Positions 1 to 64,000 of a stretch of 64,000 nt of DNA are shown here, in pieces. Source of the stretch: Faecalibacterium langellae (GTDB lineage: Bacteria; Bacillota; Clostridia; Oscillospirales; Ruminococcaceae); the NCBI RefSeq assembly GCF_002549775.1, contig NZ_NMTR01000011.1:1-64000 (forward strand), written 5' to 3'. Numbering within the stretch: the first letter of the stretch is position 1; each line of letters starts with the position of its first letter. The notes under the pieces were generated by a model that was not told the DNA's origin, did not search any database, and saw only the letters and a program-made list of their open reading frames with translations. The position numbers were made by a program, and so were the translations under genes.

Positions 1-89
1 CAAACACATAAAGGTTCCTTACAAGTTTTTCGATATTGTTCAATTTTCAAGGTCCTGTGCGCCTCAGCCGTTCGGCTGACGACCTGTTT

Positions 90-118
90 ATTTTACCACC
101 GAAGTGGTTTTTTGTCAA
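90..118 (-). promoter_or_regulatory. Minus-strand promoter P2, likely of an rRNA operon
   Basis: Read on the minus strand, TTGACA (118-113) and TAAAAT (95-90) are separated by exactly 17 bases. The spacer contains a small dyad (CCACTTCGGTGG). Downstream, to the left edge, the minus strand has short direct repeats and a leader-like stretch of the kind found before 16S rRNA in Firmicutes. The rRNA assignment is inference because no rRNA is in the window. Confidence 0.6.
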
Positions 119-273
119 GTCCTTTTTTCGAAGCTTTTGAACTTTCTGAACTTGAATCATCTTGAAGTTTCTCGGCGCTAACCGGTCTTTCTTGACGCTC
201 ATTGGTTCTTTTCAAGGGCTTCGTGCTGAACTTGAAGAAGTCGTTCTTTTCGTTCAGCGCTTGGCGCTCAAGT

Positions 274-302
274 ATAATACCACACCCCGCCCCTCCTGTC
301 AA
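274..302 (-). promoter_or_regulatory. Minus-strand promoter P1, upstream partner of P2
   Basis: On the minus strand, perfect TTGACA (302-297), a 17-base spacer, then TATTAT (279-274). It lies about 185 bases upstream of a second consensus promoter facing the same way. Two consensus promoters in tandem with no ORF after them fit a stable-RNA operon reading leftward out of the window. Confidence 0.6.
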
Positions 303-310
303 CACTTTTT

Positions 311-620
311 GACAACTTTTTTCCAAGTTTTTTGCATACACCGCAAAACCACTACCTGCCATAAGGGGGAAATGCGCCGCGCCTGCTACCGCAGGCGCGG
401 CGGGCCGGGGCCCGGCTCAAAACCGTCTGCCTCTCCGTGCCATTCCGACCGATGCATTTTCCCTTATATAATGTAATATAAGGCTTTCGCCGTATAATAT
501 TTTGCGATATTACACCGCGGAAATGCATGTTCCTTGTCAAGAGGTCTTTGCTCAGATTTTATCCTGAAAATTGTCCATGAATTTTGGGCAAAGCTCCAAA
601 ACGCAAAATGTAGTGGTATT
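311..620. other. Non-coding spacer before nrdD with several dyads
   Basis: No credible gene. It holds a GC-rich dyad near 372-400 (GCCGCGCCTG / CAGGCGCGGC), an AT-rich dyad at 462-483 (CCTTATAT / ATATAAGG) and another at 492-515 (GTATAATAT / ATATTACAC, one mismatch). These could be operators or extra promoters of the stable-RNA operon or of nrdD; I cannot assign them. Confidence 0.4.
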
Positions 621-624
621 TTTC

Positions 625-652
625 TTGACTTGCCACTAGATAGTGATAGAAT
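625..652 (+). promoter_or_regulatory. nrdD promoter with an embedded palindromic operator
   Basis: TTGACT (625-630), a 16-base spacer and TAGAAT (647-652). The spacer carries CACTAGATAGTG (634-645), a dyad with CACTA/TAGTG arms. This resembles half-sites of NrdR boxes, the repressor sites placed in front of ribonucleotide reductase genes. Binding by NrdR is inference; only one such box is clear. Confidence 0.5.
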
Positions 653-688
653 AGAGCTACATTCAGTTTGTTGGATATCGTGTGCGCA

Positions 689-721
689 AACGGGTATCTC
701 TTATTGTAAGAGGTGCCCGTT
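689..721 (+). other. 5' UTR hairpin of nrdD mRNA
   Basis: Two nested complementary pairs, AACGGG (689-694) with CCCGTT (716-721) and CTCTT (698-702) with AAGAG (708-712). It sits about 13 bases before the ribosome binding site of nrdD. It could stabilise the message or tune translation. No known riboswitch class recognised. Confidence 0.4.
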
Positions 722-746
722 CACACTGTCAGTTGGAGGAGAGCTT

Positions 747-2918
747 ATGAAGATCATCAAACGCAACGGCGCAGAGGTTCCCTTTGATATTACCAAGATC
801 ATCACCGCTGTCACCAAAGCCAGCGATTCGGTGGGCGGCCAGAGCCGTCTGACCAAAGACCAGATCACCCAGATCGCAGCAGATGTCACCGACCAGTGCC
901 AGGCGCTGAACCGCGCCGTCAGCGTGGAAGAAGTGCAGGATATGGTGGAGAACCAGCTCATGGACATCAAGGCCCATGATGTTGCCCGCCACTATATCAC
1001 CTATCGTTATGTCCAGAGCCTGAAGCGCCAGACCAACACCACGGACGAGCGCATCCTGAGCCTGATCGAGTGCCAGAACGAGGAAGTCAAGCAGGAGAAC
1101 GCCAACAAGAACCCCACCGTGAACAGCGTGCAGCGCGACTACATGGCCGGCGAGATCTCCAAGGACCTGACTGCCCGCCTGCTGCTGGACCCGGAGATCG
1201 TGAAGGCCCATCAGGAAGGCCTGATCCACTTCCACGATTCCGACTACTTTGCCCAGCACATGCACAACTGCGACCTGGTGAACCTGGAGGACATGCTGCA
1301 GAACGGCACCGTGATCTCCGGCACCTATATTGAAAAGCCCCACAGCTTTTCCACCGCCTGCAACATTGCCACCCAGATCATCGCGCAGGTGGCGTCCAAC
1401 CAGTACGGCGGCCAGAGCATCAGCCTGACCCACCTGGCCCCCTTCGTGGATGTCTCCCGCAAGAAGATCGCCGCCGAGGTGGAGCTGGAGATGGAAGGCC
1501 TGAACGTCTCCACCGAGCGCAAGAAGGAGATCGTGGAGCGCCGCCTGCGCAGCGAGATCAACCGCGGCGTGCAGACCATCCAGTATCAGGTGGTCACCCT
1601 GATGACCACCAACGGCCAGGCGCCGTTCATCACCGTGTTCATGTACCTGGGCGAGGCCCGCAACGCGCAGGAGAAGGCCGACCTTGCCATCATTATTGAG
1701 GAGACCATCCGTCAGCGCTATCAGGGCGTGAAGAACGAGGCCGGTGTGTGGATCACCCCCGCCTTCCCCAAGCTGATCTATGTGCTGGAGGAGGACAACA
1801 TCCGCCCCGGCACCCCGTATTATTATCTGACCGAGCTGGCCGCCAAGTGCACCGCCAAACGCATGGTGCCCGACTACATCTCCGAAAAGAAGATGCTGGA
1901 ACTGAAGGTGGACAAAAACGGCGAGGGCCACTGCTACACCTGCATGGGCTGCCGCAGCTTCCTGACCCCTTATGTGGACCCCGAGACCGGTAAACCCAAA
2001 TACTACGGCCGCTTCAATCAGGGTGTGGTCACCATCAATCTGGTGGATGTCGCCCTGAGCTCCAAGGGCAACTTTGAGAAGTTCTGGAAGATCTTCGACG
2101 AGCGGCTGGCCCTGTGCCACCGCGCCCTGCAGGCACGCCACAAGCGTCTGCTGGGCACCCCCAGCGACGCCGCGCCCATCCTGTGGCAGTACGGCGCACT
2201 GGCCCGCCTGAAGAAGGGTGAAAAGATCGACAAACTGCTGTTCGGCGGCTACTCCACCATCAGCCTGGGCTATGCCGGCCTGTATGAGTGTGTGAAGTAT
2301 ATGACCGGCAAGAGCCACACCGACGCCGGTGCCAAGCCCTTTGCCCTGAGCGTGATGCAGCACATGAACGACAAGTGCAACGAGTGGAAGAAGGCCGAGA
2401 ACATCGACTACTCCCTCTACGGCACCCCGCTGGAATCCACCACCTACAAGTTCGCCAAGTGCCTGCAGAAGCGCTTCGGCATCGTGCCCGGCATCACCGA
2501 CAAGAACTATATCACCAACAGCTACCATGTCCACGTCTCGGAGCAGATCGACGCCTTCACCAAGCTGAAGTTCGAGTCCGACTTCCAGCGTCTGTCTCCG
2601 GGCGGTGCCATCAGCTATGTGGAAGTGCCCAACATGCAGGACAACTTGGAAGCCGTCATGAGCGTGCTGCAGTTCATCTACGACAACATCATGTATGCCG
2701 AGCTGAACACCAAGTCCGATTACTGTCAGGTGTGCGGCTACGACGGCGAGATCAAGATCGTGGAAGACGACGGCAAGCTGGTGTGGGAGTGCCCCAAGTG
2801 CGGCAACCGTGACCAGAACAAGCTGAACGTTGCCCGCCGCACCTGCGGCTACATCGGCACTCAGTTCTGGAACCAGGGCCGCACGCAGGAGATCAAGGAC
2901 CGCGTGCTGCATCTGTAA
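747..2918 (+). CDS. nrdD: Anaerobic ribonucleoside-triphosphate reductase
   Basis: Class III reductase that makes deoxyribonucleotides from NTPs without oxygen, using a glycyl radical. The 723-residue protein starts with an ATP-cone (first ~90 residues, MKIIKRNGAEVPFD). The catalytic core shows HNCDL and MGCRSFL, which carry the expected active-site cysteines. Near the C-terminus are a four-Cys zinc site (CQVCGYDG and WECPKCGN) and the glycyl-radical segment RRTCGYIG. I chose ATG 747 because GGAGGAG lies just upstream; an in-frame ATG at 534 would add 71 residues unlike the family. The activase gene nrdG follows after 171 bases, with a hairpin repeat between them. Confidence 0.97.
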   Translation: MKIIKRNGAEVPFDITKIITAVTKASDSVGGQSRLTKDQITQIAADVTDQCQALNRAVSVEEVQDMVENQLMDIKAHDVARHYITYRYVQSLKRQTNTTDERILSLIECQNEEVKQENANKNPTVNSVQRDYMAGEISKDLTARLLLDPEIVKAHQEGLIHFHDSDYFAQHMHNCDLVNLEDMLQNGTVISGTYIEKPHSFSTACNIATQIIAQVASNQYGGQSISLTHLAPFVDVSRKKIAAEVELEMEGLNVSTERKKEIVERRLRSEINRGVQTIQYQVVTLMTTNGQAPFITVFMYLGEARNAQEKADLAIIIEETIRQRYQGVKNEAGVWITPAFPKLIYVLEEDNIRPGTPYYYLTELAAKCTAKRMVPDYISEKKMLELKVDKNGEGHCYTCMGCRSFLTPYVDPETGKPKYYGRFNQGVVTINLVDVALSSKGNFEKFWKIFDERLALCHRALQARHKRLLGTPSDAAPILWQYGALARLKKGEKIDKLLFGGYSTISLGYAGLYECVKYMTGKSHTDAGAKPFALSVMQHMNDKCNEWKKAENIDYSLYGTPLESTTYKFAKCLQKRFGIVPGITDKNYITNSYHVHVSEQIDAFTKLKFESDFQRLSPGGAISYVEVPNMQDNLEAVMSVLQFIYDNIMYAELNTKSDYCQVCGYDGEIKIVEDDGKLVWECPKCGNRDQNKLNVARRTCGYIGTQFWNQGRTQEIKDRVLHL

Positions 2919-2923
2919 TTATG

Positions 2924-3047
2924 ATTTGAATGCCCTCCGCTTCGCTCTAGGCATAACAGCGGAAATATTATTTTTGATTTCACGTTTGGAGCGGCCTGCG
3001 GGCCGCTCCAAACGTATTTTCACCGGAAGGGCCGCAACGGCAAGCTT
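2924..3047 (+). repeat. Two-hairpin dispersed repeat, copy A
   Basis: Fills the nrdD-nrdG spacer. Hairpin 1 has arms ATGCC (2930-2934) and GGCAT (2950-2954) around a TCCGCTTCGCTC-like loop. A conserved stretch AGCGGAAA plus an AT-rich tract follows. Hairpin 2 pairs CGTTTGGAGCGGCC (2983-2996) with GGCCGCTCCAAACG (3001-3014), then TTTTCAC. The same architecture with different stem sequences occurs at 8211, 48242 and 59336. Confidence 0.8.
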
Positions 3048-3089
3048 CCTGTCCATTGAAAACTTATTTGCAAATTACGGGAATCACTT

Positions 3090-3647
3090 ATGAACTACGC
3101 AACCATTAAATATTACGACATCGCCAACGGCCCGGGCGTGCGCACCAGCGTGTTCGTGTCCGGCTGCCGCCACCACTGCCCGGGGTGCTTCAATGCTGTG
3201 GCATGGGACTTCGGCTACGGCCAGCCCTTTGACAAAGCCACCCGCAACGAGGTGTTTGCCTCCTGCCAGCCGGACTACATCGCCGGGCTTTCCCTGCTGG
3301 GCGGCGAACCCATGGAACCGGAGAACCAGCGGGAGCTGCTGCCCTTTGTGCGCAACTTCAAGGCCCTGTACCCGAACAAAACGGTGTGGTGCTACTCCGG
3401 CTACACCTGGGAGCAGCTCACCGGCAAAGAGCCCAGCCTTGCCCGGTGCGAAGCCACCGACGAGCTGCTCAGCCTGCTGGATGTGCTGGTGGATGGTGAG
3501 TTCGTCGAGGCCAAACACGATATCTCCCTGCGCTTCCGCGGCAGCAGCAACCAGCGTCTGCTGGATGTGAAAAAGACCCTTGCCGCCGGGCAGCCCGTGT
3601 GGTGGGAGGACGAAAAGGTGTTCGCCACCCACACGATGGACAAATAA
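3090..3647 (+). CDS. nrdG: Anaerobic ribonucleotide reductase activating protein (radical SAM)
   Basis: Radical-SAM activase that installs the glycyl radical on NrdD. The 185-residue protein carries the cluster motif in CRHHCPGCF (C-x3-C-x2-C) near residue 27, preceded by NGPGVRTSVFVSGC as in NrdG. The GGEP-like SAM motif appears as LLGGEPME. Length is normal for the family. It follows nrdD on the same strand and is probably cotranscribed, although the spacer holds a strong hairpin repeat that may lower its expression relative to nrdD. The ribosome binding site is weak (ACGGGAATC). Confidence 0.96.
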   Translation: MNYATIKYYDIANGPGVRTSVFVSGCRHHCPGCFNAVAWDFGYGQPFDKATRNEVFASCQPDYIAGLSLLGGEPMEPENQRELLPFVRNFKALYPNKTVWCYSGYTWEQLTGKEPSLARCEATDELLSLLDVLVDGEFVEAKHDISLRFRGSSNQRLLDVKKTLAAGQPVWWEDEKVFATHTMDK

Positions 3648-3724
3648 CCAAAACAGAAAGAGCGCCCAATTTTTCACGTTTCATGAAAGCACTGTGGAAA
3701 ATCGGATGCTCTTTTCTTTTGTCT

Positions 3725-5308
3725 TTATTCCCGGCTGCCCACCGCATCCTCGATGATGCGCAGGAAGGCATTGCCGTAGCGGGCGGCTTTCTTTTCGCCC
3801 ACGCCGCTGATGTTCAGCAGCTCGTCGATGCTCATAGGCTTTTTCACGGCCATCTCCCGCAGGGTGGCATCGCTGAACACCACGAAGGCCGGTACGTTCT
3901 GCTTGCCCGCCAGACGCTTGCGCTGGGCATAGAGGGCGTTCAGCAGCTTTTCGTCGAATTCGCTCAGCTCGCCTGCGGCCGCGGTCGACTTGCTGCGGCG
4001 CGGCTTTTCGGCCAGGCGGCGGGCATTGTCGGCGGCGCGGCGGCGGGAGTATTCCAGCTGCAGCTGGGCTTCCTGCTCCTCGGCCAGGCAGCAGGAGCAG
4101 TTGCCGCACTTGGCCGGGGCCGCTTCGCCGAAATACTGCAGCAGAAAGCCCCGCAGGCACTTGGGCGTGGTGGAATAAAATGTCATGTACTTGAGCCGCT
4201 CCTCGGCCTTGCGGGCGGCTTCGGCCTTCACGTCTGCGGGCAGGCCGTTGTCTGCTTCCAGCTCCTTCTCGATAAAGAACCGAATGGTGCGCACATCGGT
4301 GCCGGAGTAAAGCAGCGTGCACCGGGCGGGCTGCCCGTCGCGGCCGGCGCGGCCCGCCTCCTGATAGTAGCTCTCGAGGTCCTTCGGCATATTATAGTGG
4401 ATGACGAACCGCACGTTGGGTTTATCAATACCCATGCCAAAGGCGTTTGTGGCCACCATGATCTGCACCCGGTCGTAGAGGAAATCGTCCTGATTCTTCC
4501 GCCGGGTATCGGCGTCCAGCTTGGCGTGGTAGGCGGCGGCCCGGATCCCCCGGCTCTGCAGCAGGCGGGCCGTCTCATCCACCTGCTTTGTGGTGCTGCA
4601 GTAGACGATGCCCGCGTTGTCGCCCTCTTTGAGCACAAGGTCCAAAAGCTCCTTGGGCTTCTGGCTGGGCAGGGCCCGCCGGGTCTCGAAGTAGAGGTTG
4701 GGCCGGTCAAAGCTGGTGGTCACCTCGTAGGGCTTCTGCAAAGCCAGATGTTCCCGGATGTCGTCCCGCACATGGGCGGTGGCCGTGGCCGTGAACGCCC
4801 CCACCACCGGACGCTGGGGCAGGCTCGCCACAAAATCCCGGATGCGCAGGTAGCTGGGGCGGAAGTCCTGCCCCCACTGGCTGATGCAGTGGGCCTCGTC
4901 CACCGTCACCATGCTGATCTCCCGCTCCTGCACCAGCCGCTGGAAGCCCGGCATCTCCAGTCGTTCCGGGGCCACATAGATGATCTTGTACCAGCCCTCC
5001 CGGGCACGGTGCAGCATCAGGGCCTTCTGGTTGTCGGTGAGGCTGTTGTTCAAAAAAGCCGCCGCCACACCAGCCTGCACAAGGGCTCCCACCTGATCCT
5101 TCATCAGGCTCACCAGCGGCGACACCACGATGGTGATGCCCGGCAAAAGCAGCGCCGGCACCTGATAGCAGATGGATTTGCCCGCACCGGTGGGCATCAC
5201 GGCCAGAACATCCTGCCCGGCCAGCAGCCGCTGCACGATCTGCTCCTGCCCGGGGCGGAAGCTGTCGTAGCCAAAAACTTTTTTCAGGATGCTGTGCGGG
5301 TTTTCCAT
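3725..5308 (-). CDS. recQ: RecQ-type ATP-dependent DNA helicase lacking the winged-helix domain
   Basis: 3'-5' superfamily-2 DNA helicase of repair and recombination. The 527-residue product shows Walker A (MPTGAGKSICYQ), the DEAH box (VDEAHCISQWG), motif VI (QEAGRAGRDG) and the RecQ zinc site (KCLRGF ... KCGNCSCC). A C-terminal HRDC domain ends the protein (SEFDEKLLNALYAQRK onward). Between zinc site and HRDC there is only a charged linker of about 40 residues, so the usual ~100-residue winged helix seems absent; E. coli RecQ has 609 residues. The start at 5308 has GGAGG upstream. Convergent with nrdG. Confidence 0.93.
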   Translation of the reverse strand: MENPHSILKKVFGYDSFRPGQEQIVQRLLAGQDVLAVMPTGAGKSICYQVPALLLPGITIVVSPLVSLMKDQVGALVQAGVAAAFLNNSLTDNQKALMLHRAREGWYKIIYVAPERLEMPGFQRLVQEREISMVTVDEAHCISQWGQDFRPSYLRIRDFVASLPQRPVVGAFTATATAHVRDDIREHLALQKPYEVTTSFDRPNLYFETRRALPSQKPKELLDLVLKEGDNAGIVYCSTTKQVDETARLLQSRGIRAAAYHAKLDADTRRKNQDDFLYDRVQIMVATNAFGMGIDKPNVRFVIHYNMPKDLESYYQEAGRAGRDGQPARCTLLYSGTDVRTIRFFIEKELEADNGLPADVKAEAARKAEERLKYMTFYSTTPKCLRGFLLQYFGEAAPAKCGNCSCCLAEEQEAQLQLEYSRRRAADNARRLAEKPRRSKSTAAAGELSEFDEKLLNALYAQRKRLAGKQNVPAFVVFSDATLREMAVKKPMSIDELLNISGVGEKKAARYGNAFLRIIEDAVGSRE

Positions 5309-5463
5309 GAGTTCCTCCGTTATAATAGATGAGCGGTGCCTTCCAAACTGTACCAGTATACCACAAAAGCCGCCTTTTGCGCAGGAAAACACGCCGATTT
5401 CCGGCAAAAAGCACGAAAAGCCACGGTTAATTTTTGCAAACGATAGCTTTTCAGGCGCGAAAA

Positions 5464-5472
5464 TGCTATAAT
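5464..5472 (+). promoter_or_regulatory. Extended -10 promoter of the glycosyltransferase gene
   Basis: TGCTATAAT (5464-5472) is an extended -10 element with a perfect TATAAT hexamer. No good -35 is seen at the right distance, as is usual for this promoter type. It lies 67 bases before the start codon. Confidence 0.55.
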
Positions 5473-5538
5473 AAGGCTACATCTCTCCATCCCGGCCGAC
5501 GCTGTGCCGGACTCGAAGAAAAAGGAGCATCTTTTATT

Positions 5539-6564
5539 ATGCAGAAACTTATCACCTTTGCGGTCCCCTGCTACAACTCTGCAGCCTACATGCGCCACTG
5601 CATCGAAACGCTGCTGTCCGCAGGCGAGCAGGCCGAGATCATTCTGGTGGACGACGGTTCCGTCAAGGACGAGACCCCGGCCATCTGCGACGAATATGCC
5701 GCCAAGTACCCCACCATCGTCAAGGCCATCCATCAGGAGAACGGCGGCCACGGCGAGGGCGTCAACCAGGGCATCCGCAACGCCACCGGCCTGTACTACA
5801 AGGTGGTGGACAGTGACGACTGGCTGGACACCGATGCCCTGAAGAAGGTGCTGGCAAAGCTGACCACCCTGGTGGCCCGCGGCACCGCACCGGACCTGAT
5901 GATCTGCAACTACGTCTATGAGCATGTGGAGGACGGCACCAGCCACACCGTGCGCTACACCAACGTCTTCCCCGAGAACCGCCTGTTCAGCTGGATGCAT
6001 GTGGGCCACTTCCGCCCGGACCAGAACCTGCTGATGCACTCGGTGATGTACCGCACCGGGGTGCTGCGCCAGTGCGGCATGGTGCTGCCCAAGCACACCT
6101 TCTATGTGGACAACATCTTCGTCTATCAGCCCCTGCCCTACGTCAAGAGCATGTATTATATGGACCTGGACCTGTACCGCTACTTCATCGGCCGCGCCGA
6201 CCAGAGCGTGAACGAGAGCGTCATGGTCAAGCGTGTGGACCAGCAGCTGCGGGTCACCAAACACATGATCGCCTGCCAGGACCTGGACGCTCTGAAGGAT
6301 CAGAAGCGCCTGCGCTCCTACATGGTGCATTACCTCTCGGTGATGATGGCCATCAGCGACATCTTCCTGCTGCTGGACGGCACCGACGAGGCCAAGGCAA
6401 AGCGCACCGAGCTGTGGCAGTACCTGAAGGCCAACACCAGCACCGGCGTGTACAATGCCGTCAAGTTCAACCTGGGCGGCCTGACCAACATGAAGTTCCC
6501 CGGCAGCGATAAGGTCATCCTCGGCGCTTACCGCACCGCCCGCAAGATCTTCAAATTCAACTAA
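5539..6564 (+). CDS. Family 2 glycosyltransferase
   Basis: Transfers a sugar from a nucleotide-sugar donor, probably to a cell-surface polymer; the acceptor is unknown. The N-terminus shows the GT-A fold (ITFAVPCYNSAAYMRHCI), the ILVDDGS nucleotide-binding motif and the DSDDW metal-binding motif near residue 90. About 341 residues, a single catalytic domain with a longer C-terminal half and no clear membrane anchor. ATG 5539 is chosen because AAAGGAG lies 9 bases upstream; the longer in-frame start lacks a binding site. Monocistronic: own promoter and a strong terminator. Confidence 0.88.
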   Translation: MQKLITFAVPCYNSAAYMRHCIETLLSAGEQAEIILVDDGSVKDETPAICDEYAAKYPTIVKAIHQENGGHGEGVNQGIRNATGLYYKVVDSDDWLDTDALKKVLAKLTTLVARGTAPDLMICNYVYEHVEDGTSHTVRYTNVFPENRLFSWMHVGHFRPDQNLLMHSVMYRTGVLRQCGMVLPKHTFYVDNIFVYQPLPYVKSMYYMDLDLYRYFIGRADQSVNESVMVKRVDQQLRVTKHMIACQDLDALKDQKRLRSYMVHYLSVMMAISDIFLLLDGTDEAKAKRTELWQYLKANTSTGVYNAVKFNLGGLTNMKFPGSDKVILGAYRTARKIFKFN

Positions 6565-6598
6565 AGGGGCTCTCCGTCCTCTCCTGAATTCGCAGCCT

Positions 6599-6624
6599 GC
6601 TCTCCCGAAAGGGAGAGCTTTTTT
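6599..6624 (+). terminator. Rho-independent terminator after the glycosyltransferase
   Basis: Stem GCTCTCCC / GGGAGAGC with a GAAA loop followed by six T. Confidence 0.9.
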
Positions 6625-6740
6625 GCATTTCCCGGTTCCCCTTGCAAAAGCGCCCCCTCCCGGAGGGACCGACAAACCCGTCAGGGGTTGACTGCGCAGG
6701 TCTTTCGGCAAAATTTCTTTGCCAATTTTCCGGACAACCG

Positions 6741-6769
6741 TTGCTTTTTGCCGCTGCGGCGAGTATACT
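6741..6769 (+). promoter_or_regulatory. Promoter of the cation antiporter gene
   Basis: TTGCTT (6741-6746), 17-base spacer, TATACT (6764-6769), about 100 bases before the gene. Confidence 0.6.
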
Positions 6770-6861
6770 GGATTTGTATGCATTTTTTGTCCGGCCGCAG
6801 TGCGTTCCCCTTTCGGTTTTCCCTTTCGCGCGCGGCTTCGTTCATTTTTTGACAAGGAGGA

Positions 6862-8202
6862 ATGGGAGCCGCCTGCGGATCATGGCCGGTTCCCGCACAA
6901 CGACCCATGGAGCAAATGCTGATCTGTCTGTCCCTCGCGCTCATCGCAGGCCTGCTGATGTCCCGTCTTGCAAAGGCGGTGCACCTTCCGGCTGTCACCT
7001 CGTATCTGGTCGCCGGGCTGCTGCTGGGCCCGTTTTTTCTGGGGCGGCTGGGCCTCGGCCGCATCGGCTTCGGCTTTGACAGCCTTGCCGCTGTGGAAGG
7101 CTACGGCATCATCACCCAGGTGGCGCTGGGCTTCATCGCCTTCGTCATCGGCAACGAGTTCCGCCTGAGTGCCCTCAAGCGCATGGGCCGCCAGGCCGTC
7201 ACGGTGGGCATTGCGCAGGCCGTCATCACCACGGCGCTGGTGGACGCGGCCCTCATCGCGCTGCACTTTGCCCGCCCGGACGTCATCTCCATGGCGTCGG
7301 CCATCACGCTGGGCTCTATTGCCGCCGCTACCGCACCCGCCGCCACCCTGATGGTGGTCAAGCAGTACAAAGCTTCCGGCCCGCTGACCCACCTGCTGCT
7401 GATGGTGGTGGCCATCGACGATGCCGTGGGCCTAGTGCTGTTCTCGGCTTCCTACGGCGTGGCAAACGCGCTGGAGCAGGGCCGCATCGACCCGGTGAGC
7501 GTCATCCTCGAGCCGCTGCTGGAGATCATTCTGTCGCTGGCACTGGGCGCGGCCGCCGGTTATGTGCTGAACCTGCTGGAGGTCTACTTCCACTCCCGCT
7601 CCAAGCGCATGAGCCTTTCGGTGGCCTTCGTGCTGCTGACGGTGGGCCTTTCCATGACCGAGTTCGAGATCAATGGCACCCGCTGCGGCTTCTCGCTGCT
7701 GCTGGTCTGCATGATGACCGGCACCGTGTTCTGCAACATCTGCCCCACCTCAGAGGAACTCATGGACCGCCTGGACCGCTGGGTGTCCCCCATCAATATC
7801 CTGTTCTTCGTGCTTTCCGGTGCCGAGCTTGACCTGACCATCCTTGCAAACCCGCTGGTGCTGCTCATCGGTGTGGTGTACATCGCGGCCCGCTCGGCCG
7901 GCAAGATCAGCGGCTCCTGGCTGAGCTGCCGCGCCACCCGCTGCAGCCCGGATATCCAGAAGTGTCTGGGCATCACCCTGCTGCCGCAGGCCGGTGTGGC
8001 GCTGGGCATGGCGGCCACGGCTTCCCAGCTGTCGGACGGCCACATGGTGCGCAACGTGGTGCTGTTCTCGGTGCTGGTGTACGAGCTGGTGGGCCCCACG
8101 CTGACCAAGATGTCCCTGACTGCTGCCGGAGAAATTCGTCCCGAGGGCCGCACCAGCGCCCGCGTGGAGAACAAGCCGGAAACGCCGGTCGCAGTGGAGT
8201 AA
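6862..8202 (+). CDS. CPA2-family cation:proton antiporter membrane protein
   Basis: Integral membrane exchanger of the monovalent cation:proton antiporter-2 type (KefB/GerN-like), likely moving Na+ or K+ against H+. The 446-residue protein has about 12 hydrophobic segments, begins with the family pattern LAKAVHLPAVTSYLVAGLLLGP and has an AIDDAVGL segment with the conserved acidic residues. There is no C-terminal TrkA-N domain. Start uncertain: ATG 6862 has AAGGAGG only one base before it, which is unusually close; ATG 6907 (MEQMLICLSLAL) gives an N-terminus closer to the family but has no ribosome binding site. Confidence 0.85.
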   Translation: MGAACGSWPVPAQRPMEQMLICLSLALIAGLLMSRLAKAVHLPAVTSYLVAGLLLGPFFLGRLGLGRIGFGFDSLAAVEGYGIITQVALGFIAFVIGNEFRLSALKRMGRQAVTVGIAQAVITTALVDAALIALHFARPDVISMASAITLGSIAAATAPAATLMVVKQYKASGPLTHLLLMVVAIDDAVGLVLFSASYGVANALEQGRIDPVSVILEPLLEIILSLALGAAAGYVLNLLEVYFHSRSKRMSLSVAFVLLTVGLSMTEFEINGTRCGFSLLLVCMMTGTVFCNICPTSEELMDRLDRWVSPINILFFVLSGAELDLTILANPLVLLIGVVYIAARSAGKISGSWLSCRATRCSPDIQKCLGITLLPQAGVALGMAATASQLSDGHMVRNVVLFSVLVYELVGPTLTKMSLTAAGEIRPEGRTSARVENKPETPVAVE

Positions 8203-8210
8203 ACAACGAT

Positions 8211-8590
8211 TTAGAATTGTCTCCGCTTCGCTCTGACAATCATAGCGGAAAAATTATTTTTAATTTGCAAAAAAGAAAAGCCTGCGGGCTTTTCTTTTTT
8301 GTTTTTTCACGGGAGGAGTCGTAACGGCAAACGGCATCTGCTGCCGCTGGCTCCCTGCGGGAGCATCGCGCCAGCGGCGGATGCAGGGAGGAGCTGTTGG
8401 GGCAGCGGCCTGCAGGATGCGAGTGCCGCCCAAGGCACGAAGCAGACGCAGGGTGCCGCAACCCGTCGGCTCCAGCGCGTCGAAATCGCTGCGACCTTGC
8501 CGCGCTGAACACGCGGCATTTGCTTCGCAAACCGGTCTGCGGCTTAAAAGCCCCACTGGGGCTTTCATGCCCTCCGGGCACCGCCGTCCT
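8211..8590 (+). repeat. Two-hairpin dispersed repeat, copy B, with long tail
   Basis: Hairpin 1 has arms ATTGTC (8216-8221) and GACAAT (8235-8240), different from copy A but still fully paired. AGCGGAAA and an AT-rich tract follow, then hairpin 2 with an AAGAAAAGCC / GGCTTTTCTT stem around 8270-8300, then TTTTTTCACGGGAGG. The tail (about 8320-8590) has further hairpins; parts recur at 34650-34770 (inverted) and at 48370-48400 (a shared AAAGCCCCACTGGGGCTTT hairpin). No ORF is credible. Confidence 0.8.
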
Positions 8591-8744
8591 TTCTGGTTCT
8601 CTTTTGTCCGTCAAAAGAGAACATCTTCGTCCGGTGAAGCATTTCCCAGAAAATCCGAAACTTTCCCTCTCTGTGCAGAAAACATTTCTTTCTCTCCACC
8701 GTTCTACACAAAAGGTTGCTTCTTGTCGAATTGACACGGAATCA

Positions 8745-8773
8745 TTGACGAAAAATATTATTTTTTGTATACT
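8745..8773 (+). promoter_or_regulatory. Promoter of the AbrB-like gene leader
   Basis: TTGACG (8745-8750), 17 bases, TATACT (8768-8773). Transcription should start near 8780, giving a leader of about 155 bases. Confidence 0.7.
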
Positions 8774-8779
8774 AAGCTT

Positions 8780-8896
8780 GTCAGCATTGGCATGATTTTC
8801 CTGTTGTGTCATTGGCTGTCATTGCAGTGTAGCGCAGGCGTGCCCGGAAGGTGCAGCCTGCATGTCGCAAAGATGCCGTTTTGCGCGGCATTTTTT
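8780..8896 (+). ncRNA. Candidate small RNA or attenuated leader upstream of the AbrB-like gene
   Basis: A transcript from the promoter at 8745-8773 would meet a terminator (ATGCCG at 8873-8878 with CGGCAT at 8886-8891, then six T) before the coding region, giving an RNA of about 117 nt. Its centre folds into a long hairpin, GCAGGC / GCCTGC with TTGC / GCAA outside it, capped by a GGAA tetraloop (8846-8849). The apex CCGGAAGG and following GCAGC recall domain IV of SRP RNA, but the 5' side lacks the conserved AGG. It may instead be a regulatory leader. Confidence 0.35.
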
Positions 8897-8934
8897 CACC
8901 AGTTTGCGATCATGAAAAAGGAGAATGGTATACT

Positions 8935-9186
8935 ATGAAAAGCACCGGCATTGTCCGCGGCATCGACGCGCTGGGGCGCATTGTTCTGCCCAAAGAACTG
9001 CGCACCAACCTGCGCCTGGATACCGACACCAAGCTTGAGATCTTCGTGGATGGCGATGCCATCGTGCTCAAGAAGCACCGCCCCGCAGGCAGCTGCGATT
9101 TCTGCGGCGAGGTGGACGACGGTGCCGTCCAGTTTGCAGGTTACTGCATCTGCCCGGCCTGCCGCCGCAAGATCGGCGCGCTGTAA
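8935..9186 (+). CDS. AbrB-family transcriptional regulator with C-terminal zinc ribbon
   Basis: Small transition-state-type DNA-binding protein of 83 residues. The N-terminal half is a SpoVT/AbrB swapped-hairpin domain (STGIVRGIDALGRIVLPKELR). The C-terminal half has two Cys pairs (CDFC and CPAC), a likely zinc-binding or dimerisation module. The start at 8935 is preceded by AAAAAGGAG; a longer in-frame start at 8851 would run through the leader hairpin. The hydrolase gene begins 22 bases downstream, so the two are probably one operon. A terminator-like hairpin in the leader suggests attenuation. Confidence 0.88.
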   Translation: MKSTGIVRGIDALGRIVLPKELRTNLRLDTDTKLEIFVDGDAIVLKKHRPAGSCDFCGEVDDGAVQFAGYCICPACRRKIGAL

Positions 9187-9208
9187 TTCACACAAAGGAG
9201 GCTCCCTC

Positions 9209-10141
9209 ATGAGTCCGATGATCGACTTCACGGTCCCCTCCACCGTTCCGGGGCGGACGCTGCACGCGTTCCGCTGTGTGCCGGAAGGTGAAGTGCGGGC
9301 CGTTCTTCAGCTGTCCCACGGCATGGTGGAGTTCATCGACCGCTACAAACCCCTGGCCGAGTACCTTGCCGGGCGGGGCATCCTGGTCACCGGCCACGAC
9401 CATCTGGGCCATGGCGGGTCCATCCGCTCAAAGGACGACTACGGCTACTTCGCCGAGCCGGACGGCAACCGCGCCGTGCTGGCCGACCTGCACGCCATGA
9501 CCATGCGCACCAAGGAGCTCTACCCCGATGTGCCGTATTTCCTGCTGGGCCACAGCATGGGCTCCTTCTACGCGCGGCAGTACTTGTGCGAGTATGGCCG
9601 CGAGCTGGATGGTGCCATCATCATGGGCACCGGCTTCCAGCCCAAGGCGCTGGTGCAGTTTGCCAAGACCACCTGCCGGGTGCTGGCCGCCTTCCACGGC
9701 TGGCACTACCGCAGCAAGCTGGTGGCGAACCTGTCCTTCCTGGGCTACAACAAGGGGCTGGAGGGCCGCACCACCCACGACTGGCTCAACCGCGACGCCG
9801 CCGAGGTGGACAAGTATCTGGCCGACGAGCGCTGCACCTTCACCTTCACGCTGAACGCCTACTATAGCATGTTCAGCGGCATCCTGCGTTTGCATGACCC
9901 GGCCTTCCTCGCGCAGATGCCCAAAGACCTGCCGCTTTTGTTCCTGGCCGGTGATGCCGACCCCGTGGGCGAGCAGGGCAAGGGCGTGCGCCGCGCCATC
10001 CAGAGCCTGGAAAGCGTCGGCGTGCAGAACATCGAGAGCAAGTTCTACCCCGGTGCCCGCCACGAACTGCTGGTGGAAACGAACCACCAGGAAGTATTCC
10101 AAGACATCGGCGACTGGCTGGAAAAGCAGCTTTCCCGCTGA
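9209..10141 (+). CDS. Alpha/beta hydrolase, lysophospholipase/monoacylglycerol lipase type
   Basis: Cytoplasmic serine hydrolase of the Hydrolase_4 group that probably cleaves fatty-acyl esters. The 310-residue protein contains the nucleophile elbow GHSMGS, an oxyanion-side LSHGMVEF, an acid in GDADPVG and the catalytic His in YPGARHELLVE. No signal peptide. The start at 9209 has AAAGGAGG eight bases upstream. It shares a transcript with the AbrB-like regulator. The exact substrate cannot be read from sequence. Confidence 0.9.
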   Translation: MSPMIDFTVPSTVPGRTLHAFRCVPEGEVRAVLQLSHGMVEFIDRYKPLAEYLAGRGILVTGHDHLGHGGSIRSKDDYGYFAEPDGNRAVLADLHAMTMRTKELYPDVPYFLLGHSMGSFYARQYLCEYGRELDGAIIMGTGFQPKALVQFAKTTCRVLAAFHGWHYRSKLVANLSFLGYNKGLEGRTTHDWLNRDAAEVDKYLADERCTFTFTLNAYYSMFSGILRLHDPAFLAQMPKDLPLLFLAGDADPVGEQGKGVRRAIQSLESVGVQNIESKFYPGARHELLVETNHQEVFQDIGDWLEKQLSR

Positions 10142-10162
10142 CGCCTGCATTCCCGCATCCTT

Positions 10163-10196
10163 ATCCTGTCATCCCCTTCGGATGGCGGGATTTTTT
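10163..10196 (+). terminator. Terminator after the alpha/beta hydrolase
   Basis: A 12-bp stem with wobble pairs, ATCCTGTCATCC / GGATGGCGGGAT, followed by a T run (10191-10196). Confidence 0.85.
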
Positions 10197-10291
10197 GCGT
10201 CTTTTTGGCATTTTTTCGCTTTCGGCGGTCTTGCAGACCGTGCCGCATTTTGCGAATGTTTGTCTTGTTTTCTCCCCTTTCGTCGATTGGA

Positions 10292-10320
10292 TTGACAGTT
10301 TTTCCAGAAAATGGTATGCA
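10292..10320 (+). promoter_or_regulatory. Promoter of the LPQTG surface protein gene
   Basis: TTGACA (10292-10297), 17 bases, TATGCA (10315-10320), about 100 bases before the start codon. Confidence 0.6.
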
Positions 10321-10418
10321 ATAACTGTTCCAGCCCCGATGACAGAAGGGCGCGATGTGAAAAGTACCGTTTATCACGCTTTTATCGTGTGCATCTGATC
10401 AGCAAGGAGATGGATCGT

Positions 10419-12644
10419 ATGACAAACAAAAAATTCAAACTGGCCGCCATGTCGCTGGCCCTCACCGCCTGTGTGGCCGCCAGCCCGCTTTCCGCAGGGG
10501 CAGAAGCCCCCGAAGCCGCCGCCGATGTGCAGCCCTCTGCCGCTGCCGACACTGCCACCGAGGACAAGCCGTCCCCGGAAACGGTTGCTGCGGAAGAACC
10601 CGCCGCCGAAGCTGCCGCGGACCCTGTGGAAGAAACGCCTGCCCAGAGCACCGAGGAACCTCCCGCTCAGGAGCCGGAAGCCGCCCCCGCCGGGGATGCG
10701 GCGGTCCTGCCTGCCCTGCCCGGGGCGCGCCCGGTGGTGGTAGACATGCCCGCTGCAGAAGCACCCGCAGACGCGGCCGGAGAGCCTGCGGAAGCGGCAG
10801 AAGATCCCAAAGATGCCGCCGATTCCGCTGAGGAAACAGCGGAGGATGCCGATGCTGCCGAAGACGCTGAAACGCCTGAGCCCCCAGAGATCGCCATTGC
10901 CCGCCCGGACGCCGCACAGCCTGCCGTGCAGCCCGGCATTGCCGCGCCCGCCATACAGCCCGGCGGCATCAGCGTGATGCTGCCCGGCGAGACCCGGCAG
11001 GTCGCCCTGAACACCCAGGCTTCCAACGAAGACGGCACCGTGATGGGCGATTTTGAAACGGTCGTGAAGAATGCCAAAGCCGGTCAGGAGATCATCCTGC
11101 AGGAAGACTACACCGGCAGCCTGACCATCTTTGACTGGATCCGGCTGAACCTGAACAAAAAGACCGTCACCGGCACCATTACCGTTGACCTGAGCGGAAA
11201 GAAAGCCGATGGCTCCCGCGGCACCGTCGAGATCGTGAACGGCACCATTACCGGCGGCACGGAGAGCGGCGTGAAGATCACCGGTGCCGAGGGCTCCGAG
11301 ATTCTGCTGAAGGACCTCACCATTACCGGCAACCGGAACGACACCTCCGGCTATGGCGGCGGCGGTGTCTGCGCGGACAGCGGCGATCTTACCATCGACC
11401 ACTGCCGAATCACGGATAACACCGCAGCCAATGGTTCCGGCGGCGGCGTCAGCATGGGCGGCAAGCACGGCGGGACCGTCGAAAACGCTTCCCTCACCAT
11501 CAAGGACAGCGTGATCTCTGGCAACACCAGCACTGCACAGGGCGGCGGTGTTTATGCTGCCGTCACCGACGGCTCGGTCTCCATCACCGGCAGCACCCTT
11601 TCGGGCAACAGCGCCACTGCGCAGGGCGGCGGCATCTCCGTTTCCACTTCCGGCAGCACTGACGTCACCCTTTCGGGCAACACCATTCTGGAGAATACGG
11701 CCGGACAGGACGGCGGCGGCATTTATCTTTCCCGCCCTGAACAGAGCGAGACCGCCCCGGATACCACCGTCTGCGGCAATACCATCCAGAAAAACAGCGG
11801 CAAAAATGGCGGCGGCATCTATATCCGCAACTCCATGCCCAACCGCACGATTGCGGGCAGCGTGACCAACACCGTTGAGCAGGAAGTGCTTGACATCGGC
11901 AGCACCGTCGTCATCTCCGGCAACACGGCCGGACAGCTGGGCGGCGGCATCTACGCCGACAACGGCGTTACGGTCCGGCTGGCCGGTTACCTGCTCAACA
12001 ACCATGCCGGTACGGCCGGGGCTGACCTGTATCTGACGGCCGGTTCCACCGAGGACAAGAACCGGAATGTGCTGGTCCTGCGCCGGGTCAGCAAGGACGA
12101 CGACTGGACACTGGTGGACTGCGGCCACACCATTGATGGCTGGTATATTGATGGCGACGAAGATGGAAACAATCGCTGGAATGCCGATGCCACCGTGGAT
12201 GCGGACGGCAATGAGATCCCGAAGTTCATCATGAATCTGGACACTCTGCTGGATGGCTCGGACTATACGATCCTGCAGGATGAAAACGGAGATTATGTCA
12301 TCACCGTCGGCGGCAAGGCCCTCGCTCTCAAGGCCGCCCACGCGGTGATCCCTCCGGAGCCCACCCCCGACCCGGAGCCGACGCCGGGCCCGAACCCCAC
12401 GCCTGATCCCGAGCCGACCCCCATCACCCCGGAAACACCCGAGAGCCCGGAAGTGCCCGAGGCCCCCGGCGAGACCCCTGTGACTCCCATCAGCACGCCC
12501 ACGCAGACCGTTGCCCCCAGCGGCACGCATCTGCCCCAGACCGGAACCAGCCTGTTCGCTGCCCTGGCCATGGCCCTGAGCGGCATCGCCCTCACCGCCG
12601 CCGGTGCCTGGGCCAGCCTGACCGGCCGCCGCTGCCGCCACTGA
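10419..12644 (+). CDS. LPXTG-anchored surface protein with parallel beta-helix repeats
   Basis: Secreted protein that sortase should attach to the wall. The 741 residues comprise a signal peptide (MTNKKFKLAAMSLALTACVAASPLSAGA), an Ala/Pro/Glu-rich spacer to about residue 190, and a right-handed beta-helix region with repeated SGN-T-GGGI turns (about 280-560), like polymorphic outer membrane or pectate-lyase-fold proteins. A Pro-Thr-Glu wall spacer (PTPDPEPTPGPNPTP) and the sorting signal LPQTG (705-709), hydrophobic segment and basic tail end it. Probable role: adhesion or glycan binding; the ligand is unknown. AAGGAG precedes the start; an upstream in-frame start lacks one. Confidence 0.9.
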   Translation: MTNKKFKLAAMSLALTACVAASPLSAGAEAPEAAADVQPSAAADTATEDKPSPETVAAEEPAAEAAADPVEETPAQSTEEPPAQEPEAAPAGDAAVLPALPGARPVVVDMPAAEAPADAAGEPAEAAEDPKDAADSAEETAEDADAAEDAETPEPPEIAIARPDAAQPAVQPGIAAPAIQPGGISVMLPGETRQVALNTQASNEDGTVMGDFETVVKNAKAGQEIILQEDYTGSLTIFDWIRLNLNKKTVTGTITVDLSGKKADGSRGTVEIVNGTITGGTESGVKITGAEGSEILLKDLTITGNRNDTSGYGGGGVCADSGDLTIDHCRITDNTAANGSGGGVSMGGKHGGTVENASLTIKDSVISGNTSTAQGGGVYAAVTDGSVSITGSTLSGNSATAQGGGISVSTSGSTDVTLSGNTILENTAGQDGGGIYLSRPEQSETAPDTTVCGNTIQKNSGKNGGGIYIRNSMPNRTIAGSVTNTVEQEVLDIGSTVVISGNTAGQLGGGIYADNGVTVRLAGYLLNNHAGTAGADLYLTAGSTEDKNRNVLVLRRVSKDDDWTLVDCGHTIDGWYIDGDEDGNNRWNADATVDADGNEIPKFIMNLDTLLDGSDYTILQDENGDYVITVGGKALALKAAHAVIPPEPTPDPEPTPGPNPTPDPEPTPITPETPESPEVPEAPGETPVTPISTPTQTVAPSGTHLPQTGTSLFAALAMALSGIALTAAGAWASLTGRRCRH

Positions 12645-12676
12645 GCCTGCCCGGAGCCATTCCCTCAAAGACACAA

Positions 12677-12716
12677 AAATCCCCCGGAACTGCGGTCCCG
12701 GGGGATTTGCTGTTTT
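12677..12716 (+). terminator. Terminator after the surface protein
   Basis: An 11-bp stem AAATCCCCCGG / CCGGGGGATTT (12677-12687 with 12698-12708), then GCTGTTTTT. It can also serve the convergent flippase gene. Confidence 0.9.
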
Positions 12717-12724
12717 TAGAAAAC

Positions 12725-14215
12725 TTATGCTTTTTTCGGGGCGATCCAGCCGTCGATCACCTTCACCAGCGCCTTGCCGCGGCGGCCCAGGAGCTTGGGC
12801 AGCAGCACGCGGGCCATGGCCCACACACCGGCAAAGTTGTACAGGATGATGGCTGCGGTGATCAGGCCGGTCCACAGGCCGTAGAGCGGCGTTTCCGCCA
12901 GCAGCACGAAGGCTTCGAACAGCAGCGCCGCCGCATTGACGGCCACACGGCCCGGGTGCACATGCATCCCGATCATGCGGTGGGCGTCGATGGCGCGCAG
13001 GGTGAACACCAGACCCAGACCCAGGAAGGAGGCGTAGGTCGCGCCCACAGGGCCCCAGGCTTTGATGAAGAAGTAGTTCATGATGCAGTTGCTGATGGCA
13101 CCCGCCATCATGGTGATCATGCTGCGGGAAGACTTCTTGTTCACAACATACACGCTGTTCAGGAACTGGTTGAAGCAGCTGCAGGTGGAAGCCAGCGCCA
13201 AAAAGGGCACAAAGTGCCAGGCGTAGTAGTAGTTGGACTTCATAACGTGCATGACCGGGCGGCACAGCCAGATGATGCCCGCCGCGCAGCAGAACAGCAC
13301 GCTGGAATAGGTGCGGAAAATTTTGGTGAAGAACTTTGCGCGGCCGTCTTCCTCGGTCACAGCAGAAAGCTGCCACGCGTCGTAGAAGATCAGGCCCAGG
13401 GTGGTCAGGATGGTGGGCAGGAAGTAGCCGGTGGAGAGCAGGCCGCTCCATGCGTTGCCGTCGCGGCCGTCCAGCCCGTTGCACATCTCACGCACAAAGA
13501 ACAGGTCCGACGCGTTGATGATCCAGAAGCTGATCTGCGCCGGGATCATGGGCAGCGAGAAGCGCAGCATCTGCTTCCACAGGTCCTTGTTGAGGCCCTT
13601 GAGCTCCACATAGTTCCACAGCTTGCCGGTGAACATGAGGAACAGCACGCTGACAAGGTCGCCGCTGATGATGGCCAGCAGGTAGCCGTTGGCACCCCAC
13701 TTGAAGCCCACCAGATACAGCACATAGAAGGCCATGGTGGCCACGGTGCACAGCACGCCGTCCACGGCCACCAGCTTGTTCCACTGGCGGCTGCGCACGA
13801 ACTGGGTGCACAGCGTGCGCAGGCAGCTCATAAGCACATAGATGTAAATGAGCAGGCCGTACTGCGCCATATCGGGCAAAAACCGCGCCACGGGCCAGCA
13901 CAGCACCAGAATGCCAAAGCCGCCCAGAATGGTGAGCAGGCCGTTGGTGAACACCTGCTTTTCACTGTTGCCCTTGTCCAGTCCGAAGCGGATGATGGCG
14001 TTGGACATGCCCATGGACACGAACGGGATGAGCAGGTTCGCGTACTGGCTCAGAATTTTGGAAAGGCCCAGGTCCGAGACCTCGGCCATGGCGTAGGTGA
14101 GGAACGGCTGAACGATCAACGTCAGCAGCTTCGACGAAAAGCTGCTGATCGCAAAGATCAGCGTGTTGCCGGCCAGTTTGGAATATTTATCGCCGGACTT
14201 ATTTTCGTTTTCCAA
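12725..14215 (-). CDS. Polysaccharide/lipid-linked oligosaccharide flippase (MOP superfamily)
   Basis: Multi-pass membrane protein that probably flips lipid-linked glycans across the membrane. The 496 residues show about 12-14 hydrophobic segments and a start typical of Wzx/RfbX proteins (KLAGNTLIFAISSFSSKLLTLIVQPFLTYAM). The start is TTG at 14215, with GGAGGGG five to seven bases upstream; no ATG fits. It follows the YgjP-like gene by 18 bases and closes a four-gene operon (lipoprotein, EamA permease, metalloprotease, flippase). The specific glycan cannot be inferred. Confidence 0.85.
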   Translation of the reverse strand: MENENKSGDKYSKLAGNTLIFAISSFSSKLLTLIVQPFLTYAMAEVSDLGLSKILSQYANLLIPFVSMGMSNAIIRFGLDKGNSEKQVFTNGLLTILGGFGILVLCWPVARFLPDMAQYGLLIYIYVLMSCLRTLCTQFVRSRQWNKLVAVDGVLCTVATMAFYVLYLVGFKWGANGYLLAIISGDLVSVLFLMFTGKLWNYVELKGLNKDLWKQMLRFSLPMIPAQISFWIINASDLFFVREMCNGLDGRDGNAWSGLLSTGYFLPTILTTLGLIFYDAWQLSAVTEEDGRAKFFTKIFRTYSSVLFCCAAGIIWLCRPVMHVMKSNYYYAWHFVPFLALASTCSCFNQFLNSVYVVNKKSSRSMITMMAGAISNCIMNYFFIKAWGPVGATYASFLGLGLVFTLRAIDAHRMIGMHVHPGRVAVNAAALLFEAFVLLAETPLYGLWTGLITAAIILYNFAGVWAMARVLLPKLLGRRGKALVKVIDGWIAPKKA

Positions 14216-14233
14216 GGGAACTCCCCTCCTGTT

Positions 14234-14788
14234 TTACTTCAAAAGATTCCGCCGGGCCTTCCAGTCCGGCAGCAGCTTTGCCACCTCGGCCCAGAAGGCC
14301 GGGCTGTGGTTCGGCTGCAGAAAGTGGCAGTATTCGTGCACCACCACATAAATTTGTGCCGCTTCCGGCTGGTTGTACAGCTGCAGCGCAAAGGTGATCT
14401 GCCGCTTTGCCATGTGGCACACGCCCCACCGGCTGGTCATGCTGCGTACCTTGATGGTTGGCTTCTGCCCGCCCAGCACCCCGGCAAAAGCCGGGTAGAC
14501 TTTATCGCTCATGGCGGTAAAGTGGGCCAGCGCGGTCTCTTTGTCCGGCAGGGGCCGGGCGTCCTGCAGGCTGCGCCGCCGGGCACGGGCCTGTGCCTGC
14601 TGCACCCACGCGGCGCGTGCGGCCACAAAGCGGTCGGCAGCCTCTGCGCTCGTGCGCAGCGGGATGCTCACCGCCACGGTGCCGTCCTCCCGCACCCGGA
14701 TGTTCAGGTTTTTCACCCGTTTGCGGGTCAGCTCATACCGGATGCCGCCTGCCGTGCGCAGCTGCGGCACGGGCTGCTGCTTCGCCAC
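14234..14788 (-). CDS. YgjP-like M48-type metallopeptidase (DUF45)
   Basis: Predicted zinc metallopeptidase of the YgjP/WLM group. The catalytic signature is VHEYCHFLQPNHSPAFW (HExxH plus a downstream His/Asn segment), preceded by SMTSRWGVC typical of DUF45. I start at GTG 14788, which lies four bases after the EamA stop codon and gives 184 residues. A longer frame open to 14857 would overlap the EamA gene and adds residues unlike the family. Cytoplasmic, no signal peptide. Physiological substrate unknown. Confidence 0.85.
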   Translation of the reverse strand: MAKQQPVPQLRTAGGIRYELTRKRVKNLNIRVREDGTVAVSIPLRTSAEAADRFVAARAAWVQQAQARARRRSLQDARPLPDKETALAHFTAMSDKVYPAFAGVLGGQKPTIKVRSMTSRWGVCHMAKRQITFALQLYNQPEAAQIYVVVHEYCHFLQPNHSPAFWAEVAKLLPDWKARRNLLK

Positions 14789-14792
14789 GGGG

Positions 14793-15713
14793 TCAGGATG
14801 CCTTTTTGGCGCGGTGCAGCACTTCCAGCGGCAGCTGGGCCAGCACCACGGCGGCAAAGATCAGCGCACAGCCAAAGGCTTCCCGCGCGGAAAGGCTCTG
14901 GCTGAGCAGCAGCCAGCCGCCCAGCGCACTGAACACGCTTTCGAGGCACATGATCAGGCTGGCGATGGCGGGGTTCAGGTCCTGCTGGCCTAAGATCTGC
15001 AGCGTGTAGGCCACACCGCTGGACAGCACACCGCAGTAGAAAATGGGCAGCGCGTTCTCGGCAAACTGTGCCGCCGTGGGCGCTTCGAACAGAAACGCCG
15101 CCACGGTGCTCTCCACCGCCACCACAAAGAACTGCAGCAGGCTCAGCCGCACGCCGTCCACCTGCGGGGCAAAGTGGTCCACCGCCATGATCTGGAAGCT
15201 GAACAGCACCGCGCAGCTCAGCAGCACCCAGTCGCTGGACTCGATGCTGCCAAAGCCGTTCTTCATGCACAGCAGATACAGCCCCAGCACGGCAACCACC
15301 ATGCTCACCCACAGCTGTGCGCTGCCCCTGCGGCCCAAAAACAGGCCGAACACCGGCACCAGCACCACATACATGGCCGTCAGGAAGCCGGCCTTGGCCG
15401 TGGACGGGTTGAGGGTGATGCCGATCTGCTGCGCCGCGGACGCCGCGAACAGAAAGGTGCCGCACACAAGGCCCGCCGTCAGCAGCTTTTTCTTTTCTGC
15501 GGCGGTCTTGGGCTTTGCATCGGTGCCGTTTTTGCGGCGGATGGCGTCAAACACCAGCACCGTGGGGATCAGCACCACCACGGCAAGCCAGCTGCGCCCG
15601 GCCAGAAAGCTGTAGGCTCCCATGCCGGAACCGGCGCTCTGAGCCACAAAGGCCGTACCCCAGATAAAGGAGCACAGCAGCAGAAGCAGGGAATTTTTGG
15701 TCTGTGTCTTCAT
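14793..15713 (-). CDS. EamA/DMT-family transporter
   Basis: Ten-helix drug/metabolite transporter superfamily permease (306 residues) with two EamA repeats. The first opens with LLLLLCSFIWGTAFVAQSAG and the second contains GVLSSGVAYTLQILGQQ and the typical LIMCLESVFSALGGWLLL. Such proteins export amino acids, nucleobases or other small metabolites; the substrate here is open. Its ATG overlaps the stop codon of the upstream lipoprotein gene (TGATG), so the two are translationally coupled. Confidence 0.9.
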   Translation of the reverse strand: MKTQTKNSLLLLLCSFIWGTAFVAQSAGSGMGAYSFLAGRSWLAVVVLIPTVLVFDAIRRKNGTDAKPKTAAEKKKLLTAGLVCGTFLFAASAAQQIGITLNPSTAKAGFLTAMYVVLVPVFGLFLGRRGSAQLWVSMVVAVLGLYLLCMKNGFGSIESSDWVLLSCAVLFSFQIMAVDHFAPQVDGVRLSLLQFFVVAVESTVAAFLFEAPTAAQFAENALPIFYCGVLSSGVAYTLQILGQQDLNPAIASLIMCLESVFSALGGWLLLSQSLSAREAFGCALIFAAVVLAQLPLEVLHRAKKAS

Positions 15714-16252
15714 CAGCCGACACCCTCCACCTTCAGCAGGCCGTACAGGTAGTAGCGGCTGGAGTCATAGGAGATGGTCACCCGGTACTGCGCCGCCGGG
15801 TCCAGCCCGGAGACGGTGCAGGTGTAGTTCTGGCCGTCGGTCTTGATATAATAGGTGCTGTCCGGCACATACTCGGCACCGCCGTCCACCTTTTTCCACA
15901 GGGCCACCTTGAACTTCTGGGTGCCCTCGGCGGTGCCGCAGCCCATGATGTTCAGTGTGCCGGAGGGCACGGTAAAGTAGCTGGTCTGGCGGGTCCAGAT
16001 GCCGTTGAACACCGCATACAGGGTGCCGTCCACCACGGCCGTGTCAAACTTGGCCGATGCGTCCGCGATGCCCTGAATGATCAGCTGATCACTGGTGGCG
16101 TCCGCCCAGCGGGTGGTGTCTTCTTCCTGCACCTGATTGCTGCTGCCGGTGACCTTCTGGGCCACATTTTTCAGCGTTTCCTTGCAGCCGGTCAGGCTCA
16201 TGACCAGCACCGCTGCTAGCAGCAATGCCAAAAGCCGTTTTTTCATCTTCAT
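15713..16252 (-). CDS. Predicted lipoprotein of unknown function
   Basis: Exported 179-residue lipoprotein. The N-terminus MKMKKRLLALLLAAVLVM runs into the lipobox LTGC, giving Cys about 20 residues in. The mature part has a low-complexity linker, then a beta-rich segment (AVFNGIWTRQTSYFTVPSGTLNIMGCG) without a family I recognise. The start at 16252 has GAGGAA upstream; the frame is open further but without a binding site. First gene of the operon leading to the EamA transporter. Confidence 0.8.
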   Translation of the reverse strand: MKMKKRLLALLLAAVLVMSLTGCKETLKNVAQKVTGSSNQVQEEDTTRWADATSDQLIIQGIADASAKFDTAVVDGTLYAVFNGIWTRQTSYFTVPSGTLNIMGCGTAEGTQKFKVALWKKVDGGAEYVPDSTYYIKTDGQNYTCTVSGLDPAAQYRVTISYDSSRYYLYGLLKVEGVG

Positions 16253-16330
16253 AGCGTTCCTCACGAAGCAGATGCTTCCTTTTGTTTTCATCCTCCCGCC
16301 CCGCATCTTTCGCCGGGCAGATACAGATAT

Positions 16331-16359
16331 AGTATACCGCATTTTGCGGTGCGGTACAA
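16331..16359 (-). promoter_or_regulatory. Promoter of the lipoprotein-EamA-YgjP-flippase operon
   Basis: On the minus strand TTGTAC (16359-16354), 17 bases, TATACT (16336-16331). The spacer contains a CGCA/TGCG dyad (CCGCAAAATGCGG) that could bind a regulator. Confidence 0.7.
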
Positions 16360-16390
16360 GATATTTGTCCCGCGCCGCCGGGCAAGAAAC

Positions 16391-16403
16391 GCCCCACCGG
16401 GGC
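16391..16403 (-). terminator. Weak terminator candidate after the GHL10 gene
   Basis: Short hairpin GCCCC-ACC-GGGGC 40 bases past the stop of the minus-strand GHL10 gene. The T tract on the minus strand is poor (GTTTCTT), while the plus strand has a good one. Confidence 0.35.
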
Positions 16404-16442
16404 TTTTCTTTTTGTGCGGTTTGCCGCCCGATTTTTCACTTT

Positions 16443-17723
16443 TCAGCCGTTCAGCGACCGCAGGGCTTCGCACTCGGCGGCAGCCAGCGCCGGTGCCCCG
16501 GCCCCGAACAGGCTGCCGTAACGGTACAACGCCCAGCCGTCCGCGTTCTGCCCGCGCAGGTCCTCCACCTGCCGGGCCAGCGCGCTGCCGGTGCTCCAAC
16601 CGCTCACGCTGTCGGCGTTGGCCCCGCCGTCGCCCACGCCCACCCGGTAGGCCCCCAGCCCAAAGTAGAGGACCACGCCCTCTGCCCGGGGGTAGGCCAG
16701 CCAGGCAGGCACGATGTTCTCAAAGGCGAAGCGGGTGCTGCCGCTTTGCAGCGTATAACCATAGCCCCAGTACACCTGCGGGCAGAGGTAATCCACTGCC
16801 TGTTCTTCGCCGCCGGACGCCAGCCAGCCGGTCACGTCGCTGTACTGGCCGTTGAGATCATTGTCGGGATTCCCCTGCGGACTGATGCCGAACCGCAGCG
16901 TCGGGTCGGCGGCCTTCACGGTGCGGTACACCTTCCGCACCAGGGCGCTCACGTTCTCCCGCCGCCAGGCGGCAAGGTCGGCCGCACCGGACGCCGCAAA
17001 CTGCGCCGCGTCGATGCTCTCCTCCGTGGCGGGGTAAAAGTAATCGTCAAAGTGGATGCCATCCACCGCATAGTTCTGCACAAGTTCTGCCACGCCCTGC
17101 ACCACATAGTCCGCCGCAGCGGGCTCGGCCGGGTTCAGGTAAAGCCCCTCTCCCACGGCGCAGACCCACTCCGGGTGAGTGCTGGCAAGGTTGTTCTCCG
17201 CCAGGTTCGGCGGCATGGCGGCCGACGACCGCAGCCGGTAGGGGTTCACCCACGCTTCCACCGAGAGCCCGCGGCTGTGGGCCTCCTGCAGCAGGATATC
17301 CAGCGGGTCAAAGCCGGGGTCCTGCCCCTGGGTGCCGGTGCACAGGTGGCTCCACGGGAACAGCTGGCTTTTATACAGCGCGTCCCCGAAGGGCCGCACC
17401 TGCGCCAGCACCGTGTTCAGCCCAAGGCCCGCGCAGTTGTCCAGCATTTCGGCACACCCGGCCCGGAAGGCATCGGCCGAGGAAAAATCCATGGCCGCCC
17501 ATTCCAGGTAGCTCACCCACACGGCCCGCCACTCCCCGGCAGGCAAGGCCGGGTTCTGAACGGGTAGTTGATCTTCCTGCGTTTTATCCGGTGCGGAAAG
17601 GTCTTTCCGCCGCAGCCAGAGCCCCGCCCCCACGCAGGCCGCACCTGCGCCCAGCAGAAAGGCACGCCGCCCGAAGCGGCGCGGTTTCACTTCCGTCTTT
17701 TTGGACCTGCGCCGCTGGGTCAC
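16443..17723 (-). CDS. GHL10-type (DUF187/YngK-like) putative glycoside hydrolase
   Basis: Exported TIM-barrel hydrolase of the GHL10 group. After a Tat-like membrane signal (RRFGRRAFLLGAGAACVGAG, near residue 15) the 426-residue protein shows the family pattern: WRAVWVSYLEWAAMDF, GLNTVLAQVRPFGDALY, GLSVEAWVNPYR and DGIHFDDYFYP with the likely catalytic acids. Start GTG 17723 overlaps the stop of the upstream gene (GTGA) and has AGGAGGAG upstream. Substrate is probably a cell-wall or surface glycan. Confidence 0.88.
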   Translation of the reverse strand: MTQRRRSKKTEVKPRRFGRRAFLLGAGAACVGAGLWLRRKDLSAPDKTQEDQLPVQNPALPAGEWRAVWVSYLEWAAMDFSSADAFRAGCAEMLDNCAGLGLNTVLAQVRPFGDALYKSQLFPWSHLCTGTQGQDPGFDPLDILLQEAHSRGLSVEAWVNPYRLRSSAAMPPNLAENNLASTHPEWVCAVGEGLYLNPAEPAAADYVVQGVAELVQNYAVDGIHFDDYFYPATEESIDAAQFAASGAADLAAWRRENVSALVRKVYRTVKAADPTLRFGISPQGNPDNDLNGQYSDVTGWLASGGEEQAVDYLCPQVYWGYGYTLQSGSTRFAFENIVPAWLAYPRAEGVVLYFGLGAYRVGVGDGGANADSVSGWSTGSALARQVEDLRGQNADGWALYRYGSLFGAGAPALAAAECEALRSLNG

Positions 17724-18220
17724 AGGGTCTCCTCCTGGGTCTTGTAGAGCACCAGTGCCGCCCAGCCGCGGGCGCAGGCCAGCAGCACGAACATCAGGTT
17801 CGTCCAGAAGGCAAAGCTGCTCATACCGGCGTATTTCGTCATCATCCAGAACACCACCCGCATGGCCTCCGCGATGCACACCAGCTGCAGCTGGCGCTGA
17901 ACGGGCCTGCCGTGGCTGTACTCAATGGCCAGCAGGCTGGGCCACACCAGCGCCGAGCACAGGTCGCCCGCCCAGCCCCCGGCAGCCAGCTTGCTGAGCA
18001 TCAGCAGCACGAACACCAGCGTGTAATTGCGCTTATCCTTGGCCGGGGCACCCTTCTGCGCGGCCAGAAACAGCACCGCGATGCCGGTGATGCAGAACAC
18101 GATCAGCTCCAGCCCCGAAAAATCCATGCCGCCCAGCACGGCAAAGCCGCCCAGCATGGACATGGCCGCAGCTGCCAGCAGGAAAAAGTACCAGGTCTTG
18201 CGTGTGAATTTGAGCTTCAT
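17720..18220 (-). CDS. Membrane protein of unknown function
   Basis: A 166-residue hydrophobic protein with about five membrane segments (AAAAMSMLGGFAVLGG, IVFCITGIAVLFLAA, TLVFVLLMLSKLAAGGW and others). No family recognised. Start 18220 (MKLKFTRKTWYFF) has GGGAGGAA upstream. It overlaps the GHL10-type hydrolase gene by four bases, so the pair is probably one transcript. Confidence 0.75.
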   Translation of the reverse strand: MKLKFTRKTWYFFLLAAAAMSMLGGFAVLGGMDFSGLELIVFCITGIAVLFLAAQKGAPAKDKRNYTLVFVLLMLSKLAAGGWAGDLCSALVWPSLLAIEYSHGRPVQRQLQLVCIAEAMRVVFWMMTKYAGMSSFAFWTNLMFVLLACARGWAALVLYKTQEETL

Positions 18221-18352
18221 TGCGTTCCTCCCGCCCGCGCTGTGGCGCAGGCCCTTTGTCAAAAAGTCAAAATTTTCAAAGAATTAAAAATATTATAGCA
18301 CAAAAGTCCGCGCGTTGTGTTACAATAAGGAAAACTCTTTCGGAGGTGCGCC

Positions 18353-18772
18353 ATGAACGCCGCTGTTTCCATCCTTTTTCTCGCCGCCGTGCTGGGCGTG
18401 ATCGTCTTTCTGCTCTCCCGGCGGGAGTCTGGCCGCCGCAGCCAGTACGGCCCGTCCGGCCTGTCGGAGTTCCGTACCGACCTTGCGCTGGACGAATGCT
18501 TCGACCGTCTGGACGAGCACAGGGACACCGACGTGTTTGCCTACGACTGCCGCCGCGAAAAGGACGGCGGCTTCCTGCTGCACCTGACGCTGCACCAACC
18601 CACCCAGCAGCCGCTGGACACCCTTTATACCCTGCGGCTGGACCCCGGCCGCCAGACCGTGGTGACCCTGATCTTCATCCGCGAAGCATTTGGCTACAAG
18701 GAGCCGCTGTTCCCGCAGGAAATGCTGGACACCTTCCTGCAGCAGAAGCTGGACGCCCACCGCACCAAATAA
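18353..18772 (+). CDS. Small single-span membrane protein of unknown function
   Basis: 139 residues. One N-terminal hydrophobic helix (VSILFLAAVLGVIVFLL) then a soluble cytoplasmic-type domain with acidic and aromatic residues (DECFDRLDEHRDTDVFAYDC). No recognised family. Start at 18353 has CGGAGG upstream. Divergent from the membrane protein/GHL10 pair and followed by the tRNA gene. Confidence 0.7.
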   Translation: MNAAVSILFLAAVLGVIVFLLSRRESGRRSQYGPSGLSEFRTDLALDECFDRLDEHRDTDVFAYDCRREKDGGFLLHLTLHQPTQQPLDTLYTLRLDPGRQTVVTLIFIREAFGYKEPLFPQEMLDTFLQQKLDAHRTK

Positions 18773-18788
18773 ACTTTCGGGCAAACGC

Positions 18789-18817
18789 TTTTCATTTTGC
18801 GCAGAATTTGGTATACT
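18789..18817 (+). promoter_or_regulatory. Promoter of tRNA-Met
   Basis: TTTTCA (18789-18794), 17 bases, TATACT (18812-18817), 27 bases before the tRNA. Confidence 0.65.
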
Positions 18818-18843
18818 GATAGATGCTGCAGTGCAGCATTTGC

Positions 18844-18917
18844 GGGCTAGTAGCTCAGTTGGTCAGAGCTGGCGGCTCATAACCGCTTGGTCCCGGGTTC
18901 AAGTCCTGGCTGGCCCA
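18844..18917 (+). tRNA. tRNA-Met (anticodon CAT)
   Basis: Full cloverleaf of 74 nt. Acceptor GGGCTAG pairs with CTGGCCC, D stem GCTC/GAGC, anticodon stem GGCGG/CCGCT with loop CTCATAA, T arm CCGGG-TTCAAGT-CCTGG, discriminator A. The CCA end is not encoded. The acceptor starts G-C, so it is not initiator-like; it is elongator Met or, less likely, the Ile2 tRNA whose CAT is modified by TilS. Own promoter and terminator. Confidence 0.95.
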
Positions 18918-18920
18918 TAA

Positions 18921-18959
18921 CAAAAAAGAACACCCCACAAAGGGGTGTTCTTTTTTGTT
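18921..18959. terminator. Bidirectional terminator between tRNA-Met and oppF
   Basis: Long perfect stem AAAAAAGAACACCCC / GGGGTGTTCTTTTTT with an ACAAA loop; T runs on both strands, so it can end the tRNA transcript and the opp operon. Confidence 0.92.
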
Positions 18960-18981
18960 ATCCGTCAGAGTTTGAACGTTT

Positions 18982-19914
18982 TCACTTGCACCACTTGGCA
19001 AATTCTTCGTCGGTGCACTTGACATAATGGCTGCCGCTCACGAGGTGATTGGTGCCCTTGTTGTAGTCGATGCCGGAAGTGGCGTAGTCGTAGGTCTCGG
19101 CCACGCGGCGCTTCTCCACAACGGGGTTCGGCAGCGGGATAGCCGACAGCAGGCTGCGGGTATACGGGTGGATGGGGTTCTCGAAAATTTCTTCGGTGGT
19201 GCCTGTCTCCAGCAGGTGGCCCAGATGCAGCACGCCGATGCGGTCCGAGATGTACTTGACCATGGACAGGTCGTGTGCAATGAACAGGTAGGCCGTGCCG
19301 GTCTCCTGCTGAATGTCCTTCATCAGGTTGACCACCTGTGCCTGGATGGACACGTCCAGAGCCGAGATGCACTCGTCGGCAATGATCAGCTTGGGGTTCA
19401 TAATCAACGCCCGGGCAATGCCGACGCGCTGGCGCTGGCCGCCGGAGAACTGGTGAGGGTAACGCTCGGCGTGTTCGGGGGCAAGGCCCACCTTCGCCAG
19501 AATTTTCTCCACCTTGTCGCGGCGTTCCTCTTTGGTCTTGTACATGTGGTGGATGTCCAGACCTTCGCCGATGATATCCTCCACCTTCTTGCGGGGGTTC
19601 AGGGAGGCCATGGGGTCCTGGAAGATCATCTGCATCTGGGTGCGCAGAGTGTTGTTCTGGCTGTGGCTCAGCTTGCCGCTGATGTCCTGCCCGTCAAAGG
19701 TGATCTTGCCGGCGGTAGGGTCATACAGGCGGATGACGCTGCGGCCGATGGTGGACTTGCCGGAACCGGACTCGCCCACCAGACCGTAGGTCTCGCCGGG
19801 ATAAATTTCAAAGCTGACATCTTCCACGGCCTTGACGGTAAAGCTCTTGCTCACGCGGAAATACTGCTTCAGGCCTTCCACCTTCAGCAGCGGAGCAGCG
19901 TTCTGTTCTGCCAT
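18982..19914 (-). CDS. oppF: Oligopeptide ABC transporter ATPase OppF
   Basis: Second ATPase of the oligopeptide importer. The 310-residue protein shows Walker A (GESGSGKST), Q-loop (MIFQDPMASLNPRK), signature (FSGGQRQRVGIARAL), Walker B (LIIADE) and H-loop (IAHDLS), plus the C-terminal oligopeptide/dipeptide extension (HPYTRSLLSAIPLPNP). Last gene of oppABCDF, directly abutting oppD (stop and start adjacent). Confidence 0.95.
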   Translation of the reverse strand: MAEQNAAPLLKVEGLKQYFRVSKSFTVKAVEDVSFEIYPGETYGLVGESGSGKSTIGRSVIRLYDPTAGKITFDGQDISGKLSHSQNNTLRTQMQMIFQDPMASLNPRKKVEDIIGEGLDIHHMYKTKEERRDKVEKILAKVGLAPEHAERYPHQFSGGQRQRVGIARALIMNPKLIIADECISALDVSIQAQVVNLMKDIQQETGTAYLFIAHDLSMVKYISDRIGVLHLGHLLETGTTEEIFENPIHPYTRSLLSAIPLPNPVVEKRRVAETYDYATSGIDYNKGTNHLVSGSHYVKCTDEEFAKWCK

Positions 19915-21012
19915 TTATTCCGCCTCCTTGATCTTTTCTGCCTCGGCACGCATACGCTCGATGCGCTGAGCAAGCTCAGGCGGCATCTCCACCTTGGGTG
20001 CACGGGGGTCCAGCAGCCAGGTGGCTGCATAGTGGGTATCGCTGATCTTGAACATAGGCGGGTCCACTTCGTCGTCGATGTTCAGGGCAAAGTGGTTGCG
20101 CGGCGCAAAGGCGTCGCCCGGCTTCTCATGCAGCAGGTTCGGCGGCGAACCCGGGATGGTGTACAGGCGGTCGTCTGCGGTGTCCAGATCAGGCATGGCG
20201 GACAGCAGGCCCCAGGTATAGGGGTGGCGCGGCTCGTAGAAAATTTCGTTGATGGTGCCGGTCTCCACGATCTTGCCGGCGTACATGACATCGACATAAT
20301 CGGCCACTTTTGCCACAACGCCCAGATCGTGGGTGATGTAGATGACCGAAATACCGCGCTCGCGCTGGATGCTGCGGATCAGCTCCAGAATCTTGGCCTG
20401 AATGGTCACGTCCAGTGCGGTGGTGGGCTCGTCACAGATCAGCAGGTCGGGGTCGCAGGCCAGTGCAATGGCGATGACCACGCGCTGGCGCATACCGCCG
20501 GACAGCTGGTGCGGGTAGCTTTTCATGCGCTTTTCAGCATCGGTGATGCCCACTTCCTCCAGCAGCTGCACAGCCTTCTTGTAGGCGGCATCCTTGGGCA
20601 TCTTGTAGTGCCACAGCATGCCTTCCATGATCTGCTTGCCGATCTGCATGGTGGGGTCCAGGCTGGTCATGGGGTCCTGGAACACCATGGCGATGCGCTT
20701 GCCGTTGATGTGGCGGCGGATCCACTTTTTATCCTTCTGCAGCAGGTCCACGGTCTCGGGGCTGCCGTCGGCGTGATGGTAGCTGAACTCGATGGAGCCG
20801 CTGTTCACGATGGCGTTCTGAGCCAGAATGCCCATGGCGGCCTTCATGGTGACCGACTTGCCGGAGCCGGATTCGCCCACCAGAGCGACCGTCTCGCCCT
20901 TGTACAGGTCGATGTTCACGCCGCGGATGGCGTGCACCGGGCCTGCGGTGGTCTTAAAGGTAATGTCCAGGTCTCGCACCGACAGGACCTGTTCTTTTTT
21001 GTTTTCAGGCAT
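19915..21012 (-). CDS. oppD: Oligopeptide ABC transporter ATPase OppD
   Basis: First ATPase of the peptide importer (365 residues). Walker [11 protein letters not shown]-loop [12 protein letters not shown], signature [15 protein letters not shown], Walker [15 protein letters not shown]-loop ITHDLG, and the C-terminal OppD extension with [15 protein letters not shown]. Together with OppF it energises OppB/OppC. It sits 13 bases after oppC. Confidence 0.95.
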
Positions 21013-21025
21013 GGGGTGTTCCTCC

Positions 21026-22129
21026 TTACATACTCTTCATCTTGGGGTCCAGTGCTTCGCGCAGGCCGTCGGCCACGAGGTTGAAGCTCATCATCAGCAG
21101 GCTCATGACGACCATGGGCGGGATGATCTGGTAGGGGTGGGTGGTGAAGCTGTTGTACAGCTCACTGATCAGAGAGCCCAGCGAGCACTGCGGCACCGGG
21201 ATGCCCAGACCAACGAAGGACAGGAACGCCTCGGTGAAGATAGCCGTCGGGATGCTGAACATGACCTGGGTGATGATGGGTCCGATGATGTTGGGCAGCA
21301 CTTCTTTAAAGATGATGAAGAAGCTGCCGGCGCCCAGCGTGCGGGAGGCCAGGACGAACTCCTGATCCTTCAGCTTGAGCATCTCGGCGCGGGCAATGCG
21401 GCTCATGCCCACCCACTCGGTGAGCATCAGGGCAAAGATAATGGTGATCATGCCGGGCTTCAGCACCAGCAGAAGCAGCGTGACGATGACCAGACGGGGG
21501 ATGCCGTTGGCCACTTCCAGAAAACGCTGCATCACCATATCCACCTTGCCGCCGAAGTAGCCGGAGATCAGGCCATAGCTCATGCCGATGACCATATCAA
21601 TGACGGCGGCGGCCACCGCGATGATCAGCGAGACACGGGCACCTTCCCAGGTGCGGGTCCAGATATCGCGGCCATAGGTGTCGCTGCCGAACCAGTAGTA
21701 GACGTCCTCCTTGCCCTTTTCCACATAGGCATTGACCGTCTTGGAGCCGGTGGTGGTGCTCATCTTTTCGTCACCGTTGAAGATGCCGAAGTTTTCCAGC
21801 ACCTGTACACGGGGCGCAAAGTTCTTCTGGCTCAGTTCCTGACCGGAGTAGGTATACTCGTTCATGCCGGGGCCAAATGCCGCCAGCAGCACGATAAAGA
21901 CAACGAGGATCATGCCGAACACGGCGCTCTTTTTGCGGAAGAAGCGCACCCGCACATCCTTCCAGAAGCTCTGGGCCGCAAAGTTGGAGTCCACGGCGAT
22001 CTCGTCGTCGTTGTGCTTGAGCACGAAGTCCTTTTCGTCGAAGGTGTGCTCAGAATACATGGTATCCACGGCGCTGACGATGGCGTCCGCAGTGGATTCG
22101 CCGCCAAGGCGAATTGCTTTTTCTGCCAT
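21026..22129 (-). CDS. oppC: Oligopeptide ABC transporter permease OppC
   Basis: Inner-membrane permease (367 residues) with an N-terminal cytoplasmic extension, a first helix (AVFGMILVVFIVLLAAF), a ~100-residue external loop and the BPD permease core with EAA-like loop EMLKLKDQEFVLASRTLGAG. Starts one base after the oppB stop; the frame extends upstream into oppB but ATG 22129 (MAEKAIRLGG) has GGGGGA upstream. Confidence 0.94.
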   Translation of the reverse strand: MAEKAIRLGGESTADAIVSAVDTMYSEHTFDEKDFVLKHNDDEIAVDSNFAAQSFWKDVRVRFFRKKSAVFGMILVVFIVLLAAFGPGMNEYTYSGQELSQKNFAPRVQVLENFGIFNGDEKMSTTTGSKTVNAYVEKGKEDVYYWFGSDTYGRDIWTRTWEGARVSLIIAVAAAVIDMVIGMSYGLISGYFGGKVDMVMQRFLEVANGIPRLVIVTLLLLVLKPGMITIIFALMLTEWVGMSRIARAEMLKLKDQEFVLASRTLGAGSFFIIFKEVLPNIIGPIITQVMFSIPTAIFTEAFLSFVGLGIPVPQCSLGSLISELYNSFTTHPYQIIPPMVVMSLLMMSFNLVADGLREALDPKMKSM

Positions 22130-22130
22130 A

Positions 22131-23066
22131 TCAGTCGTCCCCCTTTGCCAAGCGGATGCGCGGGTCGATGATGCCGTACAGCAGGTCAACGACCAGCATG
22201 ATGCCAATGTACATGGCGCTGTAGATGAAGCTCAGGCTGATGACCACGTTGTAGTCGTTGGACTGGATGGCGGTCACCAGCAGGCTGCCCACGCCGGGGA
22301 TGGCGAAGATCTTCTCCACCACCAGAGAACCGGTCATCAGATCAACGATCAGCGGAGCCAGGACCGTGATGATGGGGATCAGGGCGTTGCGCAGAGCGTG
22401 GCGGAAGATCAGCGCCGGGCCGGAAATGCCCTTGCTCTCAGCCAGCAGCATGTAGTCGGAATCCAGCACTTCGATCATCTCACTGCGGGTAAAGCGGGCA
22501 ATGGATGCCATGGTGAACATGGAAAGCGAGATGCTGGGCAGCACGCTGGAGCCGAACACGTCCTTTGCAGAGAACAGCATGGGGAACCACTTCAGCTTGA
22601 AGCCGAAGGTGTAGCTCAGGGCCAGCGCGATCACGTAAGACGGCACCGACACACCGATGACCGAAATGATGGTGGCCAGGGTGTCAAAGATGGTGTCGCG
22701 CTTGAGGGCTGCGATGATGCCGAGGACAAGGCCCACCACGGCACCCAGTGTGACAGCCATGCCGCCCACACGGATGGAAATGGGCAGACGGGACTGGATC
22801 AGCTGGGAGATGGGCGTGTTCTTGGAGATATTGTAGCTGACGCCGAAGTCACCGCGCAGCATGTTGGTCACATAACGGAAGAACTGCACATAGATCGGCT
22901 GATCCAGACCGTACTTTGCGTACAGGGATGCGCGCATTTCCGGCGTCAGCTTTTCATCGTTGAAGGGCGAACCGGGCATCAGCTGCATGAGGATGAACAA
23001 CACCAGCAGGATGGCCAGCAGCGTAAACAACGAAGTGATGATACGCTTGAGCGTGTATTTTTTCAC
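22131..23066 (-). CDS. oppB: Oligopeptide ABC transporter permease OppB
   Basis: Permease partner of OppC, 311 residues. Typical N-terminus (YTLKRIITSLFTLLAILLV), SPFNDEKLTPEMRA periplasmic loop of OppB, and the EAA loop near residue 200 (MIEVLDSDYMLLAESKGI). It follows oppA after a 163-base spacer that contains a partial terminator, an arrangement that usually lets the binding protein be made in excess. Confidence 0.94.
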   Translation of the reverse strand: MKKYTLKRIITSLFTLLAILLVLFILMQLMPGSPFNDEKLTPEMRASLYAKYGLDQPIYVQFFRYVTNMLRGDFGVSYNISKNTPISQLIQSRLPISIRVGGMAVTLGAVVGLVLGIIAALKRDTIFDTLATIISVIGVSVPSYVIALALSYTFGFKLKWFPMLFSAKDVFGSSVLPSISLSMFTMASIARFTRSEMIEVLDSDYMLLAESKGISGPALIFRHALRNALIPIITVLAPLIVDLMTGSLVVEKIFAIPGVGSLLVTAIQSNDYNVVISLSFIYSAMYIGIMLVVDLLYGIIDPRIRLAKGDD

Positions 23067-23174
23067 GTTGGGTAGACCCCCTTAAAGTTTCTTCTCCGCC
23101 CCGCACGGGGCAGAACGGCTCCCGCCTGCCGCGGTCAGCCGTGCGCCGGACGCGGACAGTGTAAAAGCCAAAAA

Positions 23175-23219
23175 GTCGCACAGCGGCAATCACGCTGCCA
23201 CTGTGCGGCATTTTTATCT
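23175..23219 (-). terminator. Attenuating terminator between oppA and oppB
   Basis: On the minus strand GCCGCACAG...GGCA pairs with TGCC...CTGTGCG, followed by a T run. It should let part of the transcription continue into oppB. Confidence 0.8.
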
Positions 23220-23229
23220 TACGTCAGAC

Positions 23230-24930
23230 TTAGGCGTTCTTGGTGGTGTTCTTGTAAACACGGTTCAGAGCGCAGGGGTGATGCTCGATGCCGGTAACGG
23301 CGGAGGAGATCATCTCAGCATTGCACTGGCCATACAGCGGGAAGATGACTGCCTGCTCCAGAACGATGGACTCAGCGTCATACATTGCCTCCCAGCGGCC
23401 TTCGGGATCGGTGCACAGATCGCCGGTGGTGCACTCTGCGATGATGGCATCGTAGTCAGCATCGCTCCACAGACCGTAGTTGTTGGAGTTGCCGGTGACC
23501 CACATGCCCAGATAGGTCATGGGATCGGCGTAGTCGGGGCCCCAGCGGGTCAGACCCAGCTCAAAGGTGCCGTCCTGCAGATCCTGCACGCGCTGCTTCT
23601 TGGGCTCCACCTTCAGCTCCAGAGTAAAGCCGGGCAGGGTGGTCTGCAGCTGCTCCTGAACGACCTGAGCGACCTTCTGGGGAGCATCGTCGGCATCGAC
23701 GATCATGGTGAAGGAGAAGGAATCCTTGCCCAGCTCGGCCTTGGCCTGCTCATAGTACTCTGCAGCCTTATCGGGATCGTATGCGCAGAACTCTGCAAAC
23801 TTGGTCTGGTCGGCGCTGAAATCGCTGCCGTCGGGGCCGGTGGCGAACTGTGCGGGCACTGCGGTGTAGGCGGGAGAAGAACCGTCCTTCAGCACGTCAT
23901 TAGTGATGGAATCACGATTCAGTGCAAAGGTGATGGCGCGGCGCAGGTTCAGGTTTGCCAGATCCGGCACAGCGTCGATGTTGGGGCTGATGTACCACAG
24001 GTAGCCGGCACCCACGCTGGTGAACTCGGGGTCATCCTTGACCTGCTCGACCTGCTCGCCGTTCAGCAGAGTGATATCCAGATCACCGTTCTGATAGCTC
24101 ATCAGAGCCTGCTGGCTGTCCTTGATGACCTGATAGTTCAGGCCGTCCAGCGCAATGCGGTCGGCATCGTAGTAGTCGGCGTTCTTCACCAGCTCAAAAG
24201 CGGTGGCAGCCGGCTCGTAGCTGGTCAGCACGAATGCACCGTTGGACAGCACGGTATCTGCGCTGGTGCCGTAGGTATCGCCGCAGCTCTCAAAGAACTT
24301 CTGGTTCATGGGGTAGAAGGTGGGGAAGTACATCAGGCTCAGGAAGTAGCTGACCGGAACATTCAGCTCCACCTTCAGGGTCTTGTCGTCCACAGCGGTA
24401 ACTCCCAGATCGGTGACGGGCTTGTCGCCTGCAATGATCTCGGCGGCGTTGACCACCTGACCGATATCGCTCAGCATGTAAGAATACTCAGAAGCGTTTG
24501 CGGGGTCAACCGCACGCTGCCAGCCGAAGACGAAGTCGGCTGCGGTAACGGCATCGCCGTTGGACCACTTTGCATCCTTCAGGTGGAAGGTGTAGGTCTT
24601 GCCGTCCTCGCTCAGCTCATAGCTCTCTGCCAGAGCCTCCACAGCTGCACCGTTCTCGTCCATCTGCATCAGGCCGTCGGTGTAATCAGCGATGACCTCG
24701 AAGGAAGTACCATCGGTAGCCAGCTGGGGGTCCAGAGACTGGACTTCGGTCTCCAGCATGATGTTCAGCACGCCGCCCTCAGCGGAGCCGGCAGCTGCAC
24801 CGGAAGATGCAGTGGAGCCGGAAGCGGCGGTGCTGGAGGAGCCGCCGCAGGCAGTCAGAGCCAGTGCAGCAGCCGATACGCCTGCAGCAGCCAGGAAGCT
24901 GCGGCGAGAAATACGACGATCGAATTTCAT
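23230..24930 (-). CDS. oppA: Oligopeptide-binding lipoprotein OppA
   Basis: Substrate-binding lipoprotein of the peptide importer, 566 residues, SBP_bac_5 family (LDPQLATDGTSFEVIADYTDGLMQM and WSNGDAVTAADFVFGWQRAVDP are family hallmarks). The signal has a twin-arginine pattern (SRRSFLAAAG) and a lipobox LTAC, suggesting Tat export followed by lipidation. A Gly/Ser/Ala-rich linker follows the Cys. First gene of the opp operon, preceded by its own promoter and a leader hairpin. Confidence 0.95.
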   Translation of the reverse strand: MKFDRRISRRSFLAAAGVSAAALALTACGGSSSTAASGSTASSGAAAGSAEGGVLNIMLETEVQSLDPQLATDGTSFEVIADYTDGLMQMDENGAAVEALAESYELSEDGKTYTFHLKDAKWSNGDAVTAADFVFGWQRAVDPANASEYSYMLSDIGQVVNAAEIIAGDKPVTDLGVTAVDDKTLKVELNVPVSYFLSLMYFPTFYPMNQKFFESCGDTYGTSADTVLSNGAFVLTSYEPAATAFELVKNADYYDADRIALDGLNYQVIKDSQQALMSYQNGDLDITLLNGEQVEQVKDDPEFTSVGAGYLWYISPNIDAVPDLANLNLRRAITFALNRDSITNDVLKDGSSPAYTAVPAQFATGPDGSDFSADQTKFAEFCAYDPDKAAEYYEQAKAELGKDSFSFTMIVDADDAPQKVAQVVQEQLQTTLPGFTLELKVEPKKQRVQDLQDGTFELGLTRWGPDYADPMTYLGMWVTGNSNNYGLWSDADYDAIIAECTTGDLCTDPEGRWEAMYDAESIVLEQAVIFPLYGQCNAEMISSAVTGIEHHPCALNRVYKNTTKNA

Positions 24931-24993
24931 AATCTTTCCCTCTCTCTCTTACTCTGCTGCTTTAACAAACTGAAGCGGCAGGAACTGAAAAAT

Positions 24994-25055
24994 GCACAAA
25001 GGGTTTCGCCCCTCCTCCGGGGCTTGGCACACCTTTGTGCGATACCCGCATTATA
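24994..25055 (-). promoter_or_regulatory. oppA promoter -10 and leader hairpin
   Basis: On the minus strand TATAAT (25055-25050) is followed at once by a leader in which GCACAAAGG (25040-25032) pairs with CCCTTTGTGC (25003-24994), enclosing a GCCCC / GGGGC inner hairpin, then ATTTTT. It looks like an early terminator or 5' stabiliser. The -35 is poor. Confidence 0.5.
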
Positions 25056-25305
25056 CGCTGTTCCGCCCAAAAAAGAAAGGCTTCCGACCGCTTTTCTGTG
25101 GTTTGACCAATGGTCATCCAAAAATTGCTTTCGATTTTTGTGCAGTTTTAAAGGCTTCCTGTTCCCGTGCAGCGCACACTTTTACTGAAACATGAGTTTT
25201 TTGTGTTTTTCAGGAAAACAGTTGAAGAAATTTCACCTGTATATTTTTGCATTTTATGCATAAGTCGTACTGTTTCGCCCATTTTGTCCGCTTTCTGCGC
25301 ACAGA
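25056..25305. other. AT-rich spacer between the opp operon and a lipoprotein gene
   Basis: No gene, tRNA or convincing regulatory site beyond the oppA promoter. It contains several T-rich stretches on the plus strand. Confidence 0.4.
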
Positions 25306-25309
25306 AAAA

Positions 25310-25340
25310 CTCCCTCCCGACGCCGCGCATCGGAAGGGAG
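25310..25340 (-). terminator. Terminator after the lipoprotein gene at 25358
   Basis: Minus-strand stem CTCCCTTCCGA / TCGGGAGGGAG followed by TTTTT. Confidence 0.88.
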
Positions 25341-25357
25341 CTGAGCCTTTGTTTTTG

Positions 25358-25894
25358 TTACAGGAACAGCGCCACCACATAGGTCCCGCCGCTGTATTCA
25401 ATGAACACCGCGCCCATCCTGCTGCAGCCTTCGGCCTCGCTGCGCAGGGCCTCCACGGCGTCCTGTGCTGCCGGTGCATACAGGCGGCCCGGGTCATAGT
25501 ACGGGTTGCCGCTGTTGTCCATGGTCAGGGCGATCTTCACGTTCGACGAGAGATAGAGCGACCCATTGGTGGAGTCGGAGATGAATTCGTTGACGCTGAT
25601 GCCCGGGTTCATGTTGCCGGTGCCCGGGTCCAGCTGCACCTTGCGGACCAGCTGCCCGTCCGCAGTGGTCAGGTTGGTCACTTCCTCGGTCATCCACTGG
25701 GCGATGCGCTCGGCGGCGTATTCCAGCTGGGTGTCGTACTGCAAAGCCGGGCTGACCCGCTTCATCAGGGCCTGAGCTTCCTCCGTGTTGACCTGTACCG
25801 TGGCAAAGTTCAGCAGCCCGCTGCAGCCGGTGAACGCCGCCAGCGCCAGCACCCCTGCCAGCAGCGCGGCCAGAAATCTCTTTGCGTGTTTCAT
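25358..25894 (-). CDS. Predicted lipoprotein of unknown function
   Basis: 178 residues. Signal MKHAKRFLAALLAGVLALAA with lipobox FTGC at about residue 23. The mature protein has an amphipathic helix (MKRVSPALQYDTQLEYAAERIAQWM) and a beta-rich half ending IEYSGGTYVVALFL. The helix and later LYLSSNVKIAL are faintly CAP-domain-like, but I would not assign the family. The start at 25894 has AAAGGAGA upstream; the longer frame has none. Confidence 0.75.
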   Translation of the reverse strand: MKHAKRFLAALLAGVLALAAFTGCSGLLNFATVQVNTEEAQALMKRVSPALQYDTQLEYAAERIAQWMTEEVTNLTTADGQLVRKVQLDPGTGNMNPGISVNEFISDSTNGSLYLSSNVKIALTMDNSGNPYYDPGRLYAPAAQDAVEALRSEAEGCSRMGAVFIEYSGGTYVVALFL

Positions 25895-25990
25895 GTAGAT
25901 CCGTCTCCTTTCGGTGCGTTTTCTCCATGATACCCTTTTCGACAGGGAATTGCAAGTATTTATGAATAAGAAAAATTCGCTGTGCAGGAA

Positions 25991-26071
25991 CGCCCTCTCA
26001 GCTTCGCTGCGCTCAGCAGCTCTCCCAAAGGGAGAGGTGGATGCGACCAACGGGAGCAGACGGAGAGGGCG
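25991..26071. repeat. 81-bp palindromic element with terminal inverted repeats
   Basis: Begins CGCCCTCTC and ends GAGAGGGCG (perfect 9-bp terminal inverted repeats). Inside is an AGCTCTCCC / GGGAGAGGT hairpin. A closely related 78-bp element lies at 61902-61979. It contains no ORF and looks like a non-autonomous miniature element. Confidence 0.75.
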
Positions 26072-26079
26072 CGCCTGCT

Positions 26080-26114
26080 AAAAAGGGCCGCCGCACATTC
26101 CTGTGCGGCGGCCC
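26080..26114 (-). terminator. Terminator of rny
   Basis: Minus-strand perfect 13-bp stem GGGCCGCCGCACA / TGTGCGGCGGCCC with a four-base loop and a T5 tail. Confidence 0.93.
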
Positions 26115-26129
26115 TCTGATGCCAAAATC

Positions 26130-27701
26130 TTATTTCGCGTATTCGACGGCGCGGCTCTCGCGGATGACGTTGACCTTGATCTGGCCGGGGTAATCCAGCG
26201 TGTCCTCGATCTTCTTTGCGATGGAGCGTGCCAGCAGGATGACCTGATCGTCGCTGATGACGTCGGGCTTGACCATGATGCGCACTTCGCGGCCCGCCTG
26301 CACGGCAAAGGCCTGCTCCACGCCCTCGAAACTGGAAGAAATTTCTTCCAGGTTTTCCAGACGCTTGACGTAGCTTTCCACGTTCTCGCGGCGGGCACCC
26401 GGGCGTGCGGCGCTGATGGCATCGGCCGCCTGAATGATGAAGGCCAGCGGGGTCTTGGGCTCCACGTCACCGTGGTGGGCCTCAATGGCGTGGATGATCT
26501 GGGTGTTCTCTTTGTACTTGCGGCAGATGTCCACACCGATCTGGACATGGCTGCCCTCGATCTCGTGGTCCAGTGCCTTGCCGATGTCATGCAGCAGACC
26601 GGCGCGGCGTGCCAGCGTGACGTTCACGCCCATCTCGCCTGCCAGCAGGCCGGCCAGCCAGGCCACTTCCATGCTGTGGGTCAGGGCGTTCTGGCCGAAG
26701 CTGGTGCGGTACTTCAACCGGCCGATCAGCTTGATCAGGTCCGGGTGCAGGCCGTGGATGCCCAGCTCCATCACCGCGCGCTCGCCCTCGCGCTTCATCT
26801 GCAGCTCCAGCTCGTGGCGGCACTTCTCCACCGTCTCCTCGATGCGGGCGGGGTGGATACGGCCGTCGCCGATCAGGCGTTCCAGGGTCATGCGGGCCAC
26901 TTCGCGGCGGGTCTGGTCGAAGGAGGACAGGGTGATGGCCTCCGGGGTATCGTCGATGATCAGGTCCACACCGGTAGCAGTCTCCAGCGCGCGGATGTTG
27001 CGGCCCTCGCGGCCGATGATGCGGCCCTTCATTTCATCGCTGGGCAGCGGCACCACGCTGACGGTGGTCTCGCTGCAGTGGTCGGCAGCGCAGCGGCTGA
27101 CGGCCTGACCGATCAGGTTGCGGGCAATGTTGTCGCAGTTCTCCTTCAGGTCGGTCTCGTAGGCGGCGACGCGCACAGCCTTTTCGTGGGTGAGCTCCTC
27201 GTCCACCTTGTGCAGCAGCACTTCGCGGGCGTCCTCCTGGCTCAGACCGGCCAGCGTTTCCAGACGCTCCAGCTCCTTGGCGCGCAGGGCGTCGATCTCG
27301 GCCAGGCGCTCCTCGGCTTCCGCCGAGCGCTTTTTCAGTTCTTCTTCCTTTTTCTCCAGCGCTTCGGTCTTGCGGTCCAGCGCCGTTTCCTTCTGGTCGA
27401 TGCGGTTCTCCTGACGGCTGATCTCCGCACGGCGCTGCTTGATCTCCTTGTCGGCTTCCGCCTTCTGGGCGTCCACCTCCGCCTTCAGCTTGAAGGCCTC
27501 GTCCTTTGCTTCCAGAACCGCTTCCTTGCGCTTCTGTTCAGCGGTCTTGATCGCCTCGTTCACCAGGCGGGTCGCTTCGGCCTCTGCGCTGCCGATCTGG
27601 GCTTCGGCGGTCTTTTTACGGTTGTTATAGCCAATAAAATAGCCCGCACCAACGCCGATCACAGCAGCGATCAGGGCCACGATCACTCCAATCGCGGTCA
27701 T
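26130..27701 (-). CDS. rny: Ribonuclease Y
   Basis: Membrane-anchored endoribonuclease that starts mRNA decay in Firmicutes. The 523-residue protein has an N-terminal membrane helix ([21 protein letters not shown]), a long coiled coil (about 30-200), a KH domain with the [11 protein letters not shown] motif and an HD domain ([21 protein letters not shown]). Full length for the family. Start 27701 has AAAGGAGAG upstream. It is preceded by a ~265-base leader with a strong promoter and a folded 200-nt segment. Confidence 0.96.
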
Positions 27702-27751
27702 CGCGTTTCACTCTCCTTTGTTAAAATTCAGGTCTTGAATCATAAGCAGGA

Positions 27752-27951
27752 GACGCTGCACGGCAGGTGTAGGCTTCAAACGGGTCTATAAGTGAGCTTT
27801 CAATCCAAAAAGTGACAGCAGAACCACACGCGCGGTGGGAGCACCGTGCGGGCAGACTGCAGCTTTTCTCTCTACGGTTCTGTCTTATAATAAACAGGCA
27901 TCACATGCCTGAAAGAACTCGGGGTTCACGGGACGACCTGCATCCAGCGTC
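27752..27951 (-). ncRNA. Structured 200-nt leader or independent RNA upstream of rny
   Basis: Both ends pair: GACGCTG (27951-27945) with CAGCGTC (27758-27752), and GCAGGT (27941-27936) with ACCTGC (27768-27763). Inside are the hairpin CAGGCAT-GTG-ATGCCTG (27911-27895) and a long arm made from GACAGAACC (27884-27876) with GGTTCTGCTGTC (27825-27814), capped by CGCACGGTG / CACCGCGCG (27850-27830). The promoter lies just upstream. No clear terminator separates it from rny, so it may be a 5' leader. Class unknown. Confidence 0.6.
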
Positions 27952-27969
27952 TTTTATTCCATACTACTG

Positions 27970-28001
27970 ATTATAGTACGAAACATTTGCCCGCTTGTCA
28001 A
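27970..28001 (-). promoter_or_regulatory. Promoter of the rny leader RNA
   Basis: Minus-strand TTGACA (28001-27996), 17 bases, TACTAT (27978-27973); a perfect TATAAT overlaps at 27975-27970 with a 20-base spacing. Confidence 0.7.
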
Positions 28002-28093
28002 GGGGAAAAGGCTCCCTGCGCAACATTTTGTGCACAAAAACAAAAATGTCCGGCCCGGGCAGGACCTGCTGCCGGGCCGGACAGAGCGTTTTG

Positions 28094-29851
28094 TTATTCC
28101 AGATACATCCGGCGCAGGCGCATCAGGCGCGCCGGGGTCAGGCCGTATTCCGTTTCCAGATAGTTCTCCGCGCTGCCGAACTTCCTGCGGATGGTGTCCA
28201 GCACAAAGGGGGCCGCCGCCGGGTCCACGCCCGCCATGGCATAATAGCGCACCCGGCAGGCAGGGTCTGCCGCGATCTCGGCCGCGTGCTCGGCCAGCAC
28301 CGCGTCGATCTCGGCCTTGCGGCAGGCATTGGTCTGTTCAAAATCGGCGCAGATCACTTCGTCCGACGCGCCCAGTGCCAGCAGGATCAGCATGGCAGCC
28401 ACACCGGTGCGGTCCTTGCCGGACGTGCAGTGGAACAGGATGGGCGTCTCGCCCGCTTCCAGCGCGCGGAACAGCTCTTTGAACGCCTTGTTGCCGGTGA
28501 GCATTCGGCGGTACAGCCGCTGGGAGATGCTCTCGCCTTCCTCTGCGGTCTGCATCAGCTTTTCAATGTCGCCGGGCGCAAAGGCGATCTCGGCACCGTC
28601 CTCGGCGCACAGGCCGCAGATCTGCACCAGGCGCGCGCCGTCCGGCACATAGTCCGGCTCCTTCTTTGCTTCCCCGCTGCTGCGCAGGTCCAGAATGAGC
28701 CGCAGGCCCAGCGAATCCAGCAGTCTGCGGTCGGCCTCGCCGGTGAGCTTGCCCGTGGGGATGCCGCGGTAAATTTGCCCCCACTTCACGTGCTTGCCTT
28801 CGTCGGCCAGATAGCCGCCCAGCTCGCGGAAGTTGTTCCCGCCCGCAAACGCCAGCTGGGTGCCCGGAGCCGGGTGGGCCGGGGCAGGCTTTGCTGCCGC
28901 GCTGGACAGCACCGGGAAGTTGTAGAAGGGCTTTGCCGGGCGGCCCCGGCGCGGCGGCAGGCTGGCCGAAGCCCCCAGCACCTCCATCAGGTAGCTGCGC
29001 AGCAGGTCGATGTAGGCAGAGCTCGTGTCCCGCCGCTGCACCAGCGAAACGCACAGGGGCGGCAGGTCTTCCAGCAGCACATCGCGCACGCGGTCCAGCT
29101 CCCGCCGGGCACCGGGCTCATAGCGGGTCAGGCAGGTGCACAGCTGCTCCTGTACCAGGTAGTAGGCCTGGTAAAAGCTGGGGCCGATCTCGGCGTTGGG
29201 CGCAAAGCCCGCCCGGGCGCAGGCCGACCACAGCGGGCTGAACAGGTCCTGCCGCAGGCTGGGCAGCAGCACCCGCTGGCCCCGCAGGTCGGCAAGGGGG
29301 ATGCTCTCCTTCTCCCAGAACGGGTGGCCCCGGGGCACCAGCAGGCAGGCCGGGTCCGCCCGCAGGGTGGTGCGGGCCAGCACCGGCGCGGCGCACCCCA
29401 GGTCGATGACAAGGCCCGCGTCCAGCTCGCCCTGCTCCACTTCGTCGGCCACAGCGTCGTTGTCCATCATGCGGAAGCGCATCTCCACATGGGGGTACTG
29501 CTGGCGGAACTTGTCCAGCTGCGTTTCCAGCCCGGGCAGGTAGTCCGGCACCAGCGACACACTGATGCCGATGCACACCGGCTGGGCGGACTGGATCTCG
29601 GCCCGCAGCGCCGCCTGCATCTGCTGGAACTGCTCCACCACCGGCGCCGCGTGGCGCTGCAGGCTGATGCCGCGGTCGGTGAGGGTGAGCTTGTGGTGCG
29701 CGCTGAGGAACAGCGGGCCGCACAGCTCTGCTTCCAGCGCCGTGATGCTCTGGCGCAGAGCCTGCCGCGACAAAAACAGCCGCTGTGCCGCGCGGCTGTA
29801 GTTCATTTCATCGCACAAGACCAAAAAATAGTGCAGCTGGCGGATGTCCAT
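28094..29851 (-). CDS. LysR-type regulator fused to a tyrosine phosphatase-like domain
   Basis: One uninterrupted ORF of 585 residues. Residues 1-60 are a LysR winged HTH (MDIRQLHYFLVLCDEMNYSRAA, then LTLTDRG); about 90-295 look like the LysR effector-binding domain. After a Pro/Ala-rich linker (about 300-340), the C-terminus matches the Y_phosphatase3 family: NNFRELGGYLADEG, WGQIYRG, LRLILDLRS and the P-loop HCTSGKDRTG with catalytic Cys475. The DNA shows no frameshift or internal start needed to separate the parts. Such a fusion could tie phosphate-ester signalling to transcription. The start has AGGAGG upstream. Confidence 0.88.
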   Translation of the reverse strand: MDIRQLHYFLVLCDEMNYSRAAQRLFLSRQALRQSITALEAELCGPLFLSAHHKLTLTDRGISLQRHAAPVVEQFQQMQAALRAEIQSAQPVCIGISVSLVPDYLPGLETQLDKFRQQYPHVEMRFRMMDNDAVADEVEQGELDAGLVIDLGCAAPVLARTTLRADPACLLVPRGHPFWEKESIPLADLRGQRVLLPSLRQDLFSPLWSACARAGFAPNAEIGPSFYQAYYLVQEQLCTCLTRYEPGARRELDRVRDVLLEDLPPLCVSLVQRRDTSSAYIDLLRSYLMEVLGASASLPPRRGRPAKPFYNFPVLSSAAAKPAPAHPAPGTQLAFAGGNNFRELGGYLADEGKHVKWGQIYRGIPTGKLTGEADRRLLDSLGLRLILDLRSSGEAKKEPDYVPDGARLVQICGLCAEDGAEIAFAPGDIEKLMQTAEEGESISQRLYRRMLTGNKAFKELFRALEAGETPILFHCTSGKDRTGVAAMLILLALGASDEVICADFEQTNACRKAEIDAVLAEHAAEIAADPACRVRYYAMAGVDPAAAPFVLDTIRRKFGSAENYLETEYGLTPARLMRLRRMYLE

Positions 29852-29926
29852 GGTTTCCTCCTGAGAAAAGTATCATATAAAGAATACCGCCTTTTGGCCT
29901 GATTGTAAAGCCGCTGGAAACAAAAA

Positions 29927-29957
29927 GCTGCCGCACAGCATCACACTGTGCGGCAGC
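29927..29957 (-). terminator. Terminator of nagB
   Basis: Minus-strand stem GCTGCCGCACAG / CTGTGCGGCAGC followed by TTTTT. Confidence 0.92.
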
Positions 29958-29972
29958 CGGAGCGCAAAACGA

Positions 29973-30701
29973 TCAGATCAGGCTCAGGGCTTCCTCATCG
30001 CCCACAAGGATGAAGTCCGGGTGCATCTGCAGGATGCTGGCGGGCACCTCCGGGGTGACGGGGCCGAAGAAGGCTTTCTTGATGATCTCGGCCTTGCCTT
30101 TGCCGTTGGCCACCATCAGCACCTTGCGCGCCTGCATGATGGTCTTGATGCCCATGGTGTAGGCCTGCTTGGGCACAAGGTCCACGTTGCCGTCAAAGAA
30201 GCGCTTGTTGGCCTCAATGGTCTCCTGGGTCAGGTCCACACAGTGGGTCTCCAGCTCAAAGGCCTCACCCGGCTCGTTGAAGCCGATGTGGCCGTCGTGG
30301 CCGATGCCCAGCAGCTGCAGGTCGATGCCGCCCACAGCGTGGATGATCTGGTTGTACTTGGTGCAGGCGTCCTCGGCGTCGGGGTTGGTGCCGTCCGGCA
30401 GGTTGATCTTGGCCGGGTCGATGTTCACCTTGTCGAACAGGTTCTTGTGCATGAAGCTCCAGTAGCTTTCCGGGTGCTCCTTGGGCAGGCCGCGGTACTC
30501 GTCCAGGTTGACGGTGGTGACCTCGGAGAAATCAATGTCGCCCTTGTTGTACCACTCCACCAGCTGGGCATATGCGCCCACGGGGGTGCCGCCGGTGGCC
30601 AGGCCCAGCACGCAGTTCGGCTTCATAATGACCTGTGCCGAAATGATATTGGCTGCCTTGCGGGACATATCCGCATAATCTTTTGCACGAATGATCTTCA
30701 T
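29973..30701 (-). CDS. nagB: Glucosamine-6-phosphate deaminase
   Basis: Converts glucosamine-6-phosphate to fructose-6-phosphate plus ammonia, linking amino sugars to glycolysis. The 242-residue protein shows LGLATGGTPVGAY, VTTVNLDEYRGLP and LLGIGHDGHIGFNEPG, all NagB signatures with the catalytic Asp and His. Start MKIIRAKDY at 30701 fits the family better than a start five codons earlier; the GAGG site is shared. Monocistronic; no nagA or PTS gene is nearby. Confidence 0.96.
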   Translation of the reverse strand: MKIIRAKDYADMSRKAANIISAQVIMKPNCVLGLATGGTPVGAYAQLVEWYNKGDIDFSEVTTVNLDEYRGLPKEHPESYWSFMHKNLFDKVNIDPAKINLPDGTNPDAEDACTKYNQIIHAVGGIDLQLLGIGHDGHIGFNEPGEAFELETHCVDLTQETIEANKRFFDGNVDLVPKQAYTMGIKTIMQARKVLMVANGKGKAEIIKKAFFGPVTPEVPASILQMHPDFILVGDEEALSLI

Positions 30702-30888
30702 TACAAACGACCTCACTTATCATCTTTTTTGCCGCTCTGCACGGGCTGCGCAGAGCACTTCTGCGTTTAGTTTATCACATTTCGCAGACAAGCGCCAGTC
30801 ATCCCGGCCATCTTTTCGGTGTGTTTGCACAAAAAGATGCAAAGCCCCGCCGTTTGGGCCGGCATTTCCGGTCACGAACGCGCAAAAA

Positions 30889-30917
30889 CGCCGCCGGGCG
30901 TTTCCACACCGGCGGCG
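30889..30917 (-). terminator. Terminator of the sda operon
   Basis: Minus-strand stem CGCCGCCGG / CCGGCGGCG followed by TTTTT. Confidence 0.88.
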
Positions 30918-30932
30918 CTGCATGTTGAAAGA

Positions 30933-31814
30933 TCAGTTCCCGCTGCACAGGCCGCAGGCGGCACAGGCGGCGGGGGTGGCGGCACAGCCGCCAAGGGCGG
31001 TCTCGCGCAGCTCGGCGGGCAGGCGCTTGCCCACGGCGTACATGGCATCCAGCATCTGGTCAAAGGGGATCAGCTGCCGGATGCCGGAAAGGGCCATCTC
31101 CGCCGCAACAAGGGCGTTGGCCACACCGGCGGCGTTGCGGTTCTGGCAGGGGTACTCCACAAGGCCCCCCACCGGGTCGCACACAAGGCCCAGCATGTTC
31201 ATCAGCACGGTGGAAGCCGCATCCAGACACTGCTGCGGCGTGCCGCCCAGCAGTTCCACGGCGGCCGACGCCGCCATGGCCGACGCGATGCCCACCTCGG
31301 CCTGACAGCCGCCCACGGCACCGGCCACGGTGGCGTTGCGCATGGCAAGGTAGCCCACCGCACCGGCGTTGAACAGCGCCTCCACGATGCGCCCATCCGG
31401 CAGGTCATAGCACTCCTGCAGGGCCAGCAGCAGGCCCGGCACCACGCCCGCCGAGCCGGCCGTGGGCGCGGCCACGATCAGGCCCATGGAGGCGTTCACT
31501 TCCAGCACGGCCATGGCGTAGGTCATGGCCTTCTGCAGCACGTCGCCGCAGATGCCCTTGCCCTCGGCCGCGTGGGCCTGCAGGGTCTTCGCCTCGCCGC
31601 CGATGAGCCCGCCCATGGATTTGATGGGCGTTTCCAGCGGCTGGGTGGCAGAAGCGCGCATGATGTCCCACGCTTTTGCCATGCGGCGGTCCACGGCGTC
31701 CTGCTCCACTTCGCCCAGCAGGCATTCGCGCCGGCGCATCACCTCGGAGATGGGCAGTGCGTTCTCGGCGCACAGCGCCAGCAGTTCCTTTGCGGATTTG
31801 AAATCCATGTTCAT
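30933..31814 (-). CDS. sdaAA: L-serine dehydratase, alpha chain
   Basis: Iron-sulfur subunit of the oxygen-sensitive serine deaminase that makes pyruvate and ammonia. The 293-residue protein shows TAGSAGVVPGLL, AGAVGGCQAEVGIASAMAA and GLVCDPVGGLVEYPCQNRNA, giving the conserved cluster cysteines. It ends with an extra Cys-rich tail (GGCAATPAACAACGLC), as in Bacillus-type SdaAA. It follows sdaAB by 14 bases. Confidence 0.96.
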   Translation of the reverse strand: MNMDFKSAKELLALCAENALPISEVMRRRECLLGEVEQDAVDRRMAKAWDIMRASATQPLETPIKSMGGLIGGEAKTLQAHAAEGKGICGDVLQKAMTYAMAVLEVNASMGLIVAAPTAGSAGVVPGLLLALQECYDLPDGRIVEALFNAGAVGYLAMRNATVAGAVGGCQAEVGIASAMAASAAVELLGGTPQQCLDAASTVLMNMLGLVCDPVGGLVEYPCQNRNAAGVANALVAAEMALSGIRQLIPFDQMLDAMYAVGKRLPAELRETALGGCAATPAACAACGLCSGN

Positions 31815-31828
31815 TTCGCTCCCCCTCC

Positions 31829-32497
31829 TTACGGCTGCACGACCATCACATCGTGGATGTTCGGGTTCTCCTGCAGCAGCTGCGCCACGTCCTCGGGCAG
31901 GCGCTCGTCCGACTCCACGATGGTGTAGGCGGTGTGGCCCTTTTCCTCGCGGAACAGGCGCATGAACGCGATGTTCACGCCGCGGTCGCTGAGAATTTTG
32001 GTGATGTGGGCCACCACGCCGGGCTTGTCCTGCTGCACCACGATGAGGGCGTTGTACTCGCCAGTAAAGTCCACCGCCACGCCGTTGATGCGCACGATGC
32101 GCACCTTGCCGCCGCCCAGCGACTCGCCGCGCACGGTCATCACCTGCCCGGCGGCGTTCTCCATGCGGATGTCCACCGTGTTGGGGTGAAGGTCGGTCTC
32201 GGTCTCGTTGGGGGTAAAGCTGTAGACAAGGCCCCGCTGTTCGGCGATGGCGAAGGAATCCCGGATGCGGGTGTCATCGGCCGAAAAGCCCATGATACCG
32301 CCCAGCAGGGCGCGGTCGGTGCCGTGGCCGTGGTAAGTTTTGGCGAAGGAGCCGTACAGGGTAAAGTCTGCCCGGCGCAGCGGCGGGGCGATCATCTTCT
32401 GGGCCAGAAAGGCGATGATCTCCGCGCCTGCGGTGTGGGAACTGGACGGGCCGATCATGTTCGGGCCCAGAACATCGAAAACGCTGATGAATGCCAT
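31829..32497 (-). CDS. sdaAB: L-serine dehydratase, beta chain
   Basis: Partner subunit of SdaAA. The N-terminal part has IGPSSSHTAGAEIIAF, the serine dehydratase beta signature; the C-terminal ~70 residues form an ACT domain (ALIVVQQDKPGVVAHITKILSDRGVNIAFMRL). 222 residues, normal. AAGGAGAGG precedes the start. Its neighbour upstream is a riboswitch-regulated glycine/alanine symporter, so the locus is concerned with Ser/Gly use. Confidence 0.96.
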   Translation of the reverse strand: MAFISVFDVLGPNMIGPSSSHTAGAEIIAFLAQKMIAPPLRRADFTLYGSFAKTYHGHGTDRALLGGIMGFSADDTRIRDSFAIAEQRGLVYSFTPNETETDLHPNTVDIRMENAAGQVMTVRGESLGGGKVRIVRINGVAVDFTGEYNALIVVQQDKPGVVAHITKILSDRGVNIAFMRLFREEKGHTAYTIVESDERLPEDVAQLLQENPNIHDVMVVQP

Positions 32498-32587
32498 GGG
32501 GCTTGTCCTCTCCTTGTCTGTCCGAGGGGCCGCACACGCCCGCTCTTTGGAAAATCGTTTTTCAGCAAATGCTCTCCTTTTGCCCTC

Positions 32588-32616
32588 AGTGTATCACGGA
32601 TGCACACACTTCGCAA
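32588..32616 (-). promoter_or_regulatory. Promoter of sdaAB-sdaAA
   Basis: Minus-strand TTGCGA (32616-32611), 17 bases, TACACT (32593-32588). Confidence 0.6.
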
Positions 32617-32632
32617 GGCGGGGCAGGCAAAA

Positions 32633-32664
32633 GCAGGGCCGCCCGCGTCTGCGGACGGCCCTGC
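32633..32664 (-). terminator. Terminator of the AGCS symporter gene
   Basis: Minus-strand stem GCAGGGCCG / CGGCCCTGC extended through CCGC/GCGG, followed by TTTT. Confidence 0.85.
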
Positions 32665-32688
32665 GGCTGACATTTTTGGTTTTTGCGT

Positions 32689-34206
32689 TTACTGGTTCGC
32701 GGCCTTCTCCTGCTCTGCCTCCTCGGCGGCGGCTTCGGCTTCTTCCTGCTTCTGGTACTCCGGGAAGGCCGACCACATGGGCTCGATGTCTTTGCCCTTC
32801 ACGCGGCGGTCGAAGTAGTTGCGGGTGATGGCCACCACGGTGCCGGACAGTGCCAGCACGCCGATGAGGTTCGGGATCATCATCAGGCCGTTGAAGGTGT
32901 CGGACAGGTCCCACGCAAGGCCCAGCTTCATGGTGGCACCCACCACGGTCATGCCCACGAAGACCACTTTATAGATGCGGCTGCCGGTGGTGCCGAACAG
33001 ATATTCCACAGCTTTGGTGCCGTAGTGGCTCCAGCCGAGGGTGGTGGAGTAGGCGAACAGCAGGATGGAAATGGCGATGAACTTGGGGCCAAAGCTGCCG
33101 AAGGCAGCGGTGAATGCCTGGCCCACCAGCGCGTTGTCCTGCACACCGGCCAGCACGGCTCCGCTTTCCAAATCGACCACACCGGTGGTCAGAATGACCA
33201 GTGCCGTGAGGGTGCAGACCACGATGGTATCCGCGAACACCTCAAACACGCCCCACATGCCCTGATGCACCGGCTCCTTGACGTTGGAGGCGGAGTTGAC
33301 CATGACCGCAGAGCCCAGGCCCGCTTCGTTGGAGAAGGCGCCGCGCTTGAAGCCCCAGGTGATGGTCTGGCTGATGCCGTAGCCCAGCGCACCGCCGCCG
33401 GCGGCGTTCAGGTTGAAGGCACCCTTGAAGATGGCGGCAAAGGCCGCCGGGATATTGCCCGCGTGCACCACCACGATGACGAGGGCACCTGCGATGTAGA
33501 ACAGCGCCATGAGGGGCACCAGCTTTTCGGTGACGGCGGCCACACGCTTCAGCCCGCCGATGACGATGAGGGCCGTGACCACCATCAGGCACAGGCCGGT
33601 GACGAGGGTGGGCACACCGAAGGCCGCGTTCATGTTGCCGGCAATGGAGTTGATCTGGCTCATGTTACCGATGCCGAAGGACGCCAGGATGCAAAAGCAG
33701 GCAAACAGCACAGCCAGCACCTTGCCCAGCTGCTTGCAGCCCTTCTTCGCGCCCAGGCCGTCGGTGAGGTAATACATGGCACCGCCCGACCACTCGCCTT
33801 TTTCGTTCTTGCGGCGGTAGTAGACGCCCAGTACGTTCTCGGAAAAGCTGGTCATCATGCCAAGCAATGCCATGACCCACATCCAGAAGATAGCACCCGG
33901 GCCGCCGGAGACGATGGCCGTGGCCACACCCACGATGTTGCCGGTGCCGATGGTGCCCGCCAGCGCGGTGCACATGCTCTGGAACTGGCTGATGGCCATA
34001 TCCTCTTTGCTGGTGTGGGTGGTGACATCCTTGTTGGTGAAAATGGCACCGATGGTGTGCCTGAGCCAGTAGCCCATTTTGCGGAACTGGAAAAAGCCCG
34101 TGCGGGCGCTCATCCAGAACCCGGTGCAGAACAGCAGTGCCAGCCCGAAGGGCCCCCACACCACGCCGTTGACGGCGTTGTTCACCTGCGTGACGATCTC
34201 GACCAT
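32689..34206 (-). CDS. Sodium:alanine/glycine symporter (AGCS family)
   Basis: Multi-pass sodium-coupled importer, 505 residues. The family signature appears in the first third (ALAGTIGTGNIVGVATAIVSGGPGAIFWMW) and the second conserved block in AFSNEAGLGSAVMVNSASNV-like sequence. The start MVEIVTQVNN at 34206 has an AGAGA site. A glycine riboswitch in the leader makes glycine the most likely substrate. Own promoter, riboswitch and terminator. Confidence 0.95.
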   Translation of the reverse strand: MVEIVTQVNNAVNGVVWGPFGLALLFCTGFWMSARTGFFQFRKMGYWLRHTIGAIFTNKDVTTHTSKEDMAISQFQSMCTALAGTIGTGNIVGVATAIVSGGPGAIFWMWVMALLGMMTSFSENVLGVYYRRKNEKGEWSGGAMYYLTDGLGAKKGCKQLGKVLAVLFACFCILASFGIGNMSQINSIAGNMNAAFGVPTLVTGLCLMVVTALIVIGGLKRVAAVTEKLVPLMALFYIAGALVIVVVHAGNIPAAFAAIFKGAFNLNAAGGGALGYGISQTITWGFKRGAFSNEAGLGSAVMVNSASNVKEPVHQGMWGVFEVFADTIVVCTLTALVILTTGVVDLESGAVLAGVQDNALVGQAFTAAFGSFGPKFIAISILLFAYSTTLGWSHYGTKAVEYLFGTTGSRIYKVVFVGMTVVGATMKLGLAWDLSDTFNGLMMIPNLIGVLALSGTVVAITRNYFDRRVKGKDIEPMWSAFPEYQKQEEAEAAAEEAEQEKAANQ

Positions 34207-34233
34207 AACTCTCTTTCCCCCTATACACAAAAA

Positions 34234-34262
34234 CAAAACGGGCAAAGCCCGCCAAAGGCTCT
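34234..34262 (-). terminator. Expression-platform terminator of the glycine riboswitch
   Basis: Minus-strand stem GGGCAGAGCC / GGCTTTGCCC (one wobble) followed by GTTTTGTTTTT, between aptamer and start codon. Confidence 0.85.
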
Positions 34263-34485
34263 GCCCGCAAAATCCGGAGCGCTCTCATTTCTTTCCGCCG
34301 CCGGGTGCGCCGTGTTCCCGGCCGCACGCCCTTGTGCGCAAAAGACGATGCTCTGTCCTTTTGCCTGAGAGATACAGCCGCTTTCCCGGCGGCCTTACAC
34401 CTTCGGCACCCGCTGCGCGGGTTTCTCCAGAGTGCGCGGATCTTTCCCTTTGCCGCACACGTCTTTTCAGTTCTCCTGCTGCGCA
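34263..34485 (-). promoter_or_regulatory. Glycine riboswitch
   Basis: The minus strand carries the diagnostic pieces in order: CTCTGGAGA (near 34433), GCCGAAGG, and CTCTCAGGCAAAAGGACAGA (ending near 34350). This is one complete glycine aptamer. Upstream, GCAGGAGAAC (near 34480) may be the remnant ('ghost') of the partner aptamer, so it is a singlet-type rather than tandem switch. A terminator follows. It controls the AGCS symporter; whether glycine turns it on or off cannot be told from sequence. Confidence 0.93.
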
Positions 34486-34505
34486 CAGATGTGCGCGATA
34501 GAAAG

Positions 34506-34534
34506 ATGATACCATATTTTGTCCGCCTGCGCAA
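34506..34534 (-). promoter_or_regulatory. Promoter of the glycine riboswitch transcript
   Basis: Minus-strand TTGCGC (34534-34529), 17 bases, TATCAT (34511-34506). Confidence 0.65.
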
Positions 34535-34569
34535 GACATTCACTCCAATTTATGCGGCGGTTTCATCTG

Positions 34570-34770
34570 TTATGCCACAGGGTGAATTTTATTTTTGTAT
34601 GACTTTTCACAGCGGCGTAGTAAGGCCAGCGTGCCGGTAGCTTTCTCCTCGGACACGAGTACGGGTTGTGGCACCCAGCATCTGCTTCACATTCGCTCGC
34701 AGCTTGCTGGCCACGGCCCCAACAACAGCTCCCTGTTTCCGCCACTGGCGGCGGTCTCTGTTGTTGCAGG
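34570..34770 (-). repeat. Diverged dispersed repeat, copy E (tail portion)
   Basis: About 100 bases (roughly 34660-34760) match, inverted, the tail of copy B near 8370-8470, e.g. ACGGGTTG-GGCACCC and the GGCCCCAACA block. The two-hairpin head is only faintly recognisable (ATTTTATTTTTG and TTTTCAC near 34580-34620). The rest of the 34535-34920 spacer holds no gene. Confidence 0.55.
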
Positions 34771-34920
34771 CCATTCCATCGCCCGCCCTATTGCCCTTCG
34801 GGCAACAGGGTCCCACCCCAGCGGACGGTCCTCGGAGAAACTCCCTGCCTACTGGCCGGAAAATTGCATATTCCCTTCCATTCCAGTCAATACTCCCCAC
34901 CGGAAAGGCAGGGATGTTTC

Positions 34921-35847
34921 ATGCACAAACGGCACAAGCGCCGGGGCTGGGACCCGTTCTGGGCGTCGCTGCTGGCGACCCTTTTGGTGCTGGTGCCGCT
35001 GGTGGGCGGCACGGCGCTGCTCAGCCGCCAGCAATTGCACACCCAGCTGCGGCAAGCCGCCCGCAGTGAGAGCGGCATCCTCATCCGGCTGCCGAAGGCC
35101 GACGACCAGCTCACCGTGCTGCTGTGCGTGCCCGGCGAACAGCCCAGCTTTCTGCTGGCCTACCTGAACGCCAGCCAGAACTGCGTGCACCTGCTCAGCG
35201 TGCCCTCTGTGCTGACTGTGCCCTTTGCCGAGGGCGAAGCCACCCTCGCCCAGTGCTACACCGCCGCAGGCCCGGCCCGCTGCCGCGAAGCCCTGACTGA
35301 AACGCTGGCCCTGCCGCAGGATACCCATTACCTGGCCCTCTCGCCTGCTGTGCTGGAACGCATCGCGGGCCGCTACGGGCCGGTGCGGGTGAGCCTTTCC
35401 GGCGCGCTGACCGACGACGAGCTGGCCCGCTATGGCCGCAGCCGGGCGGTGCAGGGCATCTCGGCCGGGGACGCCCACGAACTGCTCTGCCAGCTGCAGG
35501 CCGATGCGGCCCTTTCACCCCAGCGCACCGCCGCCGCCCGGGCCGCCGTGTGGGACGCCTTTTTCCGGCAGAACCTCGACCTGCTGCCCACCACCCTGCC
35601 GGACGCCCTGCGCGGGGTCAGTTCTTCCCTGCTCACTGACCTGACCGCACTGGACTACGACACGCTGGAGCGCACATTGGAATTCCTCGCGAACAACGCC
35701 GCCAGCATCGAAGCACAAGCCCTGCCCGGCGATTGGGACACGGCCACCGGCACTTACACCGTCACCGATGCTTCCCGCGCGGCGGTGCAGACCTTCTTCA
35801 ACGTCTCGCCCACCGAGGCGCAGGCGTCGTCTTTCAGCGAACCGTAA
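34921..35847 (+). CDS. Divergent LytR-CpsA-Psr-like membrane protein
   Basis: 308 residues with an N-terminal basic stretch and one membrane helix (WASLLATLLVLVPLVGGTALL), then an extracytoplasmic domain whose layout resembles LCP phosphotransferases (ILIRLPKADDQLTVLLCV, LLSVPSVLTVPF, YLALSPAVLERIAGRYGPVRV). The LCP catalytic Arg and Asp of S-I-P-R-D are replaced (SVPSV), so attachment activity is doubtful. ATG 34921 is the first residue of a plausible signal anchor; GGGA is upstream. Its 3' end overlaps the convergent regulator gene by 94 bases. Confidence 0.65.
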   Translation: MHKRHKRRGWDPFWASLLATLLVLVPLVGGTALLSRQQLHTQLRQAARSESGILIRLPKADDQLTVLLCVPGEQPSFLLAYLNASQNCVHLLSVPSVLTVPFAEGEATLAQCYTAAGPARCREALTETLALPQDTHYLALSPAVLERIAGRYGPVRVSLSGALTDDELARYGRSRAVQGISAGDAHELLCQLQADAALSPQRTAAARAAVWDAFFRQNLDLLPTTLPDALRGVSSSLLTDLTALDYDTLERTLEFLANNAASIEAQALPGDWDTATGTYTVTDASRAAVQTFFNVSPTEAQASSFSEP

Positions 35848-37193
35848 CCCAGCACCAGCGTGCCCGCTGCCGAAGGTGCGTCGCCGGTCAGGTCGTAGTC
35901 ACTCAGCAGGCCCAGCTCCATGCCCGCAGCCGCAGCGGCGCGGCGCAGGGCGGCATCCGGCGGCGGGTCCCTGAGCGCTGCCAGCAGGTGCAGCCCGGTG
36001 TGCAGCCCTGCGAGGGTCAGCTCACCCGGTGCGAAAGCTGCCGTCAACGCTGCGGTCAGGGCGTCGCGCCGGGCCTTGTAGGCCACCCGTTCCCGGGCCA
36101 GATGCCGGGTGAAGTAGCCCTCGGTGATGAACCGGGCCAGCGTCTGCTGCTCGAAGCGGCTCACCGTGCCGGAATAGAGCCGGTACTTTTCCCGCCAGGC
36201 GGGCAGCAGATGCTCCGGCAGCACCATGTAGGCGATGCGGATGCTGGGCGCGAGGCTGCGGGAGCAGGTGGAAAGGTACACCACCGGGCCGTCCGCGCCC
36301 GCCATGCCCTGCAGGCTGGGCAGCGGGCGGGTGTCGAAACGGAACTCGGAGTCGTAGTCGTCCTCTATAATGTACCGCTGCCTCGGTTTGCGGGCCGCCC
36401 AGTGCAAAAGCTCTGCCCGGCGGCCTGCCGGCATGGTGACGCCGGTGGGGAACTGATGGCTGGGCGTGACGTAGCACACCGCCGCATCCGAGCGGTTCAG
36501 TGCCGCCACCGAAAGGCCGTCGCCGTCCACCGGCACACAGCAGCAGGGCACGCCGTTGTTTTCCAGCACCTGCTTTGCACGGGGGTAGCCCGGCGTCTCC
36601 ACTGCCGCCGGGCCGGGCAGCAGCGGGGCCAGCAGGCCCAGCAGGTATTCCAATCCCGCACCCACCACGATCTGGTGCGGCCCGCACTGCACGCCGCGAT
36701 ACTCGGAAAGATAATCGGCCAGCGCCTGCCGCAAAGCCGGGTCGCCCTGGGCATCGCCGTGGGTGAGCAGCTCGGGCGAGGAATACAGCAGCTCCTTCTG
36801 CAGCCGCGCCCAGGTGCGGAACGGGAACAGCCCCGGGTCCACACCCCGGGTGGAAAGATCGTATCGCACCGGCGGCGCGGGCGGCTGGGGCTGCGGCTGT
36901 CTGGGCAGCGCTGCGGCTTCCGGCGCGGCCGCCTGCGGCAGGGCCAGATATTCCTGTACATAAAAGCCGCTGCGCTCCCGCGATTCCAGATACCCTTCCG
37001 CCGCCAGCATCTGGTAGGCGGCATCCACTGTGTTCACCGAGACGGACAGCTCCGCCGCCAGCCGCCGCTTGCCGGGCATCCGGGTGCCCGCCGCCAGCGT
37101 GCCGCTGCGCATCTCCCCGGCCAGGCTGCGATAGAGTTGCTCGTACAATGGCACGCCGGAGTCTGCATCCAGTGCCGTGGTCAGATGGACCAT
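35754..37193 (-). CDS. MocR/PdxR-family regulator (GntR HTH plus aminotransferase-like domain)
   Basis: 479 residues. Residues 1-75 are a GntR winged HTH (GVPLYEQLYRSLAGEMRSG, then SVNTVDAAYQMLAAEGYLE). The rest is a class-I aminotransferase fold (VGAGLEYLLGLLAPLLP, EDDYDSEFRF). The residue that should be the PLP lysine, in T-F-S-K-S-L, is Arg312 here (TCSRSLAP; the codon is CGC), so a Schiff base cannot form as usual. It is divergent from an ECF S component, a layout typical of PdxR and vitamin B6 uptake. AGGAGGAA precedes the start. Confidence 0.92.
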   Translation of the reverse strand: MVHLTTALDADSGVPLYEQLYRSLAGEMRSGTLAAGTRMPGKRRLAAELSVSVNTVDAAYQMLAAEGYLESRERSGFYVQEYLALPQAAAPEAAALPRQPQPQPPAPPVRYDLSTRGVDPGLFPFRTWARLQKELLYSSPELLTHGDAQGDPALRQALADYLSEYRGVQCGPHQIVVGAGLEYLLGLLAPLLPGPAAVETPGYPRAKQVLENNGVPCCCVPVDGDGLSVAALNRSDAAVCYVTPSHQFPTGVTMPAGRRAELLHWAARKPRQRYIIEDDYDSEFRFDTRPLPSLQGMAGADGPVVYLSTCSRSLAPSIRIAYMVLPEHLLPAWREKYRLYSGTVSRFEQQTLARFITEGYFTRHLARERVAYKARRDALTAALTAAFAPGELTLAGLHTGLHLLAALRDPPPDAALRRAAAAAGMELGLLSDYDLTGDAPSAAGTLVLGYGSLKDDACASVGETLKKVCTAAREASVTV

Positions 37194-37247
37194 AAAACCT
37201 TCCTCCTGTCTGGGCATTCTGCCAAACTGACCCCATAAAAAAACTTT

Positions 37248-37286
37248 GTTCTGGGTATTTTCATGGTGCCAGTTCTGCGTATAATA
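37248..37286 (+). promoter_or_regulatory. Divergent control region: direct repeats and promoter of the ECF S component
   Basis: GTTCTGGGTAT (37248-37258) and GTTCTGCGTAT (37272-37282) are near-identical direct repeats 24 bases apart, the arrangement MocR-type regulators bind. The second overlaps a TATAAT (-10) with TTTTCA 16 bases upstream. GGGTAT (37253-37258) and ATACCC (37292-37297) also form a dyad around it. Confidence 0.6.
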
Positions 37287-37400
37287 GGAGCATACCCGCC
37301 GGACACCCAAATGTCAAGTAGGATTGTAGGTTTATCTGCAAGTCCGCGGGAAAATGAGAGTCTTTGGAGCTTTCATTGGAAATTGGAGGGAACGTACATC

Positions 37401-38054
37401 ATGTCTACTACCGCAATGTGGCTGCTGCTGGCAGTCGTTGTCATCGTCATTCTGTTTGCCAGTGTGCTGTATAAGCGCACCTTTACTACCAAGGAGCTGG
37501 CCCTCACCGGCGTCATGGCCGCGCTGAGCCTTGTGGCTTACCTGTTCTTCCGCATCCCGTTCTACGGCGGCTCCTCGTTCCATCTGGGCAACACCTTCAC
37601 GGCCCTGACCGCCCTGCTGCTGGACGGCGTTTCCGGCGGTCTGGCCGGTGCCATCGGTCTGGCCCTGGCCGACATCCTGGCCGGTGACCCGGGCTATGCC
37701 ATCACCACCTTCGTGCTCAAGTTCATCATCGGCATCACCTGTGGTGCCGTGGCCCACAAGGCCTTCAAGCTGCGCGATCTCGATAAGCACAGCGCAGGCT
37801 ACCTCGTCAAGGTCATCGCGGCCGCCGGTTCCGGCCTGCTGCTGAACGTGGTCACCGACCCGTTCCTGGGCTACTTCCGCAATGTGTACATCTTCGGTCA
37901 GGAATACACCGTGGCGCAGGCGCTCTCCAAGATCGCCGGCGGCGTCACCTTCGTGAACAGCGTGGCCTCCACCGTGTGCGCTGTCATCCTGTACCTCGCC
38001 CTGCGTCCGGCTCTGGAGCGCGCCGGTCTGCTGCCCAAGGGCGAAAAACACTAA
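37401..38054 (+). CDS. ECF transporter substrate-binding (S) component
   Basis: Membrane S component, 217 residues, about six helices. It shows the family pattern FHLGNTFTALTALLLDGVSGGLAGAIGLALADILAGDPGYAITTFVLKF, preceded by a short N-terminal helix. It would work with shared EcfA1/A2/T, which are not in the window. The divergent PdxR-like regulator suggests a vitamin B6 form as substrate; riboflavin or a thiamine precursor are alternatives. Start at 37401 has TTGGAGGG upstream. Confidence 0.85.
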   Translation: MSTTAMWLLLAVVVIVILFASVLYKRTFTTKELALTGVMAALSLVAYLFFRIPFYGGSSFHLGNTFTALTALLLDGVSGGLAGAIGLALADILAGDPGYAITTFVLKFIIGITCGAVAHKAFKLRDLDKHSAGYLVKVIAAAGSGLLLNVVTDPFLGYFRNVYIFGQEYTVAQALSKIAGGVTFVNSVASTVCAVILYLALRPALERAGLLPKGEKH

Positions 38055-38078
38055 GCTATCTCTCTATCCTGATACAGC

Positions 38079-38139
38079 ACCGCTGCCCTCGCTTTGCCGG
38101 ACATCTCCTATCCTCCGGCGGCGGGGGCAGTGGTGTTTT
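38079..38139 (+). terminator. Terminator after the ECF S component
   Basis: Long imperfect stem with outer arms CACCGCTGCCC and GGGGCAGTGGTG, followed by TTTTC. Confidence 0.65.
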
Positions 38140-38147
38140 CTGCGTTC

Positions 38148-38176
38148 TTGTGCAGCTGCCGCATTTGTGCTATGCT
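38148..38176 (+). promoter_or_regulatory. Promoter of the MATE gene
   Basis: TTGTGC (38148-38153), 17 bases, TATGCT (38171-38176). Confidence 0.6.
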
Positions 38177-38212
38177 TAAAAATACAGTCGATTTTTGAGA
38201 GGAGGATCCATC

Positions 38213-39574
38213 ATGGCTGCTGTCAAAGCACCATCCAACCAGAACACCAACCTGATGACCGAGGGCAGCATCGTGAAGAACCTGCTGCTGTTTGCCCTGC
38301 CGCTGATCCTGGGCAACCTGCTGCAGCAGATGTACAACACCGCCGACAGCATCATTGTGGGCAATTTTGTGGGCAGCAATGCGCTGGCCGCCGTGGGCTC
38401 CAGTGGCTCACCCATCTACCTGCTGATCGGCTTCAGCCAGGGTGTGGCCGTGGGTGCGGGCGTTGTCATCTCCCAGTATCTGGGTGCCGGGGACCACAAA
38501 GAGACCCGGGAGGCCGTGCACACCTCGCTGGCCATTGCGGTCCTCATGGGCCTTGTGCTGACCATCGGCGGCGTAGCCTGCTGCCGGGCGCTGCTTACCG
38601 CCATGAATACCCCCGCCGAGGTGATGGGCGACGCAGTGACCTACCTGCGGCTTTACTTCGGCGGCGTGCTGTTCAGCGTGGTGTATAACATGACGGCCGG
38701 CATCCTGAACGCGGCGGGCAACTCCCGCCGGTCACTGGTGTATCTGGCCGCTGCGTCGGTGACCAACATCGTGCTGGACCTGGTGCTCATCGCCGGGCTG
38801 AAAATGGGGGTGGCCGGTGCCGCCATCGCCACCGACCTGAGCCAGCTGGTCTCCTGCGTGCTGAGCCTGCGCTTTTTGATGAAGACCGACGACGCCTGCC
38901 ATGTGGAGCTTTCCGGCATCCGGCTGCACCGCAGCATGGCAGGCCGCATCATCCGGGTGGGCCTGCCCACCGGCATCCAGAACATGGTCATCTCCATTTC
39001 CAACGTGCTGGTGCAGGCCGGTGTGAACGGCTACGGTGCCGCCGCCATGGCAGGGTTCGGCGCTTACATGAAGATCGACGGCTTCAACATCCTGCCCGTG
39101 ACCAGCATCAGCATGGCGGCCACCACCTTTGTGGGCCAGAACTACGGTGCCGGGCGGCTGGACCGGGTGAAAAAGGCCGTCTGGGTGACCTTGGGCATCG
39201 GCATCCTTTACACCCTGTGCACCGGCGCGGCTCTGCTGGCCGGACAGGACTTCATTCTGCACCTGTTCACCCGGGACGAAGCCGTCATTGCCTTCGGTAA
39301 GCTGGCCATGCACTGGTTCTGCCCGTTCTACTTCCTGCTCAGCATCCTGCACGGGCTGGCAGGCGCGGTGCGCGGCACCGGGGCCAGCGTGCCGCCCATG
39401 GTGGTGCTGCTGGTGTCGCTGTGCCTGTTCCGCATTGTGTGGATCCAGTGGGTGCTGCCCTCCTTTTCCACCATCAACGGCATCTTCCTGTTGTACCCGG
39501 TCAGCTGGGGGCTGGGTGCCGTGCTGATGGCTCTTTACGCCTGGAAAGGCAAATGGATGGAATATCATACCTGA
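38213..39574 (+). CDS. MATE-family multidrug/metabolite exporter
   Basis: Cation-coupled exporter, 453 residues, twelve helices in two repeats. The first repeat opens with LLLFALPLILGNLLQQMYNTADSIIVGNFVG, the second with GRIIRVGLPTGIQNMVISISNVLVQAGVN, both MATE signatures. ATG 38213 has AGGAGG upstream. Monocistronic; substrate unknown. Confidence 0.94.
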   Translation: MAAVKAPSNQNTNLMTEGSIVKNLLLFALPLILGNLLQQMYNTADSIIVGNFVGSNALAAVGSSGSPIYLLIGFSQGVAVGAGVVISQYLGAGDHKETREAVHTSLAIAVLMGLVLTIGGVACCRALLTAMNTPAEVMGDAVTYLRLYFGGVLFSVVYNMTAGILNAAGNSRRSLVYLAAASVTNIVLDLVLIAGLKMGVAGAAIATDLSQLVSCVLSLRFLMKTDDACHVELSGIRLHRSMAGRIIRVGLPTGIQNMVISISNVLVQAGVNGYGAAAMAGFGAYMKIDGFNILPVTSISMAATTFVGQNYGAGRLDRVKKAVWVTLGIGILYTLCTGAALLAGQDFILHLFTRDEAVIAFGKLAMHWFCPFYFLLSILHGLAGAVRGTGASVPPMVVLLVSLCLFRIVWIQWVLPSFSTINGIFLLYPVSWGLGAVLMALYAWKGKWMEYHT

Positions 39575-39584
39575 CGTTATGACG

Positions 39585-39619
39585 CAAAAACTCCCCCGGC
39601 GTTGCCGGGGGAGTTTTTT
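39585..39619. terminator. Bidirectional terminator between MATE and rlmA-like genes
   Basis: Stem CTCCCCCGGC / GCCGGGGGAG with a GTT loop, A5 before and T6 after. Confidence 0.92.
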
Positions 39620-39624
39620 ATTTC

Positions 39625-40473
39625 TCAAAGTTTTTCAAACACCAGGAACCGGAACGAAATTTCCGTTTCCAGTTCCGGCAGTGCGGCCAGACGCTCGGCA
39701 CCGCCGCGCGGGGTCTTCCAGTAATAAGGCGTCATGGCGAACAGCGCTTCCAGCTGGCCGTGGGGCACCGTGATGCGCCCCGCAACTTCCCGCTCTCCGA
39801 TGGCCTTGAAGCCTTCGTAGGCGATCTCCTGCACCGGGTTCTTGTAGGGCTTTTCGTACAGCACCGCCTTCATCTGATAAAGGTGCTCGGCCCCGGGCAC
39901 CACGTAGATCATCCGCCCGCCCGGGCGCAGCACCCGCAGAAATTCCTCCTGCGCAAAGGGCGAAAAGCAGTTCAGCAGCAGATCGGCCCAGCCGGTGCGC
40001 ACGGGCTGGCCAAAGCTGGACGCCACGGCGTACTGCGCGGTGGGCAGGGCCTTCGCGGCCAGACGCACCGCCGGCTTTGCGATGTCAAAGCCCGCCAGCT
40101 GCAGCGGGCGGCCGGTCTCGGCAAATTTCTGCGCGATGCACCGGTCGTACCAGCCCTCGCCGCAGCCTGCATCCAGCAGGTGCAGCGGCGCATCCGGGGC
40201 GGCAGGCACGCCATACTCGACGCACAGCTCGCCCAGCGCCTTGCCGAAGATGCCGTAGTACCCGGCGTTCAGAAAGGCGCGGCGGGCCGCCACCATCTCT
40301 TTGCTGTCGCCGGGAGCTTTGGTGCGCATGCTCTGCACCGGCAGAAGATGCCAGTAGCCCTCTTTGGCGCGGTCAAAGCAGTGGCTTTTTTCGCATTTCA
40401 GGACGCTGTCCCCGGAAAGGCGCGCGCCGCACAGCGGGCACTGCCACGGGGCGAACGGTTCACTTCTGCTCAT
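39625..40473 (-). CDS. RlmA-like 23S rRNA (guanine-N1)-methyltransferase
   Basis: SAM-dependent methyltransferase, 282 residues, of the RlmA I/II family (G745 or G748 of 23S rRNA). The N-terminal zinc finger is CPLC...CEKSHCFD, followed by [10 protein letters not shown] and [15 protein letters not shown], both RlmA hallmarks, then the SAM motif [12 protein letters not shown]. Its ATG overlaps the stop of the DEAD-box gene (ATGA), so both act in ribosome/RNA care and are coupled. The methylated position cannot be decided. Confidence 0.9.
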
Positions 40474-42386
40474 ACTTCGTCGCTGTGGTCCTCAATGGGG
40501 GCGGTGGCACCGCCGTGGGCGTTCATATACTCCTCAAAGTTCGTGAACTTCTGCTGCGGCGGGCGGCGGCTGATGAGCACAAGGCCCGGGTCCTCATCGC
40601 GGGCGGCAGCGCCGCGGCCCCGGCGGGCAGGCTCTGCCTTGGGGGCGCGGGCGGGCTGGGCACTGCGGCCAGCGTTCTGGCTGCGGCCGCGCTGGTCATT
40701 TCGGCTGCGGCTCTGCTCTGCATTCTGGGTGCTCTGGCCGTTCTGGGCACCACGGGCCGGGCGGTCACTGCGGTCATTGCGGCGGCCCTTCTGCTGGCCC
40801 TGTGCATTGTTCTGGGCCGGCTGAGCGGCACTGCGGATGGCCGGGGCAGCAGGGGCTGCCGGGGTCTTCTTGGCAGAGCGCAGCGGGGTGGCCTCCGGCG
40901 CGCTCACAAAGTGGGGGTCGAACTTGGGCTGTGCATTGCTGCCGCGGGCCGGGGCATTCTGTTCCCGGCGGGGGCGGCTGTTATTATTGGAACGGCGGTC
41001 ATTGCTGCGTCCGCCGGAAGTACGCTTGGTATCATCCATGGGTTGTTCCTCTTTTTCCAGTTTTGCGGGCTGCTTTGCCTGCGCCTTGGGCGCGGCGGCA
41101 GCCTTTTTTTCAGGCTTTGCCTTTGCGGCTGCAGGTTTTTCAGCCTTGGCGGCCTTCTGTGCCTGCGGTTCGGGCTGCGTGTCGGCCTGTGCGGCAGCCG
41201 CCTTCGGCTTTTTGCCGCGCACGGGCGGCTCCGGGCGCACCGGGGCGGGCACGCCGTCCCAGGGGTGGCCGCTCACCACGGGGATCTTGCGGCGGTTCAG
41301 CTTTTCGATGCCCGCCAGATACTCCTGCTCCTCGGGCGCGCAGAAGCTGACAGCCGTGCCGTCGGCACCGGCGCGGGCCGTGCGGCCGATGCGGTGCACG
41401 TAGGTCTCCGGCACCTCGGGCAGGTCGTAGTTGAACACATGGGACAGCTCACTGATGTCGATGCCGCGGGCGGCTATATCGGTGGCCACCAGCACGCGGG
41501 TCTTCCCGGCCTTGAAGTTTTCCAGCGCGGTGACGCGGGCGGTCTGGCTCTTGTTGCCGTGGATGGCCGCTGCCGGGATGCCCTGCTTGGTGAGGTCTTT
41601 GGCGATCTTATCCGCGCCGTGCTTGGTGCGGCTGAACACCAGCGCGTTCACCACGGGGGGCTGCAGGTTCTTGATGAGCCAGGGCAGCAGGAACTTCTTG
41701 TTGCCCTTCTCCACATGGTAAAGGCTCTGCTGGATGCGGTCCACCGTGCTGGACACCGGGTCCACCTTGACGAAGGCGGGCTTGCGCAGGATGCCGGCGG
41801 CCAGCTGCTCGATCTCGGCGGGCATGGTGGCGCTGAACATCAGGTTCTGGCGCTCCTTGGGCAGCTTGGCGATCACCTTTTTCACATCGTGCACAAAGCC
41901 CATATCCAGCATGCGGTCGGCTTCGTCCAGCACGAAAATTTCAAGGTCCGACAGATCAATGAAGCCCTGACCGATCAGGTCGTTCAGGCGTCCCGGGCAG
42001 GCAATGAGGATGTCCACGCCCTTTTTCAGCGCTTCCACCTGCGGTGCCTGGCCCACGCCGCCAAAGATGACGGTGCTGCGCAGCTTGAGGTACTTGCCGT
42101 AGGCTTCAAAGCTCTCGCCGATCTGCAAAGCAAGCTCGCGGGTGGGCGTGAGGATCAGGGCCCGGATAGCCCCCTTGCGGCGGGGCGGGTTGGCTGTGAG
42201 GCGGTCCAGCATGGGCAGCGCAAAGGCAGCCGTCTTGCCGGTGCCGGTCTGGGCGCAGCCCATCAGATCCCGGCCGGACAGCACCGGCGGGATGGCAGCC
42301 GCCTGGATGGGCGACGGGGTCTCGTAGCCCGCCTCCTGCACAGCGCGCAGCAGCGGGGCGGACAGATTCAATTCTTTAAATGTCAT
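40470..42386 (-). CDS. DEAD-box RNA helicase with long basic C-terminal tail
   Basis: ATP-dependent RNA helicase, 638 residues. Motifs: Q motif (F..L.L then P-T/S-PIQ), [50 protein letters not shown]. From about residue 370 the protein becomes an Ala/Lys/Arg/Gln-rich low-complexity tail with [19 protein letters not shown]-like segments, likely an RNA-binding region. CshA/RhlE type. Start at 42386 has AGGAGA upstream. Probably handles ribosome assembly or mRNA decay alongside RNase Y. Confidence 0.93.
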
Positions 42387-42410
42387 GGTTCTCCTAATTT
42401 CAAGTGGCAC

Positions 42411-42566
42411 TTCCCCATTGGCTTCCCCCGGTCGGGGGAAGCTGTCTGCACAGCAGACTGATGAGGGCGCGTCAGTTGCACACATCTGCTGTCCCATCAC
42501 CCTCATCCGTCATTTCGCTTTGCTCAATGCCACCTTCCCCCGGCTGGGGGAAGGCTTTTGGGGGAG
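42411..42566. repeat. Palindromic repeat cluster between DEAD-box and DUF1015 genes
   Basis: Two GC-rich palindromes, GCTTCCCCCGG / CGGGGGAAGC-like (42421-42442) and CCTTCCCCC / GGGGGAAGG (42532-42554), bracket a segment containing TGATGAGGG and its inverse CCCTCATC. It appears to be a miniature inverted-repeat element. No ORF. Confidence 0.65.
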
Positions 42567-42571
42567 CGTTC

Positions 42572-43864
42572 TTATTTTACAATTTTCCGGCACTCGATGT
42601 AGTACCGCTTTTCCTCCGCGTGGCCCATGCTGAAGGTCTTGCGGGGCAGCACACCGCCCATCACGACGCCCTTGAACAGGTCGCTCTTGGCAAACGGCGG
42701 CATCAGGAACGCCACAGCGCCCTTCTTGCACAGGGCACGGACGGCAGGCTCGTCGTGGACGTAATCCACGCGGGCCTCCTTGTGGTGTTCGAGGTAGTAT
42801 TCAATGAATTCGTCGATGGTGCCCACGGTCAGCGGGGCGGTGGGGTCCTCAAAGCTGAGCACATTGGCCATGTGGGGCCCGGCCAGCGTGAAGGGCTGCT
42901 TCTTGCTGCCGCCAAAGCAGCAGCCTGCCATGTTGGCGTCGCTCCAGGTGATCAGCGCCAGCAGCACCGCCGCACAGTCCACATTGAACAGCACGCGGTG
43001 GATGGGCTCGATCTCGATGGCGGGCGAGTGCACGTTGCACACCTCTGCCAGACACCAGCGGGCCGGATGGTTCGCGGCCTGCTCCGGCGTCAGGGTCTTT
43101 TTCAGTTCCTCCCAGCAGGCCTTTGCGGTGGCCAGCGAGTGGTTGCCGTCGCCCACAGCCAGGGTCAGCGGGTCGCGGCGGGTGGCATCCGGGTACTTTT
43201 TGTCAAATTCTTCCTGGCTGCCCAGCACGTCCAGCGCATGCTCGATCTGCGCGATGAGGGCAGGGTCCTCCACAGCCCATCCTGCGATGTGGCCGCCGCC
43301 CAGCATCAGCTCACCCTCATACACCTTGGGCAGCTCCGCCTTATGCGCCGCCACCGGCTCGATGAGGGTGCAGCCCGGGTCATCGGCCAGCATCATGATG
43401 TGGGGCGTTTCCAGCGCCGCGCCGGTGCGCACCTTCATGCGGGGCGGGATGCGGCTTTCCACCGTGCTCTCGCTGGGGCGCACGGCGCAGGGTGCGCCGC
43501 GGCGGTAGCTGTAGGCTTCCAGATCCACCATGCCCACAAGGCCCTGCCGCACCCGGCCGCTCTGCTCGGTGCGCTCGACGTAGATAAAACCGTCCACGCT
43601 GCGGGTGAGCACGTTCTGCTCGTAATCCTTCATGGTGGCGTGGATCGTTTCAACACGGGCGTCCGCGTCGCCGTCCTCCAGATAGACTTCCGGCAAAATC
43701 AGGTTCAGGGTGCTGGGGCTGCCTGCTGCGGCAGCCTCGGCCTTCTGCCAGTATTCGCGGTCGCTGGTGAACTGGTCGCAGGCGATGCAGCCCCACTGTT
43801 CCAGCGGGATCTGCGCAGAAGGCAGAAGGATGTGGGCCGGTGCAAAGCAGGATTTCGAATTCAT
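42572..43864 (-). CDS. DUF1015 family protein
   Basis: Conserved soluble protein of unknown function, 430 residues, full length for DUF1015. It contains EQWGCIACDQFTSDREYW near the N-terminus and VGDGNHSLATAKACWEE in the centre, the two most conserved blocks. No catalytic assignment is established. Start at 43864 has GGGAGGAA upstream. Last gene of a run from rpe through the Rnf-like trio and a DUF4015 protein, 46 bases after the latter. Confidence 0.9.
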   Translation of the reverse strand: MNSKSCFAPAHILLPSAQIPLEQWGCIACDQFTSDREYWQKAEAAAAGSPSTLNLILPEVYLEDGDADARVETIHATMKDYEQNVLTRSVDGFIYVERTEQSGRVRQGLVGMVDLEAYSYRRGAPCAVRPSESTVESRIPPRMKVRTGAALETPHIMMLADDPGCTLIEPVAAHKAELPKVYEGELMLGGGHIAGWAVEDPALIAQIEHALDVLGSQEEFDKKYPDATRRDPLTLAVGDGNHSLATAKACWEELKKTLTPEQAANHPARWCLAEVCNVHSPAIEIEPIHRVLFNVDCAAVLLALITWSDANMAGCCFGGSKKQPFTLAGPHMANVLSFEDPTAPLTVGTIDEFIEYYLEHHKEARVDYVHDEPAVRALCKKGAVAFLMPPFAKSDLFKGVVMGGVLPRKTFSMGHAEEKRYYIECRKIVK

Positions 43865-43910
43865 AGCAGATTCCTCCCTCTCTATAAAAGCCAGAAACGT
43901 TCCAAAAAAC

Positions 43911-44993
43911 TTACTGGAACGTGTCGGTGCTGTGCAGTACCAGGTGCTGCACGCCCTGTTCGGCGGCAGACTGTTCCAGCGCGGTGCGGCTGTCGGCATC
44001 CAGCGCCTTGTCCGCCGTCACCAGCAGGTTGTCCATGCCCAGGGTCACAGCGGGCACATCCAGCGCCACGCTGCTGGTATTGCACTGGTCCAGCGTATAG
44101 CTGAACCACAATGTCACACTGCCTGCAAAGCGGCTCTGCAGGGCAGCGATGTCCGCCTTGAGCTGATCCGCACGGGAGACGCCGCCGGTCTCGCCGTAGT
44201 CCTGTTTGCGGCTGAGCTTCGGGAACTGGACATTGGTCAGGATCACCTGCTCAAAGCCCATGCCCTGCACTTCCGCCACCAGGTCGCCCACATACTCCAC
44301 TGCCGCAGCGGAGTAGGGGTTCAGCCAGGCATTGCCGTCCTTCTGGGCGTCCAGCCACAGGCCGTCGCCGTAATGGATGGCCATGCTGCGGTCGGTGCGG
44401 GAGGAGATGGGGTCCTTGAAGGCCGCGATCTGCGCCACCGGGATGATGCCCTCCTCCCGGAAGATGGCCGCGATGCGGGCCGGGTCGGCCGGGCTCTCCA
44501 CGATGCCGTTGGCAGCAGCCGCCACCGCAGACGCATAGTAGACCGTGCCGGATGCATCCTTCAGGGTCACGACGCCGTAGTCTGCGCCCGCAGCCTTCAG
44601 CTGCTGCGCCGCGGCACGGATGGCGGCGTCATCGGTCAGGGTGGTCACATCCACCTCGGCCCAGCTGCCGCCGGTGATGGCTTTGCCGTCCAGCTCCGGC
44701 TCTGCGGGCTCCGAGGCCGCCTGCGAGGAAGCTGCCTCGGCCGCAGCAGAGGAGGCCGCCGCTTCCGAAGACGCCGCGCGGGAGGCGGATTCCGCTTCCA
44801 GATCGCGGTTCTTCACCACAGTGTACCAGGTGTGGGTGGCCCAGTCCAGCACATGGGGTGCTGCCAGCCAGGCCGCGCCCAGCACCGCCAGCACCAGCAC
44901 CACGATGCCCACGCCCCGCTTGATGCGGGCGGTGCGGCTGTAGAAGCTGCGGTGGTAACGCTTGACCTTCGGCCTGCGTTTGTATCTTGCCAT
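43911..44993 (-). CDS. DUF4015-type putative glycoside hydrolase, membrane anchored
   Basis: 360 residues. A basic N-terminus and one membrane helix (GVGIVVLVLAVLGAAWLA) are followed by a Ser/Ala/Glu-rich linker (about 65-100) and a TIM-barrel-like domain with DUF4015 features: YGVVTLKDASGTVYYAS, IIPVAQIAAFKDPISSRTD, GNAWLNPYSAAAVEYVGDLV and GFEQVILTNVQFP. The usual acidic residue in F-D-Y-V-R-F-P is replaced (LTNVQFP), so activity may be altered. It lies 25 bases after the RnfA-like gene. Confidence 0.8.
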   Translation of the reverse strand: MARYKRRPKVKRYHRSFYSRTARIKRGVGIVVLVLAVLGAAWLAAPHVLDWATHTWYTVVKNRDLEAESASRAASSEAAASSAAAEAASSQAASEPAEPELDGKAITGGSWAEVDVTTLTDDAAIRAAAQQLKAAGADYGVVTLKDASGTVYYASAVAAAANGIVESPADPARIAAIFREEGIIPVAQIAAFKDPISSRTDRSMAIHYGDGLWLDAQKDGNAWLNPYSAAAVEYVGDLVAEVQGMGFEQVILTNVQFPKLSRKQDYGETGGVSRADQLKADIAALQSRFAGSVTLWFSYTLDQCNTSSVALDVPAVTLGMDNLLVTADKALDADSRTALEQSAAEQGVQHLVLHSTDTFQ

Positions 44994-45018
44994 AGTGCAT
45001 TCTCCTTTCCTGCCGATG

Positions 45019-45630
45019 TTACAGGATCACCGAATGTCCGGTAAAACCATAGATCGCCAGCGCCAGCACGCCGATGTAGACCAGCGTGATGGGCAGGCCC
45101 CGGAACGCTTCCGGGATGGCCTTGCTGCGCAGGCGGTGGCGGGCCTCCGTCACCAGCAGCACGGCCAGCACATAGCCAAGGCCGCTGCCAAAGCCGAAGC
45201 CCCAGCTCTGGCCCAGCGTAAAGCTCTGGGTGCGCTCCACCAGCACAGTGCCCAGCACACAGCTGTTCAGCGCGGCCAGCGGCAGGATGCGCAGCAGGGC
45301 GCTGCGGTGGGGCAGGCCCTTTGCCAGCCACAGCACCGCATACTCGGCAAAGCACACCACCGCGATGCTGGCGATATACACCAGCGGGCGCAGCTGGGCA
45401 CGGTTTGCCAGCGGGGCGATCCCGCTGCCCGCATACCAGGCGATGGGGGCCACCAGCACCTGGGTGATGCACAGCTGCAGGCCGAACAGCCAGCTGCTGG
45501 TGCGGTCGTCGCCCACCAGCTGCACCAGGCGCGAAACGCCCAGCGCACGGGTAAAGACGGCGTTCTGCGCAAACACCGCCAGCACGGCATAGCTGAAAAA
45601 TTCAGCCGAAGTGATCACAACGTCTCTCAT
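45019..45630 (-). CDS. RnfA/NqrE-like membrane protein lacking its normal Cys ligands
   Basis: 203 residues, about six helices. It matches RnfA in layout: RILPLAALNSCVLGTVL corresponds to F-L-P-L-I-T-T-N-C-A-V-L-G, and WGFGFGSGLGYVLAVLLVTEARHRL to the last helix. The N-terminal L-G-x-C-P-F segment is shortened to FTRALGVSRL, so the first cluster Cys is absent, and the second is displaced by one (NSC instead of NC). Its ATG overlaps the stop of the RnfE-like gene. A role in electron transfer is doubtful. Confidence 0.8.
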   Translation of the reverse strand: MRDVVITSAEFFSYAVLAVFAQNAVFTRALGVSRLVQLVGDDRTSSWLFGLQLCITQVLVAPIAWYAGSGIAPLANRAQLRPLVYIASIAVVCFAEYAVLWLAKGLPHRSALLRILPLAALNSCVLGTVLVERTQSFTLGQSWGFGFGSGLGYVLAVLLVTEARHRLRSKAIPEAFRGLPITLVYIGVLALAIYGFTGHSVIL

Positions 45631-46352
45631 TCTCCGTGCTCCGCCTCCTTCTGGTGATTCACGGCCACAAGGCTGCGGGCTTCCTTTTCCAGATATTCAC
45701 GGCGCTTTTTCGCCAGCGCACGCCAGACGGCGCACAGCACGCCCAGCACGATGAAGCCGCCCGCCGGCATGCTGGCCATGGGCAGCAGCGCCCGGCTGCC
45801 CACAGCAGCCCCGAACACGGTGCCCGCACTCAGCCATTCGCGCACGCAGCCCAGCAGCACCAGCAAAAGCGCATAGCCCACCGTGATGCGGAGGCCCTTG
45901 GACACCGCCTTGTGCACCGTCTCCTGCACGCGGCCGAAGCGGTAGGTCAAAAGCGGCTCCACCGTGAGCAGGGGCAGGTAGATGCCCAGGCTCAAAAGGC
46001 CCGTGCCGAACACGGCGTTCAGGATGGGGTACGCCGCCAGATACACCACCGCCGGGCTGAAGGCATAGATCAGTGCACGGGGCAGCAGCTTTTTCTGCAG
46101 TTCTTCCTGCGAGGGGTCTTCGTCCCGCAGGGGTACCAGACGGCTCAAAAGGCAGGCCACCACGCGGGAGGGCACCAGCAGCAGCGCCACGGCGGCGGCC
46201 AGCATCACGGCGTTCTGGCCGGAGGTGGCAAGCACCACCAGCGGGGCCAGGCCCATGCCCTGCATGACCACCGGGTTATTCAGAAATACGCGGTCGTGGT
46301 GGGCAAACTTGGCCGGGTCTTTTACGATGAGTTCTGCCGTCACTTTTCTCAT
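45627..46352 (-). CDS. RnfE/NqrD-like membrane protein lacking both Cys ligands
   Basis: 241 residues, several helices. NNPVVMQGMGLAPLVVLATSGQ aligns with the RnfE block N-P-V-x-V-Q-x-L-G-x-C-P-x-L-A-V, but the Cys is Ala (codon GCC). The second block, I-P-L-I-V-V-N-C, is YLPLLTVEPLLT, again without Cys. Start 46352 overlaps the RnfD-like stop codon (ATGA); a longer frame upstream is inside that gene. The protein ends with a basic cytoplasmic tail. Confidence 0.78.
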   Translation of the reverse strand: MRKVTAELIVKDPAKFAHHDRVFLNNPVVMQGMGLAPLVVLATSGQNAVMLAAAVALLLVPSRVVACLLSRLVPLRDEDPSQEELQKKLLPRALIYAFSPAVVYLAAYPILNAVFGTGLLSLGIYLPLLTVEPLLTYRFGRVQETVHKAVSKGLRITVGYALLLVLLGCVREWLSAGTVFGAAVGSRALLPMASMPAGGFIVLGVLCAVWRALAKKRREYLEKEARSLVAVNHQKEAEHGE

Positions 46353-47368
46353 TGTGCGGCCTCCTTTCCCGGCCCGGGCTGCCGATGGGTCATGCGGTAC
46401 AGGCCCGTCTCGGTGCGGTCGATCCAGGCCGAAATGCTGTTGACCACCAGCAGTGCAAAGCACACGCCGGTCTCATACACGCCATAGTAGCGGAAGCCCA
46501 TGGACACAAGGCCCACCAGCACGCCGTACAGCACCCGGCCCATCCGGTGGTGGGCACAGGTGTAGGGCTCGTTGAGCAGGAACACCGCGCTGAACAGGAT
46601 GGCACCGGTGAGCAGCTCGTCCCGCATGCACTGCAGACGGGGCAGGGCGTTCGTCAGCACGGCGCTGTCGGCCAGGCCTGCCTGCCGCGGGAAGAAGAAG
46701 GCGATGAGTGCACAGGTGGCCAGAAAGCTCACGGATGCCGACATGTGGGCATCCTTCTGCGTCCACAAAAACAGCCCGCAGGCCAGAATGATCAGGGCTG
46801 CGCCGGTGCCCATGGGGGCGGCATATTCGCCCAGCCCCAGCGCCAGCGAACCGATGTTCAGCATACCGCCGCTGCGCAGGGTGTCCTCGATGGCGCTGGA
46901 TATCGGCACCGACGAGGCATCCCACAGCGGGATGGCGGTGTAGGGCTGCGGATAGCGGAACACCTGTTCCGGCCAGGACACCGCTGCCACCACATAGCCC
47001 ACAGCGGCAGGGTTAAAGGGGTAGCTGCCGTAGCCGCCGAAGATCTCCTTGCCGATGAGCACACCGGCCAGCACCGCCGCCACCAGCACATAGATGTCCA
47101 CCGTGGCGGGCATGAGCAGGGCGATGACAAGGCCGAAGCTCTCGTTGGAAAAATCGCTGGCCTGATACACGCGGCGGCGCAGCAGCGACACCAGACGGTC
47201 GCACAAATTTCCGGTGAGCACCGCGATGCCGCACAGCAGCAGCGGGCGCAGACCGTACAGGTAGCAGGACATGCACAGCAGCGGAATGGCCATAAAGCAG
47301 ATGTGCTTGTAGTAGCGGCCGGTCTTCTGCAGCTGGGCTTCCTGCTCTTGGATCAAAGCTTCATCCAT
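46349..47368 (-). CDS. RnfD/NqrB-like membrane protein lacking the flavinylation motif
   Basis: 339 residues, about nine helices. Family blocks are clear: SFGLVIALLMPATVDIYVLVAAVLAGVLIGKEIFGG and YPFNPAAVGYVVAAVSWP. The covalent FMN site, normally D-A-x-S-G-A-T-P-L, reads DASSVPISSA, without the acceptor Thr. I start at ATG 47368 (MDEALIQEQ), preceded by GAGAGG; a GTG three codons earlier is possible. It lies 12 bases after rpe. rnfC, rnfG and rnfB are absent from the cluster. Confidence 0.82.
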   Translation of the reverse strand: MDEALIQEQEAQLQKTGRYYKHICFMAIPLLCMSCYLYGLRPLLLCGIAVLTGNLCDRLVSLLRRRVYQASDFSNESFGLVIALLMPATVDIYVLVAAVLAGVLIGKEIFGGYGSYPFNPAAVGYVVAAVSWPEQVFRYPQPYTAIPLWDASSVPISSAIEDTLRSGGMLNIGSLALGLGEYAAPMGTGAALIILACGLFLWTQKDAHMSASVSFLATCALIAFFFPRQAGLADSAVLTNALPRLQCMRDELLTGAILFSAVFLLNEPYTCAHHRMGRVLYGVLVGLVSMGFRYYGVYETGVCFALLVVNSISAWIDRTETGLYRMTHRQPGPGKEAAQ

Positions 47369-47380
47369 ACACGGCACCTC

Positions 47381-48031
47381 TCAAAGGGCGGCAAGGCGCT
47401 GCACGGCTGCAGCCGGGTCGGCCGCGCCGAACACGGCGCTGCCCGCCACCAGAATGTCCACACCGGCGGCCACGCACAGGGGTGCGGTGGTGCTGTCCAC
47501 ACCGCCGTCCACTTCCAGCAGGTAGGCAAGGCCGCGCTTTTCCCGCTCGGCCTTGAGCCAGGAGAGCTTCTCCAGCGCCGAGGGCATGAACTTCTGCCCG
47601 CCGAAGCCGGGCTCCACGCTCATCACCAGCACAAGGTCCAGCTGGTCCAGATACGGTGCCAGCGCTTCCGGCTGAGTGCCGGGCTTGATGGTCAGGCCCA
47701 CCTTGCAGCCCAGCGCCTTCACGGCGTCGATGGTCTGCTGGATGTCGTCTTCGCACTCGAGGTGGAAGTTGTACAGGGTCGCACCCGCCTTGATGAAGGC
47801 TTCGGCATACTGCAGCGGGTGGCTGATCATCAGATGCACGTCATAGAAGGCATCGGGCAGGTTCTTGTGCAGGCTCTTGAGCACCGGCACGCCAAAGCTG
47901 ATGTTGGGCACGAAGTGGCCGTCCATCACGTCGTAATGCAGCATCTGCGCACCGGCGTCCAGCACCATGCGGCAGTCCGCACCCAGTTTGCCAAAATCGG
48001 CCGAAAGGATCGAAGGACTTACGATTGCCAT
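47381..48031 (-). CDS. rpe: Ribulose-phosphate 3-epimerase
   Basis: Interconverts ribulose-5-phosphate and xylulose-5-phosphate in the pentose phosphate pathway. The 216-residue TIM barrel shows PSILSADFGKLG, MLHYDVMDGHFVPNISFG, VHLMISHPLQYAEAF, MSVEPGFGGQKF and LEVDGGVDSTTAP, with the catalytic Asp and metal-binding His/Asp. First gene of the operon that continues into the Rnf-like trio. Ribosome binding site (GGAG) is rather far from the start. Confidence 0.95.
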   Translation of the reverse strand: MAIVSPSILSADFGKLGADCRMVLDAGAQMLHYDVMDGHFVPNISFGVPVLKSLHKNLPDAFYDVHLMISHPLQYAEAFIKAGATLYNFHLECEDDIQQTIDAVKALGCKVGLTIKPGTQPEALAPYLDQLDLVLVMSVEPGFGGQKFMPSALEKLSWLKAEREKRGLAYLLEVDGGVDSTTAPLCVAAGVDILVAGSAVFGAADPAAAVQRLAAL

Positions 48032-48134
48032 AGTATATCTTTACGCTCCGTTATCTTTAGCAGTTTTTGTCCCATGCGTTTCACATTTCGCCGCATTTTC
48101 TGCGGCAAAATCCACGAAGGCATGGTTACTCTTT

Positions 48135-48163
48135 AGTTTACATGAAAACGCGCAAAAAATCAA
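48135..48163 (-). promoter_or_regulatory. Promoter of the rpe-rnf-like operon
   Basis: Minus-strand TTGATT (48163-48158), 17 bases, TAAACT (48140-48135). The leader has a GCCGCA-GAAA-TGCGGC hairpin (about 48093-48108). Confidence 0.55.
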
Positions 48164-48241
48164 ACCCGCCGCCGTCTTTTTCACCGAAATGACGTAAATG
48201 GCAAGATTTGTCCATTTGCGGCATTTCCTTTGTCAGGCAGA

Positions 48242-48645
48242 CCATTTTAAATGGCCTCCACTTCGTTCTGGCCATCTTCAGCGGAAATTTTATTTTTAAT
48301 TTCGCGTTTGTCGCGCTCTGCGGAACTTGTCGGGGCAAAGCCCCTCCATCTGCCGACGCAGACCGCTCGCCGCTTAAAAGCCCCACTGGGGCTTTCATTG
48401 CTACGCAAACGCGGAGCGCTCCAAACGCACTTTCACCCAAAAGGCCGGTATGGTAAACTGCATCTTTATCCTTGCTGCGCGGACGCTCCCGAAGGGAGCC
48501 AGCGGCAGCAGATGCCGTTTCTCTTGACGGCCCCTCCCGTGAAAAGGCAAATCGAAAAAATCCGCAGATTTTTTCGATTTGCGAATAAAAAATTTTATTT
48601 CCGCTATTTATGGCCAAAGCGAACGCGGCGGCCATTTTCAATCGT
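48242..48645. repeat. MITE-like composite of the two-hairpin repeat, copy C
   Basis: About 404 bp whose two ends are inverted copies of the repeat head. Left: ATGGCC (48251-48256) / GGCCAT (48270-48275), then AGCGGAAA and a T-rich tract. Right, inverted: ATGGCC (48610-48615) / GGCCAT (48630-48635), preceded by an A/T tract and the hairpin GCAAATCGAAAAAATC / GATTTTTTCGATTTGC (48547-48582). The interior shares the AAAGCCCCACTGGGGCTTT hairpin with copy B. No transposase or other ORF is credible. Confidence 0.8.
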
Positions 48646-48656
48646 CAACGCAAAAG

Positions 48657-48692
48657 CAGCCAGACCGCCCCGATGCTGGGGCAGTCTGGCTG
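48657..48692 (-). terminator. Terminator of the two-component operon
   Basis: Minus-strand stem GCAGCCAGAC / GTCTGGCTGC with inner GCCCC / GGGGC, followed by TTTT. Confidence 0.88.
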
Positions 48693-48697
48693 CGGGT

Positions 48698-50218
48698 TCA
48701 TTCAACAGGCTTCATGCTGGCGGGGTCTTCCACGGTGGGTTCGCCGCCCGCTTCGTCCGGCAGGCGCTTCATGCCGCCGGGGTTCGGGGCCACGGTGGGC
48801 AGGGTGAACACGAATTTGCACCACTCGCCCTGTTCGCTCTCCACCCGGATCTGGCCGCCGGAAAGGTTCACCAGTACCTTGCAGATGTTCAGGCCAAGGC
48901 CTGCGCCCCGGGCGTGCAGGCCGCGGGAGCGGTCCTCTTTGTAGAACCGCTGGAACACATAGGGCAGCGCCTCCGGGCTGATGCCCTGGCCGGAGTTCCA
49001 GATGGAGATCTCGGCCTCCGGGCCCAGCTTTTCCACATGGAAGCGGATGGTGCCGCCCGCCGGGGTGAACTTGATAGCGTTGTCCAGCAGGTTGTAGGCC
49101 ACCTGATGGATCAGGTCCGGGTCCGCGTAGACCAGCACCTTTTCGTCCATGGTCAGGCCTTCGATCTCGATCATGCCGTCGTTGATGCGCTGCTCGGCCG
49201 AGAGCGCCACGCCGGTGAGGGTCTCCCAGATGTTGAACATCCGGGCGTTGACCTGATATTCGCCGCTTTCCAGCTTGGAAAGGTCCAGCATGTTCTGGAT
49301 GAGCCGCGCCAGACGTCCCGTCTCCTCGCTGACCAGCTGCAGGTAGTGGTTCTGCATGTCCGGCGGGATGGTGCCGTCCAGAATGCCGTCCACAAAGCCC
49401 TTGATGGTGGTCATGGGGGTGCGCAGCTCATGGGCGATGTTACCCATGAACTGGCCCCGGGAGTTGTCGTTGTTCTGGATGTTCTCGGCCATGCGGTTGA
49501 AGGTGCGGGCAAGGTCGGCCACTTCGCCTTCGCCCTCCACGCCCTCGACGCGCACCGAAAGATCGCCGCCGCCAAAGCGCTGGGCGGCATCCGTCACCTT
49601 CTGCAGCGGGTCGGTCAGGCTGCGCATCAAAAGCTTTGTCAGCAGGCTGGCGCACAGCAGCATCACGCAGGCAGAAAGCAGGAAGTTGGACCAGAACTGC
49701 TGCTTGAACTGGGTCAGCTGGTTGCCGGAGGAGCACAGGAACACATAGCCGCTGGGCTGGCCGTGTTCGTTGCACATCTCGCTGACCGTGATGTAGCTTT
49801 TCTCGCTCAGCACGCCGTCCAGCGTGCCGAACACATGGTAGTAATCCGGGCCGGAAGCGTCGATCTTCTCCATCATCTCGCCCGGCACGGCGTCGGCTTC
49901 CAGCTTGTCCGGGCTGGATGCGATCATCACATTGCCGTCGTTGTCCGTAAAGAACAGATAGGCTTCGGCGCTCTCGCCGATGATCTCAAGCTTTGTGCTC
50001 AAAGCATCCAGCTCGTCGCCTTCCGGCAGCGCGGCCTGCTGGGCCAGATACTGGGCCGTGCGCTGGGTGACGCCCACCACCTGATCCAGCGTTTCGTAGC
50101 GGTCCTTGGCAAAGTAGTTCTTGAACAGCACCCACTCGGAAGCGCCCATCAGCACGATGCCCAGCACCATGAGGGTGGACACCAGCGAGAAGAACGCGGT
50201 GGAAACACTTTTGCGCAT
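48698..50218 (-). CDS. Sensor histidine kinase
   Basis: Membrane kinase, 506 residues: first helix (STLMVLGIVLMGASEWVLF), an extracytoplasmic sensor of about 130 residues (PAS/Cache-like, AYLFFTDNDGNVMIAS), second helix, HAMP (SLTDPLQKVTDAAQRFGGGDLSV), HisKA with FMGNIAHELRTPMTTIKGF (phospho-His in H-E-L-R-T-P) and a HATPase domain (NLLDNAIKFTPAGG, ARGAGLGLNICK). A Pro/Glu-rich tail ends it. Its ATG overlaps the stop of the response regulator gene (TAATG). Signal unknown. Confidence 0.95.
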   Translation of the reverse strand: MRKSVSTAFFSLVSTLMVLGIVLMGASEWVLFKNYFAKDRYETLDQVVGVTQRTAQYLAQQAALPEGDELDALSTKLEIIGESAEAYLFFTDNDGNVMIASSPDKLEADAVPGEMMEKIDASGPDYYHVFGTLDGVLSEKSYITVSEMCNEHGQPSGYVFLCSSGNQLTQFKQQFWSNFLLSACVMLLCASLLTKLLMRSLTDPLQKVTDAAQRFGGGDLSVRVEGVEGEGEVADLARTFNRMAENIQNNDNSRGQFMGNIAHELRTPMTTIKGFVDGILDGTIPPDMQNHYLQLVSEETGRLARLIQNMLDLSKLESGEYQVNARMFNIWETLTGVALSAEQRINDGMIEIEGLTMDEKVLVYADPDLIHQVAYNLLDNAIKFTPAGGTIRFHVEKLGPEAEISIWNSGQGISPEALPYVFQRFYKEDRSRGLHARGAGLGLNICKVLVNLSGGQIRVESEQGEWCKFVFTLPTVAPNPGGMKRLPDEAGGEPTVEDPASMKPVE

Positions 50219-50916
50219 TACTGACGCACCTCGAACTTATAGCCCACGCCCCACACGGTCTTCAGCTCCCACTTGTCGGAAGCCCCGGCCAGCTTTTCGC
50301 GCAGGCGCTTGACGTGCACGTCGATGGTGCGGCTGTCGCCGTAATACTCAAAGCCCCACACCTCGTCCAGCAGCTGGTCGCGGGTGTAAACGCGGTTCGG
50401 GTGGGAGGCCAGGCAGTTGAGCAGTTCCAGCTCCTTGGGGGGAGCCTCCACCACCTTGCCCTTCACCCGCAGCTCGTAGCTGTTCATATCCAGCCGCAGG
50501 TTGTCGAATTCAATGACGCCCTCGGTGCTCTCGGCCGCAGCCGTGGTGGTCTGGCAGCGGCGCAGCACCGCTTTGATGCGGGCCACCACTTCCTTGGCGT
50601 CAAAGGGCTTGACCATGTAGTCGTCGGCACCCAGCTCCAGGCCCAGCACTTTATCAAAGGTCTCGCCCTTGGCGGTGAGCATCATCACCGGGGTGTTGCC
50701 TGCCTTGCGGATGCGGCGGCACACTTCCAGGCCGTCCATGCGGGGCATCATCACGTCCAGCAGCACCATGTCGGGTTTGACCTGATTGAACTTCTCCAGG
50801 CCTTCCTCGCCGTCGTTGGCCACCGTGACCTGATAGCCCTCCTTGGTCAGGTACAGCCGCAGCAGTTCGCAGATGTTGGTATCGTCGTCCACGACGAGGA
50901 TCTTTTCGTTCGCCAT
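50218..50916 (-). CDS. OmpR-family response regulator
   Basis: 232 residues. Receiver domain with KILVVDDD, phospho-acceptor Asp in MVLLDVMMP and the KPF motif (DYMVKPFDAKE); C-terminal winged HTH (ELELLNCLASHPNRVYTRDQLLDEVWGFEY ... RTIDVHVKRLREKL). It is first in the pair and should be activated by the downstream kinase. GGGAGGAAA lies before the start. Upstream there is a TATAAT on the minus strand (near 50988-50993). Confidence 0.95.
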   Translation of the reverse strand: MANEKILVVDDDTNICELLRLYLTKEGYQVTVANDGEEGLEKFNQVKPDMVLLDVMMPRMDGLEVCRRIRKAGNTPVMMLTAKGETFDKVLGLELGADDYMVKPFDAKEVVARIKAVLRRCQTTTAAAESTEGVIEFDNLRLDMNSYELRVKGKVVEAPPKELELLNCLASHPNRVYTRDQLLDEVWGFEYYGDSRTIDVHVKRLREKLAGASDKWELKTVWGVGYKFEVRQ

Positions 50917-51070
50917 AATGGTTTCCTCCCGTTTTTATGTCTGAATGCCCGCGCGCGGGCAAAACTGGCAATGGTCTCCACTTTTTATTATACGGGAGAG
51001 TTATGACAAAATAAAGAAGGATTTGTATGAATTTTTTGCCGTCGGCCTCCCATTTTCATCTTTGCATCAA

Positions 51071-51122
51071 AAAAGCGCCCCTGCGCAGCAGGGCAAAGCC
51101 CTCCATCACAGGATCGCTTTTT
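51071..51122 (-). terminator. Terminator candidate after the BspA-like lipoprotein gene
   Basis: Minus-strand AAAAGCG pairs with CGCTTTT around inner GGGC/GCCC and CCCTG/CAGGG hairpins; a T run follows. Confidence 0.55.
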
Positions 51123-51134
51123 ATACATTATTTT

Positions 51135-51743
51135 TTAGCTCATACTTGTTAGAGATGCATAATAATGCATCTGTGCTGCCTGAAGGAGCGTGTTGTTGTT
51201 GTCAACCGATATGGACGCCCACTCTTGCGAGCTTGCCTGATAGTATACGTCCGTCAGATTTTTACAGCCAGAGAAGCAATCCGTCTGGATCGTCCGCAGA
51301 GTGCTCGGAATGTAAACCGCCCTTAAGTTGACGCATACGTTTTTGTAGGTTCCCGGAATGATCAGTTTTGTAATTTTTCCACCAAGACCTCCATTCAGGC
51401 CCACGATTGTTCTTCCAGACCATTCTGTCGGTAGGGTCAGCTCGCCCGTAGGCTGACTTCCCGCAGCATCATATCCTGTCAGCACAGCTGTTCCGTCCCG
51501 ATTGTCAGAGATTTTCCAGATAATCTTTGTCGAAAGGTTCCCGGACGATGCTTCCGAAGAACTTGATGCCGGGTTCGACGATGCCGACGAACTGCTTCCG
51601 GGTTCCGACGGCGTCGGCTGATGATCGGAAGGCGCCGGCGTACCGGCTCCACCGCCACAGCCAGCCAAAACACTGTTCAGCGATGCCGCAAGTGCTGCCG
51701 TGCCTGCCAGCTTTAAAAATTTGCGGCGTTCCATCTTTTTCAT
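51135..51743 (-). CDS. Tat-exported lipoprotein with BspA-like leucine-rich repeats
   Basis: 202 residues. Twin-arginine signal (MERRKFLKLAGTAALAASL) with lipobox VLAGC, a Ser/Pro-rich linker, then a short LRR_5/BspA-type domain (ITKLIIPGTYKNV, LRAVYIPSTLRTIQTDCFSGCKNLTDVYY). Such repeats usually bind host or microbial surface ligands, but this protein has only two or three of them. Base composition is noticeably more AT-rich than its neighbours. Start 51743 has GGGAGGAA upstream. Divergent from a small XRE regulator with shared operators. Confidence 0.82.
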   Translation of the reverse strand: MKKMERRKFLKLAGTAALAASLNSVLAGCGGGAGTPAPSDHQPTPSEPGSSSSASSNPASSSSEASSGNLSTKIIWKISDNRDGTAVLTGYDAAGSQPTGELTLPTEWSGRTIVGLNGGLGGKITKLIIPGTYKNVCVNLRAVYIPSTLRTIQTDCFSGCKNLTDVYYQASSQEWASISVDNNNTLLQAAQMHYYASLTSMS

Positions 51744-51794
51744 TGTTGCATTCCTCCCGTTGCATTTCTGAGGTCTCAATAATTCCGAATGTTT

Positions 51795-51867
51795 GATACC
51801 CATTCGGTTATCATATGTTCAGAATACCATCTTTTCGCGGTACTGTCAAGATATCCATTCAGATATC
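51795..51867. promoter_or_regulatory. Divergent promoter with two copies of an 18-bp palindromic operator
   Basis: GATACCCATTCGGTTATC (51795-51812) and GATATCCATTCAGATATC (51850-51867) match at 14 of 18 positions. They flank a minus-strand promoter: TTGACA (51849-51844), 17 bases, TATTCT (51826-51821). A plus-strand promoter (TTCAGA, 17, TACTGT) overlaps it. Binding by the XRE protein at 51882 is inference. Confidence 0.7.
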
Positions 51868-51881
51868 AGGAGGAAGACTTT

Positions 51882-52106
51882 ATGGCATACTACCGCCGCA
51901 TCCGCGACCTGCGCGAGGACCACGACCTGACCCAGCGCCAGCTTGCTGCCATCCTGCATATGCCGCAGCCGCAGTACAACCGCTATGAACAAGGCCTGCG
52001 CGATATCCCCACCGTCACCCTCGTTCAGCTGGCCGATCTTTACAAGACCTCGACCGATTATCTTCTGAACCGCACAGACGACCCCGCCCCGCCAAAATCC
52101 TTATAA
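51882..52106 (+). CDS. Small XRE-family transcriptional regulator
   Basis: 74 residues, almost entirely a Cro/CI HTH: IRDLREDHDLTQRQLAAILHMPQPQYNRYEQGLRDIPTVTLVQLADLYKTSTDYLLNRT. AGGAGGAAG precedes the start. It likely represses itself and the divergent lipoprotein gene through the paired operators upstream. No effector domain is present. Confidence 0.9.
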   Translation: MAYYRRIRDLREDHDLTQRQLAAILHMPQPQYNRYEQGLRDIPTVTLVQLADLYKTSTDYLLNRTDDPAPPKSL

Positions 52107-52109
52107 AAA

Positions 52110-52157
52110 ACAAACAGCCTTCCGCCGGCATCCATCGTCCGCGAAAGGCTGTTTTTC
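52110..52157. terminator. Bidirectional terminator between XRE and cysteine desulfidase-like genes
   Basis: AAACAGCCTT pairs with AAGGCTGTTTTT, with an inner CCGC/GCGG-type pairing. Confidence 0.8.
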
Positions 52158-52172
52158 TGTTTGATTTCGTTC

Positions 52173-53453
52173 TCACTCAATCATCAGCCGGATGATCTCC
52201 TCGTTGGTTTCCTTCATGCCGTCCTTGCCCAGGCGGCCGATGCCTTTGATGGTGGTCTCGATGTCCTTCATCACAATGCCGTCGCCGCCCTTGAACTCCT
52301 GATGGCACTTATACATGTTGTAGCCCAGCAGCGCCGCGTCCACCGAGGAGGCGATCTTCGCCGCGCAGGAGGCCTTTGCGCCGTCGCAGACGATGCCGGA
52401 CACGATGGCCAGTGCGTTGACCACCGTGTGGATGGCCGCTTCGTAGCCATCGCCGCAGAGGTAGACGATGCCTGCGCCCGCACCGGCACCGGCGCTGACG
52501 GCACCGCAGTAGGCCGACAGGGTGCCGATGCCGGTCTTTTCGTGGATGGCCACCAGGTTGGAGATGATGAGGGCGCGGTAGAGCTTCTCCTTGCCGCTGT
52601 GCAGCTCCTTGGCGTACTCGATGAGGGGCACCGAGCAGGTGATGCCCTGGTTGCCGCTGCCGGAGTTGATGATGACCGGCAACTCACAGCCGTTCATGCG
52701 GGCGTCGGAACCGGCGGCGGCCTTTGCTTTGGCCCGGTTGGAGACATCGTTGCCGTAAGTAGAGAGCAGCACCCGTCCGATGTTGGCACCGTAGTCGCCC
52801 AGAAGGCCTTCTTCCGCGATGGCGTTGTTGTAGCGGATCTGCCGCTCCAGCAGGTCGGCCACATCCCGCAGGTCGGCGGTCTCGGCAAACTCCCAGATAT
52901 CCTTCATGTTCAGAAGACTGCGGTCCGCCCGGCTGCTCTCCTGCACCGCTTCGTCCGCCAGCGGCTTTTCGTAGAGCACCTTGCCGTCCTTTTCGATCAG
53001 GCAGATGTTGGTGTGGAAGTCCGCGATGCGCACCCGGGCGTAGTCCTGCCCGCAGCGCTCGGTGACGATGATATCGAACACATGGCCCTGTTCGATGTGC
53101 TCAATGGAGATGGGCACCGTCTGCAGGTAATCCCGGATGGCAGCCTGCTTGTCCGCACTGACCTCGGCGATGACCTCCAGCTCCTTCTCGGCGGAACCGG
53201 CGATGATGCCTGCGGCGGCCGCAGCTTCCATGCCCTTCAGGTGGCCGGTGTTGGGCACGATGACGCTTTTCACGTTCTTGATGATGCTGCCGCTCACCTG
53301 CAGCTGCACGCTCTCGGGCAGCACGCCCAGCACCTCGCGGGCCTTCGCGGCGGCATAGGCCAGCGCAATGGGCTCGGTGCAGCCCATTGCCGGGATGAGC
53401 TCCTCTTTCAAAATTCCCACATACGCCTGATAGCGCGGGTCGCTGCGTTCCAT
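52173..53453 (-). CDS. UPF0597 family protein, L-cysteine desulfidase (CyuA/YhaM) type
   Basis: Oxygen-sensitive iron-sulfur enzyme related to the serine dehydratase alpha chain; characterised members split L-cysteine to pyruvate, ammonia and sulfide. The 426-residue protein shows EELIPAMGCTEPIALAYAAA, VIINSGSGNQGITCSVP, and CDGAKASCAAKIASSVDAALLG with the conserved cysteines. Start 53453 (MERSDPRYQ) has GGGAAGG upstream; a longer frame runs into the promoter. Monocistronic. Together with sdaAB it indicates amino-acid fermentation. Confidence 0.88.
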   Translation of the reverse strand: MERSDPRYQAYVGILKEELIPAMGCTEPIALAYAAAKAREVLGVLPESVQLQVSGSIIKNVKSVIVPNTGHLKGMEAAAAAGIIAGSAEKELEVIAEVSADKQAAIRDYLQTVPISIEHIEQGHVFDIIVTERCGQDYARVRIADFHTNICLIEKDGKVLYEKPLADEAVQESSRADRSLLNMKDIWEFAETADLRDVADLLERQIRYNNAIAEEGLLGDYGANIGRVLLSTYGNDVSNRAKAKAAAGSDARMNGCELPVIINSGSGNQGITCSVPLIEYAKELHSGKEKLYRALIISNLVAIHEKTGIGTLSAYCGAVSAGAGAGAGIVYLCGDGYEAAIHTVVNALAIVSGIVCDGAKASCAAKIASSVDAALLGYNMYKCHQEFKGGDGIVMKDIETTIKGIGRLGKDGMKETNEEIIRLMIE

Positions 53454-53571
53454 ATCCTTCCCAGCCTTTCCTGTTATTTTAATATTTACCAATAGGGATA
53501 GTATACTATAGAACCTGCCCGATGTAAAATGGTTTGTTTTTGCCCGGCGGGCCGCCCGCGCGGAAAAGCCC

Positions 53572-53600
53572 TTGCGCTCGCTGTTTTCTTCGCGTATAAT
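53572..53600 (+). promoter_or_regulatory. Promoter of ychF-mtnN
   Basis: TTGCGC (53572-53577), 17 bases, TATAAT (53595-53600). Confidence 0.7.
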
Positions 53601-53670
53601 GATAGATGTATTTTTATGCCCTTTCCGGGCAGAGCGTGTATCAGAAAAACGTGTAAGGAGCGTATTTTAT

Positions 53671-54804
53671 ATGAAACTCGGTATCGTGGGACTTCCCAAC
53701 GTCGGCAAGTCCACTCTGTTCAATGCCATCACTTCCACCAAGAATGCGGAAGCTGCCAACTACCCCTTCTGTACCATCGAGCCCAACAGCGGCATCGTGG
53801 CCGTGCCGGACAAGCGCCTGGACAAGCTGGCCGAGATCTGGCAGACCAACAAAAAGACCCCCGCTATCGTGGAGTTCGTGGACATTGCAGGTCTGGTAAA
53901 GGGTGCCAGCCAGGGCGCAGGCCTGGGCAATAAGTTCCTGGGCCACATCCGCGAGTGCGACGCCATCGTGCACGTGGTGCGCTGCTTTGACGACGACAAC
54001 ATCATCCATGTGGTGGAGGATGTCTCCAAGGCCGAGGCTGTGGACCCCATCGCCGACATCGACGCCATCGACTATGAGCTGATCCTCTCCGACCTGGAAG
54101 TGGTGCAGAACCGTGCAGGCCGCATGGCAAAGGCCGCCAAGAGCGGCAACAACAAGGGCGCTGCCGCCGAGGCCGCCTGGCTGCAGAAGCTGGCCGACCA
54201 CCTGAGCACCGGCAAGCCCGCCCGCAGCTTTGACTTTGATGAGAGCGACACCGAGCAGCAGACCGTGCTGCACGAGATGGGCCTGCTGAGCGCAAAGCCG
54301 GTGCTGTACGCCTGCAACGTGGGCGAGGACGACCTGATGGAGGGCATCGAGAATAACAAGTATGTCCCGCTGGTGGCCGCCCGCGCCAAGGAGGAGGGCG
54401 CACGCTATATCCCCATCTGCGCCAAGACCGAGGAAGACATTGCCGATTACTCCCCCGAGGAAAAGAAGGAGTTCCTGGCCGAGATGGGCATCGAAGCCAG
54501 CGGTCTGGACAACCTCATCACTGCCAGCTATGACCTGCTGGGCCTGATCTCCTTCCTGACCGACGGCAAGAAGGAGTGCCGCGCCTGGACCATCCGCAAG
54601 GGCACCAAGGCTCCGCAGGCAGCCGGTAAGATCCACAGCGATTTCGAGCGCGGCTTCATCCGTGCCAGCGTCATCGGTTACAGCGACCTGGAAGCCAACA
54701 ACTTTGACTATGCCGCCGTCAAGGCCAAGGGCCTGCAGCGCACCGAAGGCAAGGAGTACGTCGTCAACGACGGTGATGTGATCGAGTTCCTGTTCAATGT
54801 GTAA
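53671..54804 (+). CDS. ychF: Redox-/ribosome-associated ATPase YchF (OLA1 family)
   Basis: Obg-related P-loop protein that prefers ATP. 377 residues: G1 GLPNVGKSTLFNAIT, switch segment NYPFCTIEPNSGIV, G3 DIAGLVKGASQGAGLGNKFL, a coiled-coil insertion, and a C-terminal TGS domain (DGKKECRAWTIRKGTKAPQAAGKIHSDFERGFI). The start at 53671 has AAGGAG upstream. Followed by mtnN after 10 bases. Confidence 0.96.
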   Translation: MKLGIVGLPNVGKSTLFNAITSTKNAEAANYPFCTIEPNSGIVAVPDKRLDKLAEIWQTNKKTPAIVEFVDIAGLVKGASQGAGLGNKFLGHIRECDAIVHVVRCFDDDNIIHVVEDVSKAEAVDPIADIDAIDYELILSDLEVVQNRAGRMAKAAKSGNNKGAAAEAAWLQKLADHLSTGKPARSFDFDESDTEQQTVLHEMGLLSAKPVLYACNVGEDDLMEGIENNKYVPLVAARAKEEGARYIPICAKTEEDIADYSPEEKKEFLAEMGIEASGLDNLITASYDLLGLISFLTDGKKECRAWTIRKGTKAPQAAGKIHSDFERGFIRASVIGYSDLEANNFDYAAVKAKGLQRTEGKEYVVNDGDVIEFLFNV

Positions 54805-54814
54805 GGAGTTTCCT

Positions 54815-55498
54815 ATGATTTTCGGTATTATGGGCGCAATGCCCGATGAAGTCGATCAGCTGTGTGCAAAGCTGGAAAATGTCACCTTGGAGCCCTACGG
54901 CGGCGTGGAGTACCACAAGGGCACGCTGGCAGGCAAGCAGGTGGTGGTGTGCTGCGCCGGTATGGGCAAGGCCAACGCCGCCGCCACCACGCAGGTGCTC
55001 ATCACCAAATTTGGTGCCGAGAAGATCATCTTCTCCGGCATCGCCGGCAACATGACCAGCAAGATCGGCATCGGCGACGTGGTCATCGGCAAGACCGTGC
55101 TGTACCACGACGCCCAGCTGGACATGATCTGCCAGAACCCGCCGTTCCTCAAGGAGTACACCGGCGACCCGGCGCTGATCGCCGCCGCCGAAAAGGCCTG
55201 CGCCGACGCGGGTGTGAAGGCGCTGGTGGGCAAGATCGCCACCGGCGACCTGTTCGTGGGCGACAGCGAGACCAAAGCCGCCATCGAGGCCAAGTGTGCC
55301 CCCGACTGCGTGGAGATGGAAGGTGCCGCCGTGAGCCAGATCGCCGCCAAGAACGGCGTGCCCTGCGTCATCCTGCGCGCCATGAGCGACAACGCCGACG
55401 AGGACGGCCACGAAGTGCTGGTGGTGAAGAAATTCAGCATCGCGGAGTATGTGGCCACCGCGACGAAGATCGTGGCTGCTATGGTGGAGAGCCTGTAA
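54815..55498 (+). CDS. mtnN: 5'-methylthioadenosine/S-adenosylhomocysteine nucleosidase
   Basis: Cleaves MTA and SAH to adenine plus the thio-sugar, part of SAM recycling. 227 residues with FGIMGAMPDEVDQLC, VVCCAGMGKANAAATTQVLI, VEMEGAAVSQIAAKNGVPCVILRAMSDNAD, which carry the catalytic Glu and Asp. Start 54815 (MIFGIMG) has AAGGAG upstream. Operon with ychF. Confidence 0.94.
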   Translation: MIFGIMGAMPDEVDQLCAKLENVTLEPYGGVEYHKGTLAGKQVVVCCAGMGKANAAATTQVLITKFGAEKIIFSGIAGNMTSKIGIGDVVIGKTVLYHDAQLDMICQNPPFLKEYTGDPALIAAAEKACADAGVKALVGKIATGDLFVGDSETKAAIEAKCAPDCVEMEGAAVSQIAAKNGVPCVILRAMSDNADEDGHEVLVVKKFSIAEYVATATKIVAAMVESL

Positions 55499-55690
55499 AA
55501 AACGATGTACCTGCGGTATGATGTCTGCTGCCGCAGATGATGTTTTGCTTTGCAAAATGATGTGCCGCTTCTGCGGCAATAAAGCCGCCTGTCAGGTATC
55601 ACTGCCTGACAGGCGGCTTCGTTTTCTCATGCGCCGCAGCGCACATCATTCCATCATTTTTCCGTGAAAAACATCATGATCCTGCAAAGG
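55499..55690. repeat. Hairpin array with ATGATGT / ACATCAT spacers around a terminator
   Basis: Left side: small palindromes CTGC-TGCC-GCAG, TTTGC-TTT-GCAAA and GCCGC-TTCT-GCGGC, each separated by ATGATGT. Centre: GCCGCCTGTCAGG / CCTGACAGGCGGC, then TTCGTTTTC, a terminator for mtnN. Right side: TGCGC-CGCA-GCGCA and ATCC-TGCAAA-GGAT separated by (AC)ATCAT, the reverse complement of the left spacer. No ORF. Confidence 0.8.
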
Positions 55691-55699
55691 ATCACATCA

Positions 55700-56140
55700 T
55701 TACAAAAACTGTTCCAGCTTTACCCGGCTGTCCTCCTGAAAGTCCTGCAGGCGCTGCACAAGGCGCTTGGTGCCCGGGGCGGCGTTGGGGTAGTCCTTCT
55801 GGGCCTTTACGCAGTCCACCACGCCCATGCCGCTGCCCTGGGTGAGCATCTCGGCCAGGTTGCGGGTAGATTTGTCGGTCAGGGTCTTCATGCTGATGCC
55901 CATTTTGGTGTTGAATTTTGCCATGGCGCTCTGGCCCTGGGCGGTGCCGCCGCAGGCCTCGATGGCGGTGTGGGCTTCCTGATTGAGCTGGTGGTATACG
56001 TTGCGCTGGCGCAGCAGCTCGGCCTTGAACTGCACATCGTCGGTCATGGGCACGATCTGCTCCAGCGTGTTCTTGCCCATCTCGGTGTTCTGCACCACAG
56101 CTTCCAAAAGGTTCAGGTTGTCGTTTTTCTGATTTTCCAT
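55700..56140 (-). CDS. Small helical protein of unknown function
   Basis: 146 residues, mostly amphipathic helix (NLLEAVVQNTEMGKNTLEQIVPMTDDVQFKAELLRQRNVYHQL), reminiscent of a DUF2383-like four-helix bundle, though I would not assign it. No signal or membrane segment. Its ribosome binding site (AAGGGGG) lies in the 3' arm of the terminator hairpin of the preceding GGDEF gene, so translation may depend on that hairpin being open. Confidence 0.78.
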   Translation of the reverse strand: MENQKNDNLNLLEAVVQNTEMGKNTLEQIVPMTDDVQFKAELLRQRNVYHQLNQEAHTAIEACGGTAQGQSAMAKFNTKMGISMKTLTDKSTRNLAEMLTQGSGMGVVDCVKAQKDYPNAAPGTKRLVQRLQDFQEDSRVKLEQFL

Positions 56141-56149
56141 ACAAAAAAT

Positions 56150-56186
56150 CCCCCTTCTGGCTTTAGCTTGTGCCGGAAGGGGGATT
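56150..56186 (-). terminator. Terminator of the GGDEF gene, overlapping the next gene's ribosome binding site
   Basis: Minus-strand stem AAATCCCCCTTC / GAAGGGGGATTT followed by TTTTTG. The AAGGGGG arm is also the only Shine-Dalgarno candidate for the gene starting at 56140. Confidence 0.8.
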
Positions 56187-56198
56187 TTATTCTGTCAT

Positions 56199-56987
56199 TC
56201 AGTGTTCCCGGATGCAGTCGCCGCCGACGGCCTGGGCCGCCCGCAGGCGTTCGTCGCATTTTTCGTACAGTGTCTGCCAGTTTTTGGCCTGCACATCCTC
56301 CAGCCCGGCCACGCCGCAGCTCAGAGTGAAGGGCACCCGGTGCATCATGCCCACCGTGGTGATGCAGGCGTGAGGCATCTGCTCGTAGAGCAGGCGCATC
56401 TCGTCGGCCAGCTGCTTTGCGTCGGCGTCCAGGCTGCCCACCACAAAGATGCTGCCGGTCAGGCGGCAGACGATGCGGGCAGCGGGGGTGTCGAAGCTCT
56501 TTTTCCACTGGTTGCCCACGAAGCAGTGCAGCTGGTCCATCACGGGCTGGCCGTAGGTGTCCCGCAGCTTCTGGCCGTTGTCAATGGACACCAGCGCCAC
56601 GGCGGCCTTGCGGCCCTCGGCGGCGCACTGCTCCAGCTTGGCGGCAAACACGGTCTCCAGATAGCGGCGGTTGTACACGCCGGTGAGGAAGTCGTGGCTC
56701 ATATCCTCGCGGCACAGCTCCCGCTCCCGGGGGGTCATACGCTCCTCGGGCAGGACATTGCCCGCCAGCGGGGCCGCCATCTGCAGTTCAAAGCACTTGC
56801 CGTCGGCTTCCACCTGGCGGCGCAGCACGCAGTCCACCCGGCCGTTGCGCAGCTCGTAATCCACACGCAGGCCGTCGTCCTGCCAGCCGTCACCCGGCTG
56901 TTCTTCGGTCAGGGTAACCGTTTCAAAGGCCGCCTGTGCCGTCTGTGCCAGACTGCGCAGGTCCTGCTCGGTCCATTCTTTTTTCAT
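56199..56987 (-). CDS. Degenerate GGDEF-domain protein
   Basis: 262 residues. N-terminal ~100 residues of unknown fold, then a diguanylate-cyclase-like domain opening with SHDFLTGVYNRRYLE. The active-site GGDEF is TGSIF (residues 177-181, in CRLTGSIFVVG), so catalysis is unlikely. Later GGDEF-domain segments are recognisable (LSCGVAGLEDV, YEKCDERLRAAQAVG). It may act as a nucleotide sensor or structural partner. No membrane segment. Confidence 0.85.
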   Translation of the reverse strand: MKKEWTEQDLRSLAQTAQAAFETVTLTEEQPGDGWQDDGLRVDYELRNGRVDCVLRRQVEADGKCFELQMAAPLAGNVLPEERMTPRERELCREDMSHDFLTGVYNRRYLETVFAAKLEQCAAEGRKAAVALVSIDNGQKLRDTYGQPVMDQLHCFVGNQWKKSFDTPAARIVCRLTGSIFVVGSLDADAKQLADEMRLLYEQMPHACITTVGMMHRVPFTLSCGVAGLEDVQAKNWQTLYEKCDERLRAAQAVGGDCIREH

Positions 56988-57145
56988 AATTTTTCCCCAT
57001 CATCTGCGCACACAGCACTCCCATACGCTGTGTGCCATTTCCAGTTTCCCGCATCACTTCGGGAAACGCTCTGCTCATTATACCGCAAATTCCTCTGCCA
57101 TTCCGTTGCAGCGGTCATGCCCTGCCGGACAGCAAATAAAAAACG

Positions 57146-57180
57146 GTATAATGCCGCCTTGCTTTAGCGACATTATACCA
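57146..57180 (-). terminator. Terminator of malQ
   Basis: Minus-strand stem GGTATAATG / CATTATACC extended by CGC/GCG, followed by GTTTTTT. Confidence 0.75.
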
Positions 57181-57277
57181 TTGCATCGAACCGTTTACCA
57201 GCAAAACGCACAAATTTTTGCCGGAGTTTTCACATTTTCGTCAGATTGTCGAACATCTTCCGCTTCCAGCCTTCGGA

Positions 57278-58819
57278 TTATACGCGGCAATACACACTGC
57301 ATTCGTCGGCAATGGTTTTTGCCAGTGCCTTGGTGTCAAAGCCGGAGGCCGCACGCCAGGCCCAGTTGCCGCCCAGGCGGCCCGGGGTGTTCAGGTGTGC
57401 TTCCGCGCCCAGACCCAGCCAGTCGTACATGGGGATGATGGCCCGGTCAGCCACCGACCCCAGCGCTGCGCGCAGCAGAGCGATGCGGACATCATCGGTC
57501 CGGATGGCCGCCAGCTCCTTTGCGGTGGGCTTTACGCCGGTCAGGTGCAGGTAAGCGGCAGCGGCAGCCTTTTCCTTTTCGGAAGCGCCGTTCTCCCACC
57601 AGTCGGTCAGGGTGGTGTTATCGTGGGTGCCGGGATACACTACGCTGTTCTTGACGTGGTTGTGGGGCAGATACTCGCTGTCCCCACCGCTGAAGGCGAA
57701 CTGCAGCACCTTCATGCCCGGGAAGGTGCTGTCGGCCAGCAGCTTTCGCACACTGGGGAACAGTTCGCCCAAGTCCTCGGCAATGATGGGCAGCTTGCCA
57801 AGGGCAGCTTCCAGCGCATCGAACAGCTCCATGCCGGGGCCGTTCTCCCACTTGCCGGTGCGGGCGGTGGTGCTGTCCGCCGGAATGGCCCAATAGGTAT
57901 CGAAGCCGCGGAAGTGGTCGATGCGCAGCAGGTCGTAGATGCCCAGTGCGTGGCGCACCCGGCGCACCCACCACGCGTAGCCAGTCTTTTTGTGGTAGGC
58001 CCAGTTGTACAGCGGGTTGCCCCACAGCTGACCGTCGGCAGAGAAGTAATCCGGCGGGCAGCCCGCCACACGGGCAAAGCCGCCGTCGGCATCCAGCTCA
58101 AACAGCGCGCCGCCCACCCATGCATCCACCGAGTCGGCAGAGACGTAGATGGGGATATCGCCCAAAATCTTTACGCCCTTTTCGTTGGCATAGGCCTTCA
58201 CGGCCTGCCACTGGGTGGCGAACTTGTACTGCACAAATTTCCAGAAGCCGATCTCCTCCGCGTTTTCGGCGGCAAAGGCGGCAAGGGCCTTCCTGTCGCG
58301 CAGACGGTAGGGCTTGTCCCACTCCACCCAGTTCTTCATGCCGTTGGCCACTTTCAGGGCCATGTACAGGGCGTAGTCGTCCAGCCATTCCTCATTGGCG
58401 AGGGTAAAGGCATAATAATCATCCGGGAAGTAATAGCTGCAGCCGTGCAGCCCGGTGCACTGCTTGCGCCATGCGGCGTAGGCGGTGCGCAGGACTTTAA
58501 AGCGGCTCACATACAAAGTGCCGTAGTCCACCTCTTTGGGGTCTGTGCCCCATTTTTCGGCCTTGAGCTGGGCGGCGGTGAGCAGGCCTTCTTCCTTCAA
58601 AGCGTCGAGGTCGATAAAATAGGGGTTGCCCGCAAAGGCCGAGCAGCTCTGATAGGGGCTGTCACCGTAGCCGGTGGGACTGAGCGGCAGGATCTGCCAG
58701 ATCTTCTGGCCCGCTTGTGCCAGAAAATCCACAAACTTGAATGCTTCCTTGCCAAAGCAGCCAATACCGTAAGGGCCGGGCAGGCTGGACACCGGCATCA
58801 GGATTCCACTTTCACGCAT
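57278..58819 (-). CDS. malQ: 4-alpha-glucanotransferase (amylomaltase)
   Basis: GH77 enzyme that moves alpha-1,4-glucan chains in maltodextrin and glycogen metabolism. 513 residues. Family blocks: RESGILMPVSSLPGPYGIGCFG, WQILPLSPTGYGDSPYQSCSAFAGNPYFIDLD, ILGDIPIYVSADSVDAW, LLRIDHFRGFDTYWAIP (nucleophile Asp), IIAEDLGEL (acid/base Glu) and YPGTHDNTTLTDWW. Full length. GAGGAAGG lies upstream. Monocistronic. Confidence 0.96.
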   Translation of the reverse strand: MRESGILMPVSSLPGPYGIGCFGKEAFKFVDFLAQAGQKIWQILPLSPTGYGDSPYQSCSAFAGNPYFIDLDALKEEGLLTAAQLKAEKWGTDPKEVDYGTLYVSRFKVLRTAYAAWRKQCTGLHGCSYYFPDDYYAFTLANEEWLDDYALYMALKVANGMKNWVEWDKPYRLRDRKALAAFAAENAEEIGFWKFVQYKFATQWQAVKAYANEKGVKILGDIPIYVSADSVDAWVGGALFELDADGGFARVAGCPPDYFSADGQLWGNPLYNWAYHKKTGYAWWVRRVRHALGIYDLLRIDHFRGFDTYWAIPADSTTARTGKWENGPGMELFDALEAALGKLPIIAEDLGELFPSVRKLLADSTFPGMKVLQFAFSGGDSEYLPHNHVKNSVVYPGTHDNTTLTDWWENGASEKEKAAAAAYLHLTGVKPTAKELAAIRTDDVRIALLRAALGSVADRAIIPMYDWLGLGAEAHLNTPGRLGGNWAWRAASGFDTKALAKTIADECSVYCRV

Positions 58820-58891
58820 GCTATTACCTTCCTCATTTTTAACATTTTATGGGAATATCGTTGTTTCTTATCATAACATATCCGCAGACTA

Positions 58892-58920
58892 TTTTCCACA
58901 GGCAAAAAACGTGGTATACT
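58892..58920 (+). promoter_or_regulatory. Plus-strand promoter facing the repeat region before alaX
   Basis: TTTTCC, a 17-base spacer and TATACT (about 58892-58920). It would give alaX a leader of about 560 bases that runs through the repeats. Confidence 0.5.
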
Positions 58921-58939
58921 GAAAAAGATGACGCTTTGA

Positions 58940-59320
58940 ACTCCCTCAGTCAAAACCTGACGGTTTTGACAGCTCCCTCGGGGAGGGAGCCTCTGGCGCG
59001 CCCGCAAGCTTTTCGCTTTAGCCGGGAAGTTCCTACTTGCCGCAAGCGTGCAGGGACGCTCCGCTGGGCCAGAGGCAGGGAGGGGTGTTCCGACTCCCCC
59101 CTCCCTACCTCTGGACTCCACCCACCCCGCAACGGGCCAAGGGCTACTCGCCCTTGACAATCCTAAAGCAGAAGTCGAAGCACAAAAAAGCTAGCGCTGC
59201 GCCAGTCGGCGCTATCGCTTTAACGCTTTTTTCGCTTCTCCATTTAAAGCCCCTCAGTCGCTGCGCGACAGCTCCCCCCGGGGGAGCAAGCGCTCGCCCG
59301 CAGCGCCGCGCTTTCGTAGA
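58940..59320. repeat. Cluster of palindromic repeats before alaX
   Basis: GC-rich palindromes such as GCTCCCTCGGGGAGGGAGC (58971-58989) and GCTCCCCCCGGGGGAGC-like (59271-59287), with arms recurring around CCTCTGG / CCAGAGG. No ORF is credible. Confidence 0.6.
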
Positions 59321-59335
59321 AAGCGGCACTGCAAA

Positions 59336-59470
59336 TGCAGTTTGGGGTCACGACCCCACCCGTGAAAATGCGTTTGGAGCGGCCCGCAGGCCGCGACAAA
59401 CGCGAAATTAAAAATAATTTTTCCGCTGAATATGCCCAGAGCACAAGCGGAGGGCATTTTCAATCGTTCT
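59336..59470 (-). repeat. Two-hairpin dispersed repeat, copy D
   Basis: Reads on the minus strand. Hairpin 1 has arms ATGCCC (59457-59452) and GGGCAT (59437-59432). AGCGGAAA and an AT-rich tract follow, then hairpin 2 GCGTTTG..GCGGCC / GGCCGC..CAAACGC (59402-59370, two mismatches), then TTTTCACGGG. It ends directly before the alaX ribosome binding site. Confidence 0.8.
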
Positions 59471-59492
59471 ATCTACAGGAGGTACTCGCGCT

Positions 59493-60677
59493 ATGCAGCG
59501 CACTGAAAAATATTTTGAACGCGACGCCTTCCGCACCGAGGGCGAAGGCCATATCCTCGCCGCCGAAGCCGACACCAAGACCGGCGGCGGGCGCATCGCG
59601 CTGGACGGCACGGTGTTTTACCCCGAGGGCGGCGGCCAGCCCGCCGACCGGGGCACCCTGACCCTGCCGGACGGCACCGTGCTGAACGTGACCGATGTGC
59701 ACGAGCATGACGGCATCATCTGGCACAGCGTGGATGCTCTGCCGGAAAGCGCGGTGCCCGGCACCGCCGTCACCGGCCGCATCGACTGGGAATGGCGGTT
59801 CGACAAAATGCAGCAGCACACCGGCGAGCACATCCTTTCCGGCATCCTGCACCAGATGTTCGGGGCCGAGAATGTGGGCTTCCACATCGGGGCCGAAGCC
59901 GTGCGCATGGACACCAGTGTGCCCATCCCGCCCGAGGGCCTGCAGGCAGCGGAACTTGCCGCCAACCGCATCATCTGGCAGAATGTGCCGGTGGTCATCA
60001 CCTACCCGACCCGGGAGGAGCTGGCCCAGATGACCTACCGCTCCAAAAAGGAGATCGAGGGCCAAGTGCGCATCGTGACCATCCCGGGCGCGGACGTGTG
60101 CGCCTGCTGCGGCACCCACACCGCCACATCCGGGCAGGTGGGCCAGATCAAAATTCTGGCATCCGAGAACTACAAGGGCGGCGTGCGGCTGAGCGTGGTG
60201 TGCGGGCAGCGGGCACTGCTGGCCGCGCAGGCCATGCGCGCCCGGCAGGCCGATATCGGCGCGCTGCTCTCGGCCAAGGCCGACCAGACCGCTGTGGCCG
60301 TGCATCGTGTCTACGACGAGTATACTGCTCTCAAGTTTACACATTTTGGCATGTGTGCCCAGCTGTTTGACGCCCTTGCCCAGCTGGTAAACCCCGGTGA
60401 GGATGCCATCCGCACCGTGCCGGGCCTTGACCCGGACGGCCTGCACCGGCTGGCGGTGCGCCTGACCGAAGCCACCACCGGCCTGTGTGCCGCGCTGACG
60501 CCCACCGAAAAGGGCACCGGCTACTGCATCGCGCAGGCCGACGGCGACGTGCGCGCCCTGACCAAAGCCCTGAATGCCGCCCTGAACGGACGCGGCGGCG
60601 GCAAGCCCGGCATCTGTCAGGGCAGCTGCGCCGCTGCACCGGAACAGGTGGAGGAATTTTTAAGAAAGACGAAATAA
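59493..60677 (+). CDS. alaX: Alanyl-tRNA editing protein AlaX (long form)
   Basis: Free-standing editing enzyme that hydrolyses mischarged Ser- or Gly-tRNA(Ala). 394 residues: N-terminal AlaRS-like barrel (TVFYPEGGGQPADRGTL), editing site with QQHTGEHILSG and VCACCGTHTATSG giving the HxxxH and CxxxH zinc ligands, and a C-terminal DHHA1-like region (GGGKPGICQGSC), so it is the long type. ATG 59493 has CAGGAGG upstream. Confidence 0.94.
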   Translation: MQRTEKYFERDAFRTEGEGHILAAEADTKTGGGRIALDGTVFYPEGGGQPADRGTLTLPDGTVLNVTDVHEHDGIIWHSVDALPESAVPGTAVTGRIDWEWRFDKMQQHTGEHILSGILHQMFGAENVGFHIGAEAVRMDTSVPIPPEGLQAAELAANRIIWQNVPVVITYPTREELAQMTYRSKKEIEGQVRIVTIPGADVCACCGTHTATSGQVGQIKILASENYKGGVRLSVVCGQRALLAAQAMRARQADIGALLSAKADQTAVAVHRVYDEYTALKFTHFGMCAQLFDALAQLVNPGEDAIRTVPGLDPDGLHRLAVRLTEATTGLCAALTPTEKGTGYCIAQADGDVRALTKALNAALNGRGGGKPGICQGSCAAAPEQVEEFLRKTK

Positions 60678-60699
60678 CTCCTTCCGTCATCGCTGCTCG

Positions 60700-60935
60700 A
60701 TGCCACTGCTCCCCTTTTTGTCACTCGCGTGACATCTGTTCCTCTCTTTGTCACCTGCAGTGACATTTCTCCCCGGCGCGGGGAGAATCTGTCCCGACCG
60801 GGGGAAGTCTTTCCTCTCAGGGGGCTTCTATTGCAAAACCGAATAGCTTTCCCTCTTATGGTCAAAAAGCTCCCCCTTTCGGGGGAGCTGCCGAGCGAAT
60901 GCGAGGCTGAGAGGGTTCACAACATCAAGGAGAAC
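60700..60935. repeat. Small palindromes between alaX and trmB
   Basis: TGTCAC-TCGC-GTGACA (60719-60734) and TGTCAC-CTGCA-GTGACA (60750-60766) are tandem palindromes with similar flanks; GGGAG-type and AGCTCCCCC / GGGGGAGCT (60880-60900) hairpins follow. The trmB ribosome binding site comes after. No gene. Confidence 0.6.
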
Positions 60936-60943
60936 AACAAACT

Positions 60944-61714
60944 ATGAGAATGCGTTTCAAACCCTATGCCCACGACGAGCTGATGGCAGCCGACTTCCAT
61001 GTGCACGAGCCGCTGATCTGGGGCGGCAGGTGGCACGCCCAGTACGCCCGCCCGGAGCAGCCCTTCGTGCTGGAGCTGGGCTGCGGCAAAGGCGGCTTCA
61101 TCTCCCAGCTGGCCTGCGCCCACCCGGAGAACAACTACCTCGGCATCGACATCACCGACAAGGTGCTCATCCTCGCCAAGCGCAAGATCGAAGCCGCCTA
61201 TCAAGCCGCGAACCGCCCCATCGACAACGTCAAGATCATGAGCACCGACATCGAGCGCATCAAGGGCGTCATCACCGCCGAGGACGAAGTCAGCCGCATC
61301 TACATCAACTTCTGCAACCCGTGGAGCAAGAACGGCTCCTCCCACAAGCACCGCCTCACCTACCCGCGCCAGCTCATCAACTACCGCGAGTTTTTGAAGG
61401 ACGGCGGCGAAATTTATTTCAAGACCGACGACGACGACCTGTTCCGCGACAGTCTGGAGTACTTCCCCGCTTCCGGCTACGACATCGAGTGGATGACCTT
61501 TGACCTGCACGAGAACGAGCCGGCGTGGAACATCCGCACCGAGCACGAAGGCATGTTCACCGAAATGGGCATCAAGATCAAGGCCCTGATCGCCCGCAAG
61601 AACCCGGACCCCGCCAGCGTGACCTGGATCGAACCCAAGGTGCTCAAGCGGCAGGCCCGCGAAGCCGCCGAGGCTGCCGCCAAAGCCGCACAGGAAGGCG
61701 AAGCCCATGAATGA
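60944..61714 (+). CDS. trmB: tRNA (guanine-N7-)-methyltransferase
   Basis: Makes m7G46 in tRNA. 256 residues with the TrmB pattern: FVLELGCGKGGFISQLA (SAM site), NNYLGIDITDKVLILA, IYINFCNPWSKNGSSHKHRLTYPRQL and EIYFKTDDDDLF. The canonical P-D-P-W-P-K reads CNPWSK. The C-terminal ~30 residues are an Ala/Glu-rich extension. AAGGAG precedes ATG 60944. A 59-codon gene overlaps its 3' end. Confidence 0.94.
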   Translation: MRMRFKPYAHDELMAADFHVHEPLIWGGRWHAQYARPEQPFVLELGCGKGGFISQLACAHPENNYLGIDITDKVLILAKRKIEAAYQAANRPIDNVKIMSTDIERIKGVITAEDEVSRIYINFCNPWSKNGSSHKHRLTYPRQLINYREFLKDGGEIYFKTDDDDLFRDSLEYFPASGYDIEWMTFDLHENEPAWNIRTEHEGMFTEMGIKIKALIARKNPDPASVTWIEPKVLKRQAREAAEAAAKAAQEGEAHE

Positions 61715-61886
61715 CCCCTGCGAAGTCTGCCTGAACAACGTGCAGGACGAATACGGCAGCTATTACTGCGCCGAGGGCGGCTCCCTGGACGAGGACGAGA
61801 TGGCACGCTATCTCTCCCACGCAACCGCCGCCTGCCCGTTCTTTGAACCGGGCGATGAATACAAAATTGTAAACAAGCAGATCTGA
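61707..61886 (+). CDS. Small Cys-containing protein (DUF6472-like)
   Basis: 59 residues starting MNDPCEVCLNNVQDEYGSYY and containing LDEDEMARYLSH and CPFFEPGDEYKIVNKQ. Four Cys (CEVC, YYC, ACPFF) could bind zinc. It resembles a short Clostridia family that I know as DUF6472; function unknown. It overlaps the end of trmB by eight bases in another frame, so translation is probably coupled. Confidence 0.78.
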   Translation: MNDPCEVCLNNVQDEYGSYYCAEGGSLDEDEMARYLSHATAACPFFEPGDEYKIVNKQI

Positions 61887-61901
61887 CAAAAGCAGTCATC
61901 C

Positions 61902-61979
61902 CGCCCTCTCAGTCTCGCTTCGCTCGACAGCTCTCCCGAAGGGAGAGGTGGCATTGCGTCAGCAATGACGGAGAAGGCG
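61902..61979. repeat. 78-bp palindromic element with terminal inverted repeats
   Basis: CGCCCTCTC at one end and GAGAAGGCG at the other (one mismatch), with an inner AGCTCTCCC / GGGAGAGGT hairpin. Sister of the 81-bp element at 25991-26071. Confidence 0.75.
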
Positions 61980-62004
61980 AGGAACTTAAAGTTGGAGGTA
62001 TTTT

Positions 62005-63087
62005 ATGCTTTCCTTTCTGACGGACACCGTGGTATTCGGTTTTTCGCTGTACCACATCCTGGCGTACTTCCTGATCTACTCCTGCATCGGCTGGTGTCTG
62101 GAGGTCATCTACGCCGCCGCCACCACCGGCCAGCTGGTGAACCGCGGCTTTCTCAACGGCCCGGTGTGCCCCATCTACGGTTTTGGCATGATTTTGGTAC
62201 TGTTCCTGCTCACCCCGCTGCAGGGCAGCATCCTGCTGCTGTACATCGGCGGCGTCATCCTGCCCAGCGCCCTGGAACTGGTGGGCGGCTGGCTGCTGTA
62301 TAAGGTCTACCACACCCGCTGGTGGGACTACAGCGACTTCCCCTTCAACATCGGCGGCTACATCTGCCTGGAATTCTGCCTGCTGTGGGGCGTGGGCACG
62401 CTGGTGGTCATGCGCATCGTCCACCCGGTCATTGCCAGCTTTGTGGATATGATCCCGCCCTTCGCCGGGCTTGTGCTCATGTGCGTGCTCTACGCCGTGT
62501 ATGCGGCCGATGTGGTGGTCACTGCCTTTGCGGCATCCGGCCTTTCCAAGACGCTGGACGCCATGGAACAGCTGGCAGACAGCATCCACGCCGTGAGCGA
62601 CGCCATGACCCAGCTGCTGGGCATCACCACCCTGACTGCCGACCAGAAGCTGGACGAGCAGCGCCTGCAGCTCAAGCTGGCCGCCGCCGAGGCCCGCGAC
62701 GCTGCGCCGGAAAAGCGCAGCCTGCGTGAGACCATGGCCGCCGTCCGCGCCAAGACCGACGAGGCCATGGACGCCGCCAAGCACGCTTCGGAGATCGCCA
62801 AGCTCAACGCGGCCGAAGCCGCCAAGGCTGCCCAGCTGGCCGCCAAGGGCACGGCCGAGCGCGCCGCCGAACTGCTGAAGCTGGAACAGCTGGCCGCAGA
62901 GCTGCAGGCCCGCAGCGACGAGATGCAGGCCCAACTGCTGCGCACGCCCCGCATCATCGGACCGCGCCGCATGATCCGCGCCTTCCCGGACCTGAAGCAC
63001 GGCGTGAAAAACACCAGCCTGAAGTCGCTGCGCCAGCTCCTTGCCAAGAAAGACGAGGACCCGCAGGACACCGACAAACAGGCCTGA
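62005..63087 (+). CDS. Putative ABC-transporter-type membrane protein (CmpB/DUF1113 family)
   Basis: 360 residues. The N-terminal ~190 residues hold five or six helices with the family block YSCIGWCLEVIYAAATTGQLVNRGFLNGPVCPIYGFG. The C-terminal ~170 residues are an Ala/Glu/Lys-rich, coiled-coil-like cytoplasmic region ending in a basic tail (IIGPRRMIRAFPDLKHGVKNTSLKSLRQLL). No ATPase is nearby; function unestablished. TTGGAGG precedes the start. Confidence 0.88.
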   Translation: MLSFLTDTVVFGFSLYHILAYFLIYSCIGWCLEVIYAAATTGQLVNRGFLNGPVCPIYGFGMILVLFLLTPLQGSILLLYIGGVILPSALELVGGWLLYKVYHTRWWDYSDFPFNIGGYICLEFCLLWGVGTLVVMRIVHPVIASFVDMIPPFAGLVLMCVLYAVYAADVVVTAFAASGLSKTLDAMEQLADSIHAVSDAMTQLLGITTLTADQKLDEQRLQLKLAAAEARDAAPEKRSLRETMAAVRAKTDEAMDAAKHASEIAKLNAAEAAKAAQLAAKGTAERAAELLKLEQLAAELQARSDEMQAQLLRTPRIIGPRRMIRAFPDLKHGVKNTSLKSLRQLLAKKDEDPQDTDKQA

Positions 63088-63095
63088 CCCGCACG

Positions 63096-63140
63096 CAAAA
63101 AAGCAGCCGTTCCCCGGCCGGGGAACGGCTGCTTTTGATT
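63096..63140. terminator. Bidirectional terminator
   Basis: Perfect palindrome AGCAGCCGTTCCCCGG / CCGGGGAACGGCTGCT with A and T runs, between two convergent genes. Confidence 0.93.
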
Positions 63141-63150
63141 TTTGCTGCTC

Positions 63151-64000
63151 TTACTGCCAGAGATCTTCCGGGTACTGGCCTTCGGCGGTCTTGCGGGCAA
63201 TGGCCTGCACCACCAGCGGCTTATCCTCGCGGTAGGTCACGCCGTACCATTTATCGGTGCTGCGCAGCACCTGAATTTTTGCCTTGCCTTCTTCGATGAG
63301 TTCCGTCACCACAAGCGGCAGGAAATACTCGCACTTGAGCGGATTTTTCGGCAGGTTCTCGGTCAGCCAGCCTGCAAAGCGCTGCTCGGCTTCATCCAGG
63401 AAGCTGCGGCCGAAGCCCCACAGGTTCATGCTCACAGGCGTCTCGCCGGGCAGGTCGGTCCAGCTTGCGCCGCCATCCTCGGTGTAGTGCACGCCGCCCT
63501 CGTAAGTCTCGATGCGGGTGCGCTCGGTGACGCTGTGCAAAGTGCCATCGGGGTTGGTGACGCACACGCCGCGGGCCACGCTGCCGTTTTCGGACACGGT
63601 GTTTTTGAGCAGGTAGCTCACCATACAGTAGTCGTAGAAATCGCCGTCCTCGTGGGTGGACAGGTAATCGTACATCACCCGGAAGGCCTCGGGGCCGTAG
63701 TAGTCGTCGGCGTTGATGACCGCGAACGGACCGTCGATGAGGTCCTTTGCTGCCAGCACGGCGTGGCAGGTGCCCCAGGGCTTGACGCGCCCCTCCGGGA
63801 TGGCAAAGCCTGCGGGCAGTTCGTCCAGCTGCTGGAAGGCGTATTTCACGTTCATAGCCTTGGACACGCGGTCGCCGATGGCGGCCTTGAACGCCGCCTC
63901 GATCTCATGCTTGATGACGAAGATCACCGTCTCAAAGCCTGCGCGGCGGGCGTCGTAGAGCGAATAGTCCACGATGACCTGGCCGTTCGGGCCCACCGGG
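63151..64000 (-). CDS. Nucleotidyltransferase family protein (partial, 5' end outside window)
   Basis: At least 283 residues, beginning inside the gene at the right edge (VGPNGQVIVDYSLYDARRAGFE). The GT-A-like fold is visible: VIFVIKHEIEAAF, KPWGTCHAVLAAKDLIDGPFAVINADDYYGPEAF, then SMNLWGFGRSFLDEAEQRF. This resembles NTP_transferase enzymes that activate sugar-1-phosphates. The N-terminal G-x-G-x-R nucleotide motif would lie beyond 64000. Substrate not determinable. Confidence 0.85.
   Translation of the reverse strand, partial: PVGPNGQVIVDYSLYDARRAGFETVIFVIKHEIEAAFKAAIGDRVSKAMNVKYAFQQLDELPAGFAIPEGRVKPWGTCHAVLAAKDLIDGPFAVINADDYYGPEAFRVMYDYLSTHEDGDFYDYCMVSYLLKNTVSENGSVARGVCVTNPDGTLHSVTERTRIETYEGGVHYTEDGGASWTDLPGETPVSMNLWGFGRSFLDEAEQRFAGWLTENLPKNPLKCEYFLPLVVTELIEEGKAKIQVLRSTDKWYGVTYREDKPLVVQAIARKTAEGQYPEDLWQ

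Follow-up and report, generated by a model that had tools for sequence, protein, structure and literature searches.

Does a relative of the Rnf membrane core that has lost most of its cofactor ligands still take part in electron transfer? This question is raised by a locus of Faecalibacterium langellae (assembly GCF_002549775.1), where three genes related to rnfD, rnfE, and rnfA (below, D, E, and A, or the trio) occupy positions 45019–47368 of the window, that is, of the whole analysed stretch of 64,000 nucleotides of contig NZ_NMTR01000011.1. As argued below, electron transfer is probably not what the trio is for.

The locus and the complete rnf operon of the same genome

The trio lies between rpe and a gene encoding a DUF4015 protein:

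47381..48031, minus strand: rpe, ribulose-phosphate 3-epimerase (TIGR01163, 246 bits, over the cut-off)
46349..47368, minus strand: D, RnfD/NqrB-like membrane protein without the flavinylation motif (PF03116, 185.5 bits)
45627..46352, minus strand: E, RnfE-like membrane protein with the ligand cysteines replaced by Ala and Pro (PF02508, 88.8 bits)
45019..45630, minus strand: A, RnfA-like membrane protein with a ligand cysteine replaced by Ser and the second Cys shifted by one (PF02508, 82.1 bits)
43911..44993, minus strand: DUF4015 protein with a long N-terminal helix and a TIM-like glycosidase-fold domain (PF13200, 58 bits)

The initial annotation had described the three genes as relatives of rnfD, rnfE, and rnfA joined by ATGA junctions, and both the Pfam matches and the ATGA overlaps at the D/E and E/A junctions agree with this. 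The end of rpe and the start of D are separated by 12 bases, and the end of A and the start of the DUF4015 gene by 25 bases; a DUF1015 gene follows. Given these short gaps and the two overlaps, rpe-D-E-A-DUF4015 looks like one transcript, and the DUF4015 gene is probably transcribed together with D-E-A. A scan of the region 43.7–48.2 kb yielded no promoters and two terminator-like sites, which is at the chance level. As had been noted earlier, with rpe upstream and the DUF4015 and DUF1015 genes downstream, no rnfC, rnfG, or rnfB lies nearby: a profile search, in which the G profile was made from one sequence, produced no matches to them in 36–56 kb of the window.

The Pfam cut-offs are exceeded by D (PF03116) and by E and A (PF02508). 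With the NCBIfam models rnfD, rnfE, and rnfA, the trio scores 136, 55, and 79 bits against cut-offs of 207, 213, and 229. The canonical subunits of this genome served as a control: D and E pass the cut-offs with 282 and 225 bits, and A, with 228 bits, is about 1 bit short. Being over the Pfam and under the NCBIfam cut-offs, D, E, and A of the window are relatives of Rnf subunits rather than typical ones.

In the genome, which is 99.99% complete, the trio is on contig C77, and contig C55 carries a complete rnfCDGEAB operon that includes separate copies of D, E, and A. Four PF02508 and two PF03116 matches were found in this genome (E ≤ 0.001), and they are accounted for by the C77 trio and the C55 operon. 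Since the operon has its own D, E, and A, the window trio is an extra paralogue. For the same reason, the trio is ruled out as a single shared D/E/A set for an rnf operon encoded elsewhere, a possibility raised in the initial annotation. The nearest named locus is that of Faecalibacterium sp. I4-3-84, with the D proteins 89% identical.

Cofactor sites of D, E, and A

In the Rnf complex of A. woodii, whose residue numbering we follow for the ligand columns, the membrane [2Fe-2S] cluster is held by C25 and C113 of RnfA and C25 and C108 of RnfE, while T156 of RnfD carries FMN and N123 and D249 bind riboflavin, according to the consulted part of PMC11889175. The same source reports that mutants in the membrane-cluster cysteines do not grow and have no Fd:NAD activity, and that RnfD N123A/D249A is likewise devoid of both.

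In the window, all four cysteine positions are altered, as had been claimed initially. Aligned to 7zc6_E and 9eri_E, protein E has Ala (GLAP under GMCP) and Pro (VEP under VNC) at the ligand cysteines. In A, aligned to 9eri_A and 7zc6_A, the first ligand cysteine is replaced by Ser (LGVS under LGIC), and the second position is also Ser, with Cys one residue later (NSC under NCA). For D, the FMN motif had been read as DASSVPIS. The motif search indeed found nothing like [ST]GA[ST] or SSATP around the FMN site. Two alignments differ in the residue that they assign to the flavinyl Thr, but both place it inside SSAIED, which closely follows DASSVPIS.

The same losses are seen across the 90 loci with non-canonical D. 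These include near copies; 13 of the loci are named, nine of them titled Faecalibacterium. Counts for E and A exclude loci without the respective gene, leaving 87 E rows and 86 A rows. Cysteine is found in 0/87 rows in each of the C25 and C108 columns of E and in 0/86 rows in the C25 column of A. The C113 column of A contains Cys in 44/86 rows, always as a lone Cys. By comparison, all four canonical rows have Cys at all four ligand columns. An FMN-type motif, [ST]GA[ST], occurs within 25 residues of the FMN site at two of the 90 loci (L064 and L066), while SSATP is present in 4/5 canonical D rows. Near the FMN site the rows align only loosely, L129 and L130 being out of register, and for this reason our claim of FMN loss is based on the motif search and not on column counts.

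Ligands retained in shifted positions, the other objection foreseen in the initial annotation, can be ruled out: at each of the 90 loci, no more than two of the four ligand sites have a Cys at a distance of up to four residues, and the FMN-type motif is limited to the two loci above. To judge from these residues, none of the 86 contiguous D-E-A loci is able to ligate a [2Fe-2S] cluster in the way Rnf does.

The riboflavin site has fared differently from the other two. Over the 90 loci, N123 is kept in 57, and position 249 is Asp in 53 and Glu in 27; N123 together with an acidic residue at 249 is found in 54. The window D retains Asn at position 123 and has Glu at position 249. Hence, the trio may still bind riboflavin and, with it, have some redox role. 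The description of the trio as devoid of its redox ligands thus applies to the FMN-Thr motif and the [2Fe-2S] cysteines, and at most in part to the riboflavin site; moreover, deep relatives of the trio keep both riboflavin ligands, as well as an RnfC-like 4Fe-4S protein described below.

Distribution of the trio and its association with an RnfC-like gene

Of 148 genomes sampled within this family, 99 score as carrying a trio-type D (>260 bits with a profile of 28 trio D proteins). Gene neighbourhoods were read in 70 of these 99 high-scoring genomes, and all 70 were of the trio type; the best canonical D among those read had 253.9 bits with the trio-D profile (L139). Among ten further, lower-scoring genomes, rpe-D-E-A-DUF4015 was seen in eight (L101, L103–L107, L109, and L112). 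L108 has rpe and the DUF4015 gene, with E and A not found, and L091 has D alone, yet falls inside the trio clade on the D tree.

The gene order is conserved. D-E-A are contiguous in 86/90 loci (85 detected by a script, plus L085), rpe is upstream of D in 87/90, and the DUF4015 gene is downstream of A in 75/90; a divergent MecA-like gene is present in 36/90. D-E-A trios without G and B, a search for which in other genomes had been suggested initially, are thus widespread, as RnfG and RnfB had no match in the cluster at any of the 90 loci with profiles made from one sequence each. As a control, the G profile detected G in 46 of 51 canonical-type loci, the exceptions being L164, L171, L186, L187, and L189, of which L171 and L187 are incomplete. 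The 51 loci come from wider draws of 291 genomes of the class and 299 genomes of the phylum, in which the best 30 loci of each, 58 in all, were considered. Seven of the best 58 were of the trio type, with the same gene order, and these belonged only to the same family and one other family (L134–L137). In six of the 51 canonical-type loci, the search pattern matched no FMN-type motif (L146, L148, L173, L179, L182, and L189).

On the tree of 105 D proteins, the trio proteins and 21 canonical D proteins are split by a branch with SH-aLRT support of 100. Ten of 95 loci were left out of this tree, namely near copies (L009–L013, L015, L018, and L019) and the odd L102 and L108, and four trio-type and 16 of the 51 canonical-type loci from the class and phylum searches were added. 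The sequences thus show in D-E-A a paralogue of the Rnf membrane core that is both ancient and conserved.

As regards C, the trios differ. An RnfC-like gene, here C', directly precedes D in 26 loci of the deep branches and is absent from 64/90, including the window. In all 13 aligned rows, C' keeps the eight cluster cysteines of both 4Fe-4S motifs; Fer4 is matched in 13/13 and SLBB in 11/13 rows. The PF01512 match, seen in 11/13 rows, is weak (best E 1e-8 versus 3e-40 for canonical RnfC), PF13375 (RnfC_N) is not among the matches of the 13 rows, and the GLGGAGFPT loop is missing from C' in the 17 rows considered. The canonical RnfC of the window genome has 138 bits with PF01512 and 101 bits with PF13375. 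Therefore, C' has no apparent NADH/FMN site.

The riboflavin ligands N123 and D/E249 are kept in 26/26 loci with C' versus 28/64 without it, and on the tree the riboflavin site shows no change among the C' rows and at least 14 changes among the C'-less rows. As C' has been lost just once or twice independently, this association is unreplicated and allows for no statistical test; the link between the loss of C' and the drift of the riboflavin site is suggestive. On the Faecalibacterium side, loci without C' form one clade of 51 rows with support of 89, a node that was not starred. The ancestral unit was probably rpe-C'-D-E-A-DUF4015, with C' probably lost on the Faecalibacterium side, and the pattern would fit a residual passage of electrons between C' and riboflavin, given up by the lineage of the window.

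In the ancestral form, C'-D-E-A could have been a shortened redox device, with electrons passing only between the two 4Fe-4S clusters of C' and the riboflavin of D, and with E and A serving as a scaffold. The counterparts of these clusters and of this riboflavin are neighbours in the Rnf electron path, which agrees with PMC11889175, and both the intact cluster cysteines with their Fer4 and SLBB domains and the stability of the riboflavin site next to C' favour such a device. It would serve some electron partner or act as a redox sensor, and the Faecalibacterium branch would be its later, reduced form. On the other hand, C' seems to have no NADH/FMN site, the association with riboflavin ligands is unreplicated, as noted, and the core occurs without C' in most loci, so redox need not be its common job. 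We regard this explanation as unlikely, albeit far from negligible.

Genomes without RnfG bear on whether the trio depends on canonical Rnf. RnfG had no match in 24/148 genomes; among the 20 of these that were listed, 14 have an RnfD-like match. The PF02508 search covered 13 of these 14, leaving aside G059 and the four unlisted genomes. It yielded two genes in ten genomes and one gene in three. The two genes sit at the trio in nine of the ten, the A gene of G102 being on another contig. A single RnfD-like match is present in 10/13 genomes, and two to three in G022, G037, and G128. Most RnfG-less genomes are incomplete MAGs, and of the 13, only G068, G087, and G102 are more than 90% complete (94–97%). 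These three genomes, of 0.7–1.0 Mb, keep D and E and have no match to RnfG or ApbE. In G102 (1.0 Mb), C'-D-E lie together, and A is next to rpe on a different contig; G068 and G087 (0.7 and 0.9 Mb) each contain D and just one isolated E, and neither A nor C' was found in them. ApbE also had no match in G037, which has a second RnfC-like match, and in G076, G120, and G121. It is still present in G001, G022, G043, G052, and G079, and in these five genomes canonical Rnf may be missing from the assemblies only. The simplest reading of the few genomes with no match to RnfG or ApbE is that the function depends on neither canonical Rnf nor flavinylation.

These genomes weigh against two explanations that tie the trio to canonical Rnf. 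By the first of them, the trio is a regulator or an assembly helper of the canonical complex, e.g., a decoy sequestering its subunits. Homology makes mixed complexes possible, and many genomes of the family have two RnfD-like matches. Still, trio genes occur in RnfG-less genomes, ten of the 13 of which have no second RnfD-like match, even if only three are nearly complete, and we consider this role improbable. By the second, D-E-A is an alternative membrane module of a second Rnf isoform, borrowing RnfC, RnfG, and RnfB from the C55 operon. Both sets are indeed present within one genome, and the consulted part of PMC10781979 counts two putative rnf operons in F. duncaniae A2-165, namely rnfDEA and rnfCDGEAB. 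However, the cysteines reported as essential in A. woodii (PMC11889175) are lost in the trio, and D and E persist in genomes with no RnfG or ApbE match, which makes an isoform quite improbable.

The frames are intact, and as claimed initially, the locus is not decaying. Estimated for the window and eight Faecalibacterium loci (36 pairs, no control gene), dN/dS has medians of 0.28–0.30, ranging within 0.08–0.59 for D, 0.10–0.85 for E, and 0.07–0.60 for A; between the window and its nearest relative it is 0.15, 0.24, and 0.14 for D, E, and A, respectively. A decaying relic or an assembly artefact, for which one could cite the missing cofactor ligands and the loss of the accessory RnfC-like gene in the clade of the window, is hardly credible, and decay is ruled out by the intact frames (an internal stop, one TGA, was seen only in G034 among the listed D matches), dN/dS below 1, and the gene order conserved in 86/90 loci.

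Candidate function and comparison with known systems

Apart from the losses, the trio has residues of its own. In the FFPRQ segment of D, Pro is found in 69/80 and Arg in 69/79 trio rows, versus 0/5 and 1/5 in canonical ones; such trio-typical residues may be a sign of a new job and not of loss alone. The column of RnfE R67 is Arg in 69/87 rows and that of E115 is Glu in 51/87; in the window E, these columns hold Arg and Gly, respectively. The canonical RnfE of the window genome has His in the R67 column. E88 of the RnfA Na+ gate is lost in all 86 A rows. This loss, together with the E115 to Gly change in the window, implies that the Rnf Na+ route is itself altered.

In A. woodii, RnfA and RnfE form the Na+ path and the cluster drives their movement, as described in the consulted part of PMC11889175. 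The reading that we favour, while giving it slightly less than an even chance, is that D-E-A is an Rnf-core paralogue cut off from Rnf electron transfer and acting as a redox-uncoupled conduit for ions or small solutes. The E/A pair, freed from the cluster, would pass ions or small solutes without coupling to redox reactions, and D, with its likeness to urea and ammonium channels, would join E/A in the conduit. In deep branches, C', located beside D and its riboflavin site, may continue to gate the conduit or sense the redox state; the Faecalibacterium lineage would have dispensed with it. Points against this reading are the altered Na+ route, the persistence of N123 with an acidic residue at 249 in 54/90 loci, and the E pairs whose dN/dS reaches 0.85.

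The glycosidase-fold DUF4015 protein perhaps works with this conduit. Its predicted structure resembles 4s1a, Cwp19 (5oq3), and PgaB, which suggests an envelope-facing partner without pointing to any activity. The DUF4015 link to the conduit is one of synteny only (75/90 loci). Somewhat more tentatively, we propose that the trio represents a non-redox Rnf/Nqr branch, a putative stand-alone transporter or channel that would serve the cell envelope together with the DUF4015 protein in the 99/148 genomes of the family.

In the consulted part of PMC10781979 (2024), rnfDEA (CG447_09840-830) and rnfCDGEAB of F. duncaniae are together said to encode the NADH:ferredoxin oxidoreductase, from which a proton gradient would arise. 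To judge from the genus and the order of the genes, and not from sequence, this rnfDEA is very likely a trio of the window type, and the ligand losses argue against counting it as an rnf operon. Our literature search, which covered few subscription journals, found no account of the ligand losses or of the family, PMC10781979 being the only paper retrieved that names rnfDEA. The distinction bears on energy models of Faecalibacterium that, as in the part of PMC10781979 seen, count rnfDEA together with rnfCDGEAB; proteins annotated as RnfD, RnfE, or RnfA in these gut bacteria do not necessarily belong to Rnf. More generally, the coupling between redox reactions and ion transport in Rnf/Nqr is still argued, and a natural family that keeps the core but not the [2Fe-2S] and FMN sites poses the question of whether the core carries ions alone.

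Among known systems, the Rnf complex (A. woodii 9eri, C. tetanomorphum 7zc6, A. vinelandii 8ahx) has homologous D, E, and A, with the same D fold, and the order D-E-A is that of CDGEAB with G missing. The trio differs in lacking the [2Fe-2S] cysteine set, the flavinyl Thr motif, G and B in the cluster, and an intact RnfC, and in its separate side of the D tree. The closest solved chains to the predicted D (AF2, pLDDT 90.8) are RnfD and NqrB, with Z of 31–37, while with ammonium and urea channels Z is about 11–13 at about 10% sequence identity. The fold of D is thus related to the AmtB/UT channels, which have no counterparts of E and A. According to the consulted part of PMC12174285, the similarity to Amt/UT is general to RnfD/NqrB, and hence it indicates no function for the trio D.

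The membrane subunits of Na+-NQR (NqrBDE) are also homologous to those of the trio. The origin of Na+-NQR is also attributed to an rnf operon that was duplicated and lost rnfB (PMC4014512, as far as consulted). It keeps its flavin and [2Fe-2S] cofactors and has gained NqrF, whereas in the trio the ligands are gone and no new electron input is apparent. The trio D shares with the two-subunit Nqr/Rnf-like systems an NqrB/RnfD-like subunit without the flavinyl Thr; in the consulted parts of PMC8238504 and PMC11334425, that subunit is fused to an NAD-binding domain (PF00175) and accompanied by an FMN-bind subunit. The trio has neither of these, but does have E and A. The window D matches PF03116 alone, and the G profile built from one sequence found nothing G-like beside it. 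A missing flavinyl Thr in RnfD, taken by itself, is known from these systems (PMC11334425); the trio differs from them in that ligand losses extend over all three of its proteins and that E and A persist.

Genes upstream of the trio

Upstream of the D-E-A trio, rpe is itself preceded by two genes which we take, by reading rather than by a family scan, to encode a response regulator and a histidine kinase. Such a putative pair is also found before rpe in relatives, at times together with an HtrA-like gene. In 36 of the 90 non-canonical D loci, a divergent MecA-like gene lies between rpe and the genes for D or C' (the RnfC-like iron-sulphur protein); it was named from a PF05389 match in the single copy scanned.

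Genes around the trio
Window 50218-50916: putative response regulator, before rpe
Window 48698-50218: putative histidine kinase, before rpe
Locus L084:9392-9961: MecA-like gene, divergent (example; 35 other loci alike)
Window 43911-44993: DUF4015 gene, next after the trio

Partial sets and the canonical RnfG

Two reduced genomes, of 0.7 and 0.9 Mb, carry a lone RnfE-like gene (L190, G068:C4, and L191, G087:C2, respectively), with D standing alone elsewhere; a search of both for an A gene found none. The genes adjoining the lone RnfE-like gene are, on reading, presumably elongation factor P and an aroE-like gene. The lone protein is perhaps a homodimeric E. In G108, a strongly diverged D (L108:8364-9668, 134 bits) lies between rpe and DUF4015, and neither E nor A was found at this cluster, which is possibly a further reduction of the trio cluster.

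The genome that holds the window also has a canonical RnfG, at locus L007 (G000:C55:16000-26000), which scores just 67 bits against TIGR01947; the cut-off of 102 is passed in only 12 of 148 family genomes.

The DUF4015 protein

A DUF4015 gene is likewise downstream in 75 loci. Across 25 aligned rows, the protein has strict invariants of its own, K145, D194, W213, W223, P226, and P258, and its predicted fold resembles those of Cwp19 and PgaB.
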